Positions 1-54,803 of a stretch of 54,803 nt of DNA are shown here, piece by piece (position 1 is the first letter of the stretch; every line of letters begins with the position of its first letter). Source of the stretch: Prevotella sp. (GTDB taxonomy: Bacteria > Bacteroidota > Bacteroidia > Bacteroidales > Bacteroidaceae); NCBI GenBank assembly GCA_017475265.1, contig JAFVFY010000057.1, positions 1-54,803 of the forward strand. Reading direction: 5' to 3'. The notes under the pieces are model-generated. The model searched no databases and was not told the origin of the DNA. It worked only from the letters and a program-made list of their open reading frames with translations. The translations under genes were made by a program, and so were the position numbers.

Positions 1-142
1 ATATAAATTGCTATTCATTTCTTGTGCAAATTTGGAATTTGGCTCCAAAATTACACAAATTATTTGATAACCCGATATAATATGGTATAAATCATCAAAA
101 GTTTAACAATAATAAAGTAAAGAATAACATTTTATAATAATT

Positions 143-1189
143 ATGAGTGTATTTAAAGACAAAGTCCTGTTGATAACAGGTGGTACGGGTTCGTTCGGCA
201 ATGCTGTGCTGAACAGATTTTTGAGAACAGACATCGGGGAGATTCGTATCTTCTCACGTGATGAAAAGAAACAAGACGACATGCGTCATGACTTCCAGGC
301 GCGTATGCCGGAAGTGGCTAACAAGATTAAGTTCTACATCGGTGATGTGCGCAATAAGTCGACGTTGAAGTACGCCATGAAGGGTGTGGACTATGTATTC
401 CATGCCGCAGCGCTGAAGCAGGTGCCTTCATGTGAGTTCTTCCCAATGGAGGCTGTGAAGACGAACGTGATGGGTACGGACAACACGCTTGATGCTGCCA
501 TCGATGCTGGTGTGAAGTGCGTTATCTGTCTCTCGACGGACAAGGCGGCCTACCCCATCAATGCCATGGGTATCACCAAGGCCATCGAGGAGAAGATTGC
601 CGTGGCGAAGTCGCGTCTCTCTGGTGAGACGAAGATTTGCTGTACGCGTTACGGTAACGTGATGTGCAGTCGTGGCTCGGTGATTCCGCTCTGGATTGAT
701 CAGATTCGTAAGGGGAATCCCATTACACTGACGGAGCCGAAGATGACACGATTCATCATGTCTCTCGAAGAGGCTGTTGATCTGGTGCTGTTTGCATTTG
801 AGCATGGACAGAACGGTGATATCCTGGTACAGAAGGCTCCAGCATGTACGATACAGACGCAAGCCGAGGCTGTGTGTGAGTTGTTCGGTGGCAAAAAGGA
901 GGAGATTAAGGTGATAGGCATCCGTCACGGTGAGAAGATGTACGAGACGCTGCTCACGAAGGAGGAGTGTGCGAAGGCTGAGGATATGGGTAACTTCTAC
1001 CGTGTGCCAGCTGACAACCGTGACCTGAACTACGACAAGTACTTCAAGGAGGGTGATGTGAAGCGTGCCACCATCGAGGAGTTCAACAGCGACAACACCC
1101 GCCGTCTGAACTTAGAGGAAACAAAGGCAAAGATAGCTTCGTTGGCCTACATCCAAAACGAATTGAACGGGATTCCTAATCTTGTTTAA
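143..1189 (+). CDS. UDP-GlcNAc 4,6-dehydratase/5-epimerase (FnlA/CapE type)
   Basis: An extended short-chain dehydrogenase of 348 residues, the usual length for this family. It should act in the cytoplasm on UDP-GlcNAc, removing water to give a 4-keto-6-deoxy sugar with inversion at C5, the first step to UDP-N-acetyl-L-fucosamine. The NAD(P) motif TGGTGSFG is at residues 13-20. The active-site stretch STDKAAYPINAMGITK (about 130-145) has Met-x-x-x-Lys where most short-chain dehydrogenases have Tyr-x-x-x-Lys, as I recall for CapE/FnlA enzymes. The assignment to this branch is strongly backed by the next two genes, which supply the 2-epimerase and the reductase/cupin. The upstream 142 bases are AT-rich and show no clear promoter. 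The gene is separated from its partner by a 165-bp MITE-like insertion. Confidence 0.88.
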   Translation: MSVFKDKVLLITGGTGSFGNAVLNRFLRTDIGEIRIFSRDEKKQDDMRHDFQARMPEVANKIKFYIGDVRNKSTLKYAMKGVDYVFHAAALKQVPSCEFFPMEAVKTNVMGTDNTLDAAIDAGVKCVICLSTDKAAYPINAMGITKAIEEKIAVAKSRLSGETKICCTRYGNVMCSRGSVIPLWIDQIRKGNPITLTEPKMTRFIMSLEEAVDLVLFAFEHGQNGDILVQKAPACTIQTQAEAVCELFGGKKEEIKVIGIRHGEKMYETLLTKEECAKAEDMGNFYRVPADNRDLNYDKYFKEGDVKRATIEEFNSDNTRRLNLEETKAKIASLAYIQNELNGIPNLV

Positions 1190-1198
1190 GTGAAATAC

Positions 1199-1363
1199 CC
1201 TGAATTATTCATGAGAATTACGAGGATAAATCGAATGGCTTTGATTTTTAACACGAATTGCCACGAATTAAACACAAATTATTCAAAAATAAAAATTAAT
1301 GAGTAATTAGTGATAAATTAATGATAATTCGTGTGAAAAAGAAAAGTTAATGAATAATTCAGG
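1199..1363. mobile_element. MITE-like element with 14-bp inverted repeats and ATAC target duplication
   Basis: The 210-base gap between the first two sugar genes is filled by this element. Its ends are perfect inverted repeats, CCTGAATTATTCAT at 1199-1212 and ATGAATAATTCAGG at 1350-1363. ATAC stands directly outside both ends (1195-1198 and 1364-1367), which looks like a 4-bp target duplication. Inside, ACACGAATT (1250-1258) is complementary to AATTCGTGT (1326-1334), so the whole element can fold back. It has no coding capacity. Parts of its left end and middle recur at 28253-28356. Confidence 0.7.
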
Positions 1364-1399
1364 ATACCATTAATTGATTACTAATTATTCATTAAGTTT

Positions 1400-2569
1400 A
1401 TGGCAAAGTTTAAGGATAATGGAAAGTTGAAACTTCTTATCATAGTAGGTACAAGGCCTGAAATCATACGTCTGGCTGCTGTGATTAATAAGTGCCGTCA
1501 GTACTTTGATTGTTTGTTGGCTCATACCGGACAGAACTATGACTATAATCTGAATGGTGTGTTCTTCAAAGACCTCAAACTGGCTGCCCCTGACGTTTAT
1601 ATGGAGGCCGTAGGTAATGACCTCGGTGAGACCATGGGTAACATCATAGCGAAGAGCTATCAGTTGATGGTGCAGGTGAAGCCTGATGCCGTGCTGGTTC
1701 TTGGTGACACCAACAGTTGTTTAAGCGTTATTGGCGCAAAGAGATTGCATATTCCGATTTTCCACATGGAAGCAGGAAACCGTTGTAAGGATGAATGTTT
1801 GCCGGAAGAGACTAACCGTCGCATCGTGGATATTATTTCGGATGTGAACATGGCTTATTCTGAACATGCACGTCGCTACCTCGCTGATACTGGTTTGCCT
1901 AAAGAACGCACTTACGTGACAGGTTCGCCAATGGCAGAAGTGCTGCACGAGAACCTGAAAGAAATCATGGCATCACAGATTCACGAGAAACTGGGATTGG
2001 AGAAGGGGAAATATATTCTGTTGAGTGCTCACAGAGAGGAGAACATTGATACTGAGAAGAATTTCCTCAGCCTCTTTAATGCTATTAACAAGATGGCAGA
2101 AAAATATGACATGCCCATCTTGTATAGTTGTCATCCCCGCTCACGCAAGCGTTTAGAGGCTTCTGGCTTCCAGTTGGACAAGCGGGTTATCCAGCATGAG
2201 CCATTAGGGTTCCACGACTACAATTGTCTGCAGATGAATGCTTTTGCCGTGGTATCAGACAGTGGAACGCTGCCAGAAGAATCCAGTTTCTTCACGAGCG
2301 TGGGGCACCCGTTCCCTGCCGTGTGTATCAGGACTTCGACAGAAAGGCCCGAGGCATTGGATAAGGGATGCTTCGTGTTGAGCGGTATAGACACCCGGGG
2401 ACTGCTCCAGAGTGTAGATATAGCTGTGGAGTTGATAAAGGACGGTCATCACGGTATTCCCGTGCCTGATTATGTTGACGAGAATGTAAGCACTAAGGTG
2501 GTGAGAATCATCCAGAGTTATGTAGGTGTAGTTAATAAAATGGTTTGGCGTAAAGAGATGAAAATATGA
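1400..2569 (+). CDS. UDP-GlcNAc 2-epimerase family (WecB-like; FnlC/CapG role)
   Basis: 389 residues, full length for the non-hydrolysing UDP-GlcNAc 2-epimerase family. Family marks seen: GTRPEIIRL near residue 17, FHMEAGNRCKDECLPEETNRR near 118-138 and SDSGTLPEESSF near 285. Between a CapE-like and a CapF-like gene, its substrate is inferred to be UDP-2-acetamido-2,6-dideoxy-L-talose, giving UDP-L-FucNAc, rather than UDP-GlcNAc itself. Its stop codon overlaps the start of the next gene by four bases (ATGA), so the two are translationally coupled. The S. aureus order as I recall it is E-F-G; here it is E-G-F. A plain WecB role in making ManNAc is possible but fits the neighbours less well. 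Confidence 0.85.
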   Translation: MAKFKDNGKLKLLIIVGTRPEIIRLAAVINKCRQYFDCLLAHTGQNYDYNLNGVFFKDLKLAAPDVYMEAVGNDLGETMGNIIAKSYQLMVQVKPDAVLVLGDTNSCLSVIGAKRLHIPIFHMEAGNRCKDECLPEETNRRIVDIISDVNMAYSEHARRYLADTGLPKERTYVTGSPMAEVLHENLKEIMASQIHEKLGLEKGKYILLSAHREENIDTEKNFLSLFNAINKMAEKYDMPILYSCHPRSRKRLEASGFQLDKRVIQHEPLGFHDYNCLQMNAFAVVSDSGTLPEESSFFTSVGHPFPAVCIRTSTERPEALDKGCFVLSGIDTRGLLQSVDIAVELIKDGHHGIPVPDYVDENVSTKVVRIIQSYVGVVNKMVWRKEMKI

Positions 2570-3771
2570 AGATTCTTGTTACAGGTGCAAAGGGTTTTGT
2601 TGGTAAGAACCTCTGTTGGGCACTTAAAAACATAGCCGACGGCAAGGACAGACGTTTTCCGGGATTACGGATAGACAGGGTCTTTGAGTATGATTTGGAT
2701 TCTACTTTAGAAGAGTTGGATGTATGGTGCAAGGAGTGTGACTTTGTGTTCAATCTGGCTGGTGTGAACCGTCCGAAGGAGCAGAGTGAGTTCATGGAAG
2801 GGAACTTTGGGTTCGCTTCCACGCTGCTGGCAACACTGAAAAAGCACCGCAACACTTGTCCTGTGATGCTTAGTTCATCGCAACAGGCTTCGTTGACAGG
2901 GCGTTTTGGTAACAGCGAGTATGGCCGTAGCAAGAAGGCCGGTGAGGATTTGTTTTTGGAGTACAGTAAAGAAACTGGTTCCAAGGTGCTGGTGTATCGT
3001 TTCCCCAATCTGTTTGGGAAATGGTGCAGGCCAAACTACAACTCTGCGGTTGCCACCTTCTGCAATGCGTTTGCTAATGACCTGCCCTATACTGTCAATG
3101 ACCCAAGTGTTGAGTTGGAGTTGCTCTACATAGATGACCTCGTGGATGAAATGATTGCAGGACTGGAAAACAAAGAGCACCATTGCGAGTTTAACGGTCT
3201 TGATGTGCTGCCTCAGCAAGATGGCAAGTATTGCTATTGCCCCATTACCCATCATGTCACACTTGGTGAGATAGTGGAATTGTTGAAGAGTTTTGCAGAA
3301 CAACCAAAGACATTGATGATTCCTGAAATACCTGCTGATTCTTTTGCTAAGAAGCTGTATAGCACTTACTTGAGCTATTTGCCATACGAGAAGACTGCAT
3401 TTGAGTTGAAAATGAATGTGGATGAGAGAGGTTCATTTACTGAGCTTGTTCATACACTGAATGCAGGTCAGGTTTCGATAAATATTTCGAAGCCAGGAAT
3501 AACTAAAGGCCAGCATTGGCACAACACGAAGTTTGAACAGTTTATTGTGGTGAAGGGCCATGGATTGATACAGCAACGGAACCTGAATGATCAGGAGGGT
3601 AAAGTGCTGGAATGGGAAGTAAGTGGTGATAAGATAGAAGCCGTTCACATGCTGCCGGGCTATACTCACAATATCATCAATCTGTCAGAGACTGAGGATC
3701 TGGTAACTGTCATGTATTGCAATGAGGTCTTCAATCCGAACAAGCCAGACACTTTTTTTGAGCCAGTGTAA
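2566..3771 (+). CDS. Bifunctional UDP-sugar epimerase/reductase with C-terminal cupin (FnlB/CapF type)
   Basis: 401 residues in two parts. Residues 1 to about 270 form an NAD(P)-binding short-chain dehydrogenase starting MKILVTGAKGFVGKNL, with SSSQQASL and YGRSKKAGE in the active-site region. The C-terminal third is a cupin with the metal-binding cluster GQHWHNTKFEQF (about 314-325) and GYTHNI near 364. In CapF the cupin epimerises C3 and the dehydrogenase domain reduces C4, the middle steps between CapE and CapG. The start overlaps the preceding stop. This completes a compact UDP-FucNAc set. Downstream lies a 9-bp-unit repeat and then an unrelated ATPase gene with its own promoter, so the sugar operon probably ends here. 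Confidence 0.87.
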   Translation: MKILVTGAKGFVGKNLCWALKNIADGKDRRFPGLRIDRVFEYDLDSTLEELDVWCKECDFVFNLAGVNRPKEQSEFMEGNFGFASTLLATLKKHRNTCPVMLSSSQQASLTGRFGNSEYGRSKKAGEDLFLEYSKETGSKVLVYRFPNLFGKWCRPNYNSAVATFCNAFANDLPYTVNDPSVELELLYIDDLVDEMIAGLENKEHHCEFNGLDVLPQQDGKYCYCPITHHVTLGEIVELLKSFAEQPKTLMIPEIPADSFAKKLYSTYLSYLPYEKTAFELKMNVDERGSFTELVHTLNAGQVSINISKPGITKGQHWHNTKFEQFIVVKGHGLIQQRNLNDQEGKVLEWEVSGDKIEAVHMLPGYTHNIINLSETEDLVTVMYCNEVFNPNKPDTFFEPV

Positions 3772-3783
3772 TTTAAAATGATT

Positions 3784-3842
3784 CACACAGAAAGCACGGA
3801 AAACACAGAAGATAAGATGTCTGATGGATGAAGGAAGATGTA
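3784..3842 (+). repeat. Type A 9-bp-unit repeat (CACAGAAAG-CACGGAAAA-CACAGAAGA)
   Basis: Three degenerate 9-bp units are followed by a shared tail (GATAAGATGTCTGATGGATG and a GGAAGATGTAAGA-like end). The same unit-plus-tail text recurs at 5391-5598, 6815-6950, 8488-8578, 9800-9864 and 11892-11921, always around the ATPase genes of this stretch. Confidence 0.85.
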
Positions 3843-3939
3843 AGAGGATTCTTCTTACGACTTGTCGGCAAGTTTTAAAACATTCCTCGTACCGTGACCA
3901 TACTAACTTTATCATAAATGAAGGAATTTTTGGAATTTG

Positions 3940-3971
3940 TTTGGACGTAAAAGAAATATTTACTAACTTTG
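3940..3971 (+). promoter_or_regulatory. Bacteroidetes-type promoter for the ATPase gene
   Basis: TTTG at 3940-3943 and TAACTTTG at 3964-3971 are separated by 20 bases, matching the Bacteroidetes -33 TTTG / -7 TAnnTTTG pattern. The start codon follows about 50 bases later. Confidence 0.7.
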
Positions 3972-4024
3972 CAACCGAAACAGAGGGTTCGGAACTGTGG
4001 GTTACGTAATTATTTCTTACATTT

Positions 4025-5344
4025 ATGGAATTCTTCGACAGAGACAATGAGATAGCAAAGCTCCGAGAAATAAGGGAGTTATCACAGAGGTTTGCACAGT
4101 TTACCGTGCTGACAGGGAGAAGACGTATCGGTAAGACTTCTTTGGTGATGAAGGCATACGAAGACGAGCCGTTCCTCTATTTCTTCGTGTCACGAAGCAG
4201 TGAAAGTGAGCTTTGCAGGGAGTATGCCGAGGAATTGGCAACTAAGCTAGGCGTTTCCGTCCTGGGGCGGGTGGAACGTTTCGCCGACCTGTTCCAATAC
4301 GTGATGCAACTGTCCAAGAGCCGACCTGTCACATTGCTGATTGACGAGTTTCAGGATTTCGGCCGTGTGAACGAGTCCATTTTCTCGCAGATGCAGAAGA
4401 TATGGGATTTGAACAAGACAGACGCTTGTCTGAACCTGATAGTATGCGGCTCTGTCTATTCCATGATGACAAAACTATTCCGTGACAAGAAGGAACCGCT
4501 GTACGGACGGCAGACAGAATTTATCAGGATTGACCCCTTCGCCCCTTCTGTGTTGAAACAGATAATAAAGACTTATCATGCCGATTATTCCAAAGAAGAC
4601 CTTCTGGCTTTGTTCGCTTTTACAGGGGGAGTGGCAAAGTATGTCGAACTGCTGATGGATGCTGGTGCTGTCGATGCAAAGAAGATGCTGGGGCGTATAG
4701 TGGTGAAAGACTCCTATTTTATTCCCGAAGGGAAGAACATGCTCATTGAGGAGTTCGGACGCGACTACGGACGCTATTTTGACATCTTGAAGCTCATAGC
4801 CAATGGCCATAATTCACGTGGCGATATTGAGGGGATTCTACAGGCAGAGATTTCCGGATATTTGACTCGTCTGGAAAAGGACTATGGTCTGATTGTGAAG
4901 AACCGTCCGATGTTTCAGGAGTCTGCAAACAAGAATATCCGTTATGCCATCGGTGACCCTTTCCTGCAATTCTGGTTTCGCTTCATCTATAAATATAACA
5001 GCTTCATAGAAGCGAATGCTTACGGTAAACTTGTCGATCTTATCCAGCGCGACTATCCCACCTATAGCGGAAAGGTTTTGGAGAGATACTTTAAGGCAAA
5101 ACTGATAGAATCAGGAGCGTTCACGCATATTGACAGTTGGTGGGATAGGAAAGGGGAGAATGAGATTGACATCATTGCCGCCGATGACATGGAAAAGACG
5201 GTGACGTTCTATGAGGTGAAACGGCAGCGGAAAGAATTGGATATGGATGTCCTTAGGGATAAAGCACACTGCTTCTTGAATATGACAGGCAAGTATAGTA
5301 ATTATCAGATATCGTACAAGGGGCTGTGTATGGATGACATGTAG
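4025..5344 (+). CDS. AAA ATPase with C-terminal nuclease-like domain (archaeal ATPase/DUF234 type)
   Basis: 439 residues. Walker A is GRRRIGKTS (31-39) and Walker B is LLIDEFQDF near residue 100, the pattern of the archaeal-type P-loop ATPase family (PF01637-like). The middle third should hold a winged helix. Near the C-terminus, ENEIDIIAADD followed by TFYEVKRQRK has the spacing of a PD-(D/E)xK nuclease fold, as predicted for DUF234 proteins. The biological role of the family is unknown; such genes occur in many paralogous copies in Bacteroidales. It is intact, has its own promoter, and lies between two type A repeats. It is not obviously co-transcribed with the sugar genes. Confidence 0.8.
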   Translation: MEFFDRDNEIAKLREIRELSQRFAQFTVLTGRRRIGKTSLVMKAYEDEPFLYFFVSRSSESELCREYAEELATKLGVSVLGRVERFADLFQYVMQLSKSRPVTLLIDEFQDFGRVNESIFSQMQKIWDLNKTDACLNLIVCGSVYSMMTKLFRDKKEPLYGRQTEFIRIDPFAPSVLKQIIKTYHADYSKEDLLALFAFTGGVAKYVELLMDAGAVDAKKMLGRIVVKDSYFIPEGKNMLIEEFGRDYGRYFDILKLIANGHNSRGDIEGILQAEISGYLTRLEKDYGLIVKNRPMFQESANKNIRYAIGDPFLQFWFRFIYKYNSFIEANAYGKLVDLIQRDYPTYSGKVLERYFKAKLIESGAFTHIDSWWDRKGENEIDIIAADDMEKTVTFYEVKRQRKELDMDVLRDKAHCFLNMTGKYSNYQISYKGLCMDDM

Positions 5345-5390
5345 GATATAAGCAATTTTTTGAAGCCAACACCTTTTTGATATGGTGCCC

Positions 5391-5598
5391 AAGTCACACG
5401 GAAATCACGGAAAACACAGAAAAGAAGATGTCTGATGGATGAGGGAAGATGTAGAATGTTACTGAGTGCCATCTGGCAGTTTTGCAGCTATCTGTTTGTT
5501 CCACAATGGGGGAAGAAGTCACACAGAAATCACTGAAAGCACAGAAGATAAGATGACTGATTTAGTCACACAGAAAGCACTGAAAACACGGATAAAAG
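5391..5598 (+). repeat. Intergenic type A repeat cluster (gap 5345-5709)
   Basis: The 365-base gap contains no gene. It holds two type A blocks: 5391-5480 (CACGGAAAT/CACGGAAAA/CACAGAAAA units plus tail) and 5516-5598 (two unit groups in a row). The tail at 5431-5478 is almost identical over 48 bases to 6901-6948, with two mismatches. The rest of the gap carries the promoter of the next module. Confidence 0.85.
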
Positions 5599-5648
5599 GC
5601 ACAAAATGAGGACAAATGTGCAAAAATGTGCGGAAATATGGCATAAAA

Positions 5649-5680
5649 TTTGCGAGTATTGAAGAAAAAGGGTATATTTG
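5649..5680 (+). promoter_or_regulatory. Promoter of the DUF3990 module
   Basis: TTTG at 5649-5652 and TATATTTG at 5673-5680 are 20 bases apart, matching the Bacteroidetes consensus. Transcription would begin about 25 bases before the first gene. Confidence 0.7.
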
Positions 5681-5709
5681 CAGCGGATTATCTGAAATAC
5701 TTATGAATT

Positions 5710-5988
5710 ATGTGCAGCAACAAAATACTATACCAGCCTGGCAATTCTGATGTTGTTATAACTAAGCAACGCAGAAATAAAGAGAAGTTGAGCTTTCAGC
5801 AAATAGCTTTTATGACTGATTGCTTGAGGTTGTTGGGTAATCGCCTTGATATGCCAATTTTCGTGGTTTCACAGTTATTGACCAGTAAAGCGGCATATCA
5901 TGATTTTTACAAGATGGTGACAACTCAACCGGACTTAAGCAAGGTACAAGTGACAAACCGTCTGCAAAAACTCATTACAGCAAAATGA
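5710..5988 (+). CDS. Small protein, first gene of a DUF3990 module (DUF3791-like)
   Basis: 92 residues with no signal peptide or membrane segment. The central part (IAFMTDCLRLLGNRLDMP followed by VVSQLL) resembles the DUF3791 pattern of small proteins often encoded next to DUF3990; this match is by eye and weak. The N-terminal 25 residues are polar and unlike that family. An ATG at 5703 is in another frame with a short ORF, so 5710 is the only usable ATG near the promoter. The stop codon overlaps the next start (ATGA at 5985). Probably a cytoplasmic partner or antitoxin of the next protein, by inference from context. Confidence 0.6.
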   Translation: MCSNKILYQPGNSDVVITKQRRNKEKLSFQQIAFMTDCLRLLGNRLDMPIFVVSQLLTSKAAYHDFYKMVTTQPDLSKVQVTNRLQKLITAK

Positions 5989-6467
5989 AGATAGGTAAGT
6001 TGTTACTCTATCATGGGTCGAATATGGTGGTCGACTGTCCAAAATGGAACCATGGCAGTAGATACCGTGATTTTGGGCAATGCTTTTATACCACTCATAG
6101 CCGGGAGATGGCTCGCGACTGGGCAGAGAAGATGTCGCTGGTGAATCCTGTCGTTAATGGCTATGCACTTGACTTCCGCTCTGTAGAGACATGTGATTTG
6201 CGGATAAAGAGATTTCGTGCTGATGCAGAATGGGCAGAGTTCATATACAATAACCGCTTTAATTCAACTTTTTGCCGTCCAGAGTATGACATTATTGTTG
6301 GACCTGTAGCAGACAGAGGATTGACGGAACAGTTCTCCAGAATAGACAATGAAGGCTTGTCGTTTGATGACATTGCGCCACTCATAAATTATAGCCATTA
6401 TAAAGATGTTCAAATTTGCTTCTGTAGTGAATATTCTGTCAAATTATTAAAGAGGATTGATTTATGA
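5985..6467 (+). CDS. DUF3990 family protein, ADP-ribosyltransferase-like
   Basis: 160 residues. It opens with KLLLYHGSNMVVDCPKW and continues YRDFGQCFYTTHSREMARDWAEK, the layout of DUF3990: a YHGS strand like the His of the H-Y-E ADP-ribosyltransferases and FGxxFYTT like their second motif. A conserved-looking PEYDIIVGPVADRG follows near residues 100-113. Pfam places DUF3990 in the ADP-ribosyltransferase clan as I recall; catalysis is not shown by sequence alone. It overlaps both neighbours by four bases, so the three are made together. The gene set resembles a toxin with one or two small partners. No signal peptide: it acts in the cytoplasm. Confidence 0.72.
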   Translation: MKIGKLLLYHGSNMVVDCPKWNHGSRYRDFGQCFYTTHSREMARDWAEKMSLVNPVVNGYALDFRSVETCDLRIKRFRADAEWAEFIYNNRFNSTFCRPEYDIIVGPVADRGLTEQFSRIDNEGLSFDDIAPLINYSHYKDVQICFCSEYSVKLLKRIDL

Positions 6468-6700
6468 CAAATAATTACAACTTGGTTAGTTTTCATCTTA
6501 ACGGAATGGTTGAGATGCTGATGAATAATTATGCGATTAGTTATGAGGAGGCTTTACCGAAGGCGATGTCTTCAGACACGTATAAGCTACTATTAGACAA
6601 GCCCTTTTTGCAGGAAGAAGGGCCTCTTTTCATACAAGAGCTCTTGAATAAGGAATTGTCTTCCAAAAAGACAGGCCAACGGGAAAGTGTTTACCTGTAA
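6464..6700 (+). CDS. Small protein, third gene of the DUF3990 module
   Basis: 78 residues. The pattern VEMLMNNYAISYEEALPKAMSS, a Tyr-Lys-Leu-Leu helix and PLFIQELLNKEL resembles the small helical proteins found beside DUF3990 genes (DUF3791-like or an unnamed partner). The start overlaps the DUF3990 stop by ATGA. No membrane segment. The acidic helical build would suit an antitoxin, but this is inference. The gene is followed by a type A repeat and then by a gene on the other strand. Confidence 0.6.
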   Translation: MTNNYNLVSFHLNGMVEMLMNNYAISYEEALPKAMSSDTYKLLLDKPFLQEEGPLFIQELLNKELSSKKTGQRESVYL

Positions 6701-6814
6701 CATTTTACTTTCACTTTGCATGGATATATCATCAGTCACATCATTTCTATGACAGAAATGAGATTTCGCCATCTTATCAGCGAATAAGGATATGTTTGGG
6801 AAGTATGGTGTCCA

Positions 6815-6950
6815 GGTTACACGGAAAACACAGATAGCACAGAAAAGAAGATGACTGATTAAGTCACACAGAAACCACGGAAAGCACAGAAAATAAGATA
6901 TCTGATGGATGAGGGAAGATGTAAGATGTTACTGAGTGCCATCTGGCTGG
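6815..6950 (+). repeat. Type A 9-bp-unit repeat with long tail
   Basis: Two unit groups (ACGGAAAACACAGATAG..., then CACAGAAAC-CACGGAAAG-CACAGAAAA) and the conserved tail up to GCCATCTGGC. The tail at 6901-6948 matches 5431-5478 with two differences. The repeat ends directly at the stop codon of the minus-strand ATPase gene. The remaining bases 6701-6814 show no other feature. Confidence 0.85.
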
Positions 6951-8366
6951 TTATTTAAACAAGTGATCCATCGTAATGGCAACAGGTGAGATTTCGGAAT
7001 ATATATTGTTATGAAGGGAATAGGTCGTGACAATTGTTGCCTGAACTCCACCTTTATGTTGCGTCTCGCGGCTGAATGTCTCCATACGTCTGACTATCTT
7101 GCGATATTCGTTTTCAGTAAGAAAATACTCGTCTTTTGAATACTTCATTTCACAAATTGTCACTATGCCATCGGCACGGTCTATGACCAAGTCTATCTGA
7201 ACAGAAGAGCTGCTTTCGCGGCTTCGCCAGGCATAATACTCATGTGCAATGGTGTCAAGATGGAGGCCACGGATAATCTGGCTGACATGCCACAGGCATA
7301 CGCGTTCAAAAGTAAGCCCATACCAGGTGTTCTGCTCTGGTGTTCCAAGATGATTCCGCCAAAAATGCTCGTCAGTAACCTTACGGGTACAGTAGTGGAA
7401 GTAAAACAGTGAATAGAAGTCCACTAATTGGTAAATGCCTCCGTTCTGACGGCGACCATTGTTGTAACGGCGAAGAAAGTCGCATTGCTCCAAGTCTTCG
7501 AGCATGTCACTGAGGACACCGTTATCGGCAAGGCTTAATTTCTCTGATATCTCTTTTCTGGTAAAGCCGTCACGATGAGTGCTGAGCAGACGGATAATCT
7601 CCATGTATGTGTCAGCACTCTTGAATAGTGATTTGAATAGCCGCTGGAACTCTCCTTCCAGTTCTGCTTCAGAGGAAAAGAACAGTGAGTCGATGTTGTC
7701 GGGAACATTCTTTCTCGGGTCTAAAAGACTAAGATAGTATGGGATGCCACCAAGGACCATATATGACTGTAAGACTGCCAAATGAGGCCAATGGAATTTG
7801 CGGCTTGCAAGGTATTCCGCTGTCTGGCCCAGCGTGAACGGACGAAGGTGGATAGTGTGGGTGGTGCGTTTGTGAAGACCAGCGCGGTTGTTTACGATGT
7901 TGCGCATCATCCATGAGGTGGCTGAGCCGCAGACTACAAAGTAAATGTTGTCTATCCAGGATGCCCGGCTGTTCCAGAAGAGGTCGAGTGCATGAAGGAA
8001 GCCGGAGCGTTTGGTGTCAAGGCAAGGTAATTCGTCGATGAAAACGACAAGTCGGCGCTGACGATTGCGATTCTTCCGCTCAAGCAGTTGTGCCAGGTTC
8101 TCAAAGGCCTGTATCCATGTGCGAGCCTTGAGACCTTTGAATCCATAACGCACCAATGCCAGGTGGAAAGCTTCCATTTCTTCTTCGAAAGTACCATCAA
8201 TGATACCTGTGGCATAGAAATCGAACTTGTCTTTGAAAAAGTTACGAATGAGAAATGTCTTTCCAACACGACGACGGCCATAAATGGCAAGGAACTCGCT
8301 TCGACCGGACTGCATATAGTCGGCCAACTTGCTTAGCTCTTTCTCTCTACCTATAATCTTCTCCAT
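6951..8366 (-). CDS. AAA ATPase with C-terminal nuclease-like domain (second paralogue)
   Basis: 471 residues. Walker A GRRRVGKTF (30-38) and Walker B LVVFIDELPCLD near residue 110 identify the archaeal-type ATPase family. A winged-helix stretch (TRKEISEKLSLADNGVLSDMLEDL) lies near 275-300. The C-terminal VQIDLVIDRADG followed by TICEMKYSKDEY has the acidic and Glu-x-Lys residues of a PD-(D/E)xK fold. It is only distantly similar to the ATPase at 4025. Intact, on the opposite strand to its neighbours, with type A repeats close to both ends. Function unknown; chromosomally encoded ATPases of this type may be selfish or defence-related, which the sequence cannot settle. Confidence 0.8.
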   Translation of the reverse strand: MEKIIGREKELSKLADYMQSGRSEFLAIYGRRRVGKTFLIRNFFKDKFDFYATGIIDGTFEEEMEAFHLALVRYGFKGLKARTWIQAFENLAQLLERKNRNRQRRLVVFIDELPCLDTKRSGFLHALDLFWNSRASWIDNIYFVVCGSATSWMMRNIVNNRAGLHKRTTHTIHLRPFTLGQTAEYLASRKFHWPHLAVLQSYMVLGGIPYYLSLLDPRKNVPDNIDSLFFSSEAELEGEFQRLFKSLFKSADTYMEIIRLLSTHRDGFTRKEISEKLSLADNGVLSDMLEDLEQCDFLRRYNNGRRQNGGIYQLVDFYSLFYFHYCTRKVTDEHFWRNHLGTPEQNTWYGLTFERVCLWHVSQIIRGLHLDTIAHEYYAWRSRESSSSVQIDLVIDRADGIVTICEMKYSKDEYFLTENEYRKIVRRMETFSRETQHKGGVQATIVTTYSLHNNIYSEISPVAITMDHLFK

Positions 8367-8391
8367 ATCTCAACAGTAGGGTTTGTTGATG

Positions 8392-8399
8392 CAAAGGTA
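8392..8399 (-). promoter_or_regulatory. Probable -7 element of the minus-strand ATPase
   Basis: On the minus strand this reads TACCTTTG, a good TAnnTTTG -7 box, 26 bases before the start codon. No clear TTTG lies 19-21 bases further upstream. Confidence 0.5.
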
Positions 8400-8487
8400 T
8401 TGAAAATAAATGAATTGTGAAAATTATAATCTGCGGAAATATTGATTTTTAACAAACTTTCGCGGAATATAAACAAAAAACAGTTTT

Positions 8488-8578
8488 GGGAAGAAGATGG
8501 AATATGCGAGGGAGGTGATTTAGTCACACAGAAAACACTGAAAGCACAGAAGATAAGATGTCTGATGAATGGGGAAGA
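8488..8578 (+). repeat. Type A repeat with GGGAAGAAGATG leader
   Basis: A leader (GGGAAGAAGATGGAATATGC, then GGAGGTGATTTAG) is followed by 9-bp units CACAGAAAA-CACTGAAAG-CACAGAAGA and the tail. The same leader plus units occurs at 9800-9864, so the two copies bracket the decayed ATPase gene. The rest of 8367-8652 is AT-rich and otherwise empty. Confidence 0.8.
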
Positions 8579-8652
8579 TTGGACGAGATTGACAAGGCAC
8601 TTAAAGAATTGAGGGCATCGTGTTATGAATTATGAATGTAGTCTGTTTGCTG

Positions 8653-9793
8653 TCAATACAGGAGGCCGAACATCCAAAGTGGTATGCGACGACCGTGACC
8701 AATCTCATAACCGTCAACAGCAAGGAAGCTATTAGAGACTTCCTTTATCTGTTCGAAAGTCTTATTGCGACCTCCTATCTCGAAAGTGTATGACTGGTCT
8801 ATCTTGAAATCCCTTTTATCCGTGTAACACACCTCATGGGACTCACCCAACTGGTTTACAAAGAACGTTTCGCGGACAGTGCCTATCTCTGCATTGCCTG
8901 ACATGACAATACAGAAGATTCGTGTTTTCAAGATATAGCTTTTCTGGTTTTGACAATTGGCTCAAGTTGGTTTTCTCGCTGTAAAGCATATTAAACAAAG
9001 CTGCCTCCTGAAGTAACTGGCACATCTTGAGAACAGTCTGACGTGGCGCTTCAATTTGCTTGCCAAGCGATGTGAGGTTCAAAGTGAATGGAACCATCTG
9101 AGATATAAGCACAAAAAGCCGTTTCAGCTTAATGGAAGTAATATATTCGATGCGTTTCACGGCAGGGAGGTCGTTGTCAATGATGTTAGTGACGACTTGT
9201 TGAATGGACTTGCTGTATGTCCTGAGGCTTTCCCTATAGAAAGGATAGTGGCCGTGGTGAAGATAATCGTCAAAAAGCGGGAGAATCTTGGTGGTTCCTG
9301 TAATATCAGCGGCTAAATCCTCATGACCCTCCATGATGTCTGGGAGTGACAAAACCTGAAGATTGATACCCTTTTCGAGCAAGAGATACTCTCGAAACGA
9401 GAGTCCCTGCAGGTCGTAGAAAATACAACGGCGAGAAAGGTCGGCTGTCGACTGGTTGAGCTGAAGAAGTGAGGAACCCGAGAATATGACATGAAAAGAG
9501 GGGTACCTGTCTCTGATATTTTTTAGTTCTATAGACCATGTCTCAAAGGGGTAGCGATGTACTTCGTCAAGAAACAGATGGGTTCCTCCATGGGTATAGT
9601 GATATTCTGCCAAGTCGGTAAGCCGATGGTCAACAAACCAAAGGTCGTCGAGCGAAACATATATTGCATGAGAGGACTTTGGGAAATGTTCCTTCATATA
9701 CTGGAGCATCATGGTTGTCTTTCCCACGCCCTTGGCGCCTCGGATGCAAAGCATGCGGGCATCCCAGTCTATAACATCGTATAAATTCTGCAC
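8653..9793 (-). pseudogene. AAA ATPase/DUF4143-type gene broken by a frameshift
   Basis: The first 300 or so codons (9793 down to about 8905) encode an AAA_14-type ATPase with Walker A GAKGVGKTT (about 19-27) and Walker B THLFLDEVHRY near 90. The frame then leaves the family at LLYC and runs into unrelated residues. The expected continuation GNAEIGTVRETFFVNQLGE, ending YEIGHGRRIPLWMFGLLY, is present in the frame that ends at 8653. One surplus base near 8905 explains both. Joined, the protein would be about 380 residues, the normal length for this family with its DUF4143/nuclease-like C-terminus. A sequencing error is possible, but the gene also lacks a visible promoter. Confidence 0.8.
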
Positions 9794-9799
9794 GGTGCT

Positions 9800-9864
9800 T
9801 GGGAAGAAGATGAAGTATGCAGTGGAGGTGAATTAGTCACACAGAAAGCACGGAAAACACAGAT
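9800..9864 (+). repeat. Type A repeat upstream of the broken ATPase
   Basis: GGGAAGAAGATG leader, GGAGGTGAATTAG, then CACAGAAAG-CACGGAAAA-CACAG. It sits seven bases before the start codon of the minus-strand pseudogene, where a promoter would be expected, and matches the copy at 8488-8578 nearly throughout. Confidence 0.8.
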
Positions 9865-9892
9865 TTTATGCACAAATTGAGGGCGAAAGGCA

Positions 9893-10162
9893 CTACACAA
9901 ACTCATCCACATTTTGCGGGGTGATGACATGAAAGGGGACAGCGGGATAGGCGGTGCGGAAGGCTACGGGACAGCGAGTGCTGGCTTTGTGGGCGTTCCA
10001 TTTGAACTCGTAGGCTGACAGGATGCCATCTTCCTCTTCCAAATAGTCTATCTCCTTTTGCTGCTGGGTGCGCCAGAACCAGGAATGGGCGAAACTTCCT
10101 TTGTACGAAAGCTGTTTCATGCGCTCGGCAATGCAGAAATTCTCCCAAAGGTAAGAAGAAAA
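9893..10162 (-). pseudogene. C-terminal remnant of another DUF4143-type ATPase
   Basis: Only the last 90 or so codons remain. They read YLWENFCIAERMKQLSYKG, then SWFWRTQQQKEIDYLEE and AYEFKWN, the usual C-terminal nuclease-like part of AAA_14/DUF4143 proteins (family text: LWENF-x2-ER-x12-FWRT-x3-EID). No ATPase part is present upstream; the frame breaks off at about 10162, just before the promoter region of the aminotransferase. The fragment differs from the tail of the pseudogene at 8653, so it is a separate paralogue. An in-frame ATG at 10118-10120 could allow a 75-residue product. Confidence 0.75.
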
Positions 10163-10172
10163 ATGGATAAAT

Positions 10173-10228
10173 CCAAAAATATTATAATAAATTTGGAATC
10201 GAATCCGAAAATCTTATAAGAAATTCGG
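10173..10228. promoter_or_regulatory. Two tandem imperfect palindromes upstream of the aminotransferase
   Basis: Two 24-base sites, 10173-10196 (CCAAAAAT...AAATTTGG) and 10205-10228 (CCGAAAAT...AAATTCGG), are each dyad-symmetric at the ends and match each other at 20 of 24 positions, 32 bases centre to centre (about three helix turns). They lie before a TAATTTTG box (10238-10245), a possible -7 element 12 bases before the start codon. This looks like a paired operator, but no regulator is identified. Confidence 0.4.
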
Positions 10229-10256
10229 AAAACAGTATAATTTTGACAAGAAATAT

Positions 10257-11669
10257 ATGGAAAGAAAGAGAATTTATTTATGCCTTGCTCACATGAGCGA
10301 TGAAGGATGGGAACAGAAGTACATTAAGGAGGCGTTTGACACGAACTGGGTGGTACCACTCGGACCGAACGTGAATGGGTTTGAGAAAGACCTAGAAGCC
10401 TTTGTTAATGAAACCACGAATTTCACGAATTGCACGAATAGGCTGTCTAAGAGAGTGGTGGCGCTGGCGAGTGGTACGTCGGCAGTACACCTGGCTTTGC
10501 AGGTCTGTGGCGTGGAACCGGGTGATGAGGTGATTGTGCAGAGCTTTACGTTCTGTGCATCGTCGCATCCAATCACTTACCTTGGGGCTAAGCCAGTGTT
10601 CGTGGACTCGGAACGGGATACATGGAACATGGACCCGGAACTGTTGGAGGTGGCCATCAAAGACCGTATCGCCAAGACGGGTAAGAAGCCAAAGGCCATC
10701 GTGCCAGTGGCGCTGTATGGTATGCCGTACAGAATCGAGGAGATTGTGGAGATTGCCAACCGCTACGGCATTCCTGTGATTGAGGATGCTGCCGAGGGCT
10801 TCGGCTCTCGCTATAAAGGACAGGTGCTGGGTACATTCGGTGACTATGGCGTACTGTCGTTCAATGGTAACAAGATGATTACAACCTCTGGTGGTGGTGC
10901 ATTGATTTGTCCGAACAAGGAGGCATGGCAGAAGGTGATGTGGCTGGCCACCCAGGCACGGGAGAGCTATCCTTATTATCAGCATGAGGCCATCGGCTAT
11001 AACTACCGCATGTCGAACATCTGTGCGGGCATCGGTCGTGGGCAGATGACGGTGGTGAACGACCATATCGCCCATCACAAGCATGTGCAGGCGCTGTACG
11101 AGGAACTGCTGAAGGATGTGAAGGGGATTACTGTTCATAGTCAACCAAACAACGAATTTAACGAATTACACGAATTAGAGTCAAACAACGAATTTAACGG
11201 ATTACACGAATTTGATTCCAACTACTGGCTGTGTACCATAACCTTAGATCCGGAGTTGAAGATTAAGGGACAGGAGAATGCCTATAAGACTATCATCACT
11301 GGTGCCGTGGGTGGTGCAGCGGGCGTGATTCATGCAGCATCGAGTGCCGTCACCGACTGTCAGCCGAATGACAACGTGGAAGCCTTGCGCGTCGCCCTCG
11401 ACCAGGCAGGTATCGAGGCTCGTCCCGTTTGGAAGCCTATGCATAAACAGCCGGTGTACTGCGCTCCGCTAAATGATAAAGGAGAAATGATAAATGAAAA
11501 ACTGACTGGCGGGGTGATATGTCAGACCTCGGCATCGAGTGTGGCGTATGTCAACGGGGTTAGCGAGGAAATCTTCAAGGTGGGCATGTGTCTGCCTGCA
11601 GGCCCGTATGTCACCGATGATGACGTTAAGTATATTGCAGAAACCATCAAGGAGAGTATTCTACCATGA
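10257..11669 (+). CDS. DegT/DnrJ/EryC1/StrS family sugar aminotransferase
   Basis: 470 residues, longer than the usual 370-400 because of repeat-derived inserts. It is a PLP-dependent aminotransferase on nucleotide-linked keto sugars. Seen: ALASGTSAVHLAL (PLP phosphate contact, about 70), VIEDAAEGFGSRYKG (about 176-190) and the PLP-lysine stretch SFNGNKMITTSGGG near 202-215. Three inserts consist of repeat units: ETTNFTNCTNR at 10414-10440, three-residue repeats NEF-NEL-HEL...NEF-NGL-HEF at 11151-11213, and LNDKGEMINEKL at about 11470-11505 from a GATAAAT array. All keep the frame. The product could be an amino sugar for the same surface polysaccharide as the FucNAc genes (inference). Its stop overlaps the start of a helicase relic. 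Confidence 0.85.
   Translation: MERKRIYLCLAHMSDEGWEQKYIKEAFDTNWVVPLGPNVNGFEKDLEAFVNETTNFTNCTNRLSKRVVALASGTSAVHLALQVCGVEPGDEVIVQSFTFCASSHPITYLGAKPVFVDSERDTWNMDPELLEVAIKDRIAKTGKKPKAIVPVALYGMPYRIEEIVEIANRYGIPVIEDAAEGFGSRYKGQVLGTFGDYGVLSFNGNKMITTSGGGALICPNKEAWQKVMWLATQARESYPYYQHEAIGYNYRMSNICAGIGRGQMTVVNDHIAHHKHVQALYEELLKDVKGITVHSQPNNEFNELHELESNNEFNGLHEFDSNYWLCTITLDPELKIKGQENAYKTIITGAVGGAAGVIHAASSAVTDCQPNDNVEALRVALDQAGIEARPVWKPMHKQPVYCAPLNDKGEMINEKLTGGVICQTSASSVAYVNGVSEEIFKVGMCLPAGPYVTDDDVKYIAETIKESILP
11151..11213 (+). repeat. In-frame type B 9-bp array (AACGAATTT/CACGAATTA units)
   Basis: Six 9-bp units and a 9-base spacer inside the aminotransferase gene, giving tripeptides NEF, NEL, HEL, NEF, NGL and HEF. 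A second shorter copy lies at 10414-10440 in another frame. The same units appear at 1250-1280, 11787-11846 and 28331-28356. Confidence 0.9.
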
Positions 11670-11892
11670 AAATCCTGAACACTCCCCTCCGCGACTATCA
11701 ACAATCTATGCTCCAAGACCTGTGCAAGGTTTGTGGACAGGTTCGGGATTAAACACGGAATCCTCAAAAAAGGATTTTCTTTTAACCACGAATTTGACGA
11801 ATTAAACGAATCAATAAACAACGGATTTGATGGATTAAACGGATTGCCACAGGTAATGGTGGCAAGCATACAGACACTGGCACGACGGATTG
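11666..11892 (+). pseudogene. DEAD/DEAH helicase relic
   Basis: A start codon overlaps the aminotransferase stop (ATGA). It encodes LRDYQQSMLQDL, like the N-terminus of Bacteroidales DEAD/DEAH helicases, but the frame stops after 28 codons. In a second frame RFGIKHGILKKG and then LPQVMVASIQTLARRI follow, which resemble the later Q-x-x-SIQTLSR part of the same family. The Walker A motif that should lie between is missing, and a type B repeat (11787-11846) stands between the two later pieces. This is read as an internally deleted gene. The match is by eye. Confidence 0.5.
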
Positions 11893-12056
11893 GTCACACA
11901 GAAAGCGCAGAAAACACAGAGGGTCTTATCAAACAACGGATTAAAACTGATTTCACGGATTTTCACGGATTAATTATTTCTTACCATCGAATCTGAAAGA
12001 AATCTGTGAAATCCATTATAATCTGTATAATCCGTGTAATCCGTAAAATCCGTTGT
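11787..12056 (+). repeat. Type B repeats, one type A copy and an inverted CACGGATTT pair
   Basis: 11787-11846 has CACGAATTT/GACGAATTA/AACGAATCA and AACGGATTT/GATGGATTA/AACGGATTG units. 11892-11921 is a short type A copy. 11934-11971 (CAACGGATT...TTCACGGATT) is followed by its inverse at 12002-12056 (AATCTGTAT-AATCCGTGT-AATCCGTAA-AATCCGTTG), so the two could pair as a long imperfect hairpin. No gene in this part. Confidence 0.8.
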
Positions 12057-12092
12057 TGAAAAGAGTATGAATAATCCAAGCTAAAAAGGTTT

Positions 12093-12317
12093 GGAGGCTG
12101 CATACGGGGTGAATGGAGGCTCCAAACGACCCGTATGGAGGCTGCAAATAGCCACTAGGTTAGGGGGGATGCAGGACTGCCCCCCTCTATGGCCCCCCCT
12201 ATAGGGGGGCCTAAGAGGAGGGGCATCTCTAAAAGGGGGGAGCGACGACGCCAATCGCCTCGTCGCCACTGAAGAGGAGCGAGGCGCGCTTTCCGTTATG
12301 GGAAGCGCGTCTCGCTC
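12093..12317. repeat. Palindromic GC-rich segment of the gap 12057-12358
   Basis: No gene. GGAGGCTGCA occurs twice, with CATACGGG and CCCGTATG in inverse orientation between. At about 12165-12235 runs of C and G form a nested palindrome (GGCCCCCCCTATAGGGGGGCC core flanked by CCCTCT and AGAGGAGGGG). At 12277-12317 GAGCGAGGCGCGCTT pairs with AAGCGCGTCTCGCTC with one mismatch. These resemble REP-like or MITE-like debris. Base composition is much richer in GC than in the flanks. Confidence 0.6.
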
Positions 12318-12358
12318 GTTCCGTATGTGACTCCGCTAATCATTTTTTCCAGAAATAG

Positions 12359-12390
12359 TTTGGCTATTAAAATTTATATGTGTATCTTTG
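12359..12390 (+). promoter_or_regulatory. Promoter of the sigma-70 gene
   Basis: TTTG at 12359-12362 and TATCTTTG at 12383-12390, 20 bases apart, fit the Bacteroidetes promoter pattern exactly. The start codon follows 30 bases downstream. Confidence 0.75.
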
Positions 12391-12420
12391 TAGCCGTAAA
12401 AGCAAGAAAGGAAAGAATAT

Positions 12421-13107
12421 ATGAATGATAATGTGCTGAACAAATACCTGGATGAGATAAACCGTGAGAGTCTTCTCAGCGAGAAGGAGGAATGCGAACT
12501 ATCTGCCCGCATACTGCGTGGCGACAGCCGTGCGCTGAACCGCCTGGTGGAGGCAAACCTGCGCTTCGTCGTATCCATTGCCCGCCAGTATCAGGGCAAG
12601 GGATTGTCGATGGAAGACCTAGTGAGTGAGGGTAATATCGGCCTGATGAAGGCTGCTTCGCGCTATGACGCCACTCGCGGCCTGCGCTTTGTGAACTACG
12701 CCGTGGTGCACATACGACGGCAGATAGAGAAGGCCTTGAAGGCCGAGAGTGCTGAACAGCGCGTGGAGAGCCGTCCCAGTGGGGAAACACGCTCGGTGGA
12801 TGCACCGCTGGGGGCAAAGAGCAACATGAGCCTCCTCTCAGTGCTGGCAGACAGCAACGCGCCGATGGCCGACAGTCGGGTGTACAACTCGGCAGTAGAG
12901 CGCGCCGTGGAGCATGCCCTCACGTCGCTCGACGACCGTGAGAGCCGTGTGGTAAACGCCTACTACGGCATTGGACAGGAGAACCTCACCCTAGCCGAGA
13001 TAGCCGATGACATGGGGCTGCGACGCGAGCGCGTGCGACAAATCCGCGACCGAGCCCTGCGGCGGATGAAAAAAGCATACCGCCATACGCTGGCCGAGCT
13101 ACACTGA
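12421..13107 (+). CDS. RpoD-like alternative sigma-70 factor, shortened
   Basis: 228 residues, compared with about 285 for the primary sigma factor of Bacteroidetes. Region 1.2 (LNKYLDEINRESLLS), region 2 (EANLRFVVSIARQYQGKGLSMEDLVSEGNIGL to VHIRRQIEKAL) and region 4 (LDDRESRVVNAYYGIG to ERVRQIRDRALRRMKKA) are all present. The stretch between them, where region 3 should be, is only about 65 residues and rich in Ser, Gly and Ala. In region 2.4 the usual WWIRQ reads VHIRRQ. It should direct RNA polymerase to a subset of promoters; no anti-sigma gene is adjacent. A 7-bp repeat array follows its stop codon. Confidence 0.82.
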   Translation: MNDNVLNKYLDEINRESLLSEKEECELSARILRGDSRALNRLVEANLRFVVSIARQYQGKGLSMEDLVSEGNIGLMKAASRYDATRGLRFVNYAVVHIRRQIEKALKAESAEQRVESRPSGETRSVDAPLGAKSNMSLLSVLADSNAPMADSRVYNSAVERAVEHALTSLDDRESRVVNAYYGIGQENLTLAEIADDMGLRRERVRQIRDRALRRMKKAYRHTLAELH

Positions 13108-13110
13108 CAA

Positions 13111-13159
13111 CAATAACCAATAAACAATAGCCAATAAACAATAAACAATAAACAATAAC
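13111..13159 (+). repeat. 7-bp array, CAATAAA/CAATAAC family (7 units)
   Basis: Seven units (CAATAAC, CAATAAA, CAATAGC, CAATAAA x3, CAATAAC) fill the space between the sigma gene and the convergent HD gene. In this orientation the units contain TAA stops. The inverse orientation occurs at 21816-21885 and inside a gene at 22719-22746. Confidence 0.95.
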
Positions 13160-13170
13160 TAAGAACCTAT

Positions 13171-15228
13171 TTACTTCTTCTCTTCTGGATAGCTGATGCG
13201 GGTATGATAAATGGTTTTCAGCTTCTCGATGAGGATGGTCTTGGAATACTGCACATCGCGGAAGGTGATAGGACACTCGCGGAAGAAACCGTCCTTGAGT
13301 TGTGAGTCGATGATGCGGTTCACGAGTTCGCGGATGGTCTGCTCCGAGTAGTCGGGCAGCGAGCGTGAGGCGGCCTCCACGGCATCAGCCATCATCAGGA
13401 TAGCCTGTTCCTTGGTGAAGGGATTGGGACCAGGATAGGTGAAGAGCAGGTCGTCGACAGGCTCGTCGGGGTGGTCGTTCTTGTATTTTATATAGAAGAA
13501 TTTTGCCTTGCCCTGGCCGTGGTGCGTGGAAATAAGGTCACGTATCTGCTGCGGCAGGTTGTGCTTGGCAGCTAGTTTCAGACCTTCTGTAACGTGGCTG
13601 ATGATTATCTGTGCACTTTCTATGCAGGTCAGCTGCTGGTGAGGGCTGATGCCTCCTGGCTGGTTCTCGGTGAAGTAGATGGGGTTTGAAATCTTTCCGA
13701 TATCGTGGTAGAGTGCCCCCGTGCGCACCAGCTGTGGGTTGGCTCCTATCTTCCGGGCAATCTCTGCGGCGAGGTTACCCACTTGTATGCTATGCTGGAA
13801 GGTTCCCGGTGCCACCTCACTCATGCGACGTAGCAATTCTTTGTTCATGTCGCTCAGCTCGATAAGCGTGATGTCGCTGACGAAGCCGAAACCTTTCTCG
13901 ATGATGTATAGCAAGGGGTAGGAACAGAAGATGATGATGCCACAGAAGCCCAGATAGGTGAACTCGCTGCGGTCCATGAGCGTGAGGCTGCCCGAGCGTA
14001 TGAGGAAGATGGCCACGTTGGTGAGCATGGCCGCCAGCATGGTGACGACAGCGGTGAAGAAGAGCTGCGAGCGGCTGCTCAGTTCACGTAGCGACATGAT
14101 GGCCGCCATACCCGCCACCAGTTCGACAGCAATAAACTCCATCGGCCGCTGCAACTGGCAGGCACAGATAAGGATGACCGTGACATGAGCCATGAAAGCA
14201 GTACGGGAGTCCATGAACACGCGGATGAAGATGGGCACGATAGCGAAAGGCAGAATATAGATGTGGAGCAGGATATGGCTCACGAGGAACGAGGACATGA
14301 CACAGGCGATGACCACCAATGAGTAGATCATGGCGATGGAACGCAGACTGTCGAAATAGTCGCGGCGGCTCAAATGAAGGTAGACGGTGAACATGCTGAT
14401 GATGAGCAGCACGTAGAGCAGCTCGCCCGCCAGCGTGGTGGTGATGCCTGTCCGGTTGTCATTGTGTTCCTCCAGCTTTCTTAAGTAGGAGTCAATGACG
14501 AGGAACTTCTCCTGGTCTACGACCTCTCCCTGATTCACGATTTTCTGTCCCGCCTGCACCACTCCACTGGCATTAGGCACGCTACGTCTCAGCTCGTCGA
14601 GGCTTGCCTGGCTACGCTCATGGTCGTAGATGAGGTTGGGCACGAGATAGTCATTGAGGTTCAGCTTTGTGAGCAGCTCGGCATAATCGGCCAGCTCGGG
14701 CGTGGCCATCAGCGCCTCGTAGGCCTGCATGGCAGTGTGCACGTCGGCGACGTTGACACTCGTGGCCTCCCTGTCGTCTATACGGCGCAGCATGAGCACG
14801 GTGTCGCCATTGACGGTCAACGGCTCAAGCGTGTCTAGGATGCCCTCCTGGTAAAGACTGCGCAGCCTGCCCCTCACCTCATTCAGGAACTGGCGACTGA
14901 GGCCAGGACTCACCTGCTGTATGTGAGCCATGAGCAACTGTTCCTGTTGCCCACACACCTCATCGTGGAAGACATAGTAAGGCTCGTAGTTGCGCAATGC
15001 CTCGGCCTGTTCACGCTGGAAGGTGCTGTCGCTCTTGTAGACGGGGAAGCCGAAGGTGGAGGTGAGGTCGTTGTAGCGCCACACCTTGCCGATTTCCACC
15101 TTGAAGTTCAAACGGTTGTCGCGCGGCATGAACCACACGATGATGGCCACCGTGGCAGCCACGAGGGCAAGACGCCACGCAATGTCACGCCACGTCAGGT
15201 CGGTATTAAAATTGATATTCATGTTCAT
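13171..15228 (-). CDS. PgpH/YqfF-type 7TM-HD phosphodiesterase
   Basis: 685 residues. One N-terminal membrane segment (about 12-31) is followed by a long periplasmic 7TMR-HDED-like domain (to about 265), a block of hydrophobic helices (about 265-480) and a cytoplasmic HD domain. The latter has GTFQHSIQVGNLAAEIARKIG, the HD pair in GALYHDIGKISNP (about 505) and STHHGQGKAKFFY. PgpH proteins hydrolyse cyclic di-AMP to pApA and thereby tune potassium uptake and wall homeostasis; the activity here is inferred from the architecture. It is convergent with the sigma gene. The start follows shortly after a divergent region shared with the porin gene at 15387. Confidence 0.85.
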   Translation of the reverse strand: MNMNINFNTDLTWRDIAWRLALVAATVAIIVWFMPRDNRLNFKVEIGKVWRYNDLTSTFGFPVYKSDSTFQREQAEALRNYEPYYVFHDEVCGQQEQLLMAHIQQVSPGLSRQFLNEVRGRLRSLYQEGILDTLEPLTVNGDTVLMLRRIDDREATSVNVADVHTAMQAYEALMATPELADYAELLTKLNLNDYLVPNLIYDHERSQASLDELRRSVPNASGVVQAGQKIVNQGEVVDQEKFLVIDSYLRKLEEHNDNRTGITTTLAGELLYVLLIISMFTVYLHLSRRDYFDSLRSIAMIYSLVVIACVMSSFLVSHILLHIYILPFAIVPIFIRVFMDSRTAFMAHVTVILICACQLQRPMEFIAVELVAGMAAIMSLRELSSRSQLFFTAVVTMLAAMLTNVAIFLIRSGSLTLMDRSEFTYLGFCGIIIFCSYPLLYIIEKGFGFVSDITLIELSDMNKELLRRMSEVAPGTFQHSIQVGNLAAEIARKIGANPQLVRTGALYHDIGKISNPIYFTENQPGGISPHQQLTCIESAQIIISHVTEGLKLAAKHNLPQQIRDLISTHHGQGKAKFFYIKYKNDHPDEPVDDLLFTYPGPNPFTKEQAILMMADAVEAASRSLPDYSEQTIRELVNRIIDSQLKDGFFRECPITFRDVQYSKTILIEKLKTIYHTRISYPEEKK

Positions 15229-15309
15229 TATTCATAAAAAGAACGCACAGAATTTCGCCGACAAAGATACATATAAAAAGCGTAACGGCCAAAGTTTTTG
15301 CTTTTTTTC

Positions 15310-15340
15310 TTGGCCATATAAAATATTATATGTACTTTTG
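15310..15340 (+). promoter_or_regulatory. Promoter of the small porin gene
   Basis: TTGG at 15310-15313 and TACTTTTG at 15333-15340 with 19 bases between, close to the Bacteroidetes consensus. The leader is about 40 bases. Confidence 0.6.
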
Positions 15341-15386
15341 CATCGAATAAAGACAACATCTCTTAATTTTTTTAAACATTCCGATT

Positions 15387-15911
15387 ATGAAAAAGTATCT
15401 CGCAATTTTGATGATGATGCTCGTCAGCACGGCAACATTTGCCGAAGAAGGCGACAAGTGGTTAGGTGTGAATCTGAACTATGGCTTTAGTTCCGAGTAC
15501 AAGAATTTCGGTATCGGCGGCAAGTTCCAATACGAGATTAAGCAGAACCTCCGCCTTGAGGCTGCTGCGAACTATTTCTTCAGCCGGTCGGTAGGCGGAG
15601 AATATGGTGATCTGAGAACGTGGATGCTTGATGCCAACGTCAACGCCCATTACTTGATTCATCTTTCTGAAAAACTGAGGGTTTACCCCATCCTAGGACC
15701 TTCATTCCTGTTTGCCAAAGCAAGCGATAAGGATGGTGGAGTCACCGACCATTTCACGGGTTCAAGAGTCCGCCTTGGAGTGAACATCGGTGCCGGTATA
15801 GAATATCAGCTGAACGATCAGCTAAAGTTGAATGCCGACTTCAAGTACCAGTACCACAAAGATTTCGACCGTCCTGTGATTGCCGTTGGTGTCTGCTACT
15901 TTTGGCAATGA
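15387..15911 (+). CDS. Small outer-membrane beta-barrel protein (porin family)
   Basis: 174 residues with a clear signal peptide (MKKYLAILMMMLVSTATFA, cleavage before EEGDK). The mature part is a run of alternating amphipathic strands (NLNYGFSSEYKNFGIGGKFQYEI, LRLEAAANYFF) ending in AVGVCYFWQ, with an aromatic near-terminal residue as expected for an OmpA/OmpX-like eight-stranded barrel. No catalytic motif. It likely sits in the outer membrane; the substrate is unknown. Its own promoter lies just upstream. The TonB receptor follows after 22 bases, so both could be co-transcribed. Confidence 0.75.
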   Translation: MKKYLAILMMMLVSTATFAEEGDKWLGVNLNYGFSSEYKNFGIGGKFQYEIKQNLRLEAAANYFFSRSVGGEYGDLRTWMLDANVNAHYLIHLSEKLRVYPILGPSFLFAKASDKDGGVTDHFTGSRVRLGVNIGAGIEYQLNDQLKLNADFKYQYHKDFDRPVIAVGVCYFWQ

Positions 15912-15933
15912 TTCCATTTCAGGATAGAAGTTC

Positions 15934-19155
<3,222 letters not shown>

Positions 19156-19156
19156 C

Positions 19157-19278
19157 GGCCAAAGGCCTAGATGATAAATGATAAATGTATGATGAGGAAA
19201 AGATGGAATGTCATAAGCAAAAGCAAGTGGTTATTGGTAACGGCTTTGTCGTTTATCATTTGTCATTTATCATTTAGC
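19157..19278 (+). repeat. GGCC palindrome, GATAAAT array and inverse array in a signal peptide
   Basis: After the receptor stop, GGCC-AAA-GGCC (19157-19167) is followed by two GATAAAT units (19173-19186). At 19251-19278 the inverse units GTTTATC-ATTTGTC-ATTTATC-ATTTAGC encode the core of the lipoprotein signal peptide. The two arrays can pair around the start codons. The same plan occurs at 37979-38133. Confidence 0.85.
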
Positions 19279-19626
19279 ATAGCGTCCTGTTCCTACTCCG
19301 AGGACCTCGACCTCTGTACGCTCACCGTACAACTGGTCTACCCAGAGAACACCATTGAGCCCTACGCCGGGGCACGGGTGGAACTGAAAGCCCTTGGGCA
19401 CAACGCCGTCTTCGTAGACTCCACCGACGCGCAGGGCAAGACCCGCTTCACCGTCACACCCGGTATCTATGAGGCCAGTTCTTCCTCACAGTTCCTCGAC
19501 AGCACAACAGCCACCTGGTGGCGATACAACTTCAACGGCGTAAAAAGTATGATTATCGTAGACCCCGACAGCACCAATAATATAGAAATAACGTTGAAAT
19601 CATCCAGGAAAAGGGTGGTTCACTAA
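19171..19626 (+). CDS. Small lipoprotein with carboxypeptidase-regulatory-like fold
   Basis: 151 residues. The lipobox is SIASC (Cys near residue 37), after a hydrophobic core LSFIICHLSFSIA that is encoded by four 7-bp repeat units. The mature part (LTVQLVYPENTIEPYAGARVELKALG, then DSTDAQGKTRFTVTPGIYEASSS) resembles a prealbumin/CarboxypepD-like beta-sandwich. Start choice is uncertain: ATG at 19171 lies in the upstream GATAAAT array, and ATGs at 19189 and 19192 are equally usable. It probably sits on the outer membrane beside the TonB receptor encoded 15 bases upstream. No enzymatic motif; function unknown. Confidence 0.7.
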   Translation: MINDKCMMRKRWNVISKSKWLLVTALSFIICHLSFSIASCSYSEDLDLCTLTVQLVYPENTIEPYAGARVELKALGHNAVFVDSTDAQGKTRFTVTPGIYEASSSSQFLDSTTATWWRYNFNGVKSMIIVDPDSTNNIEITLKSSRKRVVH

Positions 19627-19632
19627 TAAATA

Positions 19633-20544
19633 ATGAACAAGTTACCGAATATCACAGATAAGCACCAGAGAACTGTCTGGCTAAGGGCTTTCCACATCTG
19701 GCAGCACCGTCCACACAAGGTGGCCCCGCTCTCGGAAGTCATCCATGAGTGTGCGTCGTGCCACACGAGGTATCAAGGCAATTACTGTCCGCGTTGTGGT
19801 CAGTCGTCTGCCATTGGTCGCTTCTCCTTCAAGAAAGCATTCTTGCTGTTCCTCGATGTATGGGGAGTAGGCAACCGAAGCATGTTCCGCAGCATCCGTG
19901 ACCTGATGTTCCGTCCAGGCTTCATGATTCGCGACTATCTCAGCGGCATGCAGTCGGCTTATTTTCCTCCTTTCAAGATGTTCTTCCTGTTGACAGCCCT
20001 CTCGCTGCTTGTGCAAACCGGATTCGACCTCGGCCTTCATGAGGAAGAAAAGCAGGAAGTGGAGCAGGTAAAGCATAATTACACTGACGAGATTCCTATG
20101 GACAATGTCGAAAATCCTGAAGCAGTTGAACAAGTAAGTAAAATCTTCAAAATCAGCAGGAATTTTGGCTATGCGATGAATTCCCTGAGGGAGAAGAATC
20201 CAGCCATCTTTGCGCTCGTCACGCTGGTGCTCTTCTCTCTACCCCTGTATTATTTCATCCGTCACTCGCCCACCATTCCCAATCTCAGGTTCTCCGAGTT
20301 CATCGTGGCACTTATCTATACCGCCAATATGTACAGCATCTTCACGATAGCCGGATCGCTACTGAATTCCGAACTGCTCAAGTTACTTGCCGTGCTGATG
20401 ATATTCGTCACATTCAAGCAGCTCACCGGTTACACCAAGCGACGTATGCTCGGCTATGTGATACTGACCATCATCATCTCGGCAGCCTCACTCTCTCTCC
20501 TGGCTTTCGGCGGGGGCTCAATCGCATATCTTTTTACCAAATAA
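19633..20544 (+). CDS. DUF3667 membrane protein with zinc ribbon
   Basis: 303 residues. An N-terminal zinc ribbon, CASCHTRYQGNYCPRCGQ (about 41-58), is followed by three to five hydrophobic segments (MFFLLTALSLLV, FALVTLVLFSLPLYYF, FIVALIYTANMYSIF, VILTIIISAASLSLLAF). This is the DUF3667 layout. The family is membrane-bound and of unknown function. It lies seven bases after the lipoprotein and seven before the DUF4876 gene, so it is in the same operon, although I would not expect it in a TonB uptake locus. It has no signal peptide; the ribbon is presumably cytoplasmic. Confidence 0.8.
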   Translation: MNKLPNITDKHQRTVWLRAFHIWQHRPHKVAPLSEVIHECASCHTRYQGNYCPRCGQSSAIGRFSFKKAFLLFLDVWGVGNRSMFRSIRDLMFRPGFMIRDYLSGMQSAYFPPFKMFFLLTALSLLVQTGFDLGLHEEEKQEVEQVKHNYTDEIPMDNVENPEAVEQVSKIFKISRNFGYAMNSLREKNPAIFALVTLVLFSLPLYYFIRHSPTIPNLRFSEFIVALIYTANMYSIFTIAGSLLNSELLKLLAVLMIFVTFKQLTGYTKRRMLGYVILTIIISAASLSLLAFGGGSIAYLFTK

Positions 20545-20550
20545 TCATCA

Positions 20551-21813
20551 ATGAAGCGAAAGAATATGAAACAGAGTTTATTATTTATCATTTGTTCTTT
20601 GTTCTTTAGCCCCGCAGGGGCGCAGCACGACCAGAACGTAGACCAAATCATCATCAAGGAGATTTACTGCGGCGGCTGTCCCAAGGACGAGGGCAGCGAT
20701 GTGTTCCACATGGATAAGAGCATCATCCTCTACAATAACTGCCCAGAGCGCGTCGTAGCCACGAACCTGTGCATCGGCATGGCAACACCCTATAATGCCG
20801 AGGCGAATAACATCACCAGCATCTACGACAAAGACGGACAGCTGGTGTATGAGGATGAGGGATTCATTCCGGCGCAGAACGCCATCTGGTATTTTCCCTC
20901 CACGCTCGAAATCGAACCATTCTGCCAGGTGGTGGTAAACATTCACGGGGCCATCGACAACACCAAGACCTACTCACAGTCGGTGAACTATGCCTTTCCT
21001 ACCTACTACTGCATGTACGACCCAGAGAGCGGATATAACAACACCATGTACTACCCCACCCCATCTGACGTTATTCCAACTAGCCACTACCTGAAGACTG
21101 TGAAGTACGGAATGGCGAACTCATGGCCTCTGAGCACTACATCACCCGCACTGTTCATTTTCCAGACACAAGACATGTCACCCGTGGACTTTGCCAACAA
21201 TGCCGACAACCTCTGGTATGCTCCAGGCGTGGCGCAGACCCCCGTCTATTCCTGCGTGAAGGTTCCAGTTGAATGGATTATCGACGGCGTGGAGGTGTTC
21301 AACTCTGCCAAGAAAGAGAGCAGCATGAAACGCCTCACCGCCGACATCGATGCCGGCTATGTCTATCTGACGAACAGGCTGGGACACACGCTCTACCGCA
21401 ACGTCGACCAGGAGATGACCGAGGCCCTGCCTGAGAACGAGGGCAGGCTGGCATACGACTATGCCCTCGGTGTGGACGGCAGCACCGACCCCAGCGGCAT
21501 AGATGCCGAAGAGAGTCTCGTAAGAGGGGCTCACATCGTCTATCGCGATTACAATGACTCCAGTAACGACTTCCATGAACGCCAGCGCTGCTCACTGCGC
21601 GACTATATGCCGCTGATAGATGACCCGCAGCCGAAACCAATAAAAGGCGACGTGAACGGCGATGATGCCGTGGACGTTGCCGATATATCAGCCATTATCT
21701 CCGTTATGGCGGGCTCTGCCACCTACGAATATGCTGACGTAAACAATGATGGCACCGTAGACGTAGCCGACATTTCATCAGTAATCACTATCATGGCAGG
21801 GGACAACAAATAA
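20551..21813 (+). CDS. DUF4876 family secreted protein with dockerin-like tail
   Basis: 420 residues. The signal peptide ends AGAQ; its hydrophobic core SLLFIICSLFFS comes from five 7-bp repeat units. The main part begins IIIKEIYCGGCPKDEGSDVFHMDKS and matches DUF4876, a family seen beside TonB receptors in Bacteroidetes. The C-terminus carries two calcium-loop repeats, GDVNGDDAVDVADISAII and YADVNNDGTVDVADISSV, of dockerin type (D-x-N-x-D-x-x-x-D). It is likely exported to the surface together with the DUF6850 barrel encoded next. No cohesin is seen in this window. Confidence 0.75.
   Translation: MKRKNMKQSLLFIICSLFFSPAGAQHDQNVDQIIIKEIYCGGCPKDEGSDVFHMDKSIILYNNCPERVVATNLCIGMATPYNAEANNITSIYDKDGQLVYEDEGFIPAQNAIWYFPSTLEIEPFCQVVVNIHGAIDNTKTYSQSVNYAFPTYYCMYDPESGYNNTMYYPTPSDVIPTSHYLKTVKYGMANSWPLSTTSPALFIFQTQDMSPVDFANNADNLWYAPGVAQTPVYSCVKVPVEWIIDGVEVFNSAKKESSMKRLTADIDAGYVYLTNRLGHTLYRNVDQEMTEALPENEGRLAYDYALGVDGSTDPSGIDAEESLVRGAHIVYRDYNDSSNDFHERQRCSLRDYMPLIDDPQPKPIKGDVNGDDAVDVADISAIISVMAGSATYEYADVNNDGTVDVADISSVITIMAGDNK
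20577..20621 (+). repeat. 7-bp array in a signal peptide, followed by a GC palindrome
   Basis: Units TTTATTA, TTTATCA, TTTGTTC, TTTGTTC, TTTAGCC (20577-20611) overlap the perfect palindrome GCCCC-GCA-GGGGC (20609-20621). Read on the other strand, this is a palindrome with loop TGC, then CTAAAG, then GATAAAT-like units, the same order as at 37979-38043. Confidence 0.85.
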
Positions 21814-21815
21814 TA

Positions 21816-21885
21816 TTGGTTATTGTTTATTGGTTATTGATTATTGGTTATTGTTTATTGGTTATTGTTTATTGGTTATTGTTTA
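21816..21885 (+). repeat. 7-bp array, TTGGTTA/TTGTTTA family (10 units)
   Basis: Ten units, mainly alternating TTGGTTA and TTGTTTA, fill the gap between the DUF4876 and DUF6850 genes up to one base before the ATG. It is the inverse of the CAATAAA family at 13111 and 36550. Confidence 0.95.
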
Positions 21886-21886
21886 A

Positions 21887-23581
21887 ATGTATAGGAACAA
21901 GGTATTATTGACAGCGTTTCTCTTATGTATAGGCCTCATCGCCCATACAGCCGAACCAATACGTCCTTCTGTTCTTATATCAGAAAACACATTTCCTTCT
22001 GTCCATGACCCTTGGCTAGCTGGCAAGAACGCTGCCGCCCTCACCCGTTATGCCTTCGACAACATCGGTGTGGCGGAACTGTCGCTGACGAAAGGCAAGG
22101 GTGGCTTTGTCGATTTCAGCGACTCGCCCGATGCCCTCAGCGTCAATGCCTCTATAGCGTCTTTCTTCCGACTGAGCAATCGTGCCGTCGTCTTTGGTTC
22201 AATGAGCTACAACAACTTCTCCGGTGACGACATGGCGGGCTCTGCCTTCATCTCCCGCCACCTCCCCTTCGACATCGTCGAAGATTCCCTCACCAATACC
22301 GGCACCAAGCATCAGGACACCTACCACCTCACTGGCGGTCTGGGCATCGACATCCACAAAGGCTTCTCCCTCGGCGCCCGTCTGGACTACACCGCCGCCA
22401 ACTACGCCAAATACAAGGACCTGCGCCACAAGAACAAACTCATGGACCTTGACCTCACCGCAGGATTCTACCTACCCATCAGCTTGACTGACAGCATGGA
22501 ACTGAGCCTGGGAGCCAACTACCTCTACCACCGCACCACGGAGAGCTTGCAGTTCAGCACCTACGGCAAGAACGACAAGGTGTACAACTCACTCGTCTCC
22601 TACGCCAACTTCATGGGCCACGTGGAGCAGTTCGGCAATGTCGGCTACACGGACAAGAGCCGCGAGATGCCCCTCGTCAGCGACTACAACGGTGTGGGAG
22701 CACAAATCAATGCCCAACGGTTATTGGTTAATGGTTATTGGTTATTGGTCTACAACTCCTTCACCTACGCACACCGTCGTGGCTACTACGGCAGGAAGTC
22801 CCCCTACACCATCACCTACACAGGCCACGAGAGCGACCTCTACCACTACGATGCCCGTCTCTCCGTCTCCAGTCCGCGTGGGTCGAGGTTTTCCCTCGAC
22901 CTCTCCCTCTCGGCAGAGAACCTCCGCAACGATGCCTCCAACTACCGCGAGCTGCAGAACGAGCAGGGAGCCACCTACTACGAATACTACACGCCCGTAA
23001 AGACCGCCAACAAGCTTTGGACTGACGGCACCATCGCCTTCACGGCAGAATTGGGCAGCCTCCACATCCCTAACGGTCAACGGTCAATGGTCAATGGTCA
23101 ACGGTCAATGATTCCCGTCTGGATATTCAACGCTGGCCTTAACTGGCACCACCGCGAGCAAACCGCCTACGTCTATCCCTTCCGTCGTCATCAGGACATC
23201 AGGAGCACGGAACCCTTCGTCTCCGTTTGCCGTAACATCCTTGCAAGTCGGAAGAGCAACACCTTCTGGACATTAGCCCTCGACTTCTCCTTCCTCAAAG
23301 GCAGCGGCGAGCCTTTTGAGAACCTCACCTACCAGACACCCAGCGATAAACAGGAGCAACCGCCGACGATGGATGCCTACCTTTGGCGCGAGTACACATG
23401 GCTCACCGCTGCCCAGTACCACGTAGGCGGCTCAGTAGCCTATTCTTTCATCATGCCAAGAACCCATCTTCGCACTTTCATCCGTCTCAGCCTCAGCCAT
23501 CGCAAGGCCAACGAGACCAGCGAATACAGCCTTGGACGTGACTTCACCACCGGCTCGCTGACAATAGGATGCGCCTTCTAA
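21887..23581 (+). CDS. DUF6850 family outer-membrane beta-barrel protein
   Basis: 564 residues with a signal peptide (cleavage near HTAEP). The N-terminal part (SVHDPWLAGKNAAAL) and the following alternating beta strands fit the DUF6850 barrel family that accompanies DUF4876 and a TonB receptor; it ends LTIGCAF. Two 7-bp arrays lie in the coding sequence: four GGTTATT-type units at 22719-22746 (encoding RLLVNGYWLLV) and five GGTCAAT-type units at 23075-23109 (encoding NGQRSMVNGQRSM). Both are likely in loops or turns between strands. Ligand unknown; a joint role with the receptor at 15934 is inferred from the operon. Confidence 0.75.
   Translation: MYRNKVLLTAFLLCIGLIAHTAEPIRPSVLISENTFPSVHDPWLAGKNAAALTRYAFDNIGVAELSLTKGKGGFVDFSDSPDALSVNASIASFFRLSNRAVVFGSMSYNNFSGDDMAGSAFISRHLPFDIVEDSLTNTGTKHQDTYHLTGGLGIDIHKGFSLGARLDYTAANYAKYKDLRHKNKLMDLDLTAGFYLPISLTDSMELSLGANYLYHRTTESLQFSTYGKNDKVYNSLVSYANFMGHVEQFGNVGYTDKSREMPLVSDYNGVGAQINAQRLLVNGYWLLVYNSFTYAHRRGYYGRKSPYTITYTGHESDLYHYDARLSVSSPRGSRFSLDLSLSAENLRNDASNYRELQNEQGATYYEYYTPVKTANKLWTDGTIAFTAELGSLHIPNGQRSMVNGQRSMIPVWIFNAGLNWHHREQTAYVYPFRRHQDIRSTEPFVSVCRNILASRKSNTFWTLALDFSFLKGSGEPFENLTYQTPSDKQEQPPTMDAYLWREYTWLTAAQYHVGGSVAYSFIMPRTHLRTFIRLSLSHRKANETSEYSLGRDFTTGSLTIGCAF
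22719..23109 (+). repeat. Two in-gene 7-bp arrays in the DUF6850 gene
   Basis: 22719-22746: GGTTATT, GGTTAAT, GGTTATT, GGTTATT. 23075-23109: GGTCAAC, GGTCAAT, GGTCAAT, GGTCAAC, GGTCAAT. The intervening sequence is normal coding sequence. Confidence 0.9.
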
Positions 23582-23761
23582 GTAACTAAAGTTTCCCACC
23601 CCTGTTATACTGGCAATTCAAGGCATCAAAAGTTCTAGGAAGCCTTTGTTTATAGGCATTCCGGAACTTGGCAAGTTTATGTTAAACCCAAAGGCTTTGC
23701 TCACTCTCGCTGTAGTAAAATAAATGACGCGGTTTTTATTGCTGTTTCGAAAAAAAAATCG

Positions 23762-23769
23762 TAACTTTG
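23762..23769 (+). promoter_or_regulatory. -7 element of the ECF sigma operon
   Basis: TAACTTTG, 52 bases before the sigma start, fits TAnnTTTG. A TTG at 23739-23741 is 20 bases upstream but the -33 match is weak. The rest of the gap 23582-23761 shows no gene or repeat that I recognise. Confidence 0.5.
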
Positions 23770-23821
23770 CTTAGGAAAACGGTAACGCTGATTGTATATA
23801 GAGTAAAAGCAATGTGACAAG

Positions 23822-24304
23822 ATGATTGACAAACAAGAGTTTGAACGGATATTCAGGCAGCATTACGGAGCGATGTATCGACTGGCGGGAAGGCTGCTCG
23901 GCGATGATGCTGAGAGCAAGGACGTGGTGAGCGATGTGTTTGCCCAGCTGCTGGAGAGCACCGTTGACTTGAGAGCAGAGACCCTCAGGAACTACCTGCT
24001 GACGCTTACCCGTAACCGCTGTATCAATCTGCTGGTGCACAGGCAGAAGGCAAAGGCGGTCACGATAGACCTCCATCAAGAGGACGACACTCAGCAGGAA
24101 CAGCTTGAGGAGCTCTATCGCTACATCGACGAGCAACTGCCACCTCTCTCGCGCCAGATACTCCGCTTGCGCTACCATCAAGGGTTGAAGTATCGTGAGA
24201 TAGCCGATGAGCTGAAGGTGAGCGAGGTGACCGTCTATCATCATCTGTCACAATCTCTGAAACAAATGAAGGAACATTTTAACACGAAAGGTTATGGAAT
24301 CTAA
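23822..24304 (+). CDS. ECF-type RNA polymerase sigma-70 factor
   Basis: 160 residues. Region 2 is FERIFRQHYGAMYRLAGRLLGDDAESKDVVSDVFAQLLES and region 4 is LPPLSRQILRLRYHQGLKYREIADELKVSEVTVYHHLSQSL, the usual ECF pair without region 3. It overlaps the start of the anti-sigma gene by 11 bases, which points to coupled translation. With the DUF4974-type anti-sigma and the STN-containing receptor downstream, it forms a cell-surface signalling set that should switch on the receptor gene when ligand binds (established for FecIR-like systems; inferred here). Confidence 0.9.
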   Translation: MIDKQEFERIFRQHYGAMYRLAGRLLGDDAESKDVVSDVFAQLLESTVDLRAETLRNYLLTLTRNRCINLLVHRQKAKAVTIDLHQEDDTQQEQLEELYRYIDEQLPPLSRQILRLRYHQGLKYREIADELKVSEVTVYHHLSQSLKQMKEHFNTKGYGI

Positions 24305-24854
24305 CAATCAGAAACTGGAAGAACTCCTCAGGCAGATGTATGCCCAGGAGGATTTAATAAAGGATGATGACGAGCAGCTCGGACAGACCATCGACGAGGA
24401 GTGGCACAAGTTCGAGGCTCAGCATTTCCCTCCCAGGAAGCAGCACTCTTGGGGATGGATGCAGATAGCAGCAAGTATCGTTGGTGTGCTGATGCTCTCA
24501 GGCATAGCCTACGCTACTGTTCAGTTGATACGTTCTTCGGCAAGCGGGGACTCCCAGGCTCAGACAGAAGAAACGAGGAAAGACAGGCCCCATCAGAAGG
24601 CAACGCAAAAGGAGAAACAGGACACCCTGCAGATGAACCCTGTGGTCTTTGAAGACAAGGAACTGGGGAGCATTCTTGACGAGGTTGCTGCCTATTATCA
24701 TTGTGAGGTGGAGTATCAGAACAAGGAGGCCCGGCACATTCGCTTCTACTTCACTTGGGACAGGTCGCAGGGCATAGAAAGCGTCATTGAGACATTCAAC
24801 CGTTTCGAGCACATCAACATCCAGAAAGAGAACAAGAAACTGATTGTCAAATAA
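24294..24854 (+). CDS. Anti-sigma factor with DUF4974 domain
   Basis: 186 residues. A cytoplasmic acidic part (1-60) is followed by a single membrane segment (MQIAASIVGVLMLSGIAYATV, about 60-80) and a periplasmic C-terminus. The latter (GSILDEVAAYYHCEVEYQNKE to RFEHINIQKENKKLIV) is a DUF4974 domain, related to secretin/TonB short N-terminal domains. The FecR domain that usually stands between membrane segment and DUF4974 is absent, so this is a short form of the family (typical length is about 330). It should hold the ECF sigma factor at the membrane and receive the signal from the receptor's N-terminal domain. Confidence 0.85.
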   Translation: MESNNQKLEELLRQMYAQEDLIKDDDEQLGQTIDEEWHKFEAQHFPPRKQHSWGWMQIAASIVGVLMLSGIAYATVQLIRSSASGDSQAQTEETRKDRPHQKATQKEKQDTLQMNPVVFEDKELGSILDEVAAYYHCEVEYQNKEARHIRFYFTWDRSQGIESVIETFNRFEHINIQKENKKLIVK

Positions 24855-24872
24855 TTACAAAGCCATACAAAC

Positions 24873-27455
24873 ATGAAACAGCTATTATTATCTGCATTGC
24901 TTTGTGGCTTTGCACTATTCATAAATGCACAACAGTTACGTGCAGACGAGCATGGCTCGGAAACGACGATAACAAGAGACTATCATGACCTCTCGCTCTC
25001 GAAGGTACTGGAAGACCTGAATCAGGCTACGTCAGACAAGACCATCTACTTCATCTATGACGAGTTGGAGGACTTCACCGTGACCGCCCACTTCAGCAAG
25101 CTTTCTATCGAGGAAGCCGTTCGCGAGGTCATTGGGTTCTATCCCATGAAGGTCACCTACGAGAAAGACGCCATCTTCATAGAGTGTACTCAGAAGGAAA
25201 CAACCAAGGTCATGGGGCGTGTTGTCGATAGTCAAGGCCAGCCCATCGAATTTGCCAATATCTCCTTGTTGGAGGTTACCGACGGGGCCTTCATAAACGG
25301 CAGCGTGAGCAATGAGAATGGCGACTTTGTGATTCCCTGCCAAGCCCAGCGCGTAATAGTGAAACTGTCGTGTGTAGGCTATAAAGCCGAGACTCGTCAA
25401 GTCAGCGTGGGTGAGATAGGTGTCGTCACCATGCAGCCTGAGACCTACACCATCGATGGCGTAGAGGTAAAGGGAGAGATTCCGCAGTACAAGATGACAC
25501 ATGGTGGCATGAGTGTGGACATTCAGCACTCCCTGCTCCACGACGTCGGTAATGCCGATGACATGCTCTCGATGCTTCCTCTCATACAGGGGCGCGATGG
25601 CAAGTTCACCGTGCTTGCAAAAGGTGAGCCTGAGATTTACATCAACAATAAGAAGGTGCGCAACATGGACGAGCTGAAGCAGCTGAAATCATCGGACGTG
25701 AAGAGTGTGGACATCATTACTGCTCCTGGTGCACGCTACAATGCCGAGGTGAATGCTGTCATCCGCATCAAAACCCTGAAGCCTCAGGGAGAAGGGCTGA
25801 GCCTGATGGCCACCAGCCAGACGTGGAGAAACAACAAGTGGAACAACTACGACGATTTGACCCTGAAGTATCACGTAGCAGGTCTCGAGGCATTTGCCAA
25901 TGTGGCCTTCGACTGGAGCCACTACAGCGGTGACCAGGACATCGACCAGGAGCTGCACATCAGCAGGGACACGTTTAATATTCATGCCTTCGCACCTGTC
26001 AGAAGCCGATGGGCAGAGCTTTCCTACAAGGCTGGCCTGAGCTACGATTTCAACACAGACCACTCTGCCGGACTCAGTTTCTCGTCGCAAAAGCGTCTTT
26101 ATGAGCATTTCAATAATGACATGACGCAGCACTATCTGAAGAACGGGGCCTACTATGGCGACATCCTCCTGAAAACAAATATCAACAGGCCCGACAAGCC
26201 AGTAAGGGAACTGAACATGTACTATATTGGCAAGGTGGGACAGCTGGGCATCGACTTGAACGCTACATGGCTGCGACGTGACTCAGAAGACCAAATCGAA
26301 CAGCAGGAGTACAGCCACGAACTGGGTGACCGTCCCATCAACACCGTGAACTGGGAGAAGAACACGATGGCCGCTGCCAAGCTCATATTGTCTTACCCCA
26401 TCTGGAAAGGTGAGCTGAGCTTTGGCTCGGAGGCCACATCGACAGAGAGCCACGGTCACAACTACAACGAAGAGGACATCATACCAGAAGCCGACACAGA
26501 CACCGAAGAACAGAACATTGCAGGGTTTGCCGAATACAACCTGCAACTGGGACAATGGACGCTAAATGGTGGATTGCGCTATGAGCATGTGGCAAACGAC
26601 GTACATCAGTTCGGCCTCTACAAACCAGAGCTAAGCCGCAACTACAACGACTGGTTCCCCAGCCTCTCGGCAGCCTGGCAAAAGAACAAATGGGGCATAC
26701 AGCTGAGCTACAGCAAGCGCATCACACGACCACGCTACAACCTGCTGAGTTCCATCATCGTCTACGACAGCCGTATGCTATATGAAGGTGGAAACCCGCT
26801 GCTGCGTCCCTCAGTACGCCAGAGCATCGACCTGAGCATCACCTATTCATGGCTGAACTTCGTCACAGGTTTCACACGCGAGAACGACCTCATCAGCCAC
26901 ATCGGCAAAGTGTACGATGCAGAGAAGGAAATAGCCATCTTCCAGCCCATGAACTTCGACCACCAAGACCGCGTCTATGCCACCCTCGTAGCCTCTCCCA
27001 AGTTCGGCTTCTGGCAGCCCACCGCCACTTTGCACTATTACCAGCAGATGTTCGATGCAGAAGCATACGGCGCACCGATGAAACTCAACAAGCCCGAATT
27101 CAGCTTCAGCCTACAGAGCTGGTTCGTCATCAATCCCACCACGAAAGCGGTGCTACAGGCCAGCCATACCGGAAGTAACCATTGGGCATTCATGTATCGC
27201 AACAGCAGCTTCATACTGAATGCCCGCATACAGAAGACTTTCCTCAAAGGACAGCTTACGGTCTCTCTCTATGCCAACGACATCTTCCGCACCTACAAGA
27301 CCAAGTTAACCACCTATTACGAGATAGGCTCTACCCAACAAGACGACTACGGTTACACCCAGCAGGTAGGTCTCACGCTGAGCTACAACTTCAACGCCAC
27401 CCGCTCGAAGTATCGTGGTACAGGTGCAGGAAATGAGGAGAAGAGCCGATTCTGA
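24873..27455 (+). CDS. TonB-dependent-type receptor with N-terminal STN domain
   Basis: 860 residues. The signal peptide ends INAQ. Next comes an STN-like signalling domain (LSKVLEDLNQATSDKTIYFIYDELEDF, to about 108), a carboxypeptidase-regulatory-like domain (GRVVDSQGQPIEFANISLLE, about 115-195), a plug (about 200-300) and a barrel of the OMP_b-brl_3 type ending GLTLSYNFNATRSKYRG. It lacks a SusD partner. The STN domain matches the DUF4974 domain of the preceding anti-sigma in type, so this receptor probably both transports and signals. A hairpin follows its stop codon. Confidence 0.85.
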   Translation: MKQLLLSALLCGFALFINAQQLRADEHGSETTITRDYHDLSLSKVLEDLNQATSDKTIYFIYDELEDFTVTAHFSKLSIEEAVREVIGFYPMKVTYEKDAIFIECTQKETTKVMGRVVDSQGQPIEFANISLLEVTDGAFINGSVSNENGDFVIPCQAQRVIVKLSCVGYKAETRQVSVGEIGVVTMQPETYTIDGVEVKGEIPQYKMTHGGMSVDIQHSLLHDVGNADDMLSMLPLIQGRDGKFTVLAKGEPEIYINNKKVRNMDELKQLKSSDVKSVDIITAPGARYNAEVNAVIRIKTLKPQGEGLSLMATSQTWRNNKWNNYDDLTLKYHVAGLEAFANVAFDWSHYSGDQDIDQELHISRDTFNIHAFAPVRSRWAELSYKAGLSYDFNTDHSAGLSFSSQKRLYEHFNNDMTQHYLKNGAYYGDILLKTNINRPDKPVRELNMYYIGKVGQLGIDLNATWLRRDSEDQIEQQEYSHELGDRPINTVNWEKNTMAAAKLILSYPIWKGELSFGSEATSTESHGHNYNEEDIIPEADTDTEEQNIAGFAEYNLQLGQWTLNGGLRYEHVANDVHQFGLYKPELSRNYNDWFPSLSAAWQKNKWGIQLSYSKRITRPRYNLLSSIIVYDSRMLYEGGNPLLRPSVRQSIDLSITYSWLNFVTGFTRENDLISHIGKVYDAEKEIAIFQPMNFDHQDRVYATLVASPKFGFWQPTATLHYYQQMFDAEAYGAPMKLNKPEFSFSLQSWFVINPTTKAVLQASHTGSNHWAFMYRNSSFILNARIQKTFLKGQLTVSLYANDIFRTYKTKLTTYYEIGSTQQDDYGYTQQVGLTLSYNFNATRSKYRGTGAGNEEKSRF

Positions 27456-27460
27456 GAAAA

Positions 27461-27483
27461 GGAGAGAAAGCCTTTTTCTCTCC
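27461..27483 (+). terminator. Hairpin after the receptor gene
   Basis: GGAGAGAAA and TTTCTCTCC pair perfectly around a five-base loop, beginning five bases after the stop codon. No U-tract follows, so termination is uncertain. Confidence 0.45.
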
Positions 27484-27639
27484 AAGACAAAGCCGATTAG
27501 ATTCTTAAGTTGCGAATGGCTGCGAATTTGAAACGAATTATCATAATTTATTCCACAAATTGTCATCATTATTATTTAAATTTATGGTCAAAATTATGCG
27601 TATTATGGTAATTTGTTTCTAAAAACCGATTTGGGATAA

Positions 27640-27744
27640 ATGAGAATTCGCAAACTTATTTCAGTCAAACGTAATATAGCATCCAGCATTATTGGACACA
27701 TTAAACGACTGAGCTATGGCGTAGAAAGAAAGACCTTGAACTGA
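27640..27744 (+). CDS. Possible small basic peptide (34 residues)
   Basis: An ATG-initiated ORF lies in the 321-base gap 27456-27776. The product begins MRIRKLISVKRN, continues IASSIIGHIKRLSYGVERK, and is rich in Lys and Arg with an alternating hydrophobic face. GGGATA just upstream may aid initiation, and a hairpin terminator follows directly at 27747. No family is recognised. It could be a chance ORF; the strategic placement before a terminator is the only support. Confidence 0.3.
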   Translation: MRIRKLISVKRNIASSIIGHIKRLSYGVERKTLN

Positions 27745-27746
27745 GA

Positions 27747-27778
27747 AAGGGGAGTTTTCAGGTAAATTAAATCCCCTT
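27747..27778. terminator. Bidirectional hairpin between convergent units
   Basis: AAGGGGA (27747-27753) pairs with TCCCCTT (27772-27778), followed by ATTTTG on the plus strand and preceded by A-rich sequence. It touches the stop codon of the minus-strand DUF4923 gene. Confidence 0.5.
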
Positions 27779-28238
27779 ATTTTGTAAGTTCAAAGCCGAT
27801 ACGGGCACCGTCGGCACTTTTGGCGAGCTTGCTGACAGCTTGAACAGCGGCGGTGTTGCTGACCTTACCCTCTTTCTGAAGGATGTTAACCATCTGTGTG
27901 GAGTCAAACATCAGGCCCATTCCCTTCTGGGTCTTTGTTACATTGCCCTTGATGGTCTCAGTGGAGGTCTTGAGGGAGATTTCACCGTTCTGGGGGTTAT
28001 AAGTATATGTTCCGCTGAATGGGATGCCATTCACCTTCGCCGAGAACTTGTTACCAGCAAGGAATGAGAAAGAGGTGTTGCTACGATTGATGCCGATGCT
28101 GCTGTAGTTACTTGCCAGCGACGTATTAATGTTGGTAACAGCAGCCGTACCTCCTGCCTTTGCCAGAGCCTGTTCGGTAGTAAAGGCTGAACTTGGGGCG
28201 TTGTAGTTCCAGCTACCAAGGATGCCCATAATTTGCAA
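27777..28238 (-). CDS. DUF4923 family protein lacking its N-terminus
   Basis: 153 residues from a TTG (28238) or 150 from an ATG (28229). The sequence GSWNYNAPSSAFTTEQALAKAGG to AKSADGARIGFELTK matches the body of DUF4923, a secreted family of about 190-210 residues in Bacteroidales as I recall. The normal signal peptide and about 40 N-terminal residues are missing: directly upstream lies a dispersed repeat (28253-28356) instead of coding sequence. Without a signal peptide the product would stay in the cytoplasm, so the gene is probably non-functional. No promoter is visible for it. Confidence 0.65.
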   Translation of the reverse strand: MQIMGILGSWNYNAPSSAFTTEQALAKAGGTAAVTNINTSLASNYSSIGINRSNTSFSFLAGNKFSAKVNGIPFSGTYTYNPQNGEISLKTSTETIKGNVTKTQKGMGLMFDSTQMVNILQKEGKVSNTAAVQAVSKLAKSADGARIGFELTK

Positions 28239-28252
28239 TTAATTTTAATTTT

Positions 28253-28356
28253 AGCCTGAATTATACATGAGAATTACGGGCGCCAAGAATCTTCACACTC
28301 TTGCTTAGGCAAGCGTCCCTTTGGGCCGAGCGACCACGAATTAAACACAAATTATT
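28253..28356 (+). repeat. Dispersed composite repeat, partial relative of the MITE at 1199
   Basis: CCTGAATTATACATGAGAATTACG (24 of the bases, one mismatch to 1199-1222) opens it; ACCACGAATTAAACACAAATTATTCAA (28330-28356) repeats 1260-1286 closely. Between them lies CTTGC-TTAG-GCAAG plus GCGTCCCTTTGGGCCGAGCGA, which recurs in similar form at 41186-41216. The far inverted repeat is missing. Confidence 0.75.
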
Positions 28357-28424
28357 CAAGCATGAAACTTTGTTAAAAGAGAGTAAAACGACAAAATATT
28401 TATAAATATTTCGGCTTTTATTCT

Positions 28425-28432
28425 TACCTTTG
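28425..28432 (+). promoter_or_regulatory. -7 element of metA
   Basis: TACCTTTG, 23 bases before the start codon, fits TAnnTTTG. No strong -33 TTTG is visible; the upstream is AT-rich. Confidence 0.55.
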
Positions 28433-28455
28433 CATCTCGCTTAAAATCCCAATAA

Positions 28456-29373
28456 ATGCCACTTAGACTACCCGACCGCCTCCCGGCAATAGAGCTGCTG
28501 AAGCATGAGAACATCTTCGTGATGGATACCACACGGGCCCATCATCAGGACATACGCCCTCTGCGCATCGTCATTCTCAACCTCATGCCCATCAAGATTA
28601 CAACCGAGACCGACCTCATACGTCTGCTCTCCAACACGCCCCTGCAGCTCGACATCAGCTTCATGAAGCTCAAGAGCCACACGCCGAAGAACACTCCCGT
28701 AGAGCACATGATGATGTTCTACCGCGACTTCGAGGTTATGCGCGACGAGAAGTTCGACGGCATGATTATCACCGGCGCACCTGTGGAGAACATCCCCTTC
28801 GAGGACGTGCGCTACTGGACCGAGCTGTCGGAAATCTTTGCCTGGGCACGTAGCCACGTCACTTCCACGCTCTACATCTGCTGGGCGGCACAGGCAGCCC
28901 TCTACCATTTCTACGGCATCCCCAAGTACCAGCTGCCGAAGAAGATGTTTGGCATCTTCCCCCAGACCATCCTGCAGCCCCAACTGCCCATCTTCCGGGG
29001 CTTCGACGACTACTTCATGATGCCCCATAGCCGCCACTCAGAGGTGCACCGCGACGACATCCTGGCCAACCCCTCGCTCCAGCTCATCGCCGAGTCGGCA
29101 GACTGTGGCGTGAGCATCGTCATGGCTCGTGCAGGTCGGGAGTTCTTCATCACAGGACACATGGAGTACGCACCTAACACCCTCGATAACGAATACCGCC
29201 GTGACAAGGGCATACGCGACGACGTAGACCTGCCACGCAACTACTATCCCCACGACGACCCAGCGCTACCCCCGCTCGTCACCTGGAGGGCACATGCCAA
29301 CCTCTTCTACAACAACTGGATAAACTACTACGTCTACCAGGAGACGCCTTTCGATATCAACAGCATTAATTAA
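28456..29373 (+). CDS. metA: Homoserine O-acyltransferase (MetA family)
   Basis: 305 residues, the normal length. It transfers an acyl group from acyl-CoA (succinyl or acetyl, not decidable here) to homoserine, the first committed step of methionine synthesis in the cytoplasm. Family features: start MPLRLPDRLPAIELLKHENIFVM, ILNLMPIKITTETDLIRLLSNTPLQ, the nucleophile in YICWAAQAAL (Cys near 142), PHSRHSE (about 194-200) and the catalytic Glu region TGHMEYAPNTL. It stands alone with its own promoter; the fumarase gene follows 36 bases later on the same strand. Confidence 0.93.
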   Translation: MPLRLPDRLPAIELLKHENIFVMDTTRAHHQDIRPLRIVILNLMPIKITTETDLIRLLSNTPLQLDISFMKLKSHTPKNTPVEHMMMFYRDFEVMRDEKFDGMIITGAPVENIPFEDVRYWTELSEIFAWARSHVTSTLYICWAAQAALYHFYGIPKYQLPKKMFGIFPQTILQPQLPIFRGFDDYFMMPHSRHSEVHRDDILANPSLQLIAESADCGVSIVMARAGREFFITGHMEYAPNTLDNEYRRDKGIRDDVDLPRNYYPHDDPALPPLVTWRAHANLFYNNWINYYVYQETPFDINSIN

Positions 29374-29409
29374 ATTTGGAAGTTTCAACTTATAACATAT
29401 CAAATAATT

Positions 29410-31059
29410 ATGGCAACAAACGTATCATTCAAGTACGCCCCGATGTTTCAACTGGGCGAGGACAAAACCGAATACCGCCTTCTCTCTAAGGAGGGTGTGA
29501 CCACCGCCACTTTCGAAGGCAAGGAAATCATCAAAGTGAGCCCTGAGGCACTAACGCTTCTCTCGCAGCAGGCCTTCCACGACGTGGAGTTCATGCTCCG
29601 CCGAGAGCATAACCTACAGGTGGCTGCCATCCTGAGCGACCCTGAGGCCTCGGAAAACGACAAGTATGTGGCTCTGCAGTTCCTACGCAATGCCGAGGTG
29701 GCTGCTCGCGGCATCCTGCCCTTCTGTCAGGATACCGGCACCGCCATCATCCACGGCGAGAAAGGTCAGCAGGTATGGACAGGCTTCGAGGACGAAGAGG
29801 CTCTTTCACTTGGCGTCTTTAACACCTTCACACAGGATAACTTACGTTACTCACAGAACGCTCCGCTGACGATGTACGACGAGGTGAACACCCGTTGCAA
29901 CCTCCCCGCACAGATTGACATCGAGGCCACCGAGGGTGCCGAATATCGCTTCGTGTTCGTGGCCAAGGGTGGAGGTTCGGCCAACAAGACATATTTCTAC
30001 CCCATGACCAAGGCCACCATTCAGAACGAGCAGACACTCATCCCCTTCCTCGTGGAGAAGATGAAGTCGTTGGGCACGGCTGCCTGTCCTCCCTATCACA
30101 TCGCCTTCGTCATCGGCGGCACATCGGCTGAGAAGAACCTGCTCACGGTGAAGCTCGCCTCGATTAAGTACTACGACTCGCTACCCACGACGGGCGACGA
30201 GACTGGCCGTGCCTTCCGCGACATCGACCTGGAGCAGAAACTCCTTGACGAAGCCCACCGCATCGGCCTCGGCGCACAGTTCGGCGGTAAGTACATGGCC
30301 CACGACATCCGCGTCGTCCGTCTGCCGCGTCATGGTGCCTCCTGTCCCATCGGCATGGGTGTCTCCTGCTCGGCCGACCGTAACATCAAGGCAAAGATCA
30401 ACCGCGACGGCATCTGGTTAGAGAAGATGGATTCGAACCCCTCGGAGCTGATTCCCGCAGAGTTTGCCAAGGCTGGCGAGGGACAGAACACCATCACCAT
30501 CGACCTCAACGAGGGTATCGATGCCGTGCGCAAGGAACTGACGAAATATCCCGTCTCCACCCGTGTGAACCTCAAGGGCACCATTATTGTGGCTCGCGAC
30601 ATCGCCCACGCCAAGCTGAAAGCACGCATTGACGCCGGCGAGCCCATGCCCGAATACTTCAAGAAATACCCCGTGCTCTATGCCGGTCCGGCCAAGACAC
30701 CCGAGGGCTACCCCTGTGGCTCGATGGGCCCGACGACGGCCAACCGCATGGATCCCTACGTGGACGAGTTCCAGAGCCTCGGTGCTTCTTTAGTGATGAT
30801 AGCCAAAGGCAATCGCTCTCAGGCAGTTACCGACGCTTGCCAGAAGCACGGCGGCTTCTACCTCGGCTCCATCGGCGGTGTCGCAGCAGTACTTTCGCAG
30901 TCGAGCATCAAGTCGATAGAGTGCGTCGAGTATCCTGAGCTGGGTATGGAGGCCATCTGGAAAATCGACGTTGAGGACTTCCCTGCCTTCATCCTCGTTG
31001 ATGACAAGGGCAACGACTTCTTCAAGACCCTGAAGCCCTGGGCACCTTGCGCCAAGTAA
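29410..31059 (+). CDS. Class I fumarate hydratase
   Basis: 549 residues, the full single-chain length of class I (iron-sulfur) fumarase. It interconverts fumarate and malate in the TCA/fumarate-respiration pathway. The N-terminal part has [17 protein letters not shown] (a cluster cysteine near 107) and the C-terminal part [39 protein letters not shown] and [34 protein letters not shown] are also typical. A tRNA gene with its own promoter follows, so transcription probably ends nearby. Confidence 0.93.
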
Positions 31060-31096
31060 TCATTTAGTTAATTGTAATAAAAAAGTTGAATGAAAA

Positions 31097-31128
31097 TTTG
31101 GTAGGATAAAAAAAAAGCTCTACCTTTG
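31097..31128 (+). promoter_or_regulatory. Promoter of tRNA-Ser
   Basis: TTTG (31097-31100) and TACCTTTG (31121-31128) with 20 bases between; an exact match to the Bacteroidetes consensus, 17 bases before the tRNA. Confidence 0.8.
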
Positions 31129-31145
31129 CACCCGCAAAACGCGAA

Positions 31146-31232
31146 GGAGAGTTGGCAGAGTGATCGATCGCGCTGGACTCGAAATCCGGTATACCCTTAT
31201 GGGTATCGGGGGTTTGAATCCCTCACTCTCCG
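31146..31232 (+). tRNA. tRNA-Ser (anticodon CGA)
   Basis: 87 bases. The acceptor stem GGAGAGT pairs with ACTCTCC, followed by discriminator G. The anticodon arm CTGGA-CTCGAAA-TCCGG places CGA at 31180-31182, reading the codon UCG. A long variable arm (TACCCTTATGGGTA) is characteristic of class II tRNAs such as Ser. The T arm has GGTTTGAATCC. CCA is not encoded. Confidence 0.95.
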
Positions 31233-31245
31233 CTTACAAATATAG

Positions 31246-31276
31246 AAACCCGCTGGAAATCAGCGGGTTTTGTTTT
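31246..31276 (+). terminator. Rho-independent terminator after tRNA-Ser
   Basis: AAACCCGCTG (31246-31255) pairs with CAGCGGGTTT (31261-31270) around a five-base loop and is followed by TGTTTTTC. A strong terminator 14 bases after the tRNA. Confidence 0.85.
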
Positions 31277-31329
31277 TCTTTCCATCAGAGGTTCCGTTTT
31301 AGGTTCCGTTTTTCTTTTATAAATAATTA

Positions 31330-31367
31330 AACGGTCAAATATGAGTCTGATCCCATATTTGACCGTT
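31330..31367. repeat. 14-bp perfect inverted repeat between tRNA-Ser and the insertion sequence
   Basis: AACGGTCAAATATG (31330-31343) and CATATTTGACCGTT (31354-31367) with ten bases between. Just before it, GGTTCCGTTTT occurs twice in a row at about 31290-31312. Nothing codes here; the region 31277-31451 may be the scar of an element integrated at the tRNA. Confidence 0.6.
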
Positions 31368-31529
31368 CAAGAGTGTCTATCTCCGCTTTGAGGTGTATTC
31401 CACACGAGACCATACACATTGAAAAACCGACGGAGGCCAGTGAGCAGGTAAGGCGCACGTGGATTTTTCCGTGGCCCCCTCAGACCGCCACAACAACACA
31501 TAGGCAGCATACCACTTGTTTTTATACCC

Positions 31530-32615
31530 TTACCCGAAGATTTTACATACCCTGTAAAAGAAGAAAGGCAGACTGGACACTCCATGCAGTTCTGACCTGA
31601 AGGCCTTGATCTTTGAGTTCAGCGACTCAGCCGAGGCATTCGTTACGAAAGTGTCATAGTAGCCAAGCAAGTCCTCTTCCCTTTCCTTGACAGTTATCAT
31701 GAAAGTCTTGATTTCCTTGCAGCTGCTGGCCTTCACGTGCTCGTACCAGACGTGCAGGCTCAGGCGTACCTTCTCCTTGATGACGTTCCTCTGCTCCTGG
31801 CTGAGCACTTTGTCTTTCAGCAGGGCGTTGTCCCTCTTGCTCCAGTACAGCTGGCGGAACTCCTCCTTGAGGTCGAAGGCCTCTTTCAGCTCGGGGAACT
31901 CCTCGAAGAGGAGGGCCATCCTCTCGTGCTGCTCGTCGCTCCATTTGTCCGGGTTCTGCCTGAGCGTGTGGAACGAGCGGCGCAGGAAGTCGGGCTTGGT
32001 CTCACCGTTCTTCATCGTGCTTGGCACATAGTCCTGCTTACGGTAGGCCACCTTCCGTCCGCGCTTGCGGCCCTTGCGCCTCTTCTTCTGGCTTTTGCGC
32101 TTCTCACGGTATTCCTTCCTCCGTTTGGCATGCTGGTCGACAAGCTTGTAGAAGGCTGCCCTTTCGTGCTTGAGCTGTATGTTGACCTTCTTCCTGACCC
32201 CGGCGAACACGTCCATCAGGTGGTCCATGAGGTCCTGCATGACGTGGAAGCGGTCAATCGATATGCGGGCGTTGGGGAAGGCTGCCCTGCCGGTGAGCTT
32301 CATCGAGTCGGAGAAGTCCATGCTGATGTCAATGACGGCATTGCGGGCATCCTCGGGCAGCTTCCTCAGCCATTTCAGCACCGTCCTGGCCTTGACCCCG
32401 CGGATGATGGCGATGACGGTCCCCTGTCCGCCGTGGGCGTCCTTGTTCGACACAAAGGTGTACAGCTCGCCGCAGTACATGCACTCGTCTATCGACAGGT
32501 GCAGCCCCATGTTCTTCGCCAGCAGGATCCACTCCCGGGCATGCTCCTTCTGCTCCCATGCCCCGTAGTCGCTCAGACAGTCCCTGTATATCTGCCCGAG
32601 GTAGTCGCCCGCCAC
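31530..32615 (-). CDS. Transposase catalytic part (ISAon1-like, DDE type)
   Basis: 361 residues from a GTG, but the reading frame is open upstream to the slippery run at 32671-32680. It contains the DDE-type residues expected of this group: LHLSIDECMYCGELYTFVSNKD (first Asp), ISIDRFHVMQDLMDHL (second) and FVTNASAESLNSKIKAFRS (Glu). A basic stretch rich in Lys and Arg (RKSQKKRRKGRKRGRK) is likely DNA-binding. It catalyses cut and joining at the element's inverted repeats. Normally expressed as a fusion with the preceding frame, probably by frameshift at the A/T run (inference). Confidence 0.85.
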   Translation of the reverse strand: MAGDYLGQIYRDCLSDYGAWEQKEHAREWILLAKNMGLHLSIDECMYCGELYTFVSNKDAHGGQGTVIAIIRGVKARTVLKWLRKLPEDARNAVIDISMDFSDSMKLTGRAAFPNARISIDRFHVMQDLMDHLMDVFAGVRKKVNIQLKHERAAFYKLVDQHAKRRKEYREKRKSQKKRRKGRKRGRKVAYRKQDYVPSTMKNGETKPDFLRRSFHTLRQNPDKWSDEQHERMALLFEEFPELKEAFDLKEEFRQLYWSKRDNALLKDKVLSQEQRNVIKEKVRLSLHVWYEHVKASSCKEIKTFMITVKEREEDLLGYYDTFVTNASAESLNSKIKAFRSELHGVSSLPFFFYRVCKIFG

Positions 32616-32658
32616 GCCATGGCTGCGGGCTACGCTGCGGCACGTGACGGGGCGGTTA

Positions 32659-33063
32659 TCAAGCTCCTCCTTTTAAAAAAGCAGCAAACTCGGGGGAGAT
32701 GCTGGTGCCCTTGGCCTTCAGGGGGAATATGCACGGGACGGTGTTCCTGTCATCAGGGCCGATGTAACGGCGACGACGCATGTGGAGCGTCAGCAGGCGG
32801 TTGCGCACAGGGTAGTCCTGCACACTCGTGTATTCAGTGAAGCCATTCGGACGCAAGGTCAGGCGCTCCTCAGGAGTCCTGCAGTCAAGCTCTTCCAGGT
32901 AAATGTGAACCCTCCGCTTGTAAGGAGTGTAGGAACCGTCAGCAGGGGCGGGCACTTCCTCCTCATCCATTTTCACAATGTCGAAGTGGTCAAGAATACC
33001 CTCGGGGAGTAGTAAGGCTATCACACCATACAACAATTCAAGTCGGTCTGAATCTGTCTGCAT
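32659..33063 (-). CDS. ISAon1-family transposase N-terminal region
   Basis: 134 residues with LLPEGILDHFDIVKMDEEE, YLEELDCRTPEE, and a basic TLHMRRRRYIG, as in proteins named ISAon1-family transposase N-terminal region. It reads to a TGA just after the run TTTTTTAAAA (minus strand). Skipping one base at that run (+1, or loss of one base in the transcript) continues directly as KEELDNRPVTCRSVA into the catalytic frame. It probably recognises the element's ends. Confidence 0.8.
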   Translation of the reverse strand: MQTDSDRLELLYGVIALLLPEGILDHFDIVKMDEEEVPAPADGSYTPYKRRVHIYLEELDCRTPEERLTLRPNGFTEYTSVQDYPVRNRLLTLHMRRRRYIGPDDRNTVPCIFPLKAKGTSISPEFAAFLKGGA

Positions 33064-33211
33064 CTTAAATATTTATGTAAAACGGTGCAAAGGTACTAAC
33101 TTTTATCCCGTTGGCCAAGCGATATGCTGCCTATGTGTTGCTGTGGCTGGTCTGAGGGGGCCACGGAAAAATCCACGTGCGCCGTGACTGTGTGGTTCGG
33201 ATGAAAATGTG

Positions 33212-33219
33212 TATATTTG
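33212..33219 (+). promoter_or_regulatory. -7 element of the kelch protein gene
   Basis: TATATTTG, 24 bases before the start codon. It lies only 29 bases from the insertion sequence end, and the expected -33 TTTG is not seen, so the insertion may have changed this promoter. Confidence 0.5.
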
Positions 33220-33243
33220 CACCCAACTTAACTTATCTGTATT

Positions 33244-34599
33244 ATGAAAAAAATATTATTTACTTTCACATTCCTGCTCGCCACGCTGACTGGGGCGTTC
33301 AGCTACACCAACGATGAGACCCAGGGACGCCTCGTCATCAAGCAGCTGGCCGACATGAACACACCGCGAATAAGCCACCAGATTATGGAGACGGAGGACG
33401 GCATCGCCGTATTCGGAGGACACACAACGGGCTTCGCCATGACCATGACCGCTGAGCGCTACAACCGCGAGACCAACAGCTGGACGCAGATGACCATGCC
33501 CAACTACCACGACTATTCCGGCAGCATCATCCTCGACGACGGACAGCTGCTCATCATGGGTGGCATGAGCAGCAACAGCGGCGTGGGAGCCAGCAACAAA
33601 TGCGACTACTACGACCCCAAGACAAACTCCTTCACCACCGCAGCCAACCTCACCGTGCCGCGCAGCATGATGAAGGCCGACCGTACCGAGAGCGGAAAGA
33701 TATACTTCATGGGATGCTGGTACAACAGCAGCTATAGCGTGGAGTGCTACGACCAGGAGACCAAGACCTTCTCGAAGGCTGCCGACGGCTTCAGCGCCTT
33801 CATGCCCTTCGTCTTTGCCATGCGCGGTGAGCGCGTCGTCGTAGCCTACGAGAAGCGCCTGTTCCTCGTGGAGAACGGAACGGGCACCGACGTGGAGTGC
33901 GACCTGCTCAAGGAATACACCATCCTGAAGCCCTGGCACGAGGTACAGATGAAAGACTACAAGCTCGCTGACGGAAGCGCCGTCGTAGTGGCAAGGAACA
34001 ACAATCAGGAGCCCGCCCTGCTGCGCATCTATGATGATGCCACCAAGGGCATACAGGTGGAGAAAATCGTTGACCTGCCCATGACCCTGCCCAACAATGC
34101 CGACACCTCGCTGGCATACGAGATAGAGGCAACACGCATCTTCTGCGACAACGCAGCGAAGAAAGTCTACATGATGATTCGTGTCGATGGCGACCCCTGC
34201 AGCCCCGGCATCGTGGAGTATGCCTACGCCTCGACCGACAAGCTTACTGGTGGCAGCACCACCGTCTATGCCCCCGACAAGCGGCTCGACCTCTACGTCA
34301 TCGACGGTGCCTGGCTACGCCTCGCCGACGGCACCTTCATCTCCACCGGCGGCAACACCAGCAACGACAGCCGGGCCAACTTCAATGCGCACGCCGCTAC
34401 CTACGCCTACACCCTCACCAAGGGGCAGAAGGGCGATGCCAACGGCGACGGTAGCGTTGATGTGGCTGACATTGCAACAATCATCACCATCATGGCCAGC
34501 GGCGCCGAAGGTGACAGTAAGGCCTTCGACGTGAACGGCGACGGCGTCATCGATGTGGCCGACATCGCTGCCATCATCACCATCATGGCTGGCCAGTAG
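33244..34599 (+). CDS. Secreted kelch-like beta-propeller protein with dockerin-like tail
   Basis: 451 residues. Signal peptide MKKILFTFTFLLATLTGAFS. Residues 35-200 carry kelch-type repeats (TEDGIAVFGGHTTGF, LDDGQLLIMGGMSSN, ESGKIYFMGCWYNSSYSVECYDQETKTF), suggesting a six- or seven-bladed propeller. The C-terminal 55 residues have two calcium-loop repeats, GDANGDGSVDVADIATIITIMA and DVNGDGVIDVADIAAIITIMA. Galactose-oxidase or sialate-binding roles are possible for kelch folds, but no catalytic residues are recognised. It is monocistronic, with a strong terminator behind it. Confidence 0.75.
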   Translation: MKKILFTFTFLLATLTGAFSYTNDETQGRLVIKQLADMNTPRISHQIMETEDGIAVFGGHTTGFAMTMTAERYNRETNSWTQMTMPNYHDYSGSIILDDGQLLIMGGMSSNSGVGASNKCDYYDPKTNSFTTAANLTVPRSMMKADRTESGKIYFMGCWYNSSYSVECYDQETKTFSKAADGFSAFMPFVFAMRGERVVVAYEKRLFLVENGTGTDVECDLLKEYTILKPWHEVQMKDYKLADGSAVVVARNNNQEPALLRIYDDATKGIQVEKIVDLPMTLPNNADTSLAYEIEATRIFCDNAAKKVYMMIRVDGDPCSPGIVEYAYASTDKLTGGSTTVYAPDKRLDLYVIDGAWLRLADGTFISTGGNTSNDSRANFNAHAATYAYTLTKGQKGDANGDGSVDVADIATIITIMASGAEGDSKAFDVNGDGVIDVADIAAIITIMAGQ

Positions 34600-34637
34600 G
34601 GTGCTCGTATACACGTCAATTCCGTAAAACTATTAAA

Positions 34638-34673
34638 CGGCCAGACTTTCCGCTGCGAAGTCTGGCCGCTTTT
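34638..34673 (+). terminator. Rho-independent terminator after the kelch protein gene
   Basis: CGGCCAGACTT (34638-34648) and AAGTCTGGCCG (34658-34668), perfect 11-bp stem with a nine-base loop, followed by CTTTT. Confidence 0.85.
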
Positions 34674-34741
34674 GTCAATAGCCCTATTATAAAAAAAGAA
34701 GAAAAAACGGCTAAATATTCGGTAATATCAGAATTTATTGC

Positions 34742-34749
34742 TACCTTTG
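34742..34749 (+). promoter_or_regulatory. -7 element of the rmlD gene
   Basis: TACCTTTG, 30 bases before the start codon, a good TAnnTTTG box. The -33 region only offers TTCGG. Confidence 0.55.
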
Positions 34750-34779
34750 CCCCCGTAATCAGTCAAAACGACAACGAAC

Positions 34780-35637
34780 ATGAACATTTTAGTGACAGGC
34801 TGCAACGGCCAACTGGGTAATGAGATGCAACTGCTGGAGAAAGTGCATCCCGCACACAATTACTATAATACCGACGTGGAGGAGCTGGACATCACCGACC
34901 AGCAGGCCATCGAGCGGTTTGTGGAGGAGAACGCCATAGACGGCATTGTGAACTGCGCCGCCTATACCGCCGTGGACAAGGCTGAGGCCAACGAGGACTT
35001 CTGCCGACTGCTCAACGCTACAGCACCTGGCTATCTGGCTGAGGCCATGGGCCGACGCGGCGGGTGGATGATACAGGTGTCAACAGACTATGTCTTCGAT
35101 GGCACCAATCATCGGCCGTATGTGGAGACCGACCCTGTGTGTCCCAACTCGGCCTACGGACGTACAAAGCTTGAGGGCGAAGAGATGGTGCAGAAATGCT
35201 GTCCGCAGTCGATGATTATCCGCACGGCCTGGCTCTATAGCACCTTCGGCAATAACTTCGTAAAGACCATGTTGCGCCTAGGGCGAGAGAAGCAGGAGCT
35301 GGGTGTCATCTTCGACCAGATAGGTACGCCGACATACGCCCGCGACCTTGCTGTGGCTATCTTTGCCGCCATAGAGCAAGGCGTGAAGCCAGGCGTCTAT
35401 CACTTTAGTAATGAAGGTGTTATTTCGTGGTATGACTTTACCAAAGCCATCCATCGCATAGCAGGTATCACCACATGCCATGTGCGTCCGTTGCACACCG
35501 CCGAGTATCCTACTCCTGCCAGTCGTCCCCATTTCTCCGTACTCGACAAGACGAAAATCAAACAGACTTACGGGCTGGAGATACCTTACTGGGAGGAGTC
35601 GCTAAATGAATGTGTTCAATTGATAATTGAGAATTGA
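34780..35637 (+). CDS. rfbD: dTDP-4-dehydrorhamnose reductase
   Basis: 285 residues, full length. Cytoplasmic NADPH-dependent last step of dTDP-L-rhamnose synthesis, a precursor of surface polysaccharide. It shows the nucleotide-binding TGCNGQLGNEM at the start, CAAYTAVDKAE, STDYVFDG, the Tyr-x-x-x-Lys pair in AYGRTKLEGE (near 126-130) and FDQIGTPTYARDLA. The other rml genes are not in this window. It is followed after three bases by the menA gene. Confidence 0.92.
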   Translation: MNILVTGCNGQLGNEMQLLEKVHPAHNYYNTDVEELDITDQQAIERFVEENAIDGIVNCAAYTAVDKAEANEDFCRLLNATAPGYLAEAMGRRGGWMIQVSTDYVFDGTNHRPYVETDPVCPNSAYGRTKLEGEEMVQKCCPQSMIIRTAWLYSTFGNNFVKTMLRLGREKQELGVIFDQIGTPTYARDLAVAIFAAIEQGVKPGVYHFSNEGVISWYDFTKAIHRIAGITTCHVRPLHTAEYPTPASRPHFSVLDKTKIKQTYGLEIPYWEESLNECVQLIIEN

Positions 35638-35640
35638 CAA

Positions 35641-36555
35641 GTGGAAGTAAAGAAGAATTCTTTGCGGGCATGGCTGCTGGCAGCCCGTCCTAAGACGCTG
35701 ACGGGTGCTGCCGTGCCGGTGATGATAGGCCTGGCGCTGGCGTGGATGGATGCCCGTGAGTTTTACCAGCCGGGGACGTTCAGCTTCGTAGCCGCCGCGT
35801 TGTGTCTGCTCTTTGCACTTATCATGCAGGTGGATGCGAACTTCATCAACGACTTCGTGGACTATGCCCGAGGCACCGACGACCGTACAACCCGTCTGGG
35901 ACCGGAGCGTGCCTGTACGCAGGGATGGGTGGACACGGAGAGCATGAAGCACGCCATTGCCGCCACGACCATTTTGGCCTGTCTCGTAGGACTGCCGCTC
36001 GTGGTCTATGGCGGACTGGAGATGGTGCTTGTGGGTATGCTCTGTGTGGCGTTCTGCTTCCTCTACACCACACATCTTTCTTATATAGGCCTGGGCGACG
36101 TGCTCGTTTTGCTGTTCTTCGGAGTGGTGCCCGTCACGGTTACCTACTACGTGCAGTTGCACGAGGTGACGCTGGAGGTAGTGCTTGCCTCGCTGGCCTG
36201 TGGGCTGGTCATCGACACGTTGCTGCTGGTGAACAACTTCCGCGACCGCGATACCGACCGGGAAGCCGGCAAACAGACACTCGTGGTGCGCATTGGAGCG
36301 AAGGCATCGCTTATACTGTATCTTTCTGTAGGCATCGTGGCCTGCCTGTTGGGGCTGGTGTTCTTGCTGCATGGCCGTTGGCTGGCGTTCGTGCTGCCGT
36401 TGCTCTACCTGCCCTTCCACATTTCCACCTTCCTGACTATCAGACGTATAGACCACGGCCGAGAACTGAATCATTGCCTGGGCAACACCTCACGAAATAT
36501 CTTTATCTACGGCCTTTTGCTCACCGCAGGACTGCTGTTGACCAGTATACAATAA
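35641..36555 (+). CDS. menA: 1,4-dihydroxy-2-naphthoate polyprenyltransferase
   Basis: 304 residues from a GTG. A UbiA-family inner-membrane prenyltransferase with eight or nine hydrophobic helices. The first Asp-rich motif is NFINDFVDYARGTDD (near 76-90) and the second is NNFRDRDTDREAGKQTLVVRIG (near 199-220), both binding the prenyl diphosphate through magnesium. AARPKTLTGAAVPVMIG is typical of MenA. It attaches a polyprenyl chain to the naphthoate ring in menaquinone synthesis, in line with fumarate respiration in this group. Its stop codon lies within a CAATAAA array that has become the end of the gene. Confidence 0.88.
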   Translation: MEVKKNSLRAWLLAARPKTLTGAAVPVMIGLALAWMDAREFYQPGTFSFVAAALCLLFALIMQVDANFINDFVDYARGTDDRTTRLGPERACTQGWVDTESMKHAIAATTILACLVGLPLVVYGGLEMVLVGMLCVAFCFLYTTHLSYIGLGDVLVLLFFGVVPVTVTYYVQLHEVTLEVVLASLACGLVIDTLLLVNNFRDRDTDREAGKQTLVVRIGAKASLILYLSVGIVACLLGLVFLLHGRWLAFVLPLLYLPFHISTFLTIRRIDHGRELNHCLGNTSRNIFIYGLLLTAGLLLTSIQ

Positions 36556-36593
36556 ACAATAACCAATAAACGGTAAACGTTAGCGTTTAGTGA
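36550..36593 (+). repeat. CAATAAA array spanning the menA stop, with adjacent palindrome
   Basis: CAATAAA, CAATAAC, CAATAAA, CGGTAAA (36550-36577), and then TAAACG-TTAG-CGTTTA, a perfect hairpin. The menA stop TAA (36553-36555) is part of the first unit. Confidence 0.8.
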
Positions 36594-36625
36594 TTGATAA
36601 GCGATGTTAATGTTACAAAAAATGC

Positions 36626-36656
36626 TTTGCTACGTCAGCATTATTTCTTAATTTTG
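36626..36656 (+). promoter_or_regulatory. Promoter of the outer-membrane protein/lptC operon
   Basis: TTTG (36626-36629) and TAATTTTG (36649-36656), 19 bases apart, 23 bases before the start codon. Confidence 0.65.
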
Positions 36657-36679
36657 CAGCCCGAAAGACATTTTGTAGC

Positions 36680-37975
36680 ATGAAGAAAACATCAATATGC
36701 ACCATATTGCTGCTTGCCGTGGCCCTTCTGGCCAATGCCCAGCCTGGCAGCAAGTCGCCCTATAGCCAGTATGGCTTGGGAGCTTTAGGCGACCAGTCGC
36801 AGAGCTTCAGCCGGGGAATGAACGGCGTGGGCCTGGCCCTGAGAAAGGGAAACATCTCCAACACGCTGAACCCCGCATCCTATTCTGCCATCGACTCGCT
36901 GACAATGCTCTTCGACATCGCCATGGCTGGGCAAGTGACTAATTATAAGGAACATGGGACTAGCGTGAACGCCAAGGGTGCAACCTTTGAATACATCGTG
37001 GGTACTTTCCGGCTGAGGAAGAACGTGGGCATGACCTTCGGCATCCTGCCTTACTCTACCATCGACTATGAGTACTACACTAGCCAGTTCCTTGACAACA
37101 CCAACGGTACCATCGGCGAGAACTATACTGGTTCGGGCGGTCTGCACCAGGCCATGCTCGGCATAGGCTGGCGGGTTGTCAAGCCGTTGTCAGTAGGTGT
37201 CAATGTGGCCTACCTCTGGGGCAAGCAGAACAAGACGGTGTCGTCGAGCAGTACGACATACATCAACTCCCTGTCGAAGAACTACAATGCACTCTTCAAC
37301 AGCTATAACGTTCAGGTAGGACTGCAATGGGAACAACCGCTGTCGAGGAAGGATGCGCTCACCATAGGCGCCACCTACACTCTAGGCCATACGCTGAATG
37401 CTAACGCGAACTGCCTTATCATCAACACCAACTCGGCCACCAGCAACCGCGACACCACCACCTTCGTCGTGGAGAACGGCTTTGCCATTCCCCATTCCTT
37501 CGGTATCGGTCTGGGCTATTCTCATGGCGAGAGCCTCTTCGTGGGAGCCGACGCTACCCTACAGAAGTGGGGCAATATAGACTATCCTGACTACGATGCT
37601 GAGAAGGGGCTCTATGTCAAGAAGAGTGGGCTGCTCAAGGACCGCTATCAGGTGAACGTGGGTGCCGACTATGTACCCAACACCATGAGCCGTAACTATT
37701 TCAACCGCGTGCATTATCGCGTGGGAGCCGGCTATACCACTCCTTACTATAAGGTCAACGGACAAGATGGTCCTAAGGAGCTGAGCATCAGCGCAGGTTT
37801 CGGGTTTCCGTTACAGAATTCATGGAACGTCAGAGGCAACATGAAGCCCGTGCTCCACATCAGTGCACAGTGGACGCGCTCGGCAGCCACCGACCTCATC
37901 ACGGAGAATACCTTCCGCATCAACATCGGCCTGACATTCAACGAAAGATGGTTTGCAAAGTGGAAAGTAAACTGA
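36680..37975 (+). CDS. Outer-membrane beta-barrel protein (FadL/OmpP1-like)
   Basis: 431 residues, signal peptide ending LLANAQ. The mature N-terminus SPYSQYGLGALGDQSQSFSRGMNGVGLALR and SNTLNPASYSAIDSLTMLFD resemble the Asn-Pro-Ala signature of FadL-type long-chain transporters and related Bacteroidetes barrels. The remainder alternates in beta strands, ending RINIGLTFNERWFAKWKVN. It lies directly upstream of lptC, an arrangement I recognise from other Bacteroidales, so a role in envelope lipid handling is plausible but not proven. No catalytic motif. Confidence 0.7.
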   Translation: MKKTSICTILLLAVALLANAQPGSKSPYSQYGLGALGDQSQSFSRGMNGVGLALRKGNISNTLNPASYSAIDSLTMLFDIAMAGQVTNYKEHGTSVNAKGATFEYIVGTFRLRKNVGMTFGILPYSTIDYEYYTSQFLDNTNGTIGENYTGSGGLHQAMLGIGWRVVKPLSVGVNVAYLWGKQNKTVSSSSTTYINSLSKNYNALFNSYNVQVGLQWEQPLSRKDALTIGATYTLGHTLNANANCLIINTNSATSNRDTTTFVVENGFAIPHSFGIGLGYSHGESLFVGADATLQKWGNIDYPDYDAEKGLYVKKSGLLKDRYQVNVGADYVPNTMSRNYFNRVHYRVGAGYTTPYYKVNGQDGPKELSISAGFGFPLQNSWNVRGNMKPVLHISAQWTRSAATDLITENTFRINIGLTFNERWFAKWKVN

Positions 37976-37978
37976 TGC

Positions 37979-38043
37979 GGCCTGCGGCCTAAATGATAAA
38001 TGATAAATGAAAAATGAGAAATGAAAAATGATAAATGAGAAAT
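37979..38043 (+). repeat. GGCC palindrome and GATAAAT array (7 units) before lptC
   Basis: GGCC-TGC-GGCC (37979-37989) then TAAAT and seven 7-bp units: GATAAAT, GATAAAT, GAAAAAT, GAGAAAT, GAAAAAT, GATAAAT, GAGAAAT (37995-38043). The last units contain the lptC start region. The palindrome begins three bases after the stop codon of the preceding gene. Confidence 0.95.
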
Positions 38044-38781
38044 ATGATTACTTTCAAAATGACGCGTATGGATGAATCTTTGCGGAGAGCAGCCATAGCA
38101 ACCATATTTGTTATTTCTCTTTTTTCATTTTCCACTTCGTCCTGTACCGAACCCCACGAGCACACGGCACGTGCCATCAACCCCGAAGACTCGGCCAGCA
38201 TCATGGTGAGCTACGGAGTAAACACCCTTATTAGCGACTCTGGTGTGATAAAATATCGCATCGTTACCGAGCGGTGGGAGGTGAACACTGTGCGCCAGCC
38301 CTCGCGGTGGGAGTTTATGAAGGGAATCTTCTTCGAACAGTTCGATGAGCAGTTCCACGTACAGGGTTACATACAGGCCGACACTGCCTGGTACTTTGAC
38401 CAGCAGCGGCTGTGGAAGCTGCGCGGAAGGGTTAACCTCCGCAACAACAACGGACTGATATACACCAGCGAAGAACTGTACTGGGACGGTGTTCGCCATG
38501 AGTTCTACTCTACTGTGTTCTCACGTGTCGTAACACCAGAACGCACCATGGAGGGAACCTACTTCCGCAGCGACGAGAAGATGGACCACTATCTCGTGAC
38601 CAACTCCAAAGGCTCGTTCATTGCCTCGGACTTCGACCCGGAACCTGACCCTGCCGACACCGCGACAATCGTTCCCGCTGGTACTACTGTCACCACCGTA
38701 TCGCCCACGACTGTCACTCCTCCCGCGTCGGGCAGTTCACCTGCCGTCACGGCAGATACAATCTCCAACCCGAAACCATGA
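38035..38781 (+). CDS. lptC: LPS export periplasmic protein LptC
   Basis: 248 residues with start at 38035, or fewer from ATGs at 38044, 38059 or 38068. A lipobox-like STSSC (Cys about 37) suggests a lipoprotein or membrane-anchored form. The fold part SGVIKYRIVTERWEVN, KGIFFEQFDEQFHVQGYIQADTAWYFDQQRLWKLRGRVNLRNNNG and YTSEELYWDGVRHEFYS matches the beta-jellyroll of LptC, which hands LPS from LptB2FG to LptA. A Pro/Thr-rich tail of about 45 residues follows. The hydrophobic core IFVISLFSFSTSS is made by degenerate 7-bp units. The stop overlaps the next gene by four bases. Confidence 0.8.
   Translation: MRNMITFKMTRMDESLRRAAIATIFVISLFSFSTSSCTEPHEHTARAINPEDSASIMVSYGVNTLISDSGVIKYRIVTERWEVNTVRQPSRWEFMKGIFFEQFDEQFHVQGYIQADTAWYFDQQRLWKLRGRVNLRNNNGLIYTSEELYWDGVRHEFYSTVFSRVVTPERTMEGTYFRSDEKMDHYLVTNSKGSFIASDFDPEPDPADTATIVPAGTTVTTVSPTTVTPPASGSSPAVTADTISNPKP
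38106..38133 (+). repeat. Degenerate inverse GATAAAT array in the lptC signal sequence
   Basis: ATTTGTT, ATTTCTC, TTTTTTC, ATTTTCC: four units of the inverse family, encoding IFVISLFSFS. They could pair with the array at 37995-38043. Confidence 0.7.
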
Positions 38782-40058
38782 CAGCACTCATCGTATGTAT
38801 CATCATCGCCATGCTCTTCTCTGCCTTTTTCTCAGGTATGGAGATAGCCTTCGTGAGCAGCAACCGTCTGCTCGCGGAGGTATCTCGTGAAAAGAATGGC
38901 CTAGCGCAAAGGGCTATCGCGCTCTTCTACCGACATCCCAATAACTTTGTCTCGACCATGCTTGTGGGCAATAATATCGCCCTCGTGGTCTACGGTATTC
39001 TCTTTGCCAAGATTTTCGACACGACGCTCTTCTACGGCCTAGACCCAGCCACCCGCGTTACTGTCGACACGTTGTTGTCTACCCTTGTGGTGCTCTTTAC
39101 CGGAGAGTTCCTGCCCAAGACCATCTTCAAGAGTAACCCCAACACCATGCTCACCCTCTTTGCCCTGCCGGCATGGGTGTGCTATGTGGTGCTCTATCCC
39201 ATATCGCGCTTTGCCACGCTGCTCTCCAAAGGGCTGTTGCGGCTCTTCGGCGTGCGTATGGACAAGACGTCTGATGACCATGAGTTTACCAAAGTAGACC
39301 TCGACTATCTGGTGCAAACGAGCATTGACAATGCCCGCAATGAGGATGACATAGAAGAGGAGGTGAAGATTTTCCAGAACGCCCTTGACTTCAGCGATAC
39401 GAAGGTGCGCGACTGCATGGTGCCCCGCACGGAGATTGATGCCATCGAGGATGATGCCACCATCGACGAGCTGAAACAGAAGTTCGTGGAGAGCGGGCAC
39501 TCGAAGATTGTGGTCTACCACGAGGACATCGACCATATCATAGGCTATATACACTCCTCGGAGATGTTCCGGTTGAAACCCTCAAATCTCAATGCTCAAA
39601 TCTCAACGCTCAAATCACAAATATCATCCATCTCCTTCGTCCCTGAGACGATGCTGGCCTCAAAGCTGATGAAGCAGCTGATGCAGCAGAAACGTTCGCT
39701 GGCCGTGGTGGTCGACGAGTTCGGAGGCACTAGCGGACTGGTGGCCTTGGAAGACATCGTAGAAGAAATCTTCGGCGACATTGAGGACGAACACGACTCC
39801 ACGAAATACGTGGCTAAACGACTTGACAATGGTGAATACCTGCTCTCCGCCCGACTGGAAATCGAGAAAGTGAACGAACTCTTCGACCTTTCGCTGCCCG
39901 AAAGCGATGACTATATGACCGTCGGCGGACTCATACTCCATGAGTACCAGAGCTTCCCGAAGCTTAACGAGGTGGTCACCATTGACGACACCTTCGACTT
40001 CAAGATTATCAAGAGCAGCGCGACGAAGATTGAGCTTGTACGTCTAAAAATTCATTAA
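38778..40058 (+). CDS. CNNM/CorC (hemolysin C-like) membrane protein
   Basis: 426 residues. N-terminal DUF21/CNNM membrane domain with three or four helices (IIAMLFSAFFSGMEIAFVSSN, LLSTLVVLFTGEFLPKTIFKSN), two CBS domains (about 205-330; VPRTEIDAIEDDATIDELKQKF and SLAVVVDEFGGTSGLVALEDIVEEIFGDI) and a C-terminal CorC_HlyC domain (LLSARLEIEKVNELF). The family is linked to magnesium or cobalt efflux; GldE in gliding Bacteroidetes is related. A six-unit 7-bp array at 39581-39622 adds about 14 residues (KPSNLNAQISTLKSQ) in the linker between the CBS halves. It starts four bases before the lptC stop. Confidence 0.85.
   Translation: MTALIVCIIIAMLFSAFFSGMEIAFVSSNRLLAEVSREKNGLAQRAIALFYRHPNNFVSTMLVGNNIALVVYGILFAKIFDTTLFYGLDPATRVTVDTLLSTLVVLFTGEFLPKTIFKSNPNTMLTLFALPAWVCYVVLYPISRFATLLSKGLLRLFGVRMDKTSDDHEFTKVDLDYLVQTSIDNARNEDDIEEEVKIFQNALDFSDTKVRDCMVPRTEIDAIEDDATIDELKQKFVESGHSKIVVYHEDIDHIIGYIHSSEMFRLKPSNLNAQISTLKSQISSISFVPETMLASKLMKQLMQQKRSLAVVVDEFGGTSGLVALEDIVEEIFGDIEDEHDSTKYVAKRLDNGEYLLSARLEIEKVNELFDLSLPESDDYMTVGGLILHEYQSFPKLNEVVTIDDTFDFKIIKSSATKIELVRLKIH
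39581..39622 (+). repeat. In-gene CTCAAAT array in the CBS linker (6 units)
   Basis: CTCAAAT, CTCAATG, CTCAAAT, CTCAACG, CTCAAAT, CACAAAT; 42 bases, exactly two turns of the 21-base coding cycle, so the frame is kept. Confidence 0.95.
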
Positions 40059-40086
40059 ATACTTTTCCCTTTTCATTATTTATTCG

Positions 40087-40094
40087 TATTTTTG
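40087..40094 (+). promoter_or_regulatory. -7 element of rlmN
   Basis: TATTTTTG, 22 bases before the start codon. No good -33 is seen. Confidence 0.45.
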
Positions 40095-40116
40095 CACAAT
40101 AATATAATATAGTAGT

Positions 40117-41208
40117 ATGAACGAGGAGCGTAAAGTGCTTATGGGAATGACCACCGCCGAACTGAAGGAGGTGGCCCGCCAGCTGGGTATGCCCGCCTTT
40201 ACTGGTGGACAGATAGCCCAGTGGCTATACCAGAAGCACGTGACCTCCATCGACGGGATGACGAACATCTCGAAGCAGAACCGTGAACTGCTTGCCGAGC
40301 ACTACACCGTTGGCGCCATGCCGCCCATCGACTGCCAGCGCTCCAGCGACGGCACGGTGAAATATCTCTTCCCCGTCCGTTGTTCCGTATGCTGCGCAAG
40401 TAGCGCAGCCCACCCCGACAACCGCTTCGTGGAGACCGTATTCATCCCCGATGGCGAGCGGGCCACGCTCTGTGTCTCCTGTCAGGTGGGCTGCAAGATG
40501 AACTGCCTTTTCTGCCAGACGGGTAAGCAAGGATGGCAGGGCGACCTGACAGCCGCCGACATCCTGAACCAGATTTACTCTCTTCCAGAGCGCGACCGTC
40601 TGACGAACATCGTGTTCATGGGGCAGGGTGAACCGATGGACAATCTCGATGCCGTGCTCCGTGCAACGGAGATTCTCACAGTTGCCAACGGCTATGCCTG
40701 GAGTCCCAAGCGTATTACCGTGAGCAGTGTCGGCGTGAAAAACAAGCTGAAGCGATTCCTCGACGAGAGCCAATGCCACGTAGCCATATCGATGCACTCA
40801 CCGTTGTCCGACCAGCGTCTACAGCTCATGCCCGCCGAGAAGGCCATGCCCATAGAAGAGACCGTGAGGCTGCTTCGCCAGTATGATTTCACCCACCAGC
40901 GTCGCTGTTCCTTCGAGTACATCTGTTTCGCCGGACTGAACGACACCCCTGCCCACGCCCGTTCCATTGTGAAGCTGCTGAGTGGACTGGAGTGCCGGGT
41001 GAACCTCATCCGTTTCCACCAGATACATGGTGTAGACCTTCCCGGAAGTGACGAACGGCGCATGGAACAGTTGCGTGACACGCTTACCCGTCACGGCATT
41101 ACCACTACAATTCGCGCCAGCCGCGGCCAGGACATCCTTGCCGCCTGCGGACTGCTATCAACTGCTGCCTCTAGTCCCCTAAGTTCTTGCCAAGGCAAGC
41201 GTCCTTAG
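40117..41208 (+). CDS. rlmN: 23S rRNA (adenine-2503-C2)-methyltransferase
   Basis: 363 residues, slightly longer than usual. A radical-SAM enzyme that methylates A2503 of 23S rRNA and also A37 of some tRNAs. The cluster motif is GCKMNCLFC (Cys-x3-Cys-x2-Cys, near 128-136); the second catalytic Cys is in DILAACGLL near the end. FMGQGEPMDN and RITVSSVGV are also typical. Two oddities: the stretch RCSVCCASSAAHPD (about 89-102), where family members have a short turn, is encoded by a small hairpin GCTGCGC-AAGTA-GCGCAGC; and the last 16 or so residues (STAASSPLSSCQGKRP) are encoded by a palindromic element that supplies the stop codon. Confidence 0.92.
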   Translation: MNEERKVLMGMTTAELKEVARQLGMPAFTGGQIAQWLYQKHVTSIDGMTNISKQNRELLAEHYTVGAMPPIDCQRSSDGTVKYLFPVRCSVCCASSAAHPDNRFVETVFIPDGERATLCVSCQVGCKMNCLFCQTGKQGWQGDLTAADILNQIYSLPERDRLTNIVFMGQGEPMDNLDAVLRATEILTVANGYAWSPKRITVSSVGVKNKLKRFLDESQCHVAISMHSPLSDQRLQLMPAEKAMPIEETVRLLRQYDFTHQRRCSFEYICFAGLNDTPAHARSIVKLLSGLECRVNLIRFHQIHGVDLPGSDERRMEQLRDTLTRHGITTTIRASRGQDILAACGLLSTAASSPLSSCQGKRP

Positions 41209-41320
41209 GCCGAGCGAAGGGATGGGGGTCTGAACAAGCGCAGGCTCCCACATTACTAACCTCAATAGAAAATGGTTTGATAAACGCTTGTTCAGACCTC
41301 CGCCCCCTAGCTTAGGGGGA
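41171..41320. repeat. Nested palindromic element over the rlmN end and pdxA leader
   Basis: Outer arms TCCCCTAAG (41175-41183) and CTTAGGGGA (41311-41319); inner arms GGTCTGAACAAGCG (41227-41240) and CGCTTGTTCAGACC (41285-41298), both perfect. CTTGCC-AA-GGCAAG at 41186-41199 and GCGTCC-TTAGGCCGAGCGA recur in similar form at 28296-28330. It provides the rlmN stop codon and almost the whole 120-base gap before pdxA. Confidence 0.8.
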
Positions 41321-41328
41321 CATATACA

Positions 41329-42459
41329 ATGGATAATAAAAACAGAAGACCCCGCGTAGCAATCACCCACGGCGACACTAACGGCGTGGGCTATGAAGTG
41401 ATACTGAAAGCATTTGCCGATCCTGCCATCCTAGAGCTGTGCACACCCATCGTCTACGGTTCGCCCAAGGTGGCCGCCTATCACAATAAGGTCCTCGGAC
41501 TGGACACTCCCTTCACCATCATTGCTAATGCCAGTGAGGCCAAGGATGACCAGTTGAACCTGCTCACTACCTTCGACGAGGAGATAAATATTGACCTGGG
41601 ACAACCCACCCCGGAGTCGGCACAGGCAGCCCTGAAGGCTCTCGACCGTGCCCTTAACGACTATGGCAAAGGTCTTTACGATGTGCTCGTCACCGCTCCC
41701 GTATTCAAGAACAGCATCAAGGACTTCAACGGCCACACCGCCTACATCGAGAGCAAGATTGGCGAGGGTCGGCATGGTCTTACCATCCTGATGAACGATG
41801 ACCTGCGCGTGTCTCTTGTGACCAACAACGTGGCCATCAAGGACATTGCCGAGGCCATCACCAAGCAGAAGATTATGGACAAGGCAATGCTCTTCCATCA
41901 GGCCCTGCGTCGTGACCTGCGTGTGAGCAGTCCGCGCATTGCCGTGTTGTCGCTCAATCCCCGCTGCGGTGAGGACGGTGTGCTGGGCACCGAAGAACAG
42001 GAAATCATCATTCCCGCCATCAACGAGCTGATAGGAAAAGGGCTGCAAGTGTTTGGTCCATACGCCGCCGATGACTTCTTTGGTCGCAGCAGCTACTACC
42101 GTTTCGACGGTGTGTTGGCCATGTATCACGATCAGGGCCAGACTCCCTTCAAGGCCGTGGCCTACGAAAACGGAGTGCGCTTTACTACTGGTCTGCCATT
42201 AGTACGCACGGCACCTGCCCATGGGGCAAACTTCTCTGCTGCCGGAAAGGGCATCACCGACGAACAGTCTCTGCGCAACGCCATCTATGCGGCTATCGAC
42301 GTGTGGCGTAACCGTCAGAACTATGACGAACCCCTGCAGAATCCGTTGCCCAAGCTCTACCATGAGCGCCGCGATGAAAGCGAGAAAGTGCGCTTCAGTC
42401 AGCCGAAGCCACGTGAGCAATTCCCCAAACGAACAAATGACCAAGCTCCAAACGACTAA
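41329..42459 (+). CDS. pdxA: 4-hydroxythreonine-4-phosphate dehydrogenase
   Basis: 376 residues (usual 330-365). NAD-dependent, metal-binding enzyme of the DXP-dependent pyridoxal phosphate pathway. Motifs: ITHGDTNGVGYEV at the start, VTAPVFKNSI, FNGHTAYIE, and metal/substrate residues in MYHDQGQTPFKAV (His near 266) and FTTGLPLVRTAPAHGAN. The C-terminal 35 residues are polar and may be an extension. No promoter is clear; the region upstream is the palindromic element. Its stop codon overlaps that of the phosphatase relic on the other strand. Confidence 0.92.
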   Translation: MDNKNRRPRVAITHGDTNGVGYEVILKAFADPAILELCTPIVYGSPKVAAYHNKVLGLDTPFTIIANASEAKDDQLNLLTTFDEEINIDLGQPTPESAQAALKALDRALNDYGKGLYDVLVTAPVFKNSIKDFNGHTAYIESKIGEGRHGLTILMNDDLRVSLVTNNVAIKDIAEAITKQKIMDKAMLFHQALRRDLRVSSPRIAVLSLNPRCGEDGVLGTEEQEIIIPAINELIGKGLQVFGPYAADDFFGRSSYYRFDGVLAMYHDQGQTPFKAVAYENGVRFTTGLPLVRTAPAHGANFSAAGKGITDEQSLRNAIYAAIDVWRNRQNYDEPLQNPLPKLYHERRDESEKVRFSQPKPREQFPKRTNDQAPND

Positions 42460-42737
42460 AAAAGCGGCTCTGCTGAACAGGCATTAGGAGCACGTACCCG
42501 CATGATGCGAGCCAGTGTGGGGGCTATGCGGTCGGTAGTCACAGGTTGTAACACCCGCATAGCCTCCACATTTGCGCCATAGAAAATGATGGGAAACTGG
42601 ATCTCATATGCTGTCTCCAATGGCTGAGCTATCTCGGTAACATGCTTTATGTTGATAGCCTATTGACGATTCTTTCTGTCGGCGATATAAGTAAGGTTGT
42701 ATAGGTGACTGAGTTCGCCCGTGGCGGTATCTACAAT
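42456..42737 (-). pseudogene. C-terminal relic of an alkaline phosphatase-family protein
   Basis: On the minus strand this reads IVDTATGELSHLYNLTYIADRKNRQ, an in-frame TAG stop, then AINIKHVTEIAQPLETAYEIQ, PIIFYGANVEAM, QPVTTDRIAPTLARIM and RAPNACSAEPLF. The Thr-Thr-Asp-x-Ile-Ala-Pro-Thr-Leu pattern is that of type I phosphodiesterase/alkaline phosphatase proteins near their C-terminus. All upstream parts, including the metal-binding N-terminus, are gone: a further stop lies right upstream. It ends within the pdxA stop codon. Non-functional. Confidence 0.65.
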
Positions 42738-42833
42738 CCTTTAATTTAGTAGGTGCATCGCTGTCATATATGTTAATTTATTTCTGTTTGAGTTAAAAAA
42801 TGTTCATTTTCTTTTTTGTATTCATTTTTTTTC

Positions 42834-42841
42834 TAAATTTG
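42834..42841 (+). promoter_or_regulatory. -7 element of the C10 peptidase leader
   Basis: TAAATTTG, a fair TAnnTTTG box. If used, transcription would start near 42848 and give a leader of about 345 bases before the peptidase gene. A TTTG at 42815-42818 is too close (15 bases). Confidence 0.5.
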
Positions 42842-42856
42842 CAGCATCGTTTGTTA

Positions 42857-43116
42857 GCCCATTAGTGGGCGGCGGGCGGTCTTATATATAAGAAGGACGT
42901 TTTCGAACGTCTGTCGTTGTGAGCCAAGAACTTCGCAAACTCTTAACATCACAACAGGCAGATGACAGCGAAACGTCTACGTAGTACGTTTTACATATAT
43001 TTTATATATTTGCGTACTGGCGTGGGCTAACTGCGTTGTCTATCCTGTGTGATGTGGGCAATGCGAAGGCCTTTGGCTCCAGGGTAGGCGAGAGAAACAG
43101 ACACCTACGCCTTTTT
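42857..43116 (+). ncRNA. Candidate structured leader RNA upstream of the C10 peptidase
   Basis: No gene is seen in this gap. Perfect or near-perfect stems follow one another: GCCCA-TTAG-TGGGC (42857-42870); CTTATATATAAG; GACGTT-TTCG-AACGTC (42896-42911); CTGTC and GTTGTGA pairing with TCACAAC and GACAG (42911-42968); AGTACG with CGTACT (42983-43018); GGCGTGGG with CCTACGCC (43019-43026/43104-43111), followed by five T. Inside the last stem, GCGTTG (43033-43038)/CAATGC (43059-43064) crosses CTATCCTG (43040-43047)/CAGGGTAG (43080-43087), as in an H-type pseudoknot or two alternative folds. The U-run would fit an attenuator, or the 3' end of a small RNA. I do not recognise the family. Confidence 0.5.
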
Positions 43117-43194
43117 GTATATCTGTCAGAAAAACAACTTGGGAACTTATATAAATGGTCTGTAAGTGGTGTTTGCAGAACCTTTTAACATACT

Positions 43195-46100
43195 ATGAGA
43201 CGCATAGGTACATTTTTTGTTCTACGATTTACACTCGTCATGTTGAGCCTTTTTGTCTGTTTGGTTGTTATGGCCGAAGGTATTACAGAGAGTCAGGCAG
43301 AGCAAATCGCTCGTCATTTTCTTTGTAATTATGCGCCTTCAGCTCCATCGCCCATGATGAGGTTGGTCAGGCAACAGCCACTTCCACTAAACAAGGCCAC
43401 TAGTGAAGCGGCATATTACGTTTTCAACGTGGGCAACAACGAGGGGTTTGTCATCGTGAGCGGAAGCGACCTTACTCCGGGAATTATTTCTTACGCCAGT
43501 AAAGGCTCCTATCGTAAAGACTCTGTTCCATCAAATGTGCAGGCATGGCTTGATGGCTATGCCGAGCAGGTGGCTTTTATAGAGCAGACGGGAGGAAAGT
43601 TTGAGGTCCCCAGGCTTTTAGAGCAGCGAAAGGCCGTCAGCCCTCTACTGAAGAGCAGATGGGGACAGGGAGCACCTTACAACAGCCTTTGCCCGCTCAG
43701 TCAAGAAAACAACGTAAAGTGCGTTACAGGATGTGTTGCAACTGCGATGGCCCAGGTAATGAATTACTACAAATATCCTGCTTTGACAGCTGCACCTATT
43801 CCTGCCTATACCACTGAAACGCAGAAAATAAATATGCCTGAAATTAGCGTAACCACTATCGACTGGGAAAACATGCTTGATAGTTACGGTTCATCAATCT
43901 CAGTTCAGCGCGATGCCGTGGCACAGTTGATGCTACTATGTGGTCAGGCTACAGAGATGGATTACAACACATCCGAAGACGGAGGCAGTGGTACGGTTAT
44001 GAGTCTTGATGTGAAGGCACTTCGGAAATATTTTGGCTACGACAAGACTGTCCGTGTGGTAAGCCGTAATGCCTTCAGTACCACCGAATGGGAAAGTCTG
44101 ATTTATAGTGAAGTCTCCAGCGGACGGCCTGTGCTCTATGGTGGACAATCAAAAAGCGGAGGACATGCATTCGTGGTCGATGGTTACGACGGCACTGGCA
44201 TGTTTCATCTCAATTGGGGATGGGATGGCGATTACGACGGATATTTTCTGTTGTCAGTGCTCAACCCTGTCAACAACACTGTCATCGGGTCTAACAGCAA
44301 TGAGGACGGTTATAGTTTCAGCCAGAAAGCCGTAGTGGGCATACAGCATGGCACGGAGGAAGTCGTTCCGGAGCGCTTCACGGTATACGAGCTCAGGAAC
44401 ACGGGCCCTAGCGTCTATACACGTTCAACTGCCAGTGAGGACTTCACCGGGATCAGCATAAGGACAAATGTATACAATATGACTGGCGACACTCACACGT
44501 TCATGCTAAGATTGGCCCTTCTTGATTCCAATGAGCAATGGGTGACAGCAATATCAAAGCCAGAGAACTATTGGGAGAAAGATTTCTACTACGGCGGGCC
44601 CTATACATTCACAGACCTGTCGTTTGGCAATAATCTTCCAGACGGCACCTACTATATTGTGCCAGTGAGTGCCACAGAGAATTCTGAAGTCTGGGAGCCG
44701 TGCTGGCGCTCAAATGTCTTTCGCATCAAGGCCACCATCAAAGACAACACTATGACTCTTACAAATCCGTACTTCTACCTTTCAGGCACCATGCCGTCGG
44801 TCTCTTCGACGCGAGTGGGCGACCCGGTGAGTTTGTCCGTCTCAGTGTACAATAAGGGTACTGACTTTAACGATTACATCTGTCTCTACGTTGACGATGA
44901 GCAGGCCGGAGCATTGCCTTTTGAAATTGCGGAAGGAGGGATTGTAAATTTCGCCTACGACTACCTGCCGCTGAGTTCCGGACGCTACGGCCTGGAGTTT
45001 AGATATAAGGACCAGGACGACGATGAATACCGGCTGGCCAGCACCCTTCTCGTCGTCATGAAACACCTGGACTGCGAGGTCACTGTCAGCAACAGCACCG
45101 ATGGCATCGTTCATGACGACAAAGCTACGGCATCTGTGAGGGTGACCAACAAGGGAAATAACCTTGACTGCGACACCAGGATGGTTTTGGCAAAATATGA
45201 TGAAATGCGTGGCGGTTATTACGGCATCCGAGCACAGACGCAGCACCTCACGCTGAACGGTGGCGACGAAAAGACCCTGACCTTCGAGTTCGATTATTTG
45301 GAGGACGGACAGGATTACCTACTGTCATTCCAGTATAAGAAGTCGGGCGAATGGGTCGATGACTACTACTATGCCATATTCGAGACCGGCATTCACTACG
45401 ACGGCACACCCTTTGCCGCCGACGGCCTCTACTACCGCATAGAGCAACAGCCGGTAACGCCGGGCGTACAGGCTGCAGCATGGGTGGTGGCATCGCAAGA
45501 CTCAATAGGATATAAGGGAGACATCGTCATACCCTCCACCGTGACGTACAGAGGAAAGGAGTTCGTCGTGGAGGGAATAGACTCCTGTGCATTCAAAAAG
45601 TCAGGAATAACAGGTGTCTCGCTACCCACATCATTGCGCATTATAGGCGACTCGGCCTTTGCCAATTGTACAGGACTCACGGAAATAGTAATACCAGAGG
45701 GAGTGATGACGCTGAAAAATGATGCGTTCTATTATTGTAATAAATTAACGTTTGTATCCCTGCCAAGCACTATAGTGGAAATTCCGGATTGTTGCTTTAT
45801 GCAAAACCACTCTATCGGGAGGATTAGAAACATAATATCACATAATGAGAATCCTGCTTCAATTAGTGTTGAAGCATTTACAGGAGTGTTCAGACGTGGA
45901 GCCGTCCCAGTCGTCCCAAAAAGAATTACTATAATAATCAGTTATTCGTCAAGTGTATATGATTTCGCCAAGTTCTTTGTCCCTCTTGGTTCAAAACCGA
46001 AGTACGAGACTACTGATGGCTGGAGCAAGTTCAAAAACATCGTGGAGATGGTTCCCGGCGACGTGAATGCCGACGGAGCCGTCGATGTAGCCGACATTGC

Positions 46101-46308
46101 CACCGTCATCAGCTACATGGCCTCCGGTGACTCTGAGGCCTCCGGCCTTCGCAGGGTAAGCCCCTACAGCGGCGACGTGAACGCCGACGGCTCCGTCGAC
46201 GTGGCCGACATTGCCACCGTCATCAGCATCATGGCCGCAGGAGGCACCAGCGTCAAGCCTGGCGAGGACGACAACCCGCTGCCACTGTACAAGCCTGTAA
46301 CGAAATAG
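43195..46308 (+). CDS. C10 (streptopain/interpain-like) cysteine peptidase, surface or secreted
   Basis: 1037 residues. A signal peptide (about 1-28) is followed by a propeptide with GITESQAEQIARHFL and YVFNVGNNEGFVIVSGSD, then the C10 peptidase domain. The nucleophile is Cys180 in VTGCVATAMAQVMNYY and the base is His324 in GGHAFVVDGYDG, followed by FHLNWGWDGDYDGYF. Beyond about residue 390 come beta-sandwich domains, a BspA-like leucine-rich stretch (about 765-900; IGDSAFANCTGLTEIVIPEG) and two dockerin-like repeats (VNADGAVDVADIATV, VNADGSVDVADIATV). The family cleaves host or dietary proteins outside the cell. The long structured leader suggests post-transcriptional control. Confidence 0.85.
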   Translation: MRRIGTFFVLRFTLVMLSLFVCLVVMAEGITESQAEQIARHFLCNYAPSAPSPMMRLVRQQPLPLNKATSEAAYYVFNVGNNEGFVIVSGSDLTPGIISYASKGSYRKDSVPSNVQAWLDGYAEQVAFIEQTGGKFEVPRLLEQRKAVSPLLKSRWGQGAPYNSLCPLSQENNVKCVTGCVATAMAQVMNYYKYPALTAAPIPAYTTETQKINMPEISVTTIDWENMLDSYGSSISVQRDAVAQLMLLCGQATEMDYNTSEDGGSGTVMSLDVKALRKYFGYDKTVRVVSRNAFSTTEWESLIYSEVSSGRPVLYGGQSKSGGHAFVVDGYDGTGMFHLNWGWDGDYDGYFLLSVLNPVNNTVIGSNSNEDGYSFSQKAVVGIQHGTEEVVPERFTVYELRNTGPSVYTRSTASEDFTGISIRTNVYNMTGDTHTFMLRLALLDSNEQWVTAISKPENYWEKDFYYGGPYTFTDLSFGNNLPDGTYYIVPVSATENSEVWEPCWRSNVFRIKATIKDNTMTLTNPYFYLSGTMPSVSSTRVGDPVSLSVSVYNKGTDFNDYICLYVDDEQAGALPFEIAEGGIVNFAYDYLPLSSGRYGLEFRYKDQDDDEYRLASTLLVVMKHLDCEVTVSNSTDGIVHDDKATASVRVTNKGNNLDCDTRMVLAKYDEMRGGYYGIRAQTQHLTLNGGDEKTLTFEFDYLEDGQDYLLSFQYKKSGEWVDDYYYAIFETGIHYDGTPFAADGLYYRIEQQPVTPGVQAAAWVVASQDSIGYKGDIVIPSTVTYRGKEFVVEGIDSCAFKKSGITGVSLPTSLRIIGDSAFANCTGLTEIVIPEGVMTLKNDAFYYCNKLTFVSLPSTIVEIPDCCFMQNHSIGRIRNIISHNENPASISVEAFTGVFRRGAVPVVPKRITIIISYSSSVYDFAKFFVPLGSKPKYETTDGWSKFKNIVEMVPGDVNADGAVDVADIATVISYMASGDSEASGLRRVSPYSGDVNADGSVDVADIATVISIMAAGGTSVKPGEDDNPLPLYKPVTK

Positions 46309-46332
46309 TAATTGATAATCACTCAATATTAC

Positions 46333-46353
46333 TGATGCGATAAAATCGCATCA
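46333..46353. terminator. Hairpin after the C10 peptidase
   Basis: TGATGCGAT-AAA-ATCGCATCA, a perfect 9-bp stem 25 bases after the stop. No U-run follows, so it may instead be a processing or regulatory site before the next operon. Confidence 0.45.
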
Positions 46354-46383
46354 TTAGTAGAACAACTAAAACAATTTAAAACT

Positions 46384-47079
46384 ATGAGAACAAATCTTTC
46401 TGCATTACTGCTTTTGCTTGTCCTTGCCTCCCCATGCACAGCACAAAACGAGGCCGACATTAAGAGGACGCCCTATGCCGACAGCAAAGTCAAGACCAAA
46501 GAAAAAAGCCCTGACATTGGCATCGGCTATACCGCTACGAGTGCTAGCAACAATGGCCCAGACCACTCTGGCGTACAAGTCGCATTTCATTTCAAGCCGG
46601 CGTGGCTCCTTCCGAAAGGTGGAGGCGACAATTTCCCGCTTTACGGATTCAACACTGCCGTAGGCTATAATGGCGGCAGGGGCAACTGGGAATTTGAGAT
46701 GAGCGTGGGTATCCAGCACGCCTTTGGCAGCAAGAACCACCTGGATATCAACATGACCACATTTACCTGGGACGGCACCTTTGGCTACAGGATCGGCTTC
46801 TCCAATTCCACTATTGCCTTTGCTCCCTTTGTCGGGTTAGGCTATGAAAATCTCTTGATGGGGAAAATGAAGAGTGGCGGCAAGAGCCTGAATATGCGCG
46901 ATGTCGATGACATGGGCAATGGAAACACCTACTCTGGGGCACTCTTCCCAGAAGGTGGTCTCAGGATGTACTTCGGCAGTCATGTCTTTGCCTCACTGCG
47001 ATATGCCCATTCCATCGTCAACTATGCCAGTGGCGTGCGCTACCAGTTCGTCGGCATAGGAATCGGGTATGTTCGGTAA
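46384..47079 (+). CDS. Outer-membrane beta-barrel protein, first gene of a secreted-protein operon
   Basis: 231 residues with signal peptide ending PCTAQN. Alternating strands (IGIGYTATSASNNG, VQVAFHFKPAWLLP, FGYRIGFSNSTIAFAPFVGLGYENLL, VFASLRYAHSIV) and a C-terminal RYQFVGIGIGYVR fit an eight- to ten-stranded barrel of the OmpX/PorT sort. No named family is recognised. It is followed by eight genes on the same strand with gaps of 10-72 bases or overlaps, so it probably starts a transcription unit. No clear TTTG/TAnnTTTG promoter is visible in the 75-base gap before it. Confidence 0.65.
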   Translation: MRTNLSALLLLLVLASPCTAQNEADIKRTPYADSKVKTKEKSPDIGIGYTATSASNNGPDHSGVQVAFHFKPAWLLPKGGGDNFPLYGFNTAVGYNGGRGNWEFEMSVGIQHAFGSKNHLDINMTTFTWDGTFGYRIGFSNSTIAFAPFVGLGYENLLMGKMKSGGKSLNMRDVDDMGNGNTYSGALFPEGGLRMYFGSHVFASLRYAHSIVNYASGVRYQFVGIGIGYVR

Positions 47080-47151
47080 TTACAATTTACTATGTAGATG
47101 ACACAAAAGAGAAAGTGTTGGTTTAATAAATAAATTTGAGTTATTTAAAGA

Positions 47152-47544
47152 ATGAAACAGAGAACACGTTATTGTTACGGTAGGCTGTTGTCGCTAATAC
47201 TCACAATGCTTGTCTTTGGTGGGACATTTGCTCTTACGGGTTGTCGGCCGGATGACCATAGAGTTACAGTTTCTCCTGAACTCTTGTATTTTAGCAATTC
47301 TGACAGCAAGGCGATGCCTGTTCAAATACACACAGAGGGAGAGTGGTTCGTCAGCGAGGTTTCGCCATTTATCTCAGTATCACCAAACAGGGGAAGCAAC
47401 TATTCCACCATGTACGTGAAAATGGCAGAGAAGAACGATAGCAGCCTGTCAAGGCAGGGAAGAATCGTCATCCAGTCCATCGACGATCCGCAGTACACTG
47501 CCACTGTTCATGTCCTCCAATACGATAAAGACTATGGTTACTGA
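47152..47544 (+). CDS. Small lipoprotein with one BACON domain
   Basis: 130 residues. Lipoprotein signal ALTGC (Cys about 26). The mature part VTVSPELLYFSNSDSKAMPVQIHTEGEWFVSEVSPFISVSPNRGSNYSTMYVKM to TVHVLQYD is a single BACON beta-sandwich (family pattern: W-x-V after a strand, I-S-V-S-P-x-x-G). BACON domains are thought to bind mucin or carbohydrate, but this is not general. The gene overlaps the next by 11 bases. It shares the fold with the large protein at 53257. Confidence 0.75.
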   Translation: MKQRTRYCYGRLLSLILTMLVFGGTFALTGCRPDDHRVTVSPELLYFSNSDSKAMPVQIHTEGEWFVSEVSPFISVSPNRGSNYSTMYVKMAEKNDSSLSRQGRIVIQSIDDPQYTATVHVLQYDKDYGY

Positions 47545-48136
47545 ACGCTCACATACACGGCTAAGATCCGCGCTGATAGCGGCAGCATGGCTGGCAGCAT
47601 GCACGTTCTCTCTCGCACAAGGAGAAATGAAGCAAAGGGATAGGCTGCATGAATTCGCCGTAGGATATGGATGGAACGCTCTAACCAAAAACAAAATATA
47701 TTCAGAAAGAGACAATGTGTTCCACAGAGGCAATCTGCACCTTCAATATCTCTATAACATGAGCAGCCACATCGGCCTGGGTGTGATGGTGGACTATACC
47801 CACAGCTACATAACCACCCACGACGTCGTTCCTCACTACGATGATGTGGGGCACTATATCGGGGGGCATCTGACTGATGAGCGCAATGGCACAGAGTGGT
47901 TCACCATCAGCCCCACGGCAAGGTTCTACTGGTTTAATCACAAGCACTTTGCTATGTATTCAAGGGTTGGGCTGGGACTTCTGCTGTCAGCAGGCTACGA
48001 AAGGAAAAGGAGTGTCATGCCAAACATTTCCCCCGTCTCAGTAGAAATCGGAGGCACACGGCTGAGGTTCTGTACGGAATTATTCTCTATCGGATCATAC
48101 GGGGAGTTTAATGGCGGATTAAAATATTCTTTTTAA
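47534..48136 (+). CDS. Outer-membrane beta-barrel protein
   Basis: 200 residues with the start at 47534; an upstream ATG at 47510 would add eight residues before the signal peptide. Signal peptide RSALIAAAWLAACTFSLAQG. Strands such as DRLHEFAVGYGWNAL, IGLGVMVDYTHSYI, HFAMYSRVGLGLLLSAGYERK and the terminal FNGGLKYSF mark a small outer-membrane barrel. No family name is certain. The overlap with the BACON lipoprotein suggests the two are made in fixed proportion. Confidence 0.65.
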   Translation: MVTERSHTRLRSALIAAAWLAACTFSLAQGEMKQRDRLHEFAVGYGWNALTKNKIYSERDNVFHRGNLHLQYLYNMSSHIGLGVMVDYTHSYITTHDVVPHYDDVGHYIGGHLTDERNGTEWFTISPTARFYWFNHKHFAMYSRVGLGLLLSAGYERKRSVMPNISPVSVEIGGTRLRFCTELFSIGSYGEFNGGLKYSF

Positions 48137-48185
48137 GAGATTATTGATTTTACTCACTTTTTATTTAACAAATAATTAAACGACT

Positions 48186-49331
48186 ATGACAAACAGAAAT
48201 CCATCCCTGTTGTTGCTGCTCGGACTATCGGCAGCGACTGTCTGCAACTGCGCTTCGAAGAAAGAAGTGGTTGTAGAGTATGTAGAGCATGTGGTCTATT
48301 CGCCCGGAGAAAACCTTACTGCCCTGACACGCATCACAGAGTCCTCCTACGTGTGTGACTACCCCTTCGGAGGCGACAATGGCAAAAACCTCTTTTTCAC
48401 TCAGCATGACAATGGAACCTACAGTAACATCTATCGCAAGGAAAATCCCATCGGTGCATCTGTGAGCCGTAAGACGAGCGGACAGAATCACAACATGGCT
48501 CCTTCATATTGTGCAGCCACCGACATGGTGGCTTTTGACGGGCAGTTGGAGGGCAATACCGTAAGTGACATCTATATGGTGAACGCATCTCTCACTGATG
48601 CCCTTACACAAGTGACAAACACCCCTGACGCTCACGAATGTTTTCCATGCTTGAGCAGAGATGGAAAGCGAATAGCATACGAGCGGCGAAGCAGACACGG
48701 CAGCATCAAAGACTCCGAGATATGGGTCAAAAACTTGCAGACGAACGAGAACAAGCTGCTTGGTCTGGGGCGTATGCCGTCGTTTTCACATGACGGGACT
48801 AAGATAGTATATGTAAAATATGCCAGCGACGGCCTTAGCACTAGCCTATGCACAATCAATGCCGATGGTACCGGACAGGAGCAGCTCACCGATGCAAACA
48901 TGGGAACAGTGTGGCGACCTTGCTTCAGCCCAGATGGCAGCCACATAGTGTTCCAGTGCTCAAAGCAGCAGAAGAGCGACTACGACTTGTATGTAGTGGA
49001 TCGTCATGGAAATGGACTGACGCAACTCACCATCAACAAGTCATACGATGGCGAACCCTACTGGGCTAACGACGGTAATATATACTTCACTTCTGACAGG
49101 GGTGGGCGCGACCAGCACTACCAGATATGGCGCTTCCGTTATAGCGGCAGCAGCGATATCGCCCCCACTATTATTGAGTCACAACCTGTTTACCATATTG
49201 TTTCAGCTGGCGAGAAGATTACCGACATTGCCCAAAAATATGGAGTGACTGTGCGTGAAGTCGTACAATGGAACAATCTGAAGTCCATGACGCTCACCAC
49301 GGGCATGAGGCTCATTGTGAACAAGAAGTAA
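48186..49331 (+). CDS. Lipoprotein with TolB-like propeller and C-terminal LysM
   Basis: 381 residues. The signal peptide ends VCNC (Cys about 22). WD40-like/TolB repeats follow: SDIYMVNASLTDALTQVTNTPDAHECFPCLSRDGKRIAYER, WVKNLQTNENKLLGLGRMPSFSHDGTKIVYV and GTVWRPCFSPDGSHIVFQC, each with the S-x-D-G-x-x-I signature. The last 45 residues (YHIVSAGEKITDIAQKYGVTVREVVQWNN) are a LysM domain, which binds peptidoglycan. The protein is thus probably anchored in the outer membrane facing the periplasm and holding the wall, perhaps as scaffold for the barrels in this operon (inference). Confidence 0.75.
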   Translation: MTNRNPSLLLLLGLSAATVCNCASKKEVVVEYVEHVVYSPGENLTALTRITESSYVCDYPFGGDNGKNLFFTQHDNGTYSNIYRKENPIGASVSRKTSGQNHNMAPSYCAATDMVAFDGQLEGNTVSDIYMVNASLTDALTQVTNTPDAHECFPCLSRDGKRIAYERRSRHGSIKDSEIWVKNLQTNENKLLGLGRMPSFSHDGTKIVYVKYASDGLSTSLCTINADGTGQEQLTDANMGTVWRPCFSPDGSHIVFQCSKQQKSDYDLYVVDRHGNGLTQLTINKSYDGEPYWANDGNIYFTSDRGGRDQHYQIWRFRYSGSSDIAPTIIESQPVYHIVSAGEKITDIAQKYGVTVREVVQWNNLKSMTLTTGMRLIVNKK

Positions 49332-49346
49332 CCATTCACAGAGGAC

Positions 49347-50501
49347 ATGATGAAGAGGAAACGCGGCTTATTAATCATTCTGTGCATAGCCCTGTATTGC
49401 ACTCACGCTCCCGCCCAGACTTTCCTTAACGGAAAGCTTAGGCGGGCGGCGGAAGTGCTGGGCATAACCATAGGGGATAGTGCCAATATCTGTCCACAGC
49501 CAGGAAAGACTGTGCGCATGAAAGCCAAAGACGGGCACACGCTATGTCTGCGTACCACCCCCGGCGGTGTGGTGGAACACGTAGGCATACCCCTTTTCAA
49601 TGACAGTGTCAGACAGTTCTCCCCGCTGCCCGTCTATGATTTCATGGAGTTTGCCCTGCTCAACTGGCGATACAAGGTTATGCCCAACTCCCTCTATCTC
49701 TCCAAGGTCGTGTTCCGTCATGGGGGATGGGAGACGCTGCTCAAAGACGGCCTTGACCTATGTGAATGCTCGGTAAGCAACTACGATGACCGCCTTTACA
49801 TTCTCAGCTGGCTTCGCGACTCAGTGATTGTGGCCCAGGCCGCCATACCCATTGACTACGAGCTGCTTAACAACGACAGCCGGCGAAACATGGAACGCGA
49901 CTTCGTCAGGCAACTTGCAGACTTTGCGGGAGAACAGGCGGAGGTCAAGCCAACCTCTTCTTCTACGGCAGTAGTAAATGAGGATGACCTATGCCTCTAC
50001 GGCACTGAAGGCCTGTTCGTCATCTACGGCGAGACCTACATTCTTGACGAACTCAATCAGAACGTCTATTATACGCTCGATGACGTCTCTCCCACTATCG
50101 TGGTAGACAGTTGCCATCCCGCAGAGACCCTTGCCGACATGATGATGGCTACTGACGAGAGTGTGCCCGACATCACTCTGACGCTTGACTTTCACCTCAG
50201 CGACTACAGCAGGCAGAGACTCAGCCTTTCATTCAGACAGTTGAAGGACTTCTGCCACCAACGAGGTTGCAAGCTCTATTTTGCATGCCGCGAGCTGACC
50301 GACAAACTGATACGCGGAACTCTTATCGTCAGCAACAGGCTACGGGGCTACAACCATCTTGTCAGCATCAACATGCCCAGGGAGCAGCTTACAGCAACGC
50401 GGCCGGAGGCCGTGGCCAACGTCTATCTTTACATACCACCAATAGAGAAACCCAAACTCTTCGGCAAAGAGCCAAATGCAAAATCGGGCGCGAAGTGGTA
50501 A
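49347..50501 (+). CDS. Secreted protein of unknown function
   Basis: 384 residues. Signal peptide GLLIILCIALYCTHAPAQ. The rest is soluble, mixed alpha/beta, with PGKTVRMKAKDGHTLCLRTTPGGVVEHVGIPLF near 50-85 and VVDSCHPAETLADMMMATDE near 255. No family or catalytic motif is recognised. It follows the LysM lipoprotein by 15 bases and precedes another unknown exported protein. Six or so Cys are scattered; two pairs (CECS; CKLYFAC) might form disulfides in the periplasm. Confidence 0.6.
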   Translation: MMKRKRGLLIILCIALYCTHAPAQTFLNGKLRRAAEVLGITIGDSANICPQPGKTVRMKAKDGHTLCLRTTPGGVVEHVGIPLFNDSVRQFSPLPVYDFMEFALLNWRYKVMPNSLYLSKVVFRHGGWETLLKDGLDLCECSVSNYDDRLYILSWLRDSVIVAQAAIPIDYELLNNDSRRNMERDFVRQLADFAGEQAEVKPTSSSTAVVNEDDLCLYGTEGLFVIYGETYILDELNQNVYYTLDDVSPTIVVDSCHPAETLADMMMATDESVPDITLTLDFHLSDYSRQRLSLSFRQLKDFCHQRGCKLYFACRELTDKLIRGTLIVSNRLRGYNHLVSINMPREQLTATRPEAVANVYLYIPPIEKPKLFGKEPNAKSGAKW

Positions 50502-50533
50502 GAATCAAACATTTAAACAAAACAACATGACCC

Positions 50534-51238
50534 ATGAAAAGGATACTGCTCACAGCACTGACAGCTGCCGTTTGCGCATTACCTATTTGCGCACAGCTTA
50601 AGTCAGAAAAACTAAAAAAAATGAACGAGATTAAAGCGCAAGGCTCAGATTATCTCTGGAGCCAATACCTTCACTCCGATGCAGACTCTGCATATGCAGG
50701 GGCTGCACAATGGCTGCTTATATCCGTTAACACCAGCCTCGGAAAAGAGATGCTTTTGGACGAAGTAATGCCCAAGATGAAATACATAGACATAGAGAGA
50801 GGATCAAGAATCCAGTGTTTTGCATACGTCAGGAAAAGCGACCTCACAAGTGTAGGGACCATCCCTTACAGTGAACCGGACACAAGACCTGCCACAACAT
50901 CAGCCTCTCCCACCACAAGAACAGTTTCCCCTGTAGTCCATAACGACAAATTCATACAGGACGTATTAAAGCAGAAAGATTTCTATGCCGTATATGACTA
51001 CCTCAGCCAGCAGAAGCAAGGTGGGAAAATCTTGCAGTTCGGATCGCTGAAAGATGTCGATGATTTCAGTTCTTTCGACCTCATACTCTTCGACAAGCAG
51101 AGTCATGAGGTGATAACCATCCTGTCACAAGCCAGGTCTGACGGGACACGCACTAATCTTGTGACAGGGAAAGACGACCGACTGGACAACTATCCAACGG
51201 AGATGATGCTCGCCGTCTGGTATATAAAAGCAAATTAG
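50534..51238 (+). CDS. Exported protein of unknown function
   Basis: 234 residues with signal peptide MKRILLTALTAAVCALPICAQ. The N-terminal half (SDYLWSQYLHSDADSAYAGAAQWLLISVNTSL to IQCFAYVRKSDL) has the helix-sheet look of lipoprotein-20-like domains that handle numbered helical repeats, an uncertain impression only. A Thr/Ser/Pro-rich linker (TRPATTSASPTTRTVSPV, about 118-135) leads to a second small domain (FIQDVLKQKDFYAVYDYLSQQ). Located 32 bases after and 28 bases before its neighbours, clearly in the operon. Confidence 0.55.
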   Translation: MKRILLTALTAAVCALPICAQLKSEKLKKMNEIKAQGSDYLWSQYLHSDADSAYAGAAQWLLISVNTSLGKEMLLDEVMPKMKYIDIERGSRIQCFAYVRKSDLTSVGTIPYSEPDTRPATTSASPTTRTVSPVVHNDKFIQDVLKQKDFYAVYDYLSQQKQGGKILQFGSLKDVDDFSSFDLILFDKQSHEVITILSQARSDGTRTNLVTGKDDRLDNYPTEMMLAVWYIKAN

Positions 51239-51266
51239 GGTAACCACCGCACCAACCTGTAAATAC

Positions 51267-52265
51267 ATGAATAAAATGAAAAAGACAATTATTTCAGTCC
51301 TTGTCTGCTGTCTTACGCTATCAGTCATGGCTCAGCAAGACATTCGTTTCACCGTTAGCGACGGAATAAAGGACACCGCCGCTAAACAGCGTATGGAGCA
51401 GTCCATATCGCAACTGCTCACCGAAGTCAATGCTGCCTGCGCACAGGAGCGGCCGCTGGCTCTGGGGACCATAGACATGGCTCCTGGGGGGAAGAAATCG
51501 TTGGGCTACCTGTGGCAGAACTTGCGCTTCTTCTGTGAGGACAGTGAAATCTCAGAGCGATGCCTCACGTCGGCAGAAGGGTATGTCATAAGGAATATCT
51601 TCATCCAGGTCAATCCCATGGTGGAGGACTATACTGACGAGCGCAACCGGGAACTGACCATTCGTCTGACACGTCAGGGGCAGATAGCCAGCGTAGTGAT
51701 AGCCAATAGCGACCATGCCTACGAGCGCATTGTGCAGAGTGGAAAGAGTGTCACCGACTTTGAGCGTCGACAGACTATCCTCGCCTTCGTGGAGAACTTC
51801 AGAAGCCACTACGACGAGAAAGACCTTAACGCGCTGCGACAGGTGTTTAGCGAAGACGCGCTCATCATTACTGGTACCGTGGTGATGAAGAAGGACTTTT
51901 CGGGCGACCGTCCGCAACTGCGTCCGGAGATGACCTACAAGGTGCAGAGCAAGGCCGAATACCTGAGAAACCTTGACCAGTGCTTTAAGCGCAACAAGTA
52001 CATCAAGGTGACATTTAGCGATATTGAGGTGGTGCGCCATCCCTCCAACCCCGACTTCTATGGGGTGACGCTCCACCAGCACTGGAAGTCGAGCACCTAC
52101 GAAGACGATGGCTACTTGGTGCTGATATGGGAGTTCCGCGAGGACGACGACCCCATCATCCATGTTCGCTCATGGCAACCAGACCACATTGGCAACAGGG
52201 CACTTACCCGCGAGGAAATCATCAATATCATGGACTTTGAGATTCCGCAGAAATCCAGTTTCTAA
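51267..52265 (+). CDS. Exported protein with C-terminal NTF2/SnoaL-like domain
   Basis: 332 residues; signal peptide ISVLVCCLTLSVMAQ. The N-terminal half (IRFTVSDGIKDTAAKQRMEQSISQLLTEVN) is unassigned. The second half (TILAFVENFRSHYDEKDLNALRQVFSEDALIITG to DGYLVLIWEFREDDDPIIHVRSWQP) has the cone-shaped NTF2-like pattern of a helical start and a curved sheet, a fold used for binding or enzymatic tasks. No catalytic residues stand out. It ends ten bases before the next start. Confidence 0.65.
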   Translation: MNKMKKTIISVLVCCLTLSVMAQQDIRFTVSDGIKDTAAKQRMEQSISQLLTEVNAACAQERPLALGTIDMAPGGKKSLGYLWQNLRFFCEDSEISERCLTSAEGYVIRNIFIQVNPMVEDYTDERNRELTIRLTRQGQIASVVIANSDHAYERIVQSGKSVTDFERRQTILAFVENFRSHYDEKDLNALRQVFSEDALIITGTVVMKKDFSGDRPQLRPEMTYKVQSKAEYLRNLDQCFKRNKYIKVTFSDIEVVRHPSNPDFYGVTLHQHWKSSTYEDDGYLVLIWEFREDDDPIIHVRSWQPDHIGNRALTREEIINIMDFEIPQKSSF

Positions 52266-52275
52266 TGTGAAAGCA

Positions 52276-53226
52276 ATGAACACAAACAATTTGGCAATGA
52301 AAGTACGGCTGGCCGCTATTATCGGTGCATTACTGTTGCTGCTTCCCCTTAGTGTGTCAGCGCAGGAGGCCATGGTGAAGAGCCTGACAAGGACGACTGG
52401 TTTCATTCCTGGCAGTGAGCAGCGGCGAGATGCAAATGGTGAACTGTGCGCCCTTTTGAAAATACAAGTCGTCGATGACGTAACAAGAATAGAGGGAACG
52501 CCGCCTATAGGCAATTTGGTAAACCGTGGAACGGAGAAATGGGTGTTTTTGCCAAAAGGAACGAGACAAGTTACTATTCATTTTGAAAAGCACTTGCCGT
52601 TAAGCGTGTATTTCCGAGAACATAATAGTGACATTGTCGCACTTGAGAGCAACCGAGTCTATCTGCTCGTGATAACTGATAAAGAACAACCGAAACCAGC
52701 AGATAGCAAGGTGCGCTTTGGGCTGCGCGGAGGACTAAACTACTCCTTTCCCGATTTGGAGTTACACACAGGAGACCATTATGGCAATGTGGCATCTTTT
52801 CACATAGGCCCTACGATAGACTATCGGCTACAGAAGCATTTCGCCCTTCAAGGAGCATTCCTGCTCTCAGGTAAGGGATTCACCAATGATAACCACTTCG
52901 ATGACTACGACATGCATGCCAGCGCCTACTATCTCGACATTCCCGTCGAGGCGGCCTACATTCCCGTCTACACAAAAAGCATCCAGCTGCGGCTCTTCGC
53001 CGGACCTTACGCCGCTATATGTGTTTCGGGAACTATTGAAGACCGGCGTTACAGCGATTTCAGCTATGCCTTCTCCGACAAGTACAGAGGCTTTGACTTC
53101 GGTCTTTCAGCAGGAACGGCGATAGTGTTTAGCGGGCATCTCGTCCTCTCAATAAACTACCAGCATGGCTTTGGCACCGACTACAAGAACCGTTGTGTCG
53201 CACTTAGTGTAGGATATTCTTTTTAA
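52276..53226 (+). CDS. Outer-membrane beta-barrel protein (PorT-like) with N-terminal periplasmic domain
   Basis: 316 residues with the start at 52276. An ORF start at 52162 would overlap the preceding gene and place a signal peptide in mid-protein, so it is rejected. Signal peptide IIGALLLLLPLSVSAQE. The first 120 residues (LCALLKIQVVDDVTRIEGTPPIG, WVFLPKGTRQVTIHFEKHLP) form a soluble domain. From VRFGLRGGLNYSFP on, the PorT/OMP_b-brl_2 pattern of amphipathic strands runs to VALSVGYSF. The combination of a small receptor-like domain with a barrel resembles export or adhesion accessories, but the function is not known. Confidence 0.7.
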   Translation: MNTNNLAMKVRLAAIIGALLLLLPLSVSAQEAMVKSLTRTTGFIPGSEQRRDANGELCALLKIQVVDDVTRIEGTPPIGNLVNRGTEKWVFLPKGTRQVTIHFEKHLPLSVYFREHNSDIVALESNRVYLLVITDKEQPKPADSKVRFGLRGGLNYSFPDLELHTGDHYGNVASFHIGPTIDYRLQKHFALQGAFLLSGKGFTNDNHFDDYDMHASAYYLDIPVEAAYIPVYTKSIQLRLFAGPYAAICVSGTIEDRRYSDFSYAFSDKYRGFDFGLSAGTAIVFSGHLVLSINYQHGFGTDYKNRCVALSVGYSF

Positions 53227-53256
53227 CAATTCTAAAACCAAAAACAAACAATTAGC

Positions 53257-54803
53257 ATGAAACGAATCAGTTTTTTATTACGATTCCCGTTAGTTCTGCT
53301 GGCAGTGCTTGCGCTTACCGCTTGTCCTCCAGACCCAGTGGAGGACTTTTTGAGTGCATCCTCAGACAAAGTGGAAATCGTAAATGGAAGGGGAGAAGTG
53401 ACTATCCTCTCCAATGTGAAATGGAATGTCACATCAAAACCCACATGGCTCAATTGCCCGGAAACAGAAGGTCAGGGCGAAAAACTACTACAATTCACTG
53501 CGGAGGAAAACCCCGACACAACTCAGCGTTCAGGAACCCTAACAGTGAAAAGCACTGCAGGAAACATGGCAGTCAATATCAATGTATGGCAAAAAGGCAC
53601 TCCAAAGCCTGGCCCTGACCCTGACCCAGATGTCATTACGCTCAACACCCAAACGTCGGCAGTCCTAAATGTAGCTTTTTCAGAAGGGGAGTATGGCGTG
53701 ACTGTGTCTGCAAGCAATAGTTGGAGCATGAGCGAACCGGAATACAGTGAAGGGTCATCCGGTTGGATCACATTTGCGAATTACACATCTGGGACTACCT
53801 ATGGAAAAGGGGAAGTGTATGTGAAAATGAATATAAAGGAGAATCCCACTGTGACAGAACGAAGCGCCGTCATCACTTTCACCTGTGGAAAAGCCTCCGC
53901 CCGCTTGACTGTTAATCAGGCCAAGGCAGGAGAAAGGCTAACAATAGGCGATGACAAGAATACCACAATCAGCCATGTATTCAAGAACAATGAAAAAGAC
54001 AGCGTGAAGTTCAAGGTAGAGTCGAATGTGACTTGGAAAGCTACAAGCGACAAAAATTGGTGCAAGGTGAGTCCTGAGCAACACAGCAACGATGGTGAAA
54101 TCACCATAGTGGCGGAAAAAAACGATGACAAAGATTCACGCCCCGCTGTTGTAACCGTAAGCAGCGGAAATCTTACGTGCAAAGTAAATGTGACACAGCC
54201 TGGAAGAGGAGCTTTCCTTACCGTCAACAACGCCACAAGCACAACCGTTGATTTCACCAAGAAAGACGCTGACAGTAAAACCTTCAGCATACAGAGCAAC
54301 GTCTCATGGGAAGTGAGCAGCGACCAGAACTGGTGTACGGTCAGCCCGAAGAGCGGAAGCAACGGCGGCACTGTCACGGTAAATGTCACGGCCAACACTG
54401 GCAGCACTGAGCGCACGGCCAAGGTCACGGTGAAGGGTGGTGGCATCACTCGCACCGTCACGGTGACACAGGCAGGGGAGGCTTTCCTCACCGTTGACAA
54501 AAAAACAAGCACAACCGTCGCTTTCACCAAGAAAGACGCTGGCAGCAAATCATTCAGCATAGAGAGTAACGTCTCATGGGAAGTGAGCAGCGACCAGAGC
54601 TGGTGTACGGTCAGCCCGAAGAGTGGGAGCAACGGCGGCACTGTCACGGTAAATGTTACGGCCAACACTGGCAGTACTGAGCGCACAGCCACGGTCACGG
54701 TGAAGGGTGGTGGCATCACTCGCACCGTCACGGTGACACAAGCGGGAGAGATAGTCATACTTGTCAACAACAGCACAAGCACCACCGTCGATTTCGACAC
54801 GAA
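53257..54803 (+). CDS. Lipoprotein with tandem BACON domains (cut by the window end)
   Basis: At least 515 residues; no stop before the window edge. Lipoprotein signal LAVLALTACPP (Cys about 24). BACON-type domains follow at about 30-110 (VKWNVTSKPTWLNCPE), 125-225 (SWSMSEPEYSEGSSGWITF), 226-315 (VTWKATSDKNWCKVSP), 319-408 and 409-498, then a further start. Each repeats V-x-W-x-V-x-S-x2-x-W-C-x-V-S-P and ends V-T-Q-x-G. The domains at 319-408 and 409-498 are almost identical at the DNA level. It is likely a surface rod that presents or anchors a partner; mucin or glycan binding is suggested for BACON but not shown. Confidence 0.8.
   Translation, partial: MKRISFLLRFPLVLLAVLALTACPPDPVEDFLSASSDKVEIVNGRGEVTILSNVKWNVTSKPTWLNCPETEGQGEKLLQFTAEENPDTTQRSGTLTVKSTAGNMAVNINVWQKGTPKPGPDPDPDVITLNTQTSAVLNVAFSEGEYGVTVSASNSWSMSEPEYSEGSSGWITFANYTSGTTYGKGEVYVKMNIKENPTVTERSAVITFTCGKASARLTVNQAKAGERLTIGDDKNTTISHVFKNNEKDSVKFKVESNVTWKATSDKNWCKVSPEQHSNDGEITIVAEKNDDKDSRPAVVTVSSGNLTCKVNVTQPGRGAFLTVNNATSTTVDFTKKDADSKTFSIQSNVSWEVSSDQNWCTVSPKSGSNGGTVTVNVTANTGSTERTAKVTVKGGGITRTVTVTQAGEAFLTVDKKTSTTVAFTKKDAGSKSFSIESNVSWEVSSDQSWCTVSPKSGSNGGTVTVNVTANTGSTERTATVTVKGGGITRTVTVTQAGEIVILVNNSTSTTVDFDT
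54211..54750 (+). repeat. 270-bp tandem repeat encoding two BACON domains
   Basis: 54211-54480 and 54481-54750 match over most of their length, with long identical runs (for example the stretch encoding NVSWEVSSDQ and CTVSPKSGSNGG). A third unit begins at 54751 and is cut off. The near-identity points to recent duplication or gene conversion. Confidence 0.9.

Follow-up and report, generated by a model that had tools for sequence, protein, structure and literature searches.

A Prevotella lipoprotein signal peptide built from a 7-bp repeat, and evidence that it belongs to a small inverted-repeat cassette recurring before other genes

Signal peptides tolerate sequence change, and the origin of new ones is an open question. 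A lipoprotein gene of Prevotella sp. (source genome 4.75 Mb) raises this question, since the hydrophobic core of its signal peptide (SP) is encoded by units of a 7-bp repeat, and inverse copies of the same repeat lie just upstream: where does an export signal written in repetitive DNA come from? Our analysis covered a stretch of 54,803 nucleotides around the gene, here called the window, together with related loci in other genomes. The comparisons below point to positions 19155-19290 being a copy of a small inverted-repeat cassette that replaced the leader and SP of the lipoprotein, and to such cassettes having been copied between genes, a reading to which we assign a probability of roughly 0.7.

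The lipoprotein gene lies on the forward strand, as do all features given here, between an ORF for a TonB-dependent receptor (15934-19155) and ORFs with DUF3667, DUF4876 and DUF6850. The receptor's TAG stop (19153-19155) lends its last base to the first base of a GC hairpin, GCGGCC-AAA-GGCC (19155-19167), and this 5' cap is followed by a leader heptad array (TAGATGATAAATGATAAATG, 19168-19187), by a spacer with the likely start codon and n-region (MMRKRWNVISKSKWLLVTA, 19189-19244), which resembles the KNRWMMVIG core of other cassettes, and by an inverse array of four units and TTT (TTTGTCG-TTTATCA-TTTGTCA-TTTATCA-TTT, 19245-19275, then AGC). As the earlier note had claimed, this inverse heptamer encodes the SP core (LSFIICHLSF); translation across it reads LSFIICHLSFS and continues into the lipobox IASC, which with the preceding AGC-ATA-GCG occupies 19276-19290 (Cys codon 19288-19290). 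AGC-ATA-GCG is possibly the remnant of a 3' hairpin; a search for a stem of at least 3 bp at the right end of this copy found none. Every element that the note listed is present, namely GGCC-AAA-GGCC (19157-19167), two GATAAAT units (19173-19186) and four inverse units (19245-19275), although the arrays are separated by fewer than 60 bases and not by the 65 given, as the inverse array starts at 19245.

The ORF (P0001, 151 residues, 19171-19626) gave zero matches in a Pfam search at 1e-3 and has three in-frame ATGs, at 19171, 19189 and 19192. The start codon had been placed within the GATAAAT array; an in-frame ATG does exist at 19171, but it is weak as a start, and 19189 or 19192 is likelier because a compact basic n-region (MRKRW) then results, so the array may not hold the start codon that is used. 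By inspection, the product has the features of a lipoprotein SP, with a basic n-region, a hydrophobic core and a lipobox cysteine (MRKRW...LLVTALSFIICHLSFS-IASC).

The inverse orientation of the two arrays admits more than one explanation. The arrays could pair, as had been proposed: the predicted window fold has an energy of -40.4 kcal/mol (z -2.7; equally good in 4 of 200 shuffles), and in it 19168-19187 pairs with the 3' array. On this view the inverted arrays would serve to fold the mRNA into a hairpin controlling the start codon, an idea that also draws on inverse pairing between quite different heptads at the gene for Skp, described below. We consider such a switch improbable, however, as the starts that we favor lie at the end of the stem or past it, a clear 5' arm is absent from 39 of 59 SP arrays in the pattern-based set below, and the stops in forward arrays already account for the orientation. 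Forward arrays do contain stops while the reverse strand reads as a hydrophobic 7-residue cycle (IIYHLSF), as the earlier note had recognized, and, since 7 = 1 mod 3, all three frames of the array give this cycle. In a cassette, the 5' arm would lie outside the coding frame because of these stops and the 3' arm would be read through, so that the opposite orientation of the arms would be explained without a regulatory role.

Could heptad-coded cores simply reflect hydrophobic codon bias? T-rich codons are hydrophobic, which is what such a chance origin would build on, yet its probability is negligible when set against the counts. With up to two mismatches, GATAAATGATAAAT has 19 matches in the window compared with a mean of 0.29 in 100 shuffles. 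We also analyzed an own-genome sample of 444,303 bases, made up of 20 stretches of three contigs (picked as large among the matches listed) and the window. Period-7 DNA underlies 12 of 94 SP-like N-termini in this sample and 1 of 204 others (p = 6e-6; SP calls followed simple rules that may let in a few spurious ORFs), whereas period 9 was found in one of the 94 and periods 4, 5, 6, 8, 10 and 11 in none. Heptamer-coded SPs, for which a search of genomes had been suggested, recur in this sample, with period 7 concentrated in SP-like N-termini. One of the 12 belongs to the same gene cluster as the lipoprotein (MKRKNMKQSLLFIICSLFFSPAGAQ, 20551-20625) and carries GCCCC-GCA-GGGGC at its cleavage site.

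Repeats of this period are abundant well beyond SPs. At the lowest threshold, the own-genome sample contains 90 period-7 arrays with a wide variety of unit sequences. Periods 9 and 22 yield 23 arrays apiece and periods 4, 5, 6, 8 and 10 between 0 and 4, with 14 and 21 counting as harmonics of 7; one Markov simulation of the sample gave no period-7 array. At a higher threshold, 30 of 76 period-7 arrays fall between ORFs, in DNA that makes up 10.8% of bases. Tandem 7-bp direct repeats thus occur at many places, as in heptanucleotide (STRR-like) repeats, and when 1.19 Mb of related loci, a set enriched by the mode of retrieval, was scanned with a detector for the ATTTATC family, 145 arrays were obtained, against one in reversed sequence. 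As the earlier note had proposed, one repeat family is found at gene ends, at starts and in SPs. A further copy of the leader half alone (37977-38043), with a GCGGCC-TGC-GGCC hairpin and 7.7 TAAATGA units, runs into the start of an ORF (38035-38781).

The window contains further repeats. In the TonB receptor, about 14 in-frame TCAGACT heptads (16755-16864) encode a hydrophilic linker (QTSDHRLQTSDFRLQ), which is a heptad array put to the opposite use. Heptad arrays at 21814-21885 (TATTGGTTATTGTT) and 13109-13158 (AACAATA) occupy nearly the entire gap between ORFs, and a 270-bp tandem repeat (54220-54795, 2.1 copies at 87%) lies inside an ORF at the window end. Elsewhere in the genome (C33:11478), an ORF contains an ATTTATC array with GCGTAGCGC in what looks, by eye, like a membrane-spanning stretch. 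In Rfam, the sole match to the window was a tRNA.

The abundance and variety of period-7 arrays would also fit a route without any mobile unit, in which 7-bp slippage arises independently in many SPs that tolerate hydrophobic, T-rich arrays. This route is favored by the over-representation of period 7 with many unit sequences in this genome, and by the heptamer excess that bacteria generally show according to the available part of one report (PMC4692102). In addition, a clear inverse leader arm is absent from 6 of 13 heptad SPs of Skp and from the 39 of 59 SP arrays mentioned above. We nevertheless judge independent slippage to be unlikely, on the strength of four observations set out in what follows: hairpins that sit exactly at the array end, leader and SP arms that share a heptad type, non-repeat spacers that are near-identical before unrelated genes, and sister genes that differ abruptly.

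In order to ask whether the SP of the lipoprotein is shared by its relatives, we compared orthologues. Matches to the lipoprotein query come almost entirely from Prevotella or Prevotellaceae, and 14 loci (L031-L044) align across most of the mature protein. The closest orthologue among those found (L031; 90% identity over the part that aligns, residues 39-151) lacks the cassette and has a plain SP; its receptor stop and lipobox Cys codon are 41 bases apart, compared with 132 in the window. No ATTTATC array was found in the roughly 200 bases inspected at each of six further orthologues (L032-L037). Orthologues that keep the same SP with unrelated codons had been named as the case that would speak for chance; instead, close orthologues differ in both the SP and its DNA. 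Judged from these alignments, the SP of the window lipoprotein appears not to be inherited, its native leader and SP having apparently been replaced by the cassette.

Two of the orthologues have SPs that overlap other repeats. In L039 the SP overlaps ATTCCAC heptads, with GGAATGA units upstream, and in L042 it overlaps a CCCACCCCAACCCCTCCCT palindrome. In these two and in an Skp locus (L230), the repeats are ATTCCAC heptads and CCCACCCCAACCCCTCCCT-like palindromes that recur in inverted form ahead of the start codon, which suggests a second cassette family.

The first part of the lipoprotein recurs without the rest. At 53 further loci (L045-L097) the query was matched by its first part alone, and in the 26 of these that we examined, other genes carry this SP DNA; some of these genes are mutual paralogues, and several copies lack the 5' arm. 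Full copies show, in order, an upstream stop, a hairpin with TAAATGA units, a spacer with the start codon, inverse units and a second hairpin, so that hairpin and heptad form terminal inverted repeats at both ends. The spacer core is often KNRWMMVIG, the inverse units read LSFIICHLSFS, and the end hairpin reads PARAQ, EAQAQ or VCAC; inverse heptads and second hairpin thus encode the hydrophobic core and the cleavage site of an SP. Half-units may also multiply by themselves, as one locus (L071, 3987-4098) has three tandem hairpin and TAAATGA copies before one cassette. In an Acidobacteria MAG (L089; 2232-2328, 8623-8729 and 12502-12603), inverted CAAATGA/TTTGTCA-like arrays are separated by 19-29 bp, a layout related to that of the cassette, whether it arose independently or was transferred.

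These loci had been selected by peptide, and further array sets were therefore built by DNA pattern. Among the matches listed in the genus and family samples, with stretches hand-chosen and mostly exact matches, there were 126 distinct arrays, 59 of which encode an N-terminal core and 67 of which do not; the same split was obtained after antisense readings were excluded, with slightly changed membership. A clear inverse array lies within 220 bp upstream of 20 of the 59 SP arrays and 14 of the 67 others. A perfect stem (at least 3 bp, 3-nt loop) starts exactly after TTTA in 70 of the 126 arrays (33 SP arrays and 37 others), as compared with 2.3 and 2.1 expected from shuffled sequence and 0-5 at ten other offsets. 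The two groups contain 14 and 16 distinct stem-loops, respectively (counts in a refined set were unchanged except for 15 in place of 16), for example GCCCC-GCA-GGGGC, GCCAC-GCA-GTGGC and GCAATGC-TAC-GCATTGC, and base pairing in the caps is retained although the stem letters differ. Both the exact placement of the hairpins at the array end and the heptad type shared by the two arms argue against slippage in place.

Arrays that serve as SPs differ from the others in composition and length. At unit 3, the ratio of G (Cys) to A (Tyr) is 42:15 in SP arrays and 26:35 in the others (p = 0.0008, uncorrected and with descent ignored). For units 1, 2 and 4 a first test gave p values of 0.07, 0.08 and 0.17, uncorrected for multiple testing or descent, while in the refined set unit 2 reached an uncorrected p of 0.009 (Ile codon favored) and units 1 and 4 gave 0.24 and 0.17. 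More than four units are found in none of the 59 SP arrays and in 21 of the 67 others, and 58 SP arrays have exactly four, in counts taken from pattern-fetched rows alone with a pattern that needed about four units and to which shorter arrays are invisible. The bias at unit 3 and the absence of longer SP arrays suggest selection on the encoded peptide. Heptanucleotide repeats act as a phase-variation switch in Haemophilus hmw1A, and tandem 7-mers close to a start codon could in the same way form a contingency locus at which gain or loss of units turns the lipoprotein on and off. With imperfect units, and with unit numbers so uniform within the range that the pattern can see, we regard this as very improbable. 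In a related genus (g14), arrays among the matches listed are largely outside SPs, so that a repeat which in that genus is mainly intergenic may have come to serve as an SP secondarily.

The case for copying between genes comes from cassettes before genes that are otherwise unrelated. In the genome RUI127, three genes with dissimilar products have cassettes that agree at 100, 88 and 88% in the 75 bp preceding the array; the first parts of the three mature proteins show a weak GH2_N match below the cut-off, Reg_prop and no family. Similarity begins at the 5' hairpin and extends as far as the cleavage-site GCGCA, beyond which no clear similarity is seen. The cassettes of four genes in the genome RGIG4775 show the same pattern at 76-87%, before genes for BatD, a TPR protein, a protein with no family match and a fourth protein. 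Dispersed near-identical copies with sharp ends, as in MITEs, were thus found in RUI127, the RGIG4775 copies being less similar. No target-site duplication was seen by eye in the aligned cassettes of these two genomes, where the right end is the conserved cleavage codon pair.

More broadly, we kept 113 SP cassettes after removing antisense and doubtful readings, with mature proteins in 63 clusters. Spacers matched at E <= 1e-3 in 327 of 6,215 pairs before non-homologous genes, shared descent being ignored, and 23 of these match between clusters over at least 55 bp at 78% identity or more, some of which may hide remote lipoprotein homology. When six cassettes of the own genome were compared by spacer, only one (L153) had a strong partner before another gene (L082, in another genome, 79%), so that recent copying is not evident within the own genome. 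Non-repeat spacers this similar before unrelated genes are difficult to reconcile with slippage that arose separately in each SP.

The conserved gene for Skp (OmpH), matched in 277 of 299 genus genomes, allowed SPs to be compared within one family. Our set comprised 70 loci from the 277 genomes (30 best and 40 picked) as well as L062 and L066 from the earlier SP-based search; with L066 removed because it duplicates L221, 71 distinct loci remained. Strong 7-bp periodicity is present in 13 of the 71 SPs, which are of four types and scattered on the tree: ATTTATC (L221 and L062), TTCTTTN/TTTATTN (L241, L242, L254 and L261, of which L242 is from the own genome), TTTTCAC (L275) and TTCACTC (six loci). 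Most of the others look plain, including all four loci picked for their cassette-rich genomes (G221, G136, G291 and G192). A 9-bp period, as in ICAICVICG, is frequent among plain Skp SPs (L240, L258, L276, L288 and others) and may point to a further origin from repeats.

A matching inverse leader array accompanies 7 of the 13 heptad SPs of Skp and 2 of the 58 others (p = 4e-5, descent ignored), or 5 of 11 and 2 of 58 without L062 and L221, the entries from the SP-based search (p = 7e-4). The two exceptions look like a decayed cassette (L228) and the palindrome type (L230). On the tree, the seven loci with both arms need seven changes, and they cluster no more than shuffled labels do. Three sister pairs (L242/L244, L261/L263 and L275/L264), whose mature DNA is 87, 89 and 93% identical, align on both flanks and fail to align from the upstream stop to the cleavage site. 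Such abrupt differences between sister genes weigh against gradual expansion in place and are what replacement by a cassette would leave behind.

How widely is the cassette distributed, and what might move it? With up to two mismatches, a 34-mer matched 68 of 299 genus genomes in a patchy manner, with up to 43 matches in one. The family sample gave 14 matching genomes out of 301, among them two from the own genus. Matches were rare in the wider samples, with 3 of 295 genomes for the order and 2 of 395 for the phylum, the own genome being one of them each time, and in the other three genomes the AGC end is absent among the matches listed. A strict RWMMVIG-core pattern matched the window copy alone in the own genome. 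Searches for the exact 34-mer in viral contigs gave no match, and the cassette matched none of the phage records; in a plasmid collection there were two matches, to Neisseria gonorrhoeae records of 2.17 Mb, over 31% of the query at 78%, perhaps owing to low complexity.

REP and REPIN elements, which have hairpin units in inverted pairs, go with RAYT transposases. As a simple mover of the cassette, a Y1/RAYT transposase was rejected: of 12 cassette-rich genomes 7 carry Y1_Tnp, the one transposase family covered, and of 12 cassette-free genomes 8 do. Three matches to PF01797 (Y1_Tnp) occur in the own genome, none of them flanked by the same repeat in the manner of REP/REPIN loci; the best (L098) has other palindromes and no heptad arrays, and a motif scan found nothing at L100 and one 8-mer at L099. 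The cassette shares inverted hairpin units with REP/REPIN but has heptad arms, and no link to a RAYT was found. On present comparisons it would be filed with small palindromic mobile repeats rather than with REP/RAYT.

The nearest precedent that we found is the enterobacterial RU-2 or Yersinia palindromic sequence, a 168-bp repeat that in YPO1552 forms part of a predicted SP (PMC2759123, PMC2229807). As in our case, a small palindromic mobile repeat lies in an SP while relatives have unrelated SPs; the consulted portions of these reports describe few loci and no heptads, whereas the Prevotella cassettes involve many genes and several repeat types and provide both core and cleavage region. Rickettsia palindromic elements (105-146 bp) lie in frame within genes (PMC2229807), though the portion consulted does not describe them as SPs or heptad arrays, and the Prevotella cassettes are N-terminal. 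TAACTGA heptamer arrays of Beggiatoaceae, Cyanobacteria and five Bacteroidetes (PMC4679880) are likewise 7-bp direct repeats near start codons with forward stops and an open reverse reading (LSVISYQ), but an inverted cassette, a hairpin cap, an SP or copying between genes is not described in the available text. BrickBuilt, a MITE of Porphyromonas gingivalis in the same phylum, has tandem repeats with inverted ends (PMC4596501); its unit is 23 bp, it is always intergenic, and no protein role is described in the part available. To judge from these parts, the literature already contains heptamer repeats near starts (PMC4679880), the bacterial heptamer excess (PMC4692102), an SP partly formed by a Yersinia repeat (PMC2759123) and a Porphyromonas MITE made of tandem repeats (PMC4596501). 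Among the titles and abstract beginnings listed from the open-licence literature, we found neither SPs made from tandem heptamers nor mobile or recurrent SP cassettes.

We therefore favor a cassette of about 110-190 bp, an inverted repeat with heptanucleotide arms and hairpin caps, the terminal hairpin region of which would give the c-region (AxA-Q or lipobox). Such cassettes would be copied among a genome's genes by a mover or by ectopic recombination, and would then be shaped by peptide selection and later decay to ordinary-looking SPs. Mobility as such, export function, the direction of events and decay are all steps that we infer from comparing sequences. A bolder version, which we hold tentatively and at somewhat less than even odds, is that the cassettes form a class of small mobile elements that owe their success to serving as SPs. 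Each element would comprise leader, start region, core and cleavage site, would land 5' of genes for exported proteins and replace the old SP, and would re-supply the genome's export signals, including that of Skp, so that SPs would continually arise from heptad repeats and decay.

A single conserved gene carries SPs derived from distinct repeats in separate lineages, some copies have a decayed look, and closely similar ones precede unrelated genes, so that the birth of SPs becomes directly testable. The unexplained excess of 7-bp repeats in bacteria also gains a biological consequence, because with 7 = 1 mod 3 one strand of such a repeat is a hydrophobic cycle in any frame while the other is closed. 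Such rumen bacteria may thus make and swap export signals from repetitive DNA.
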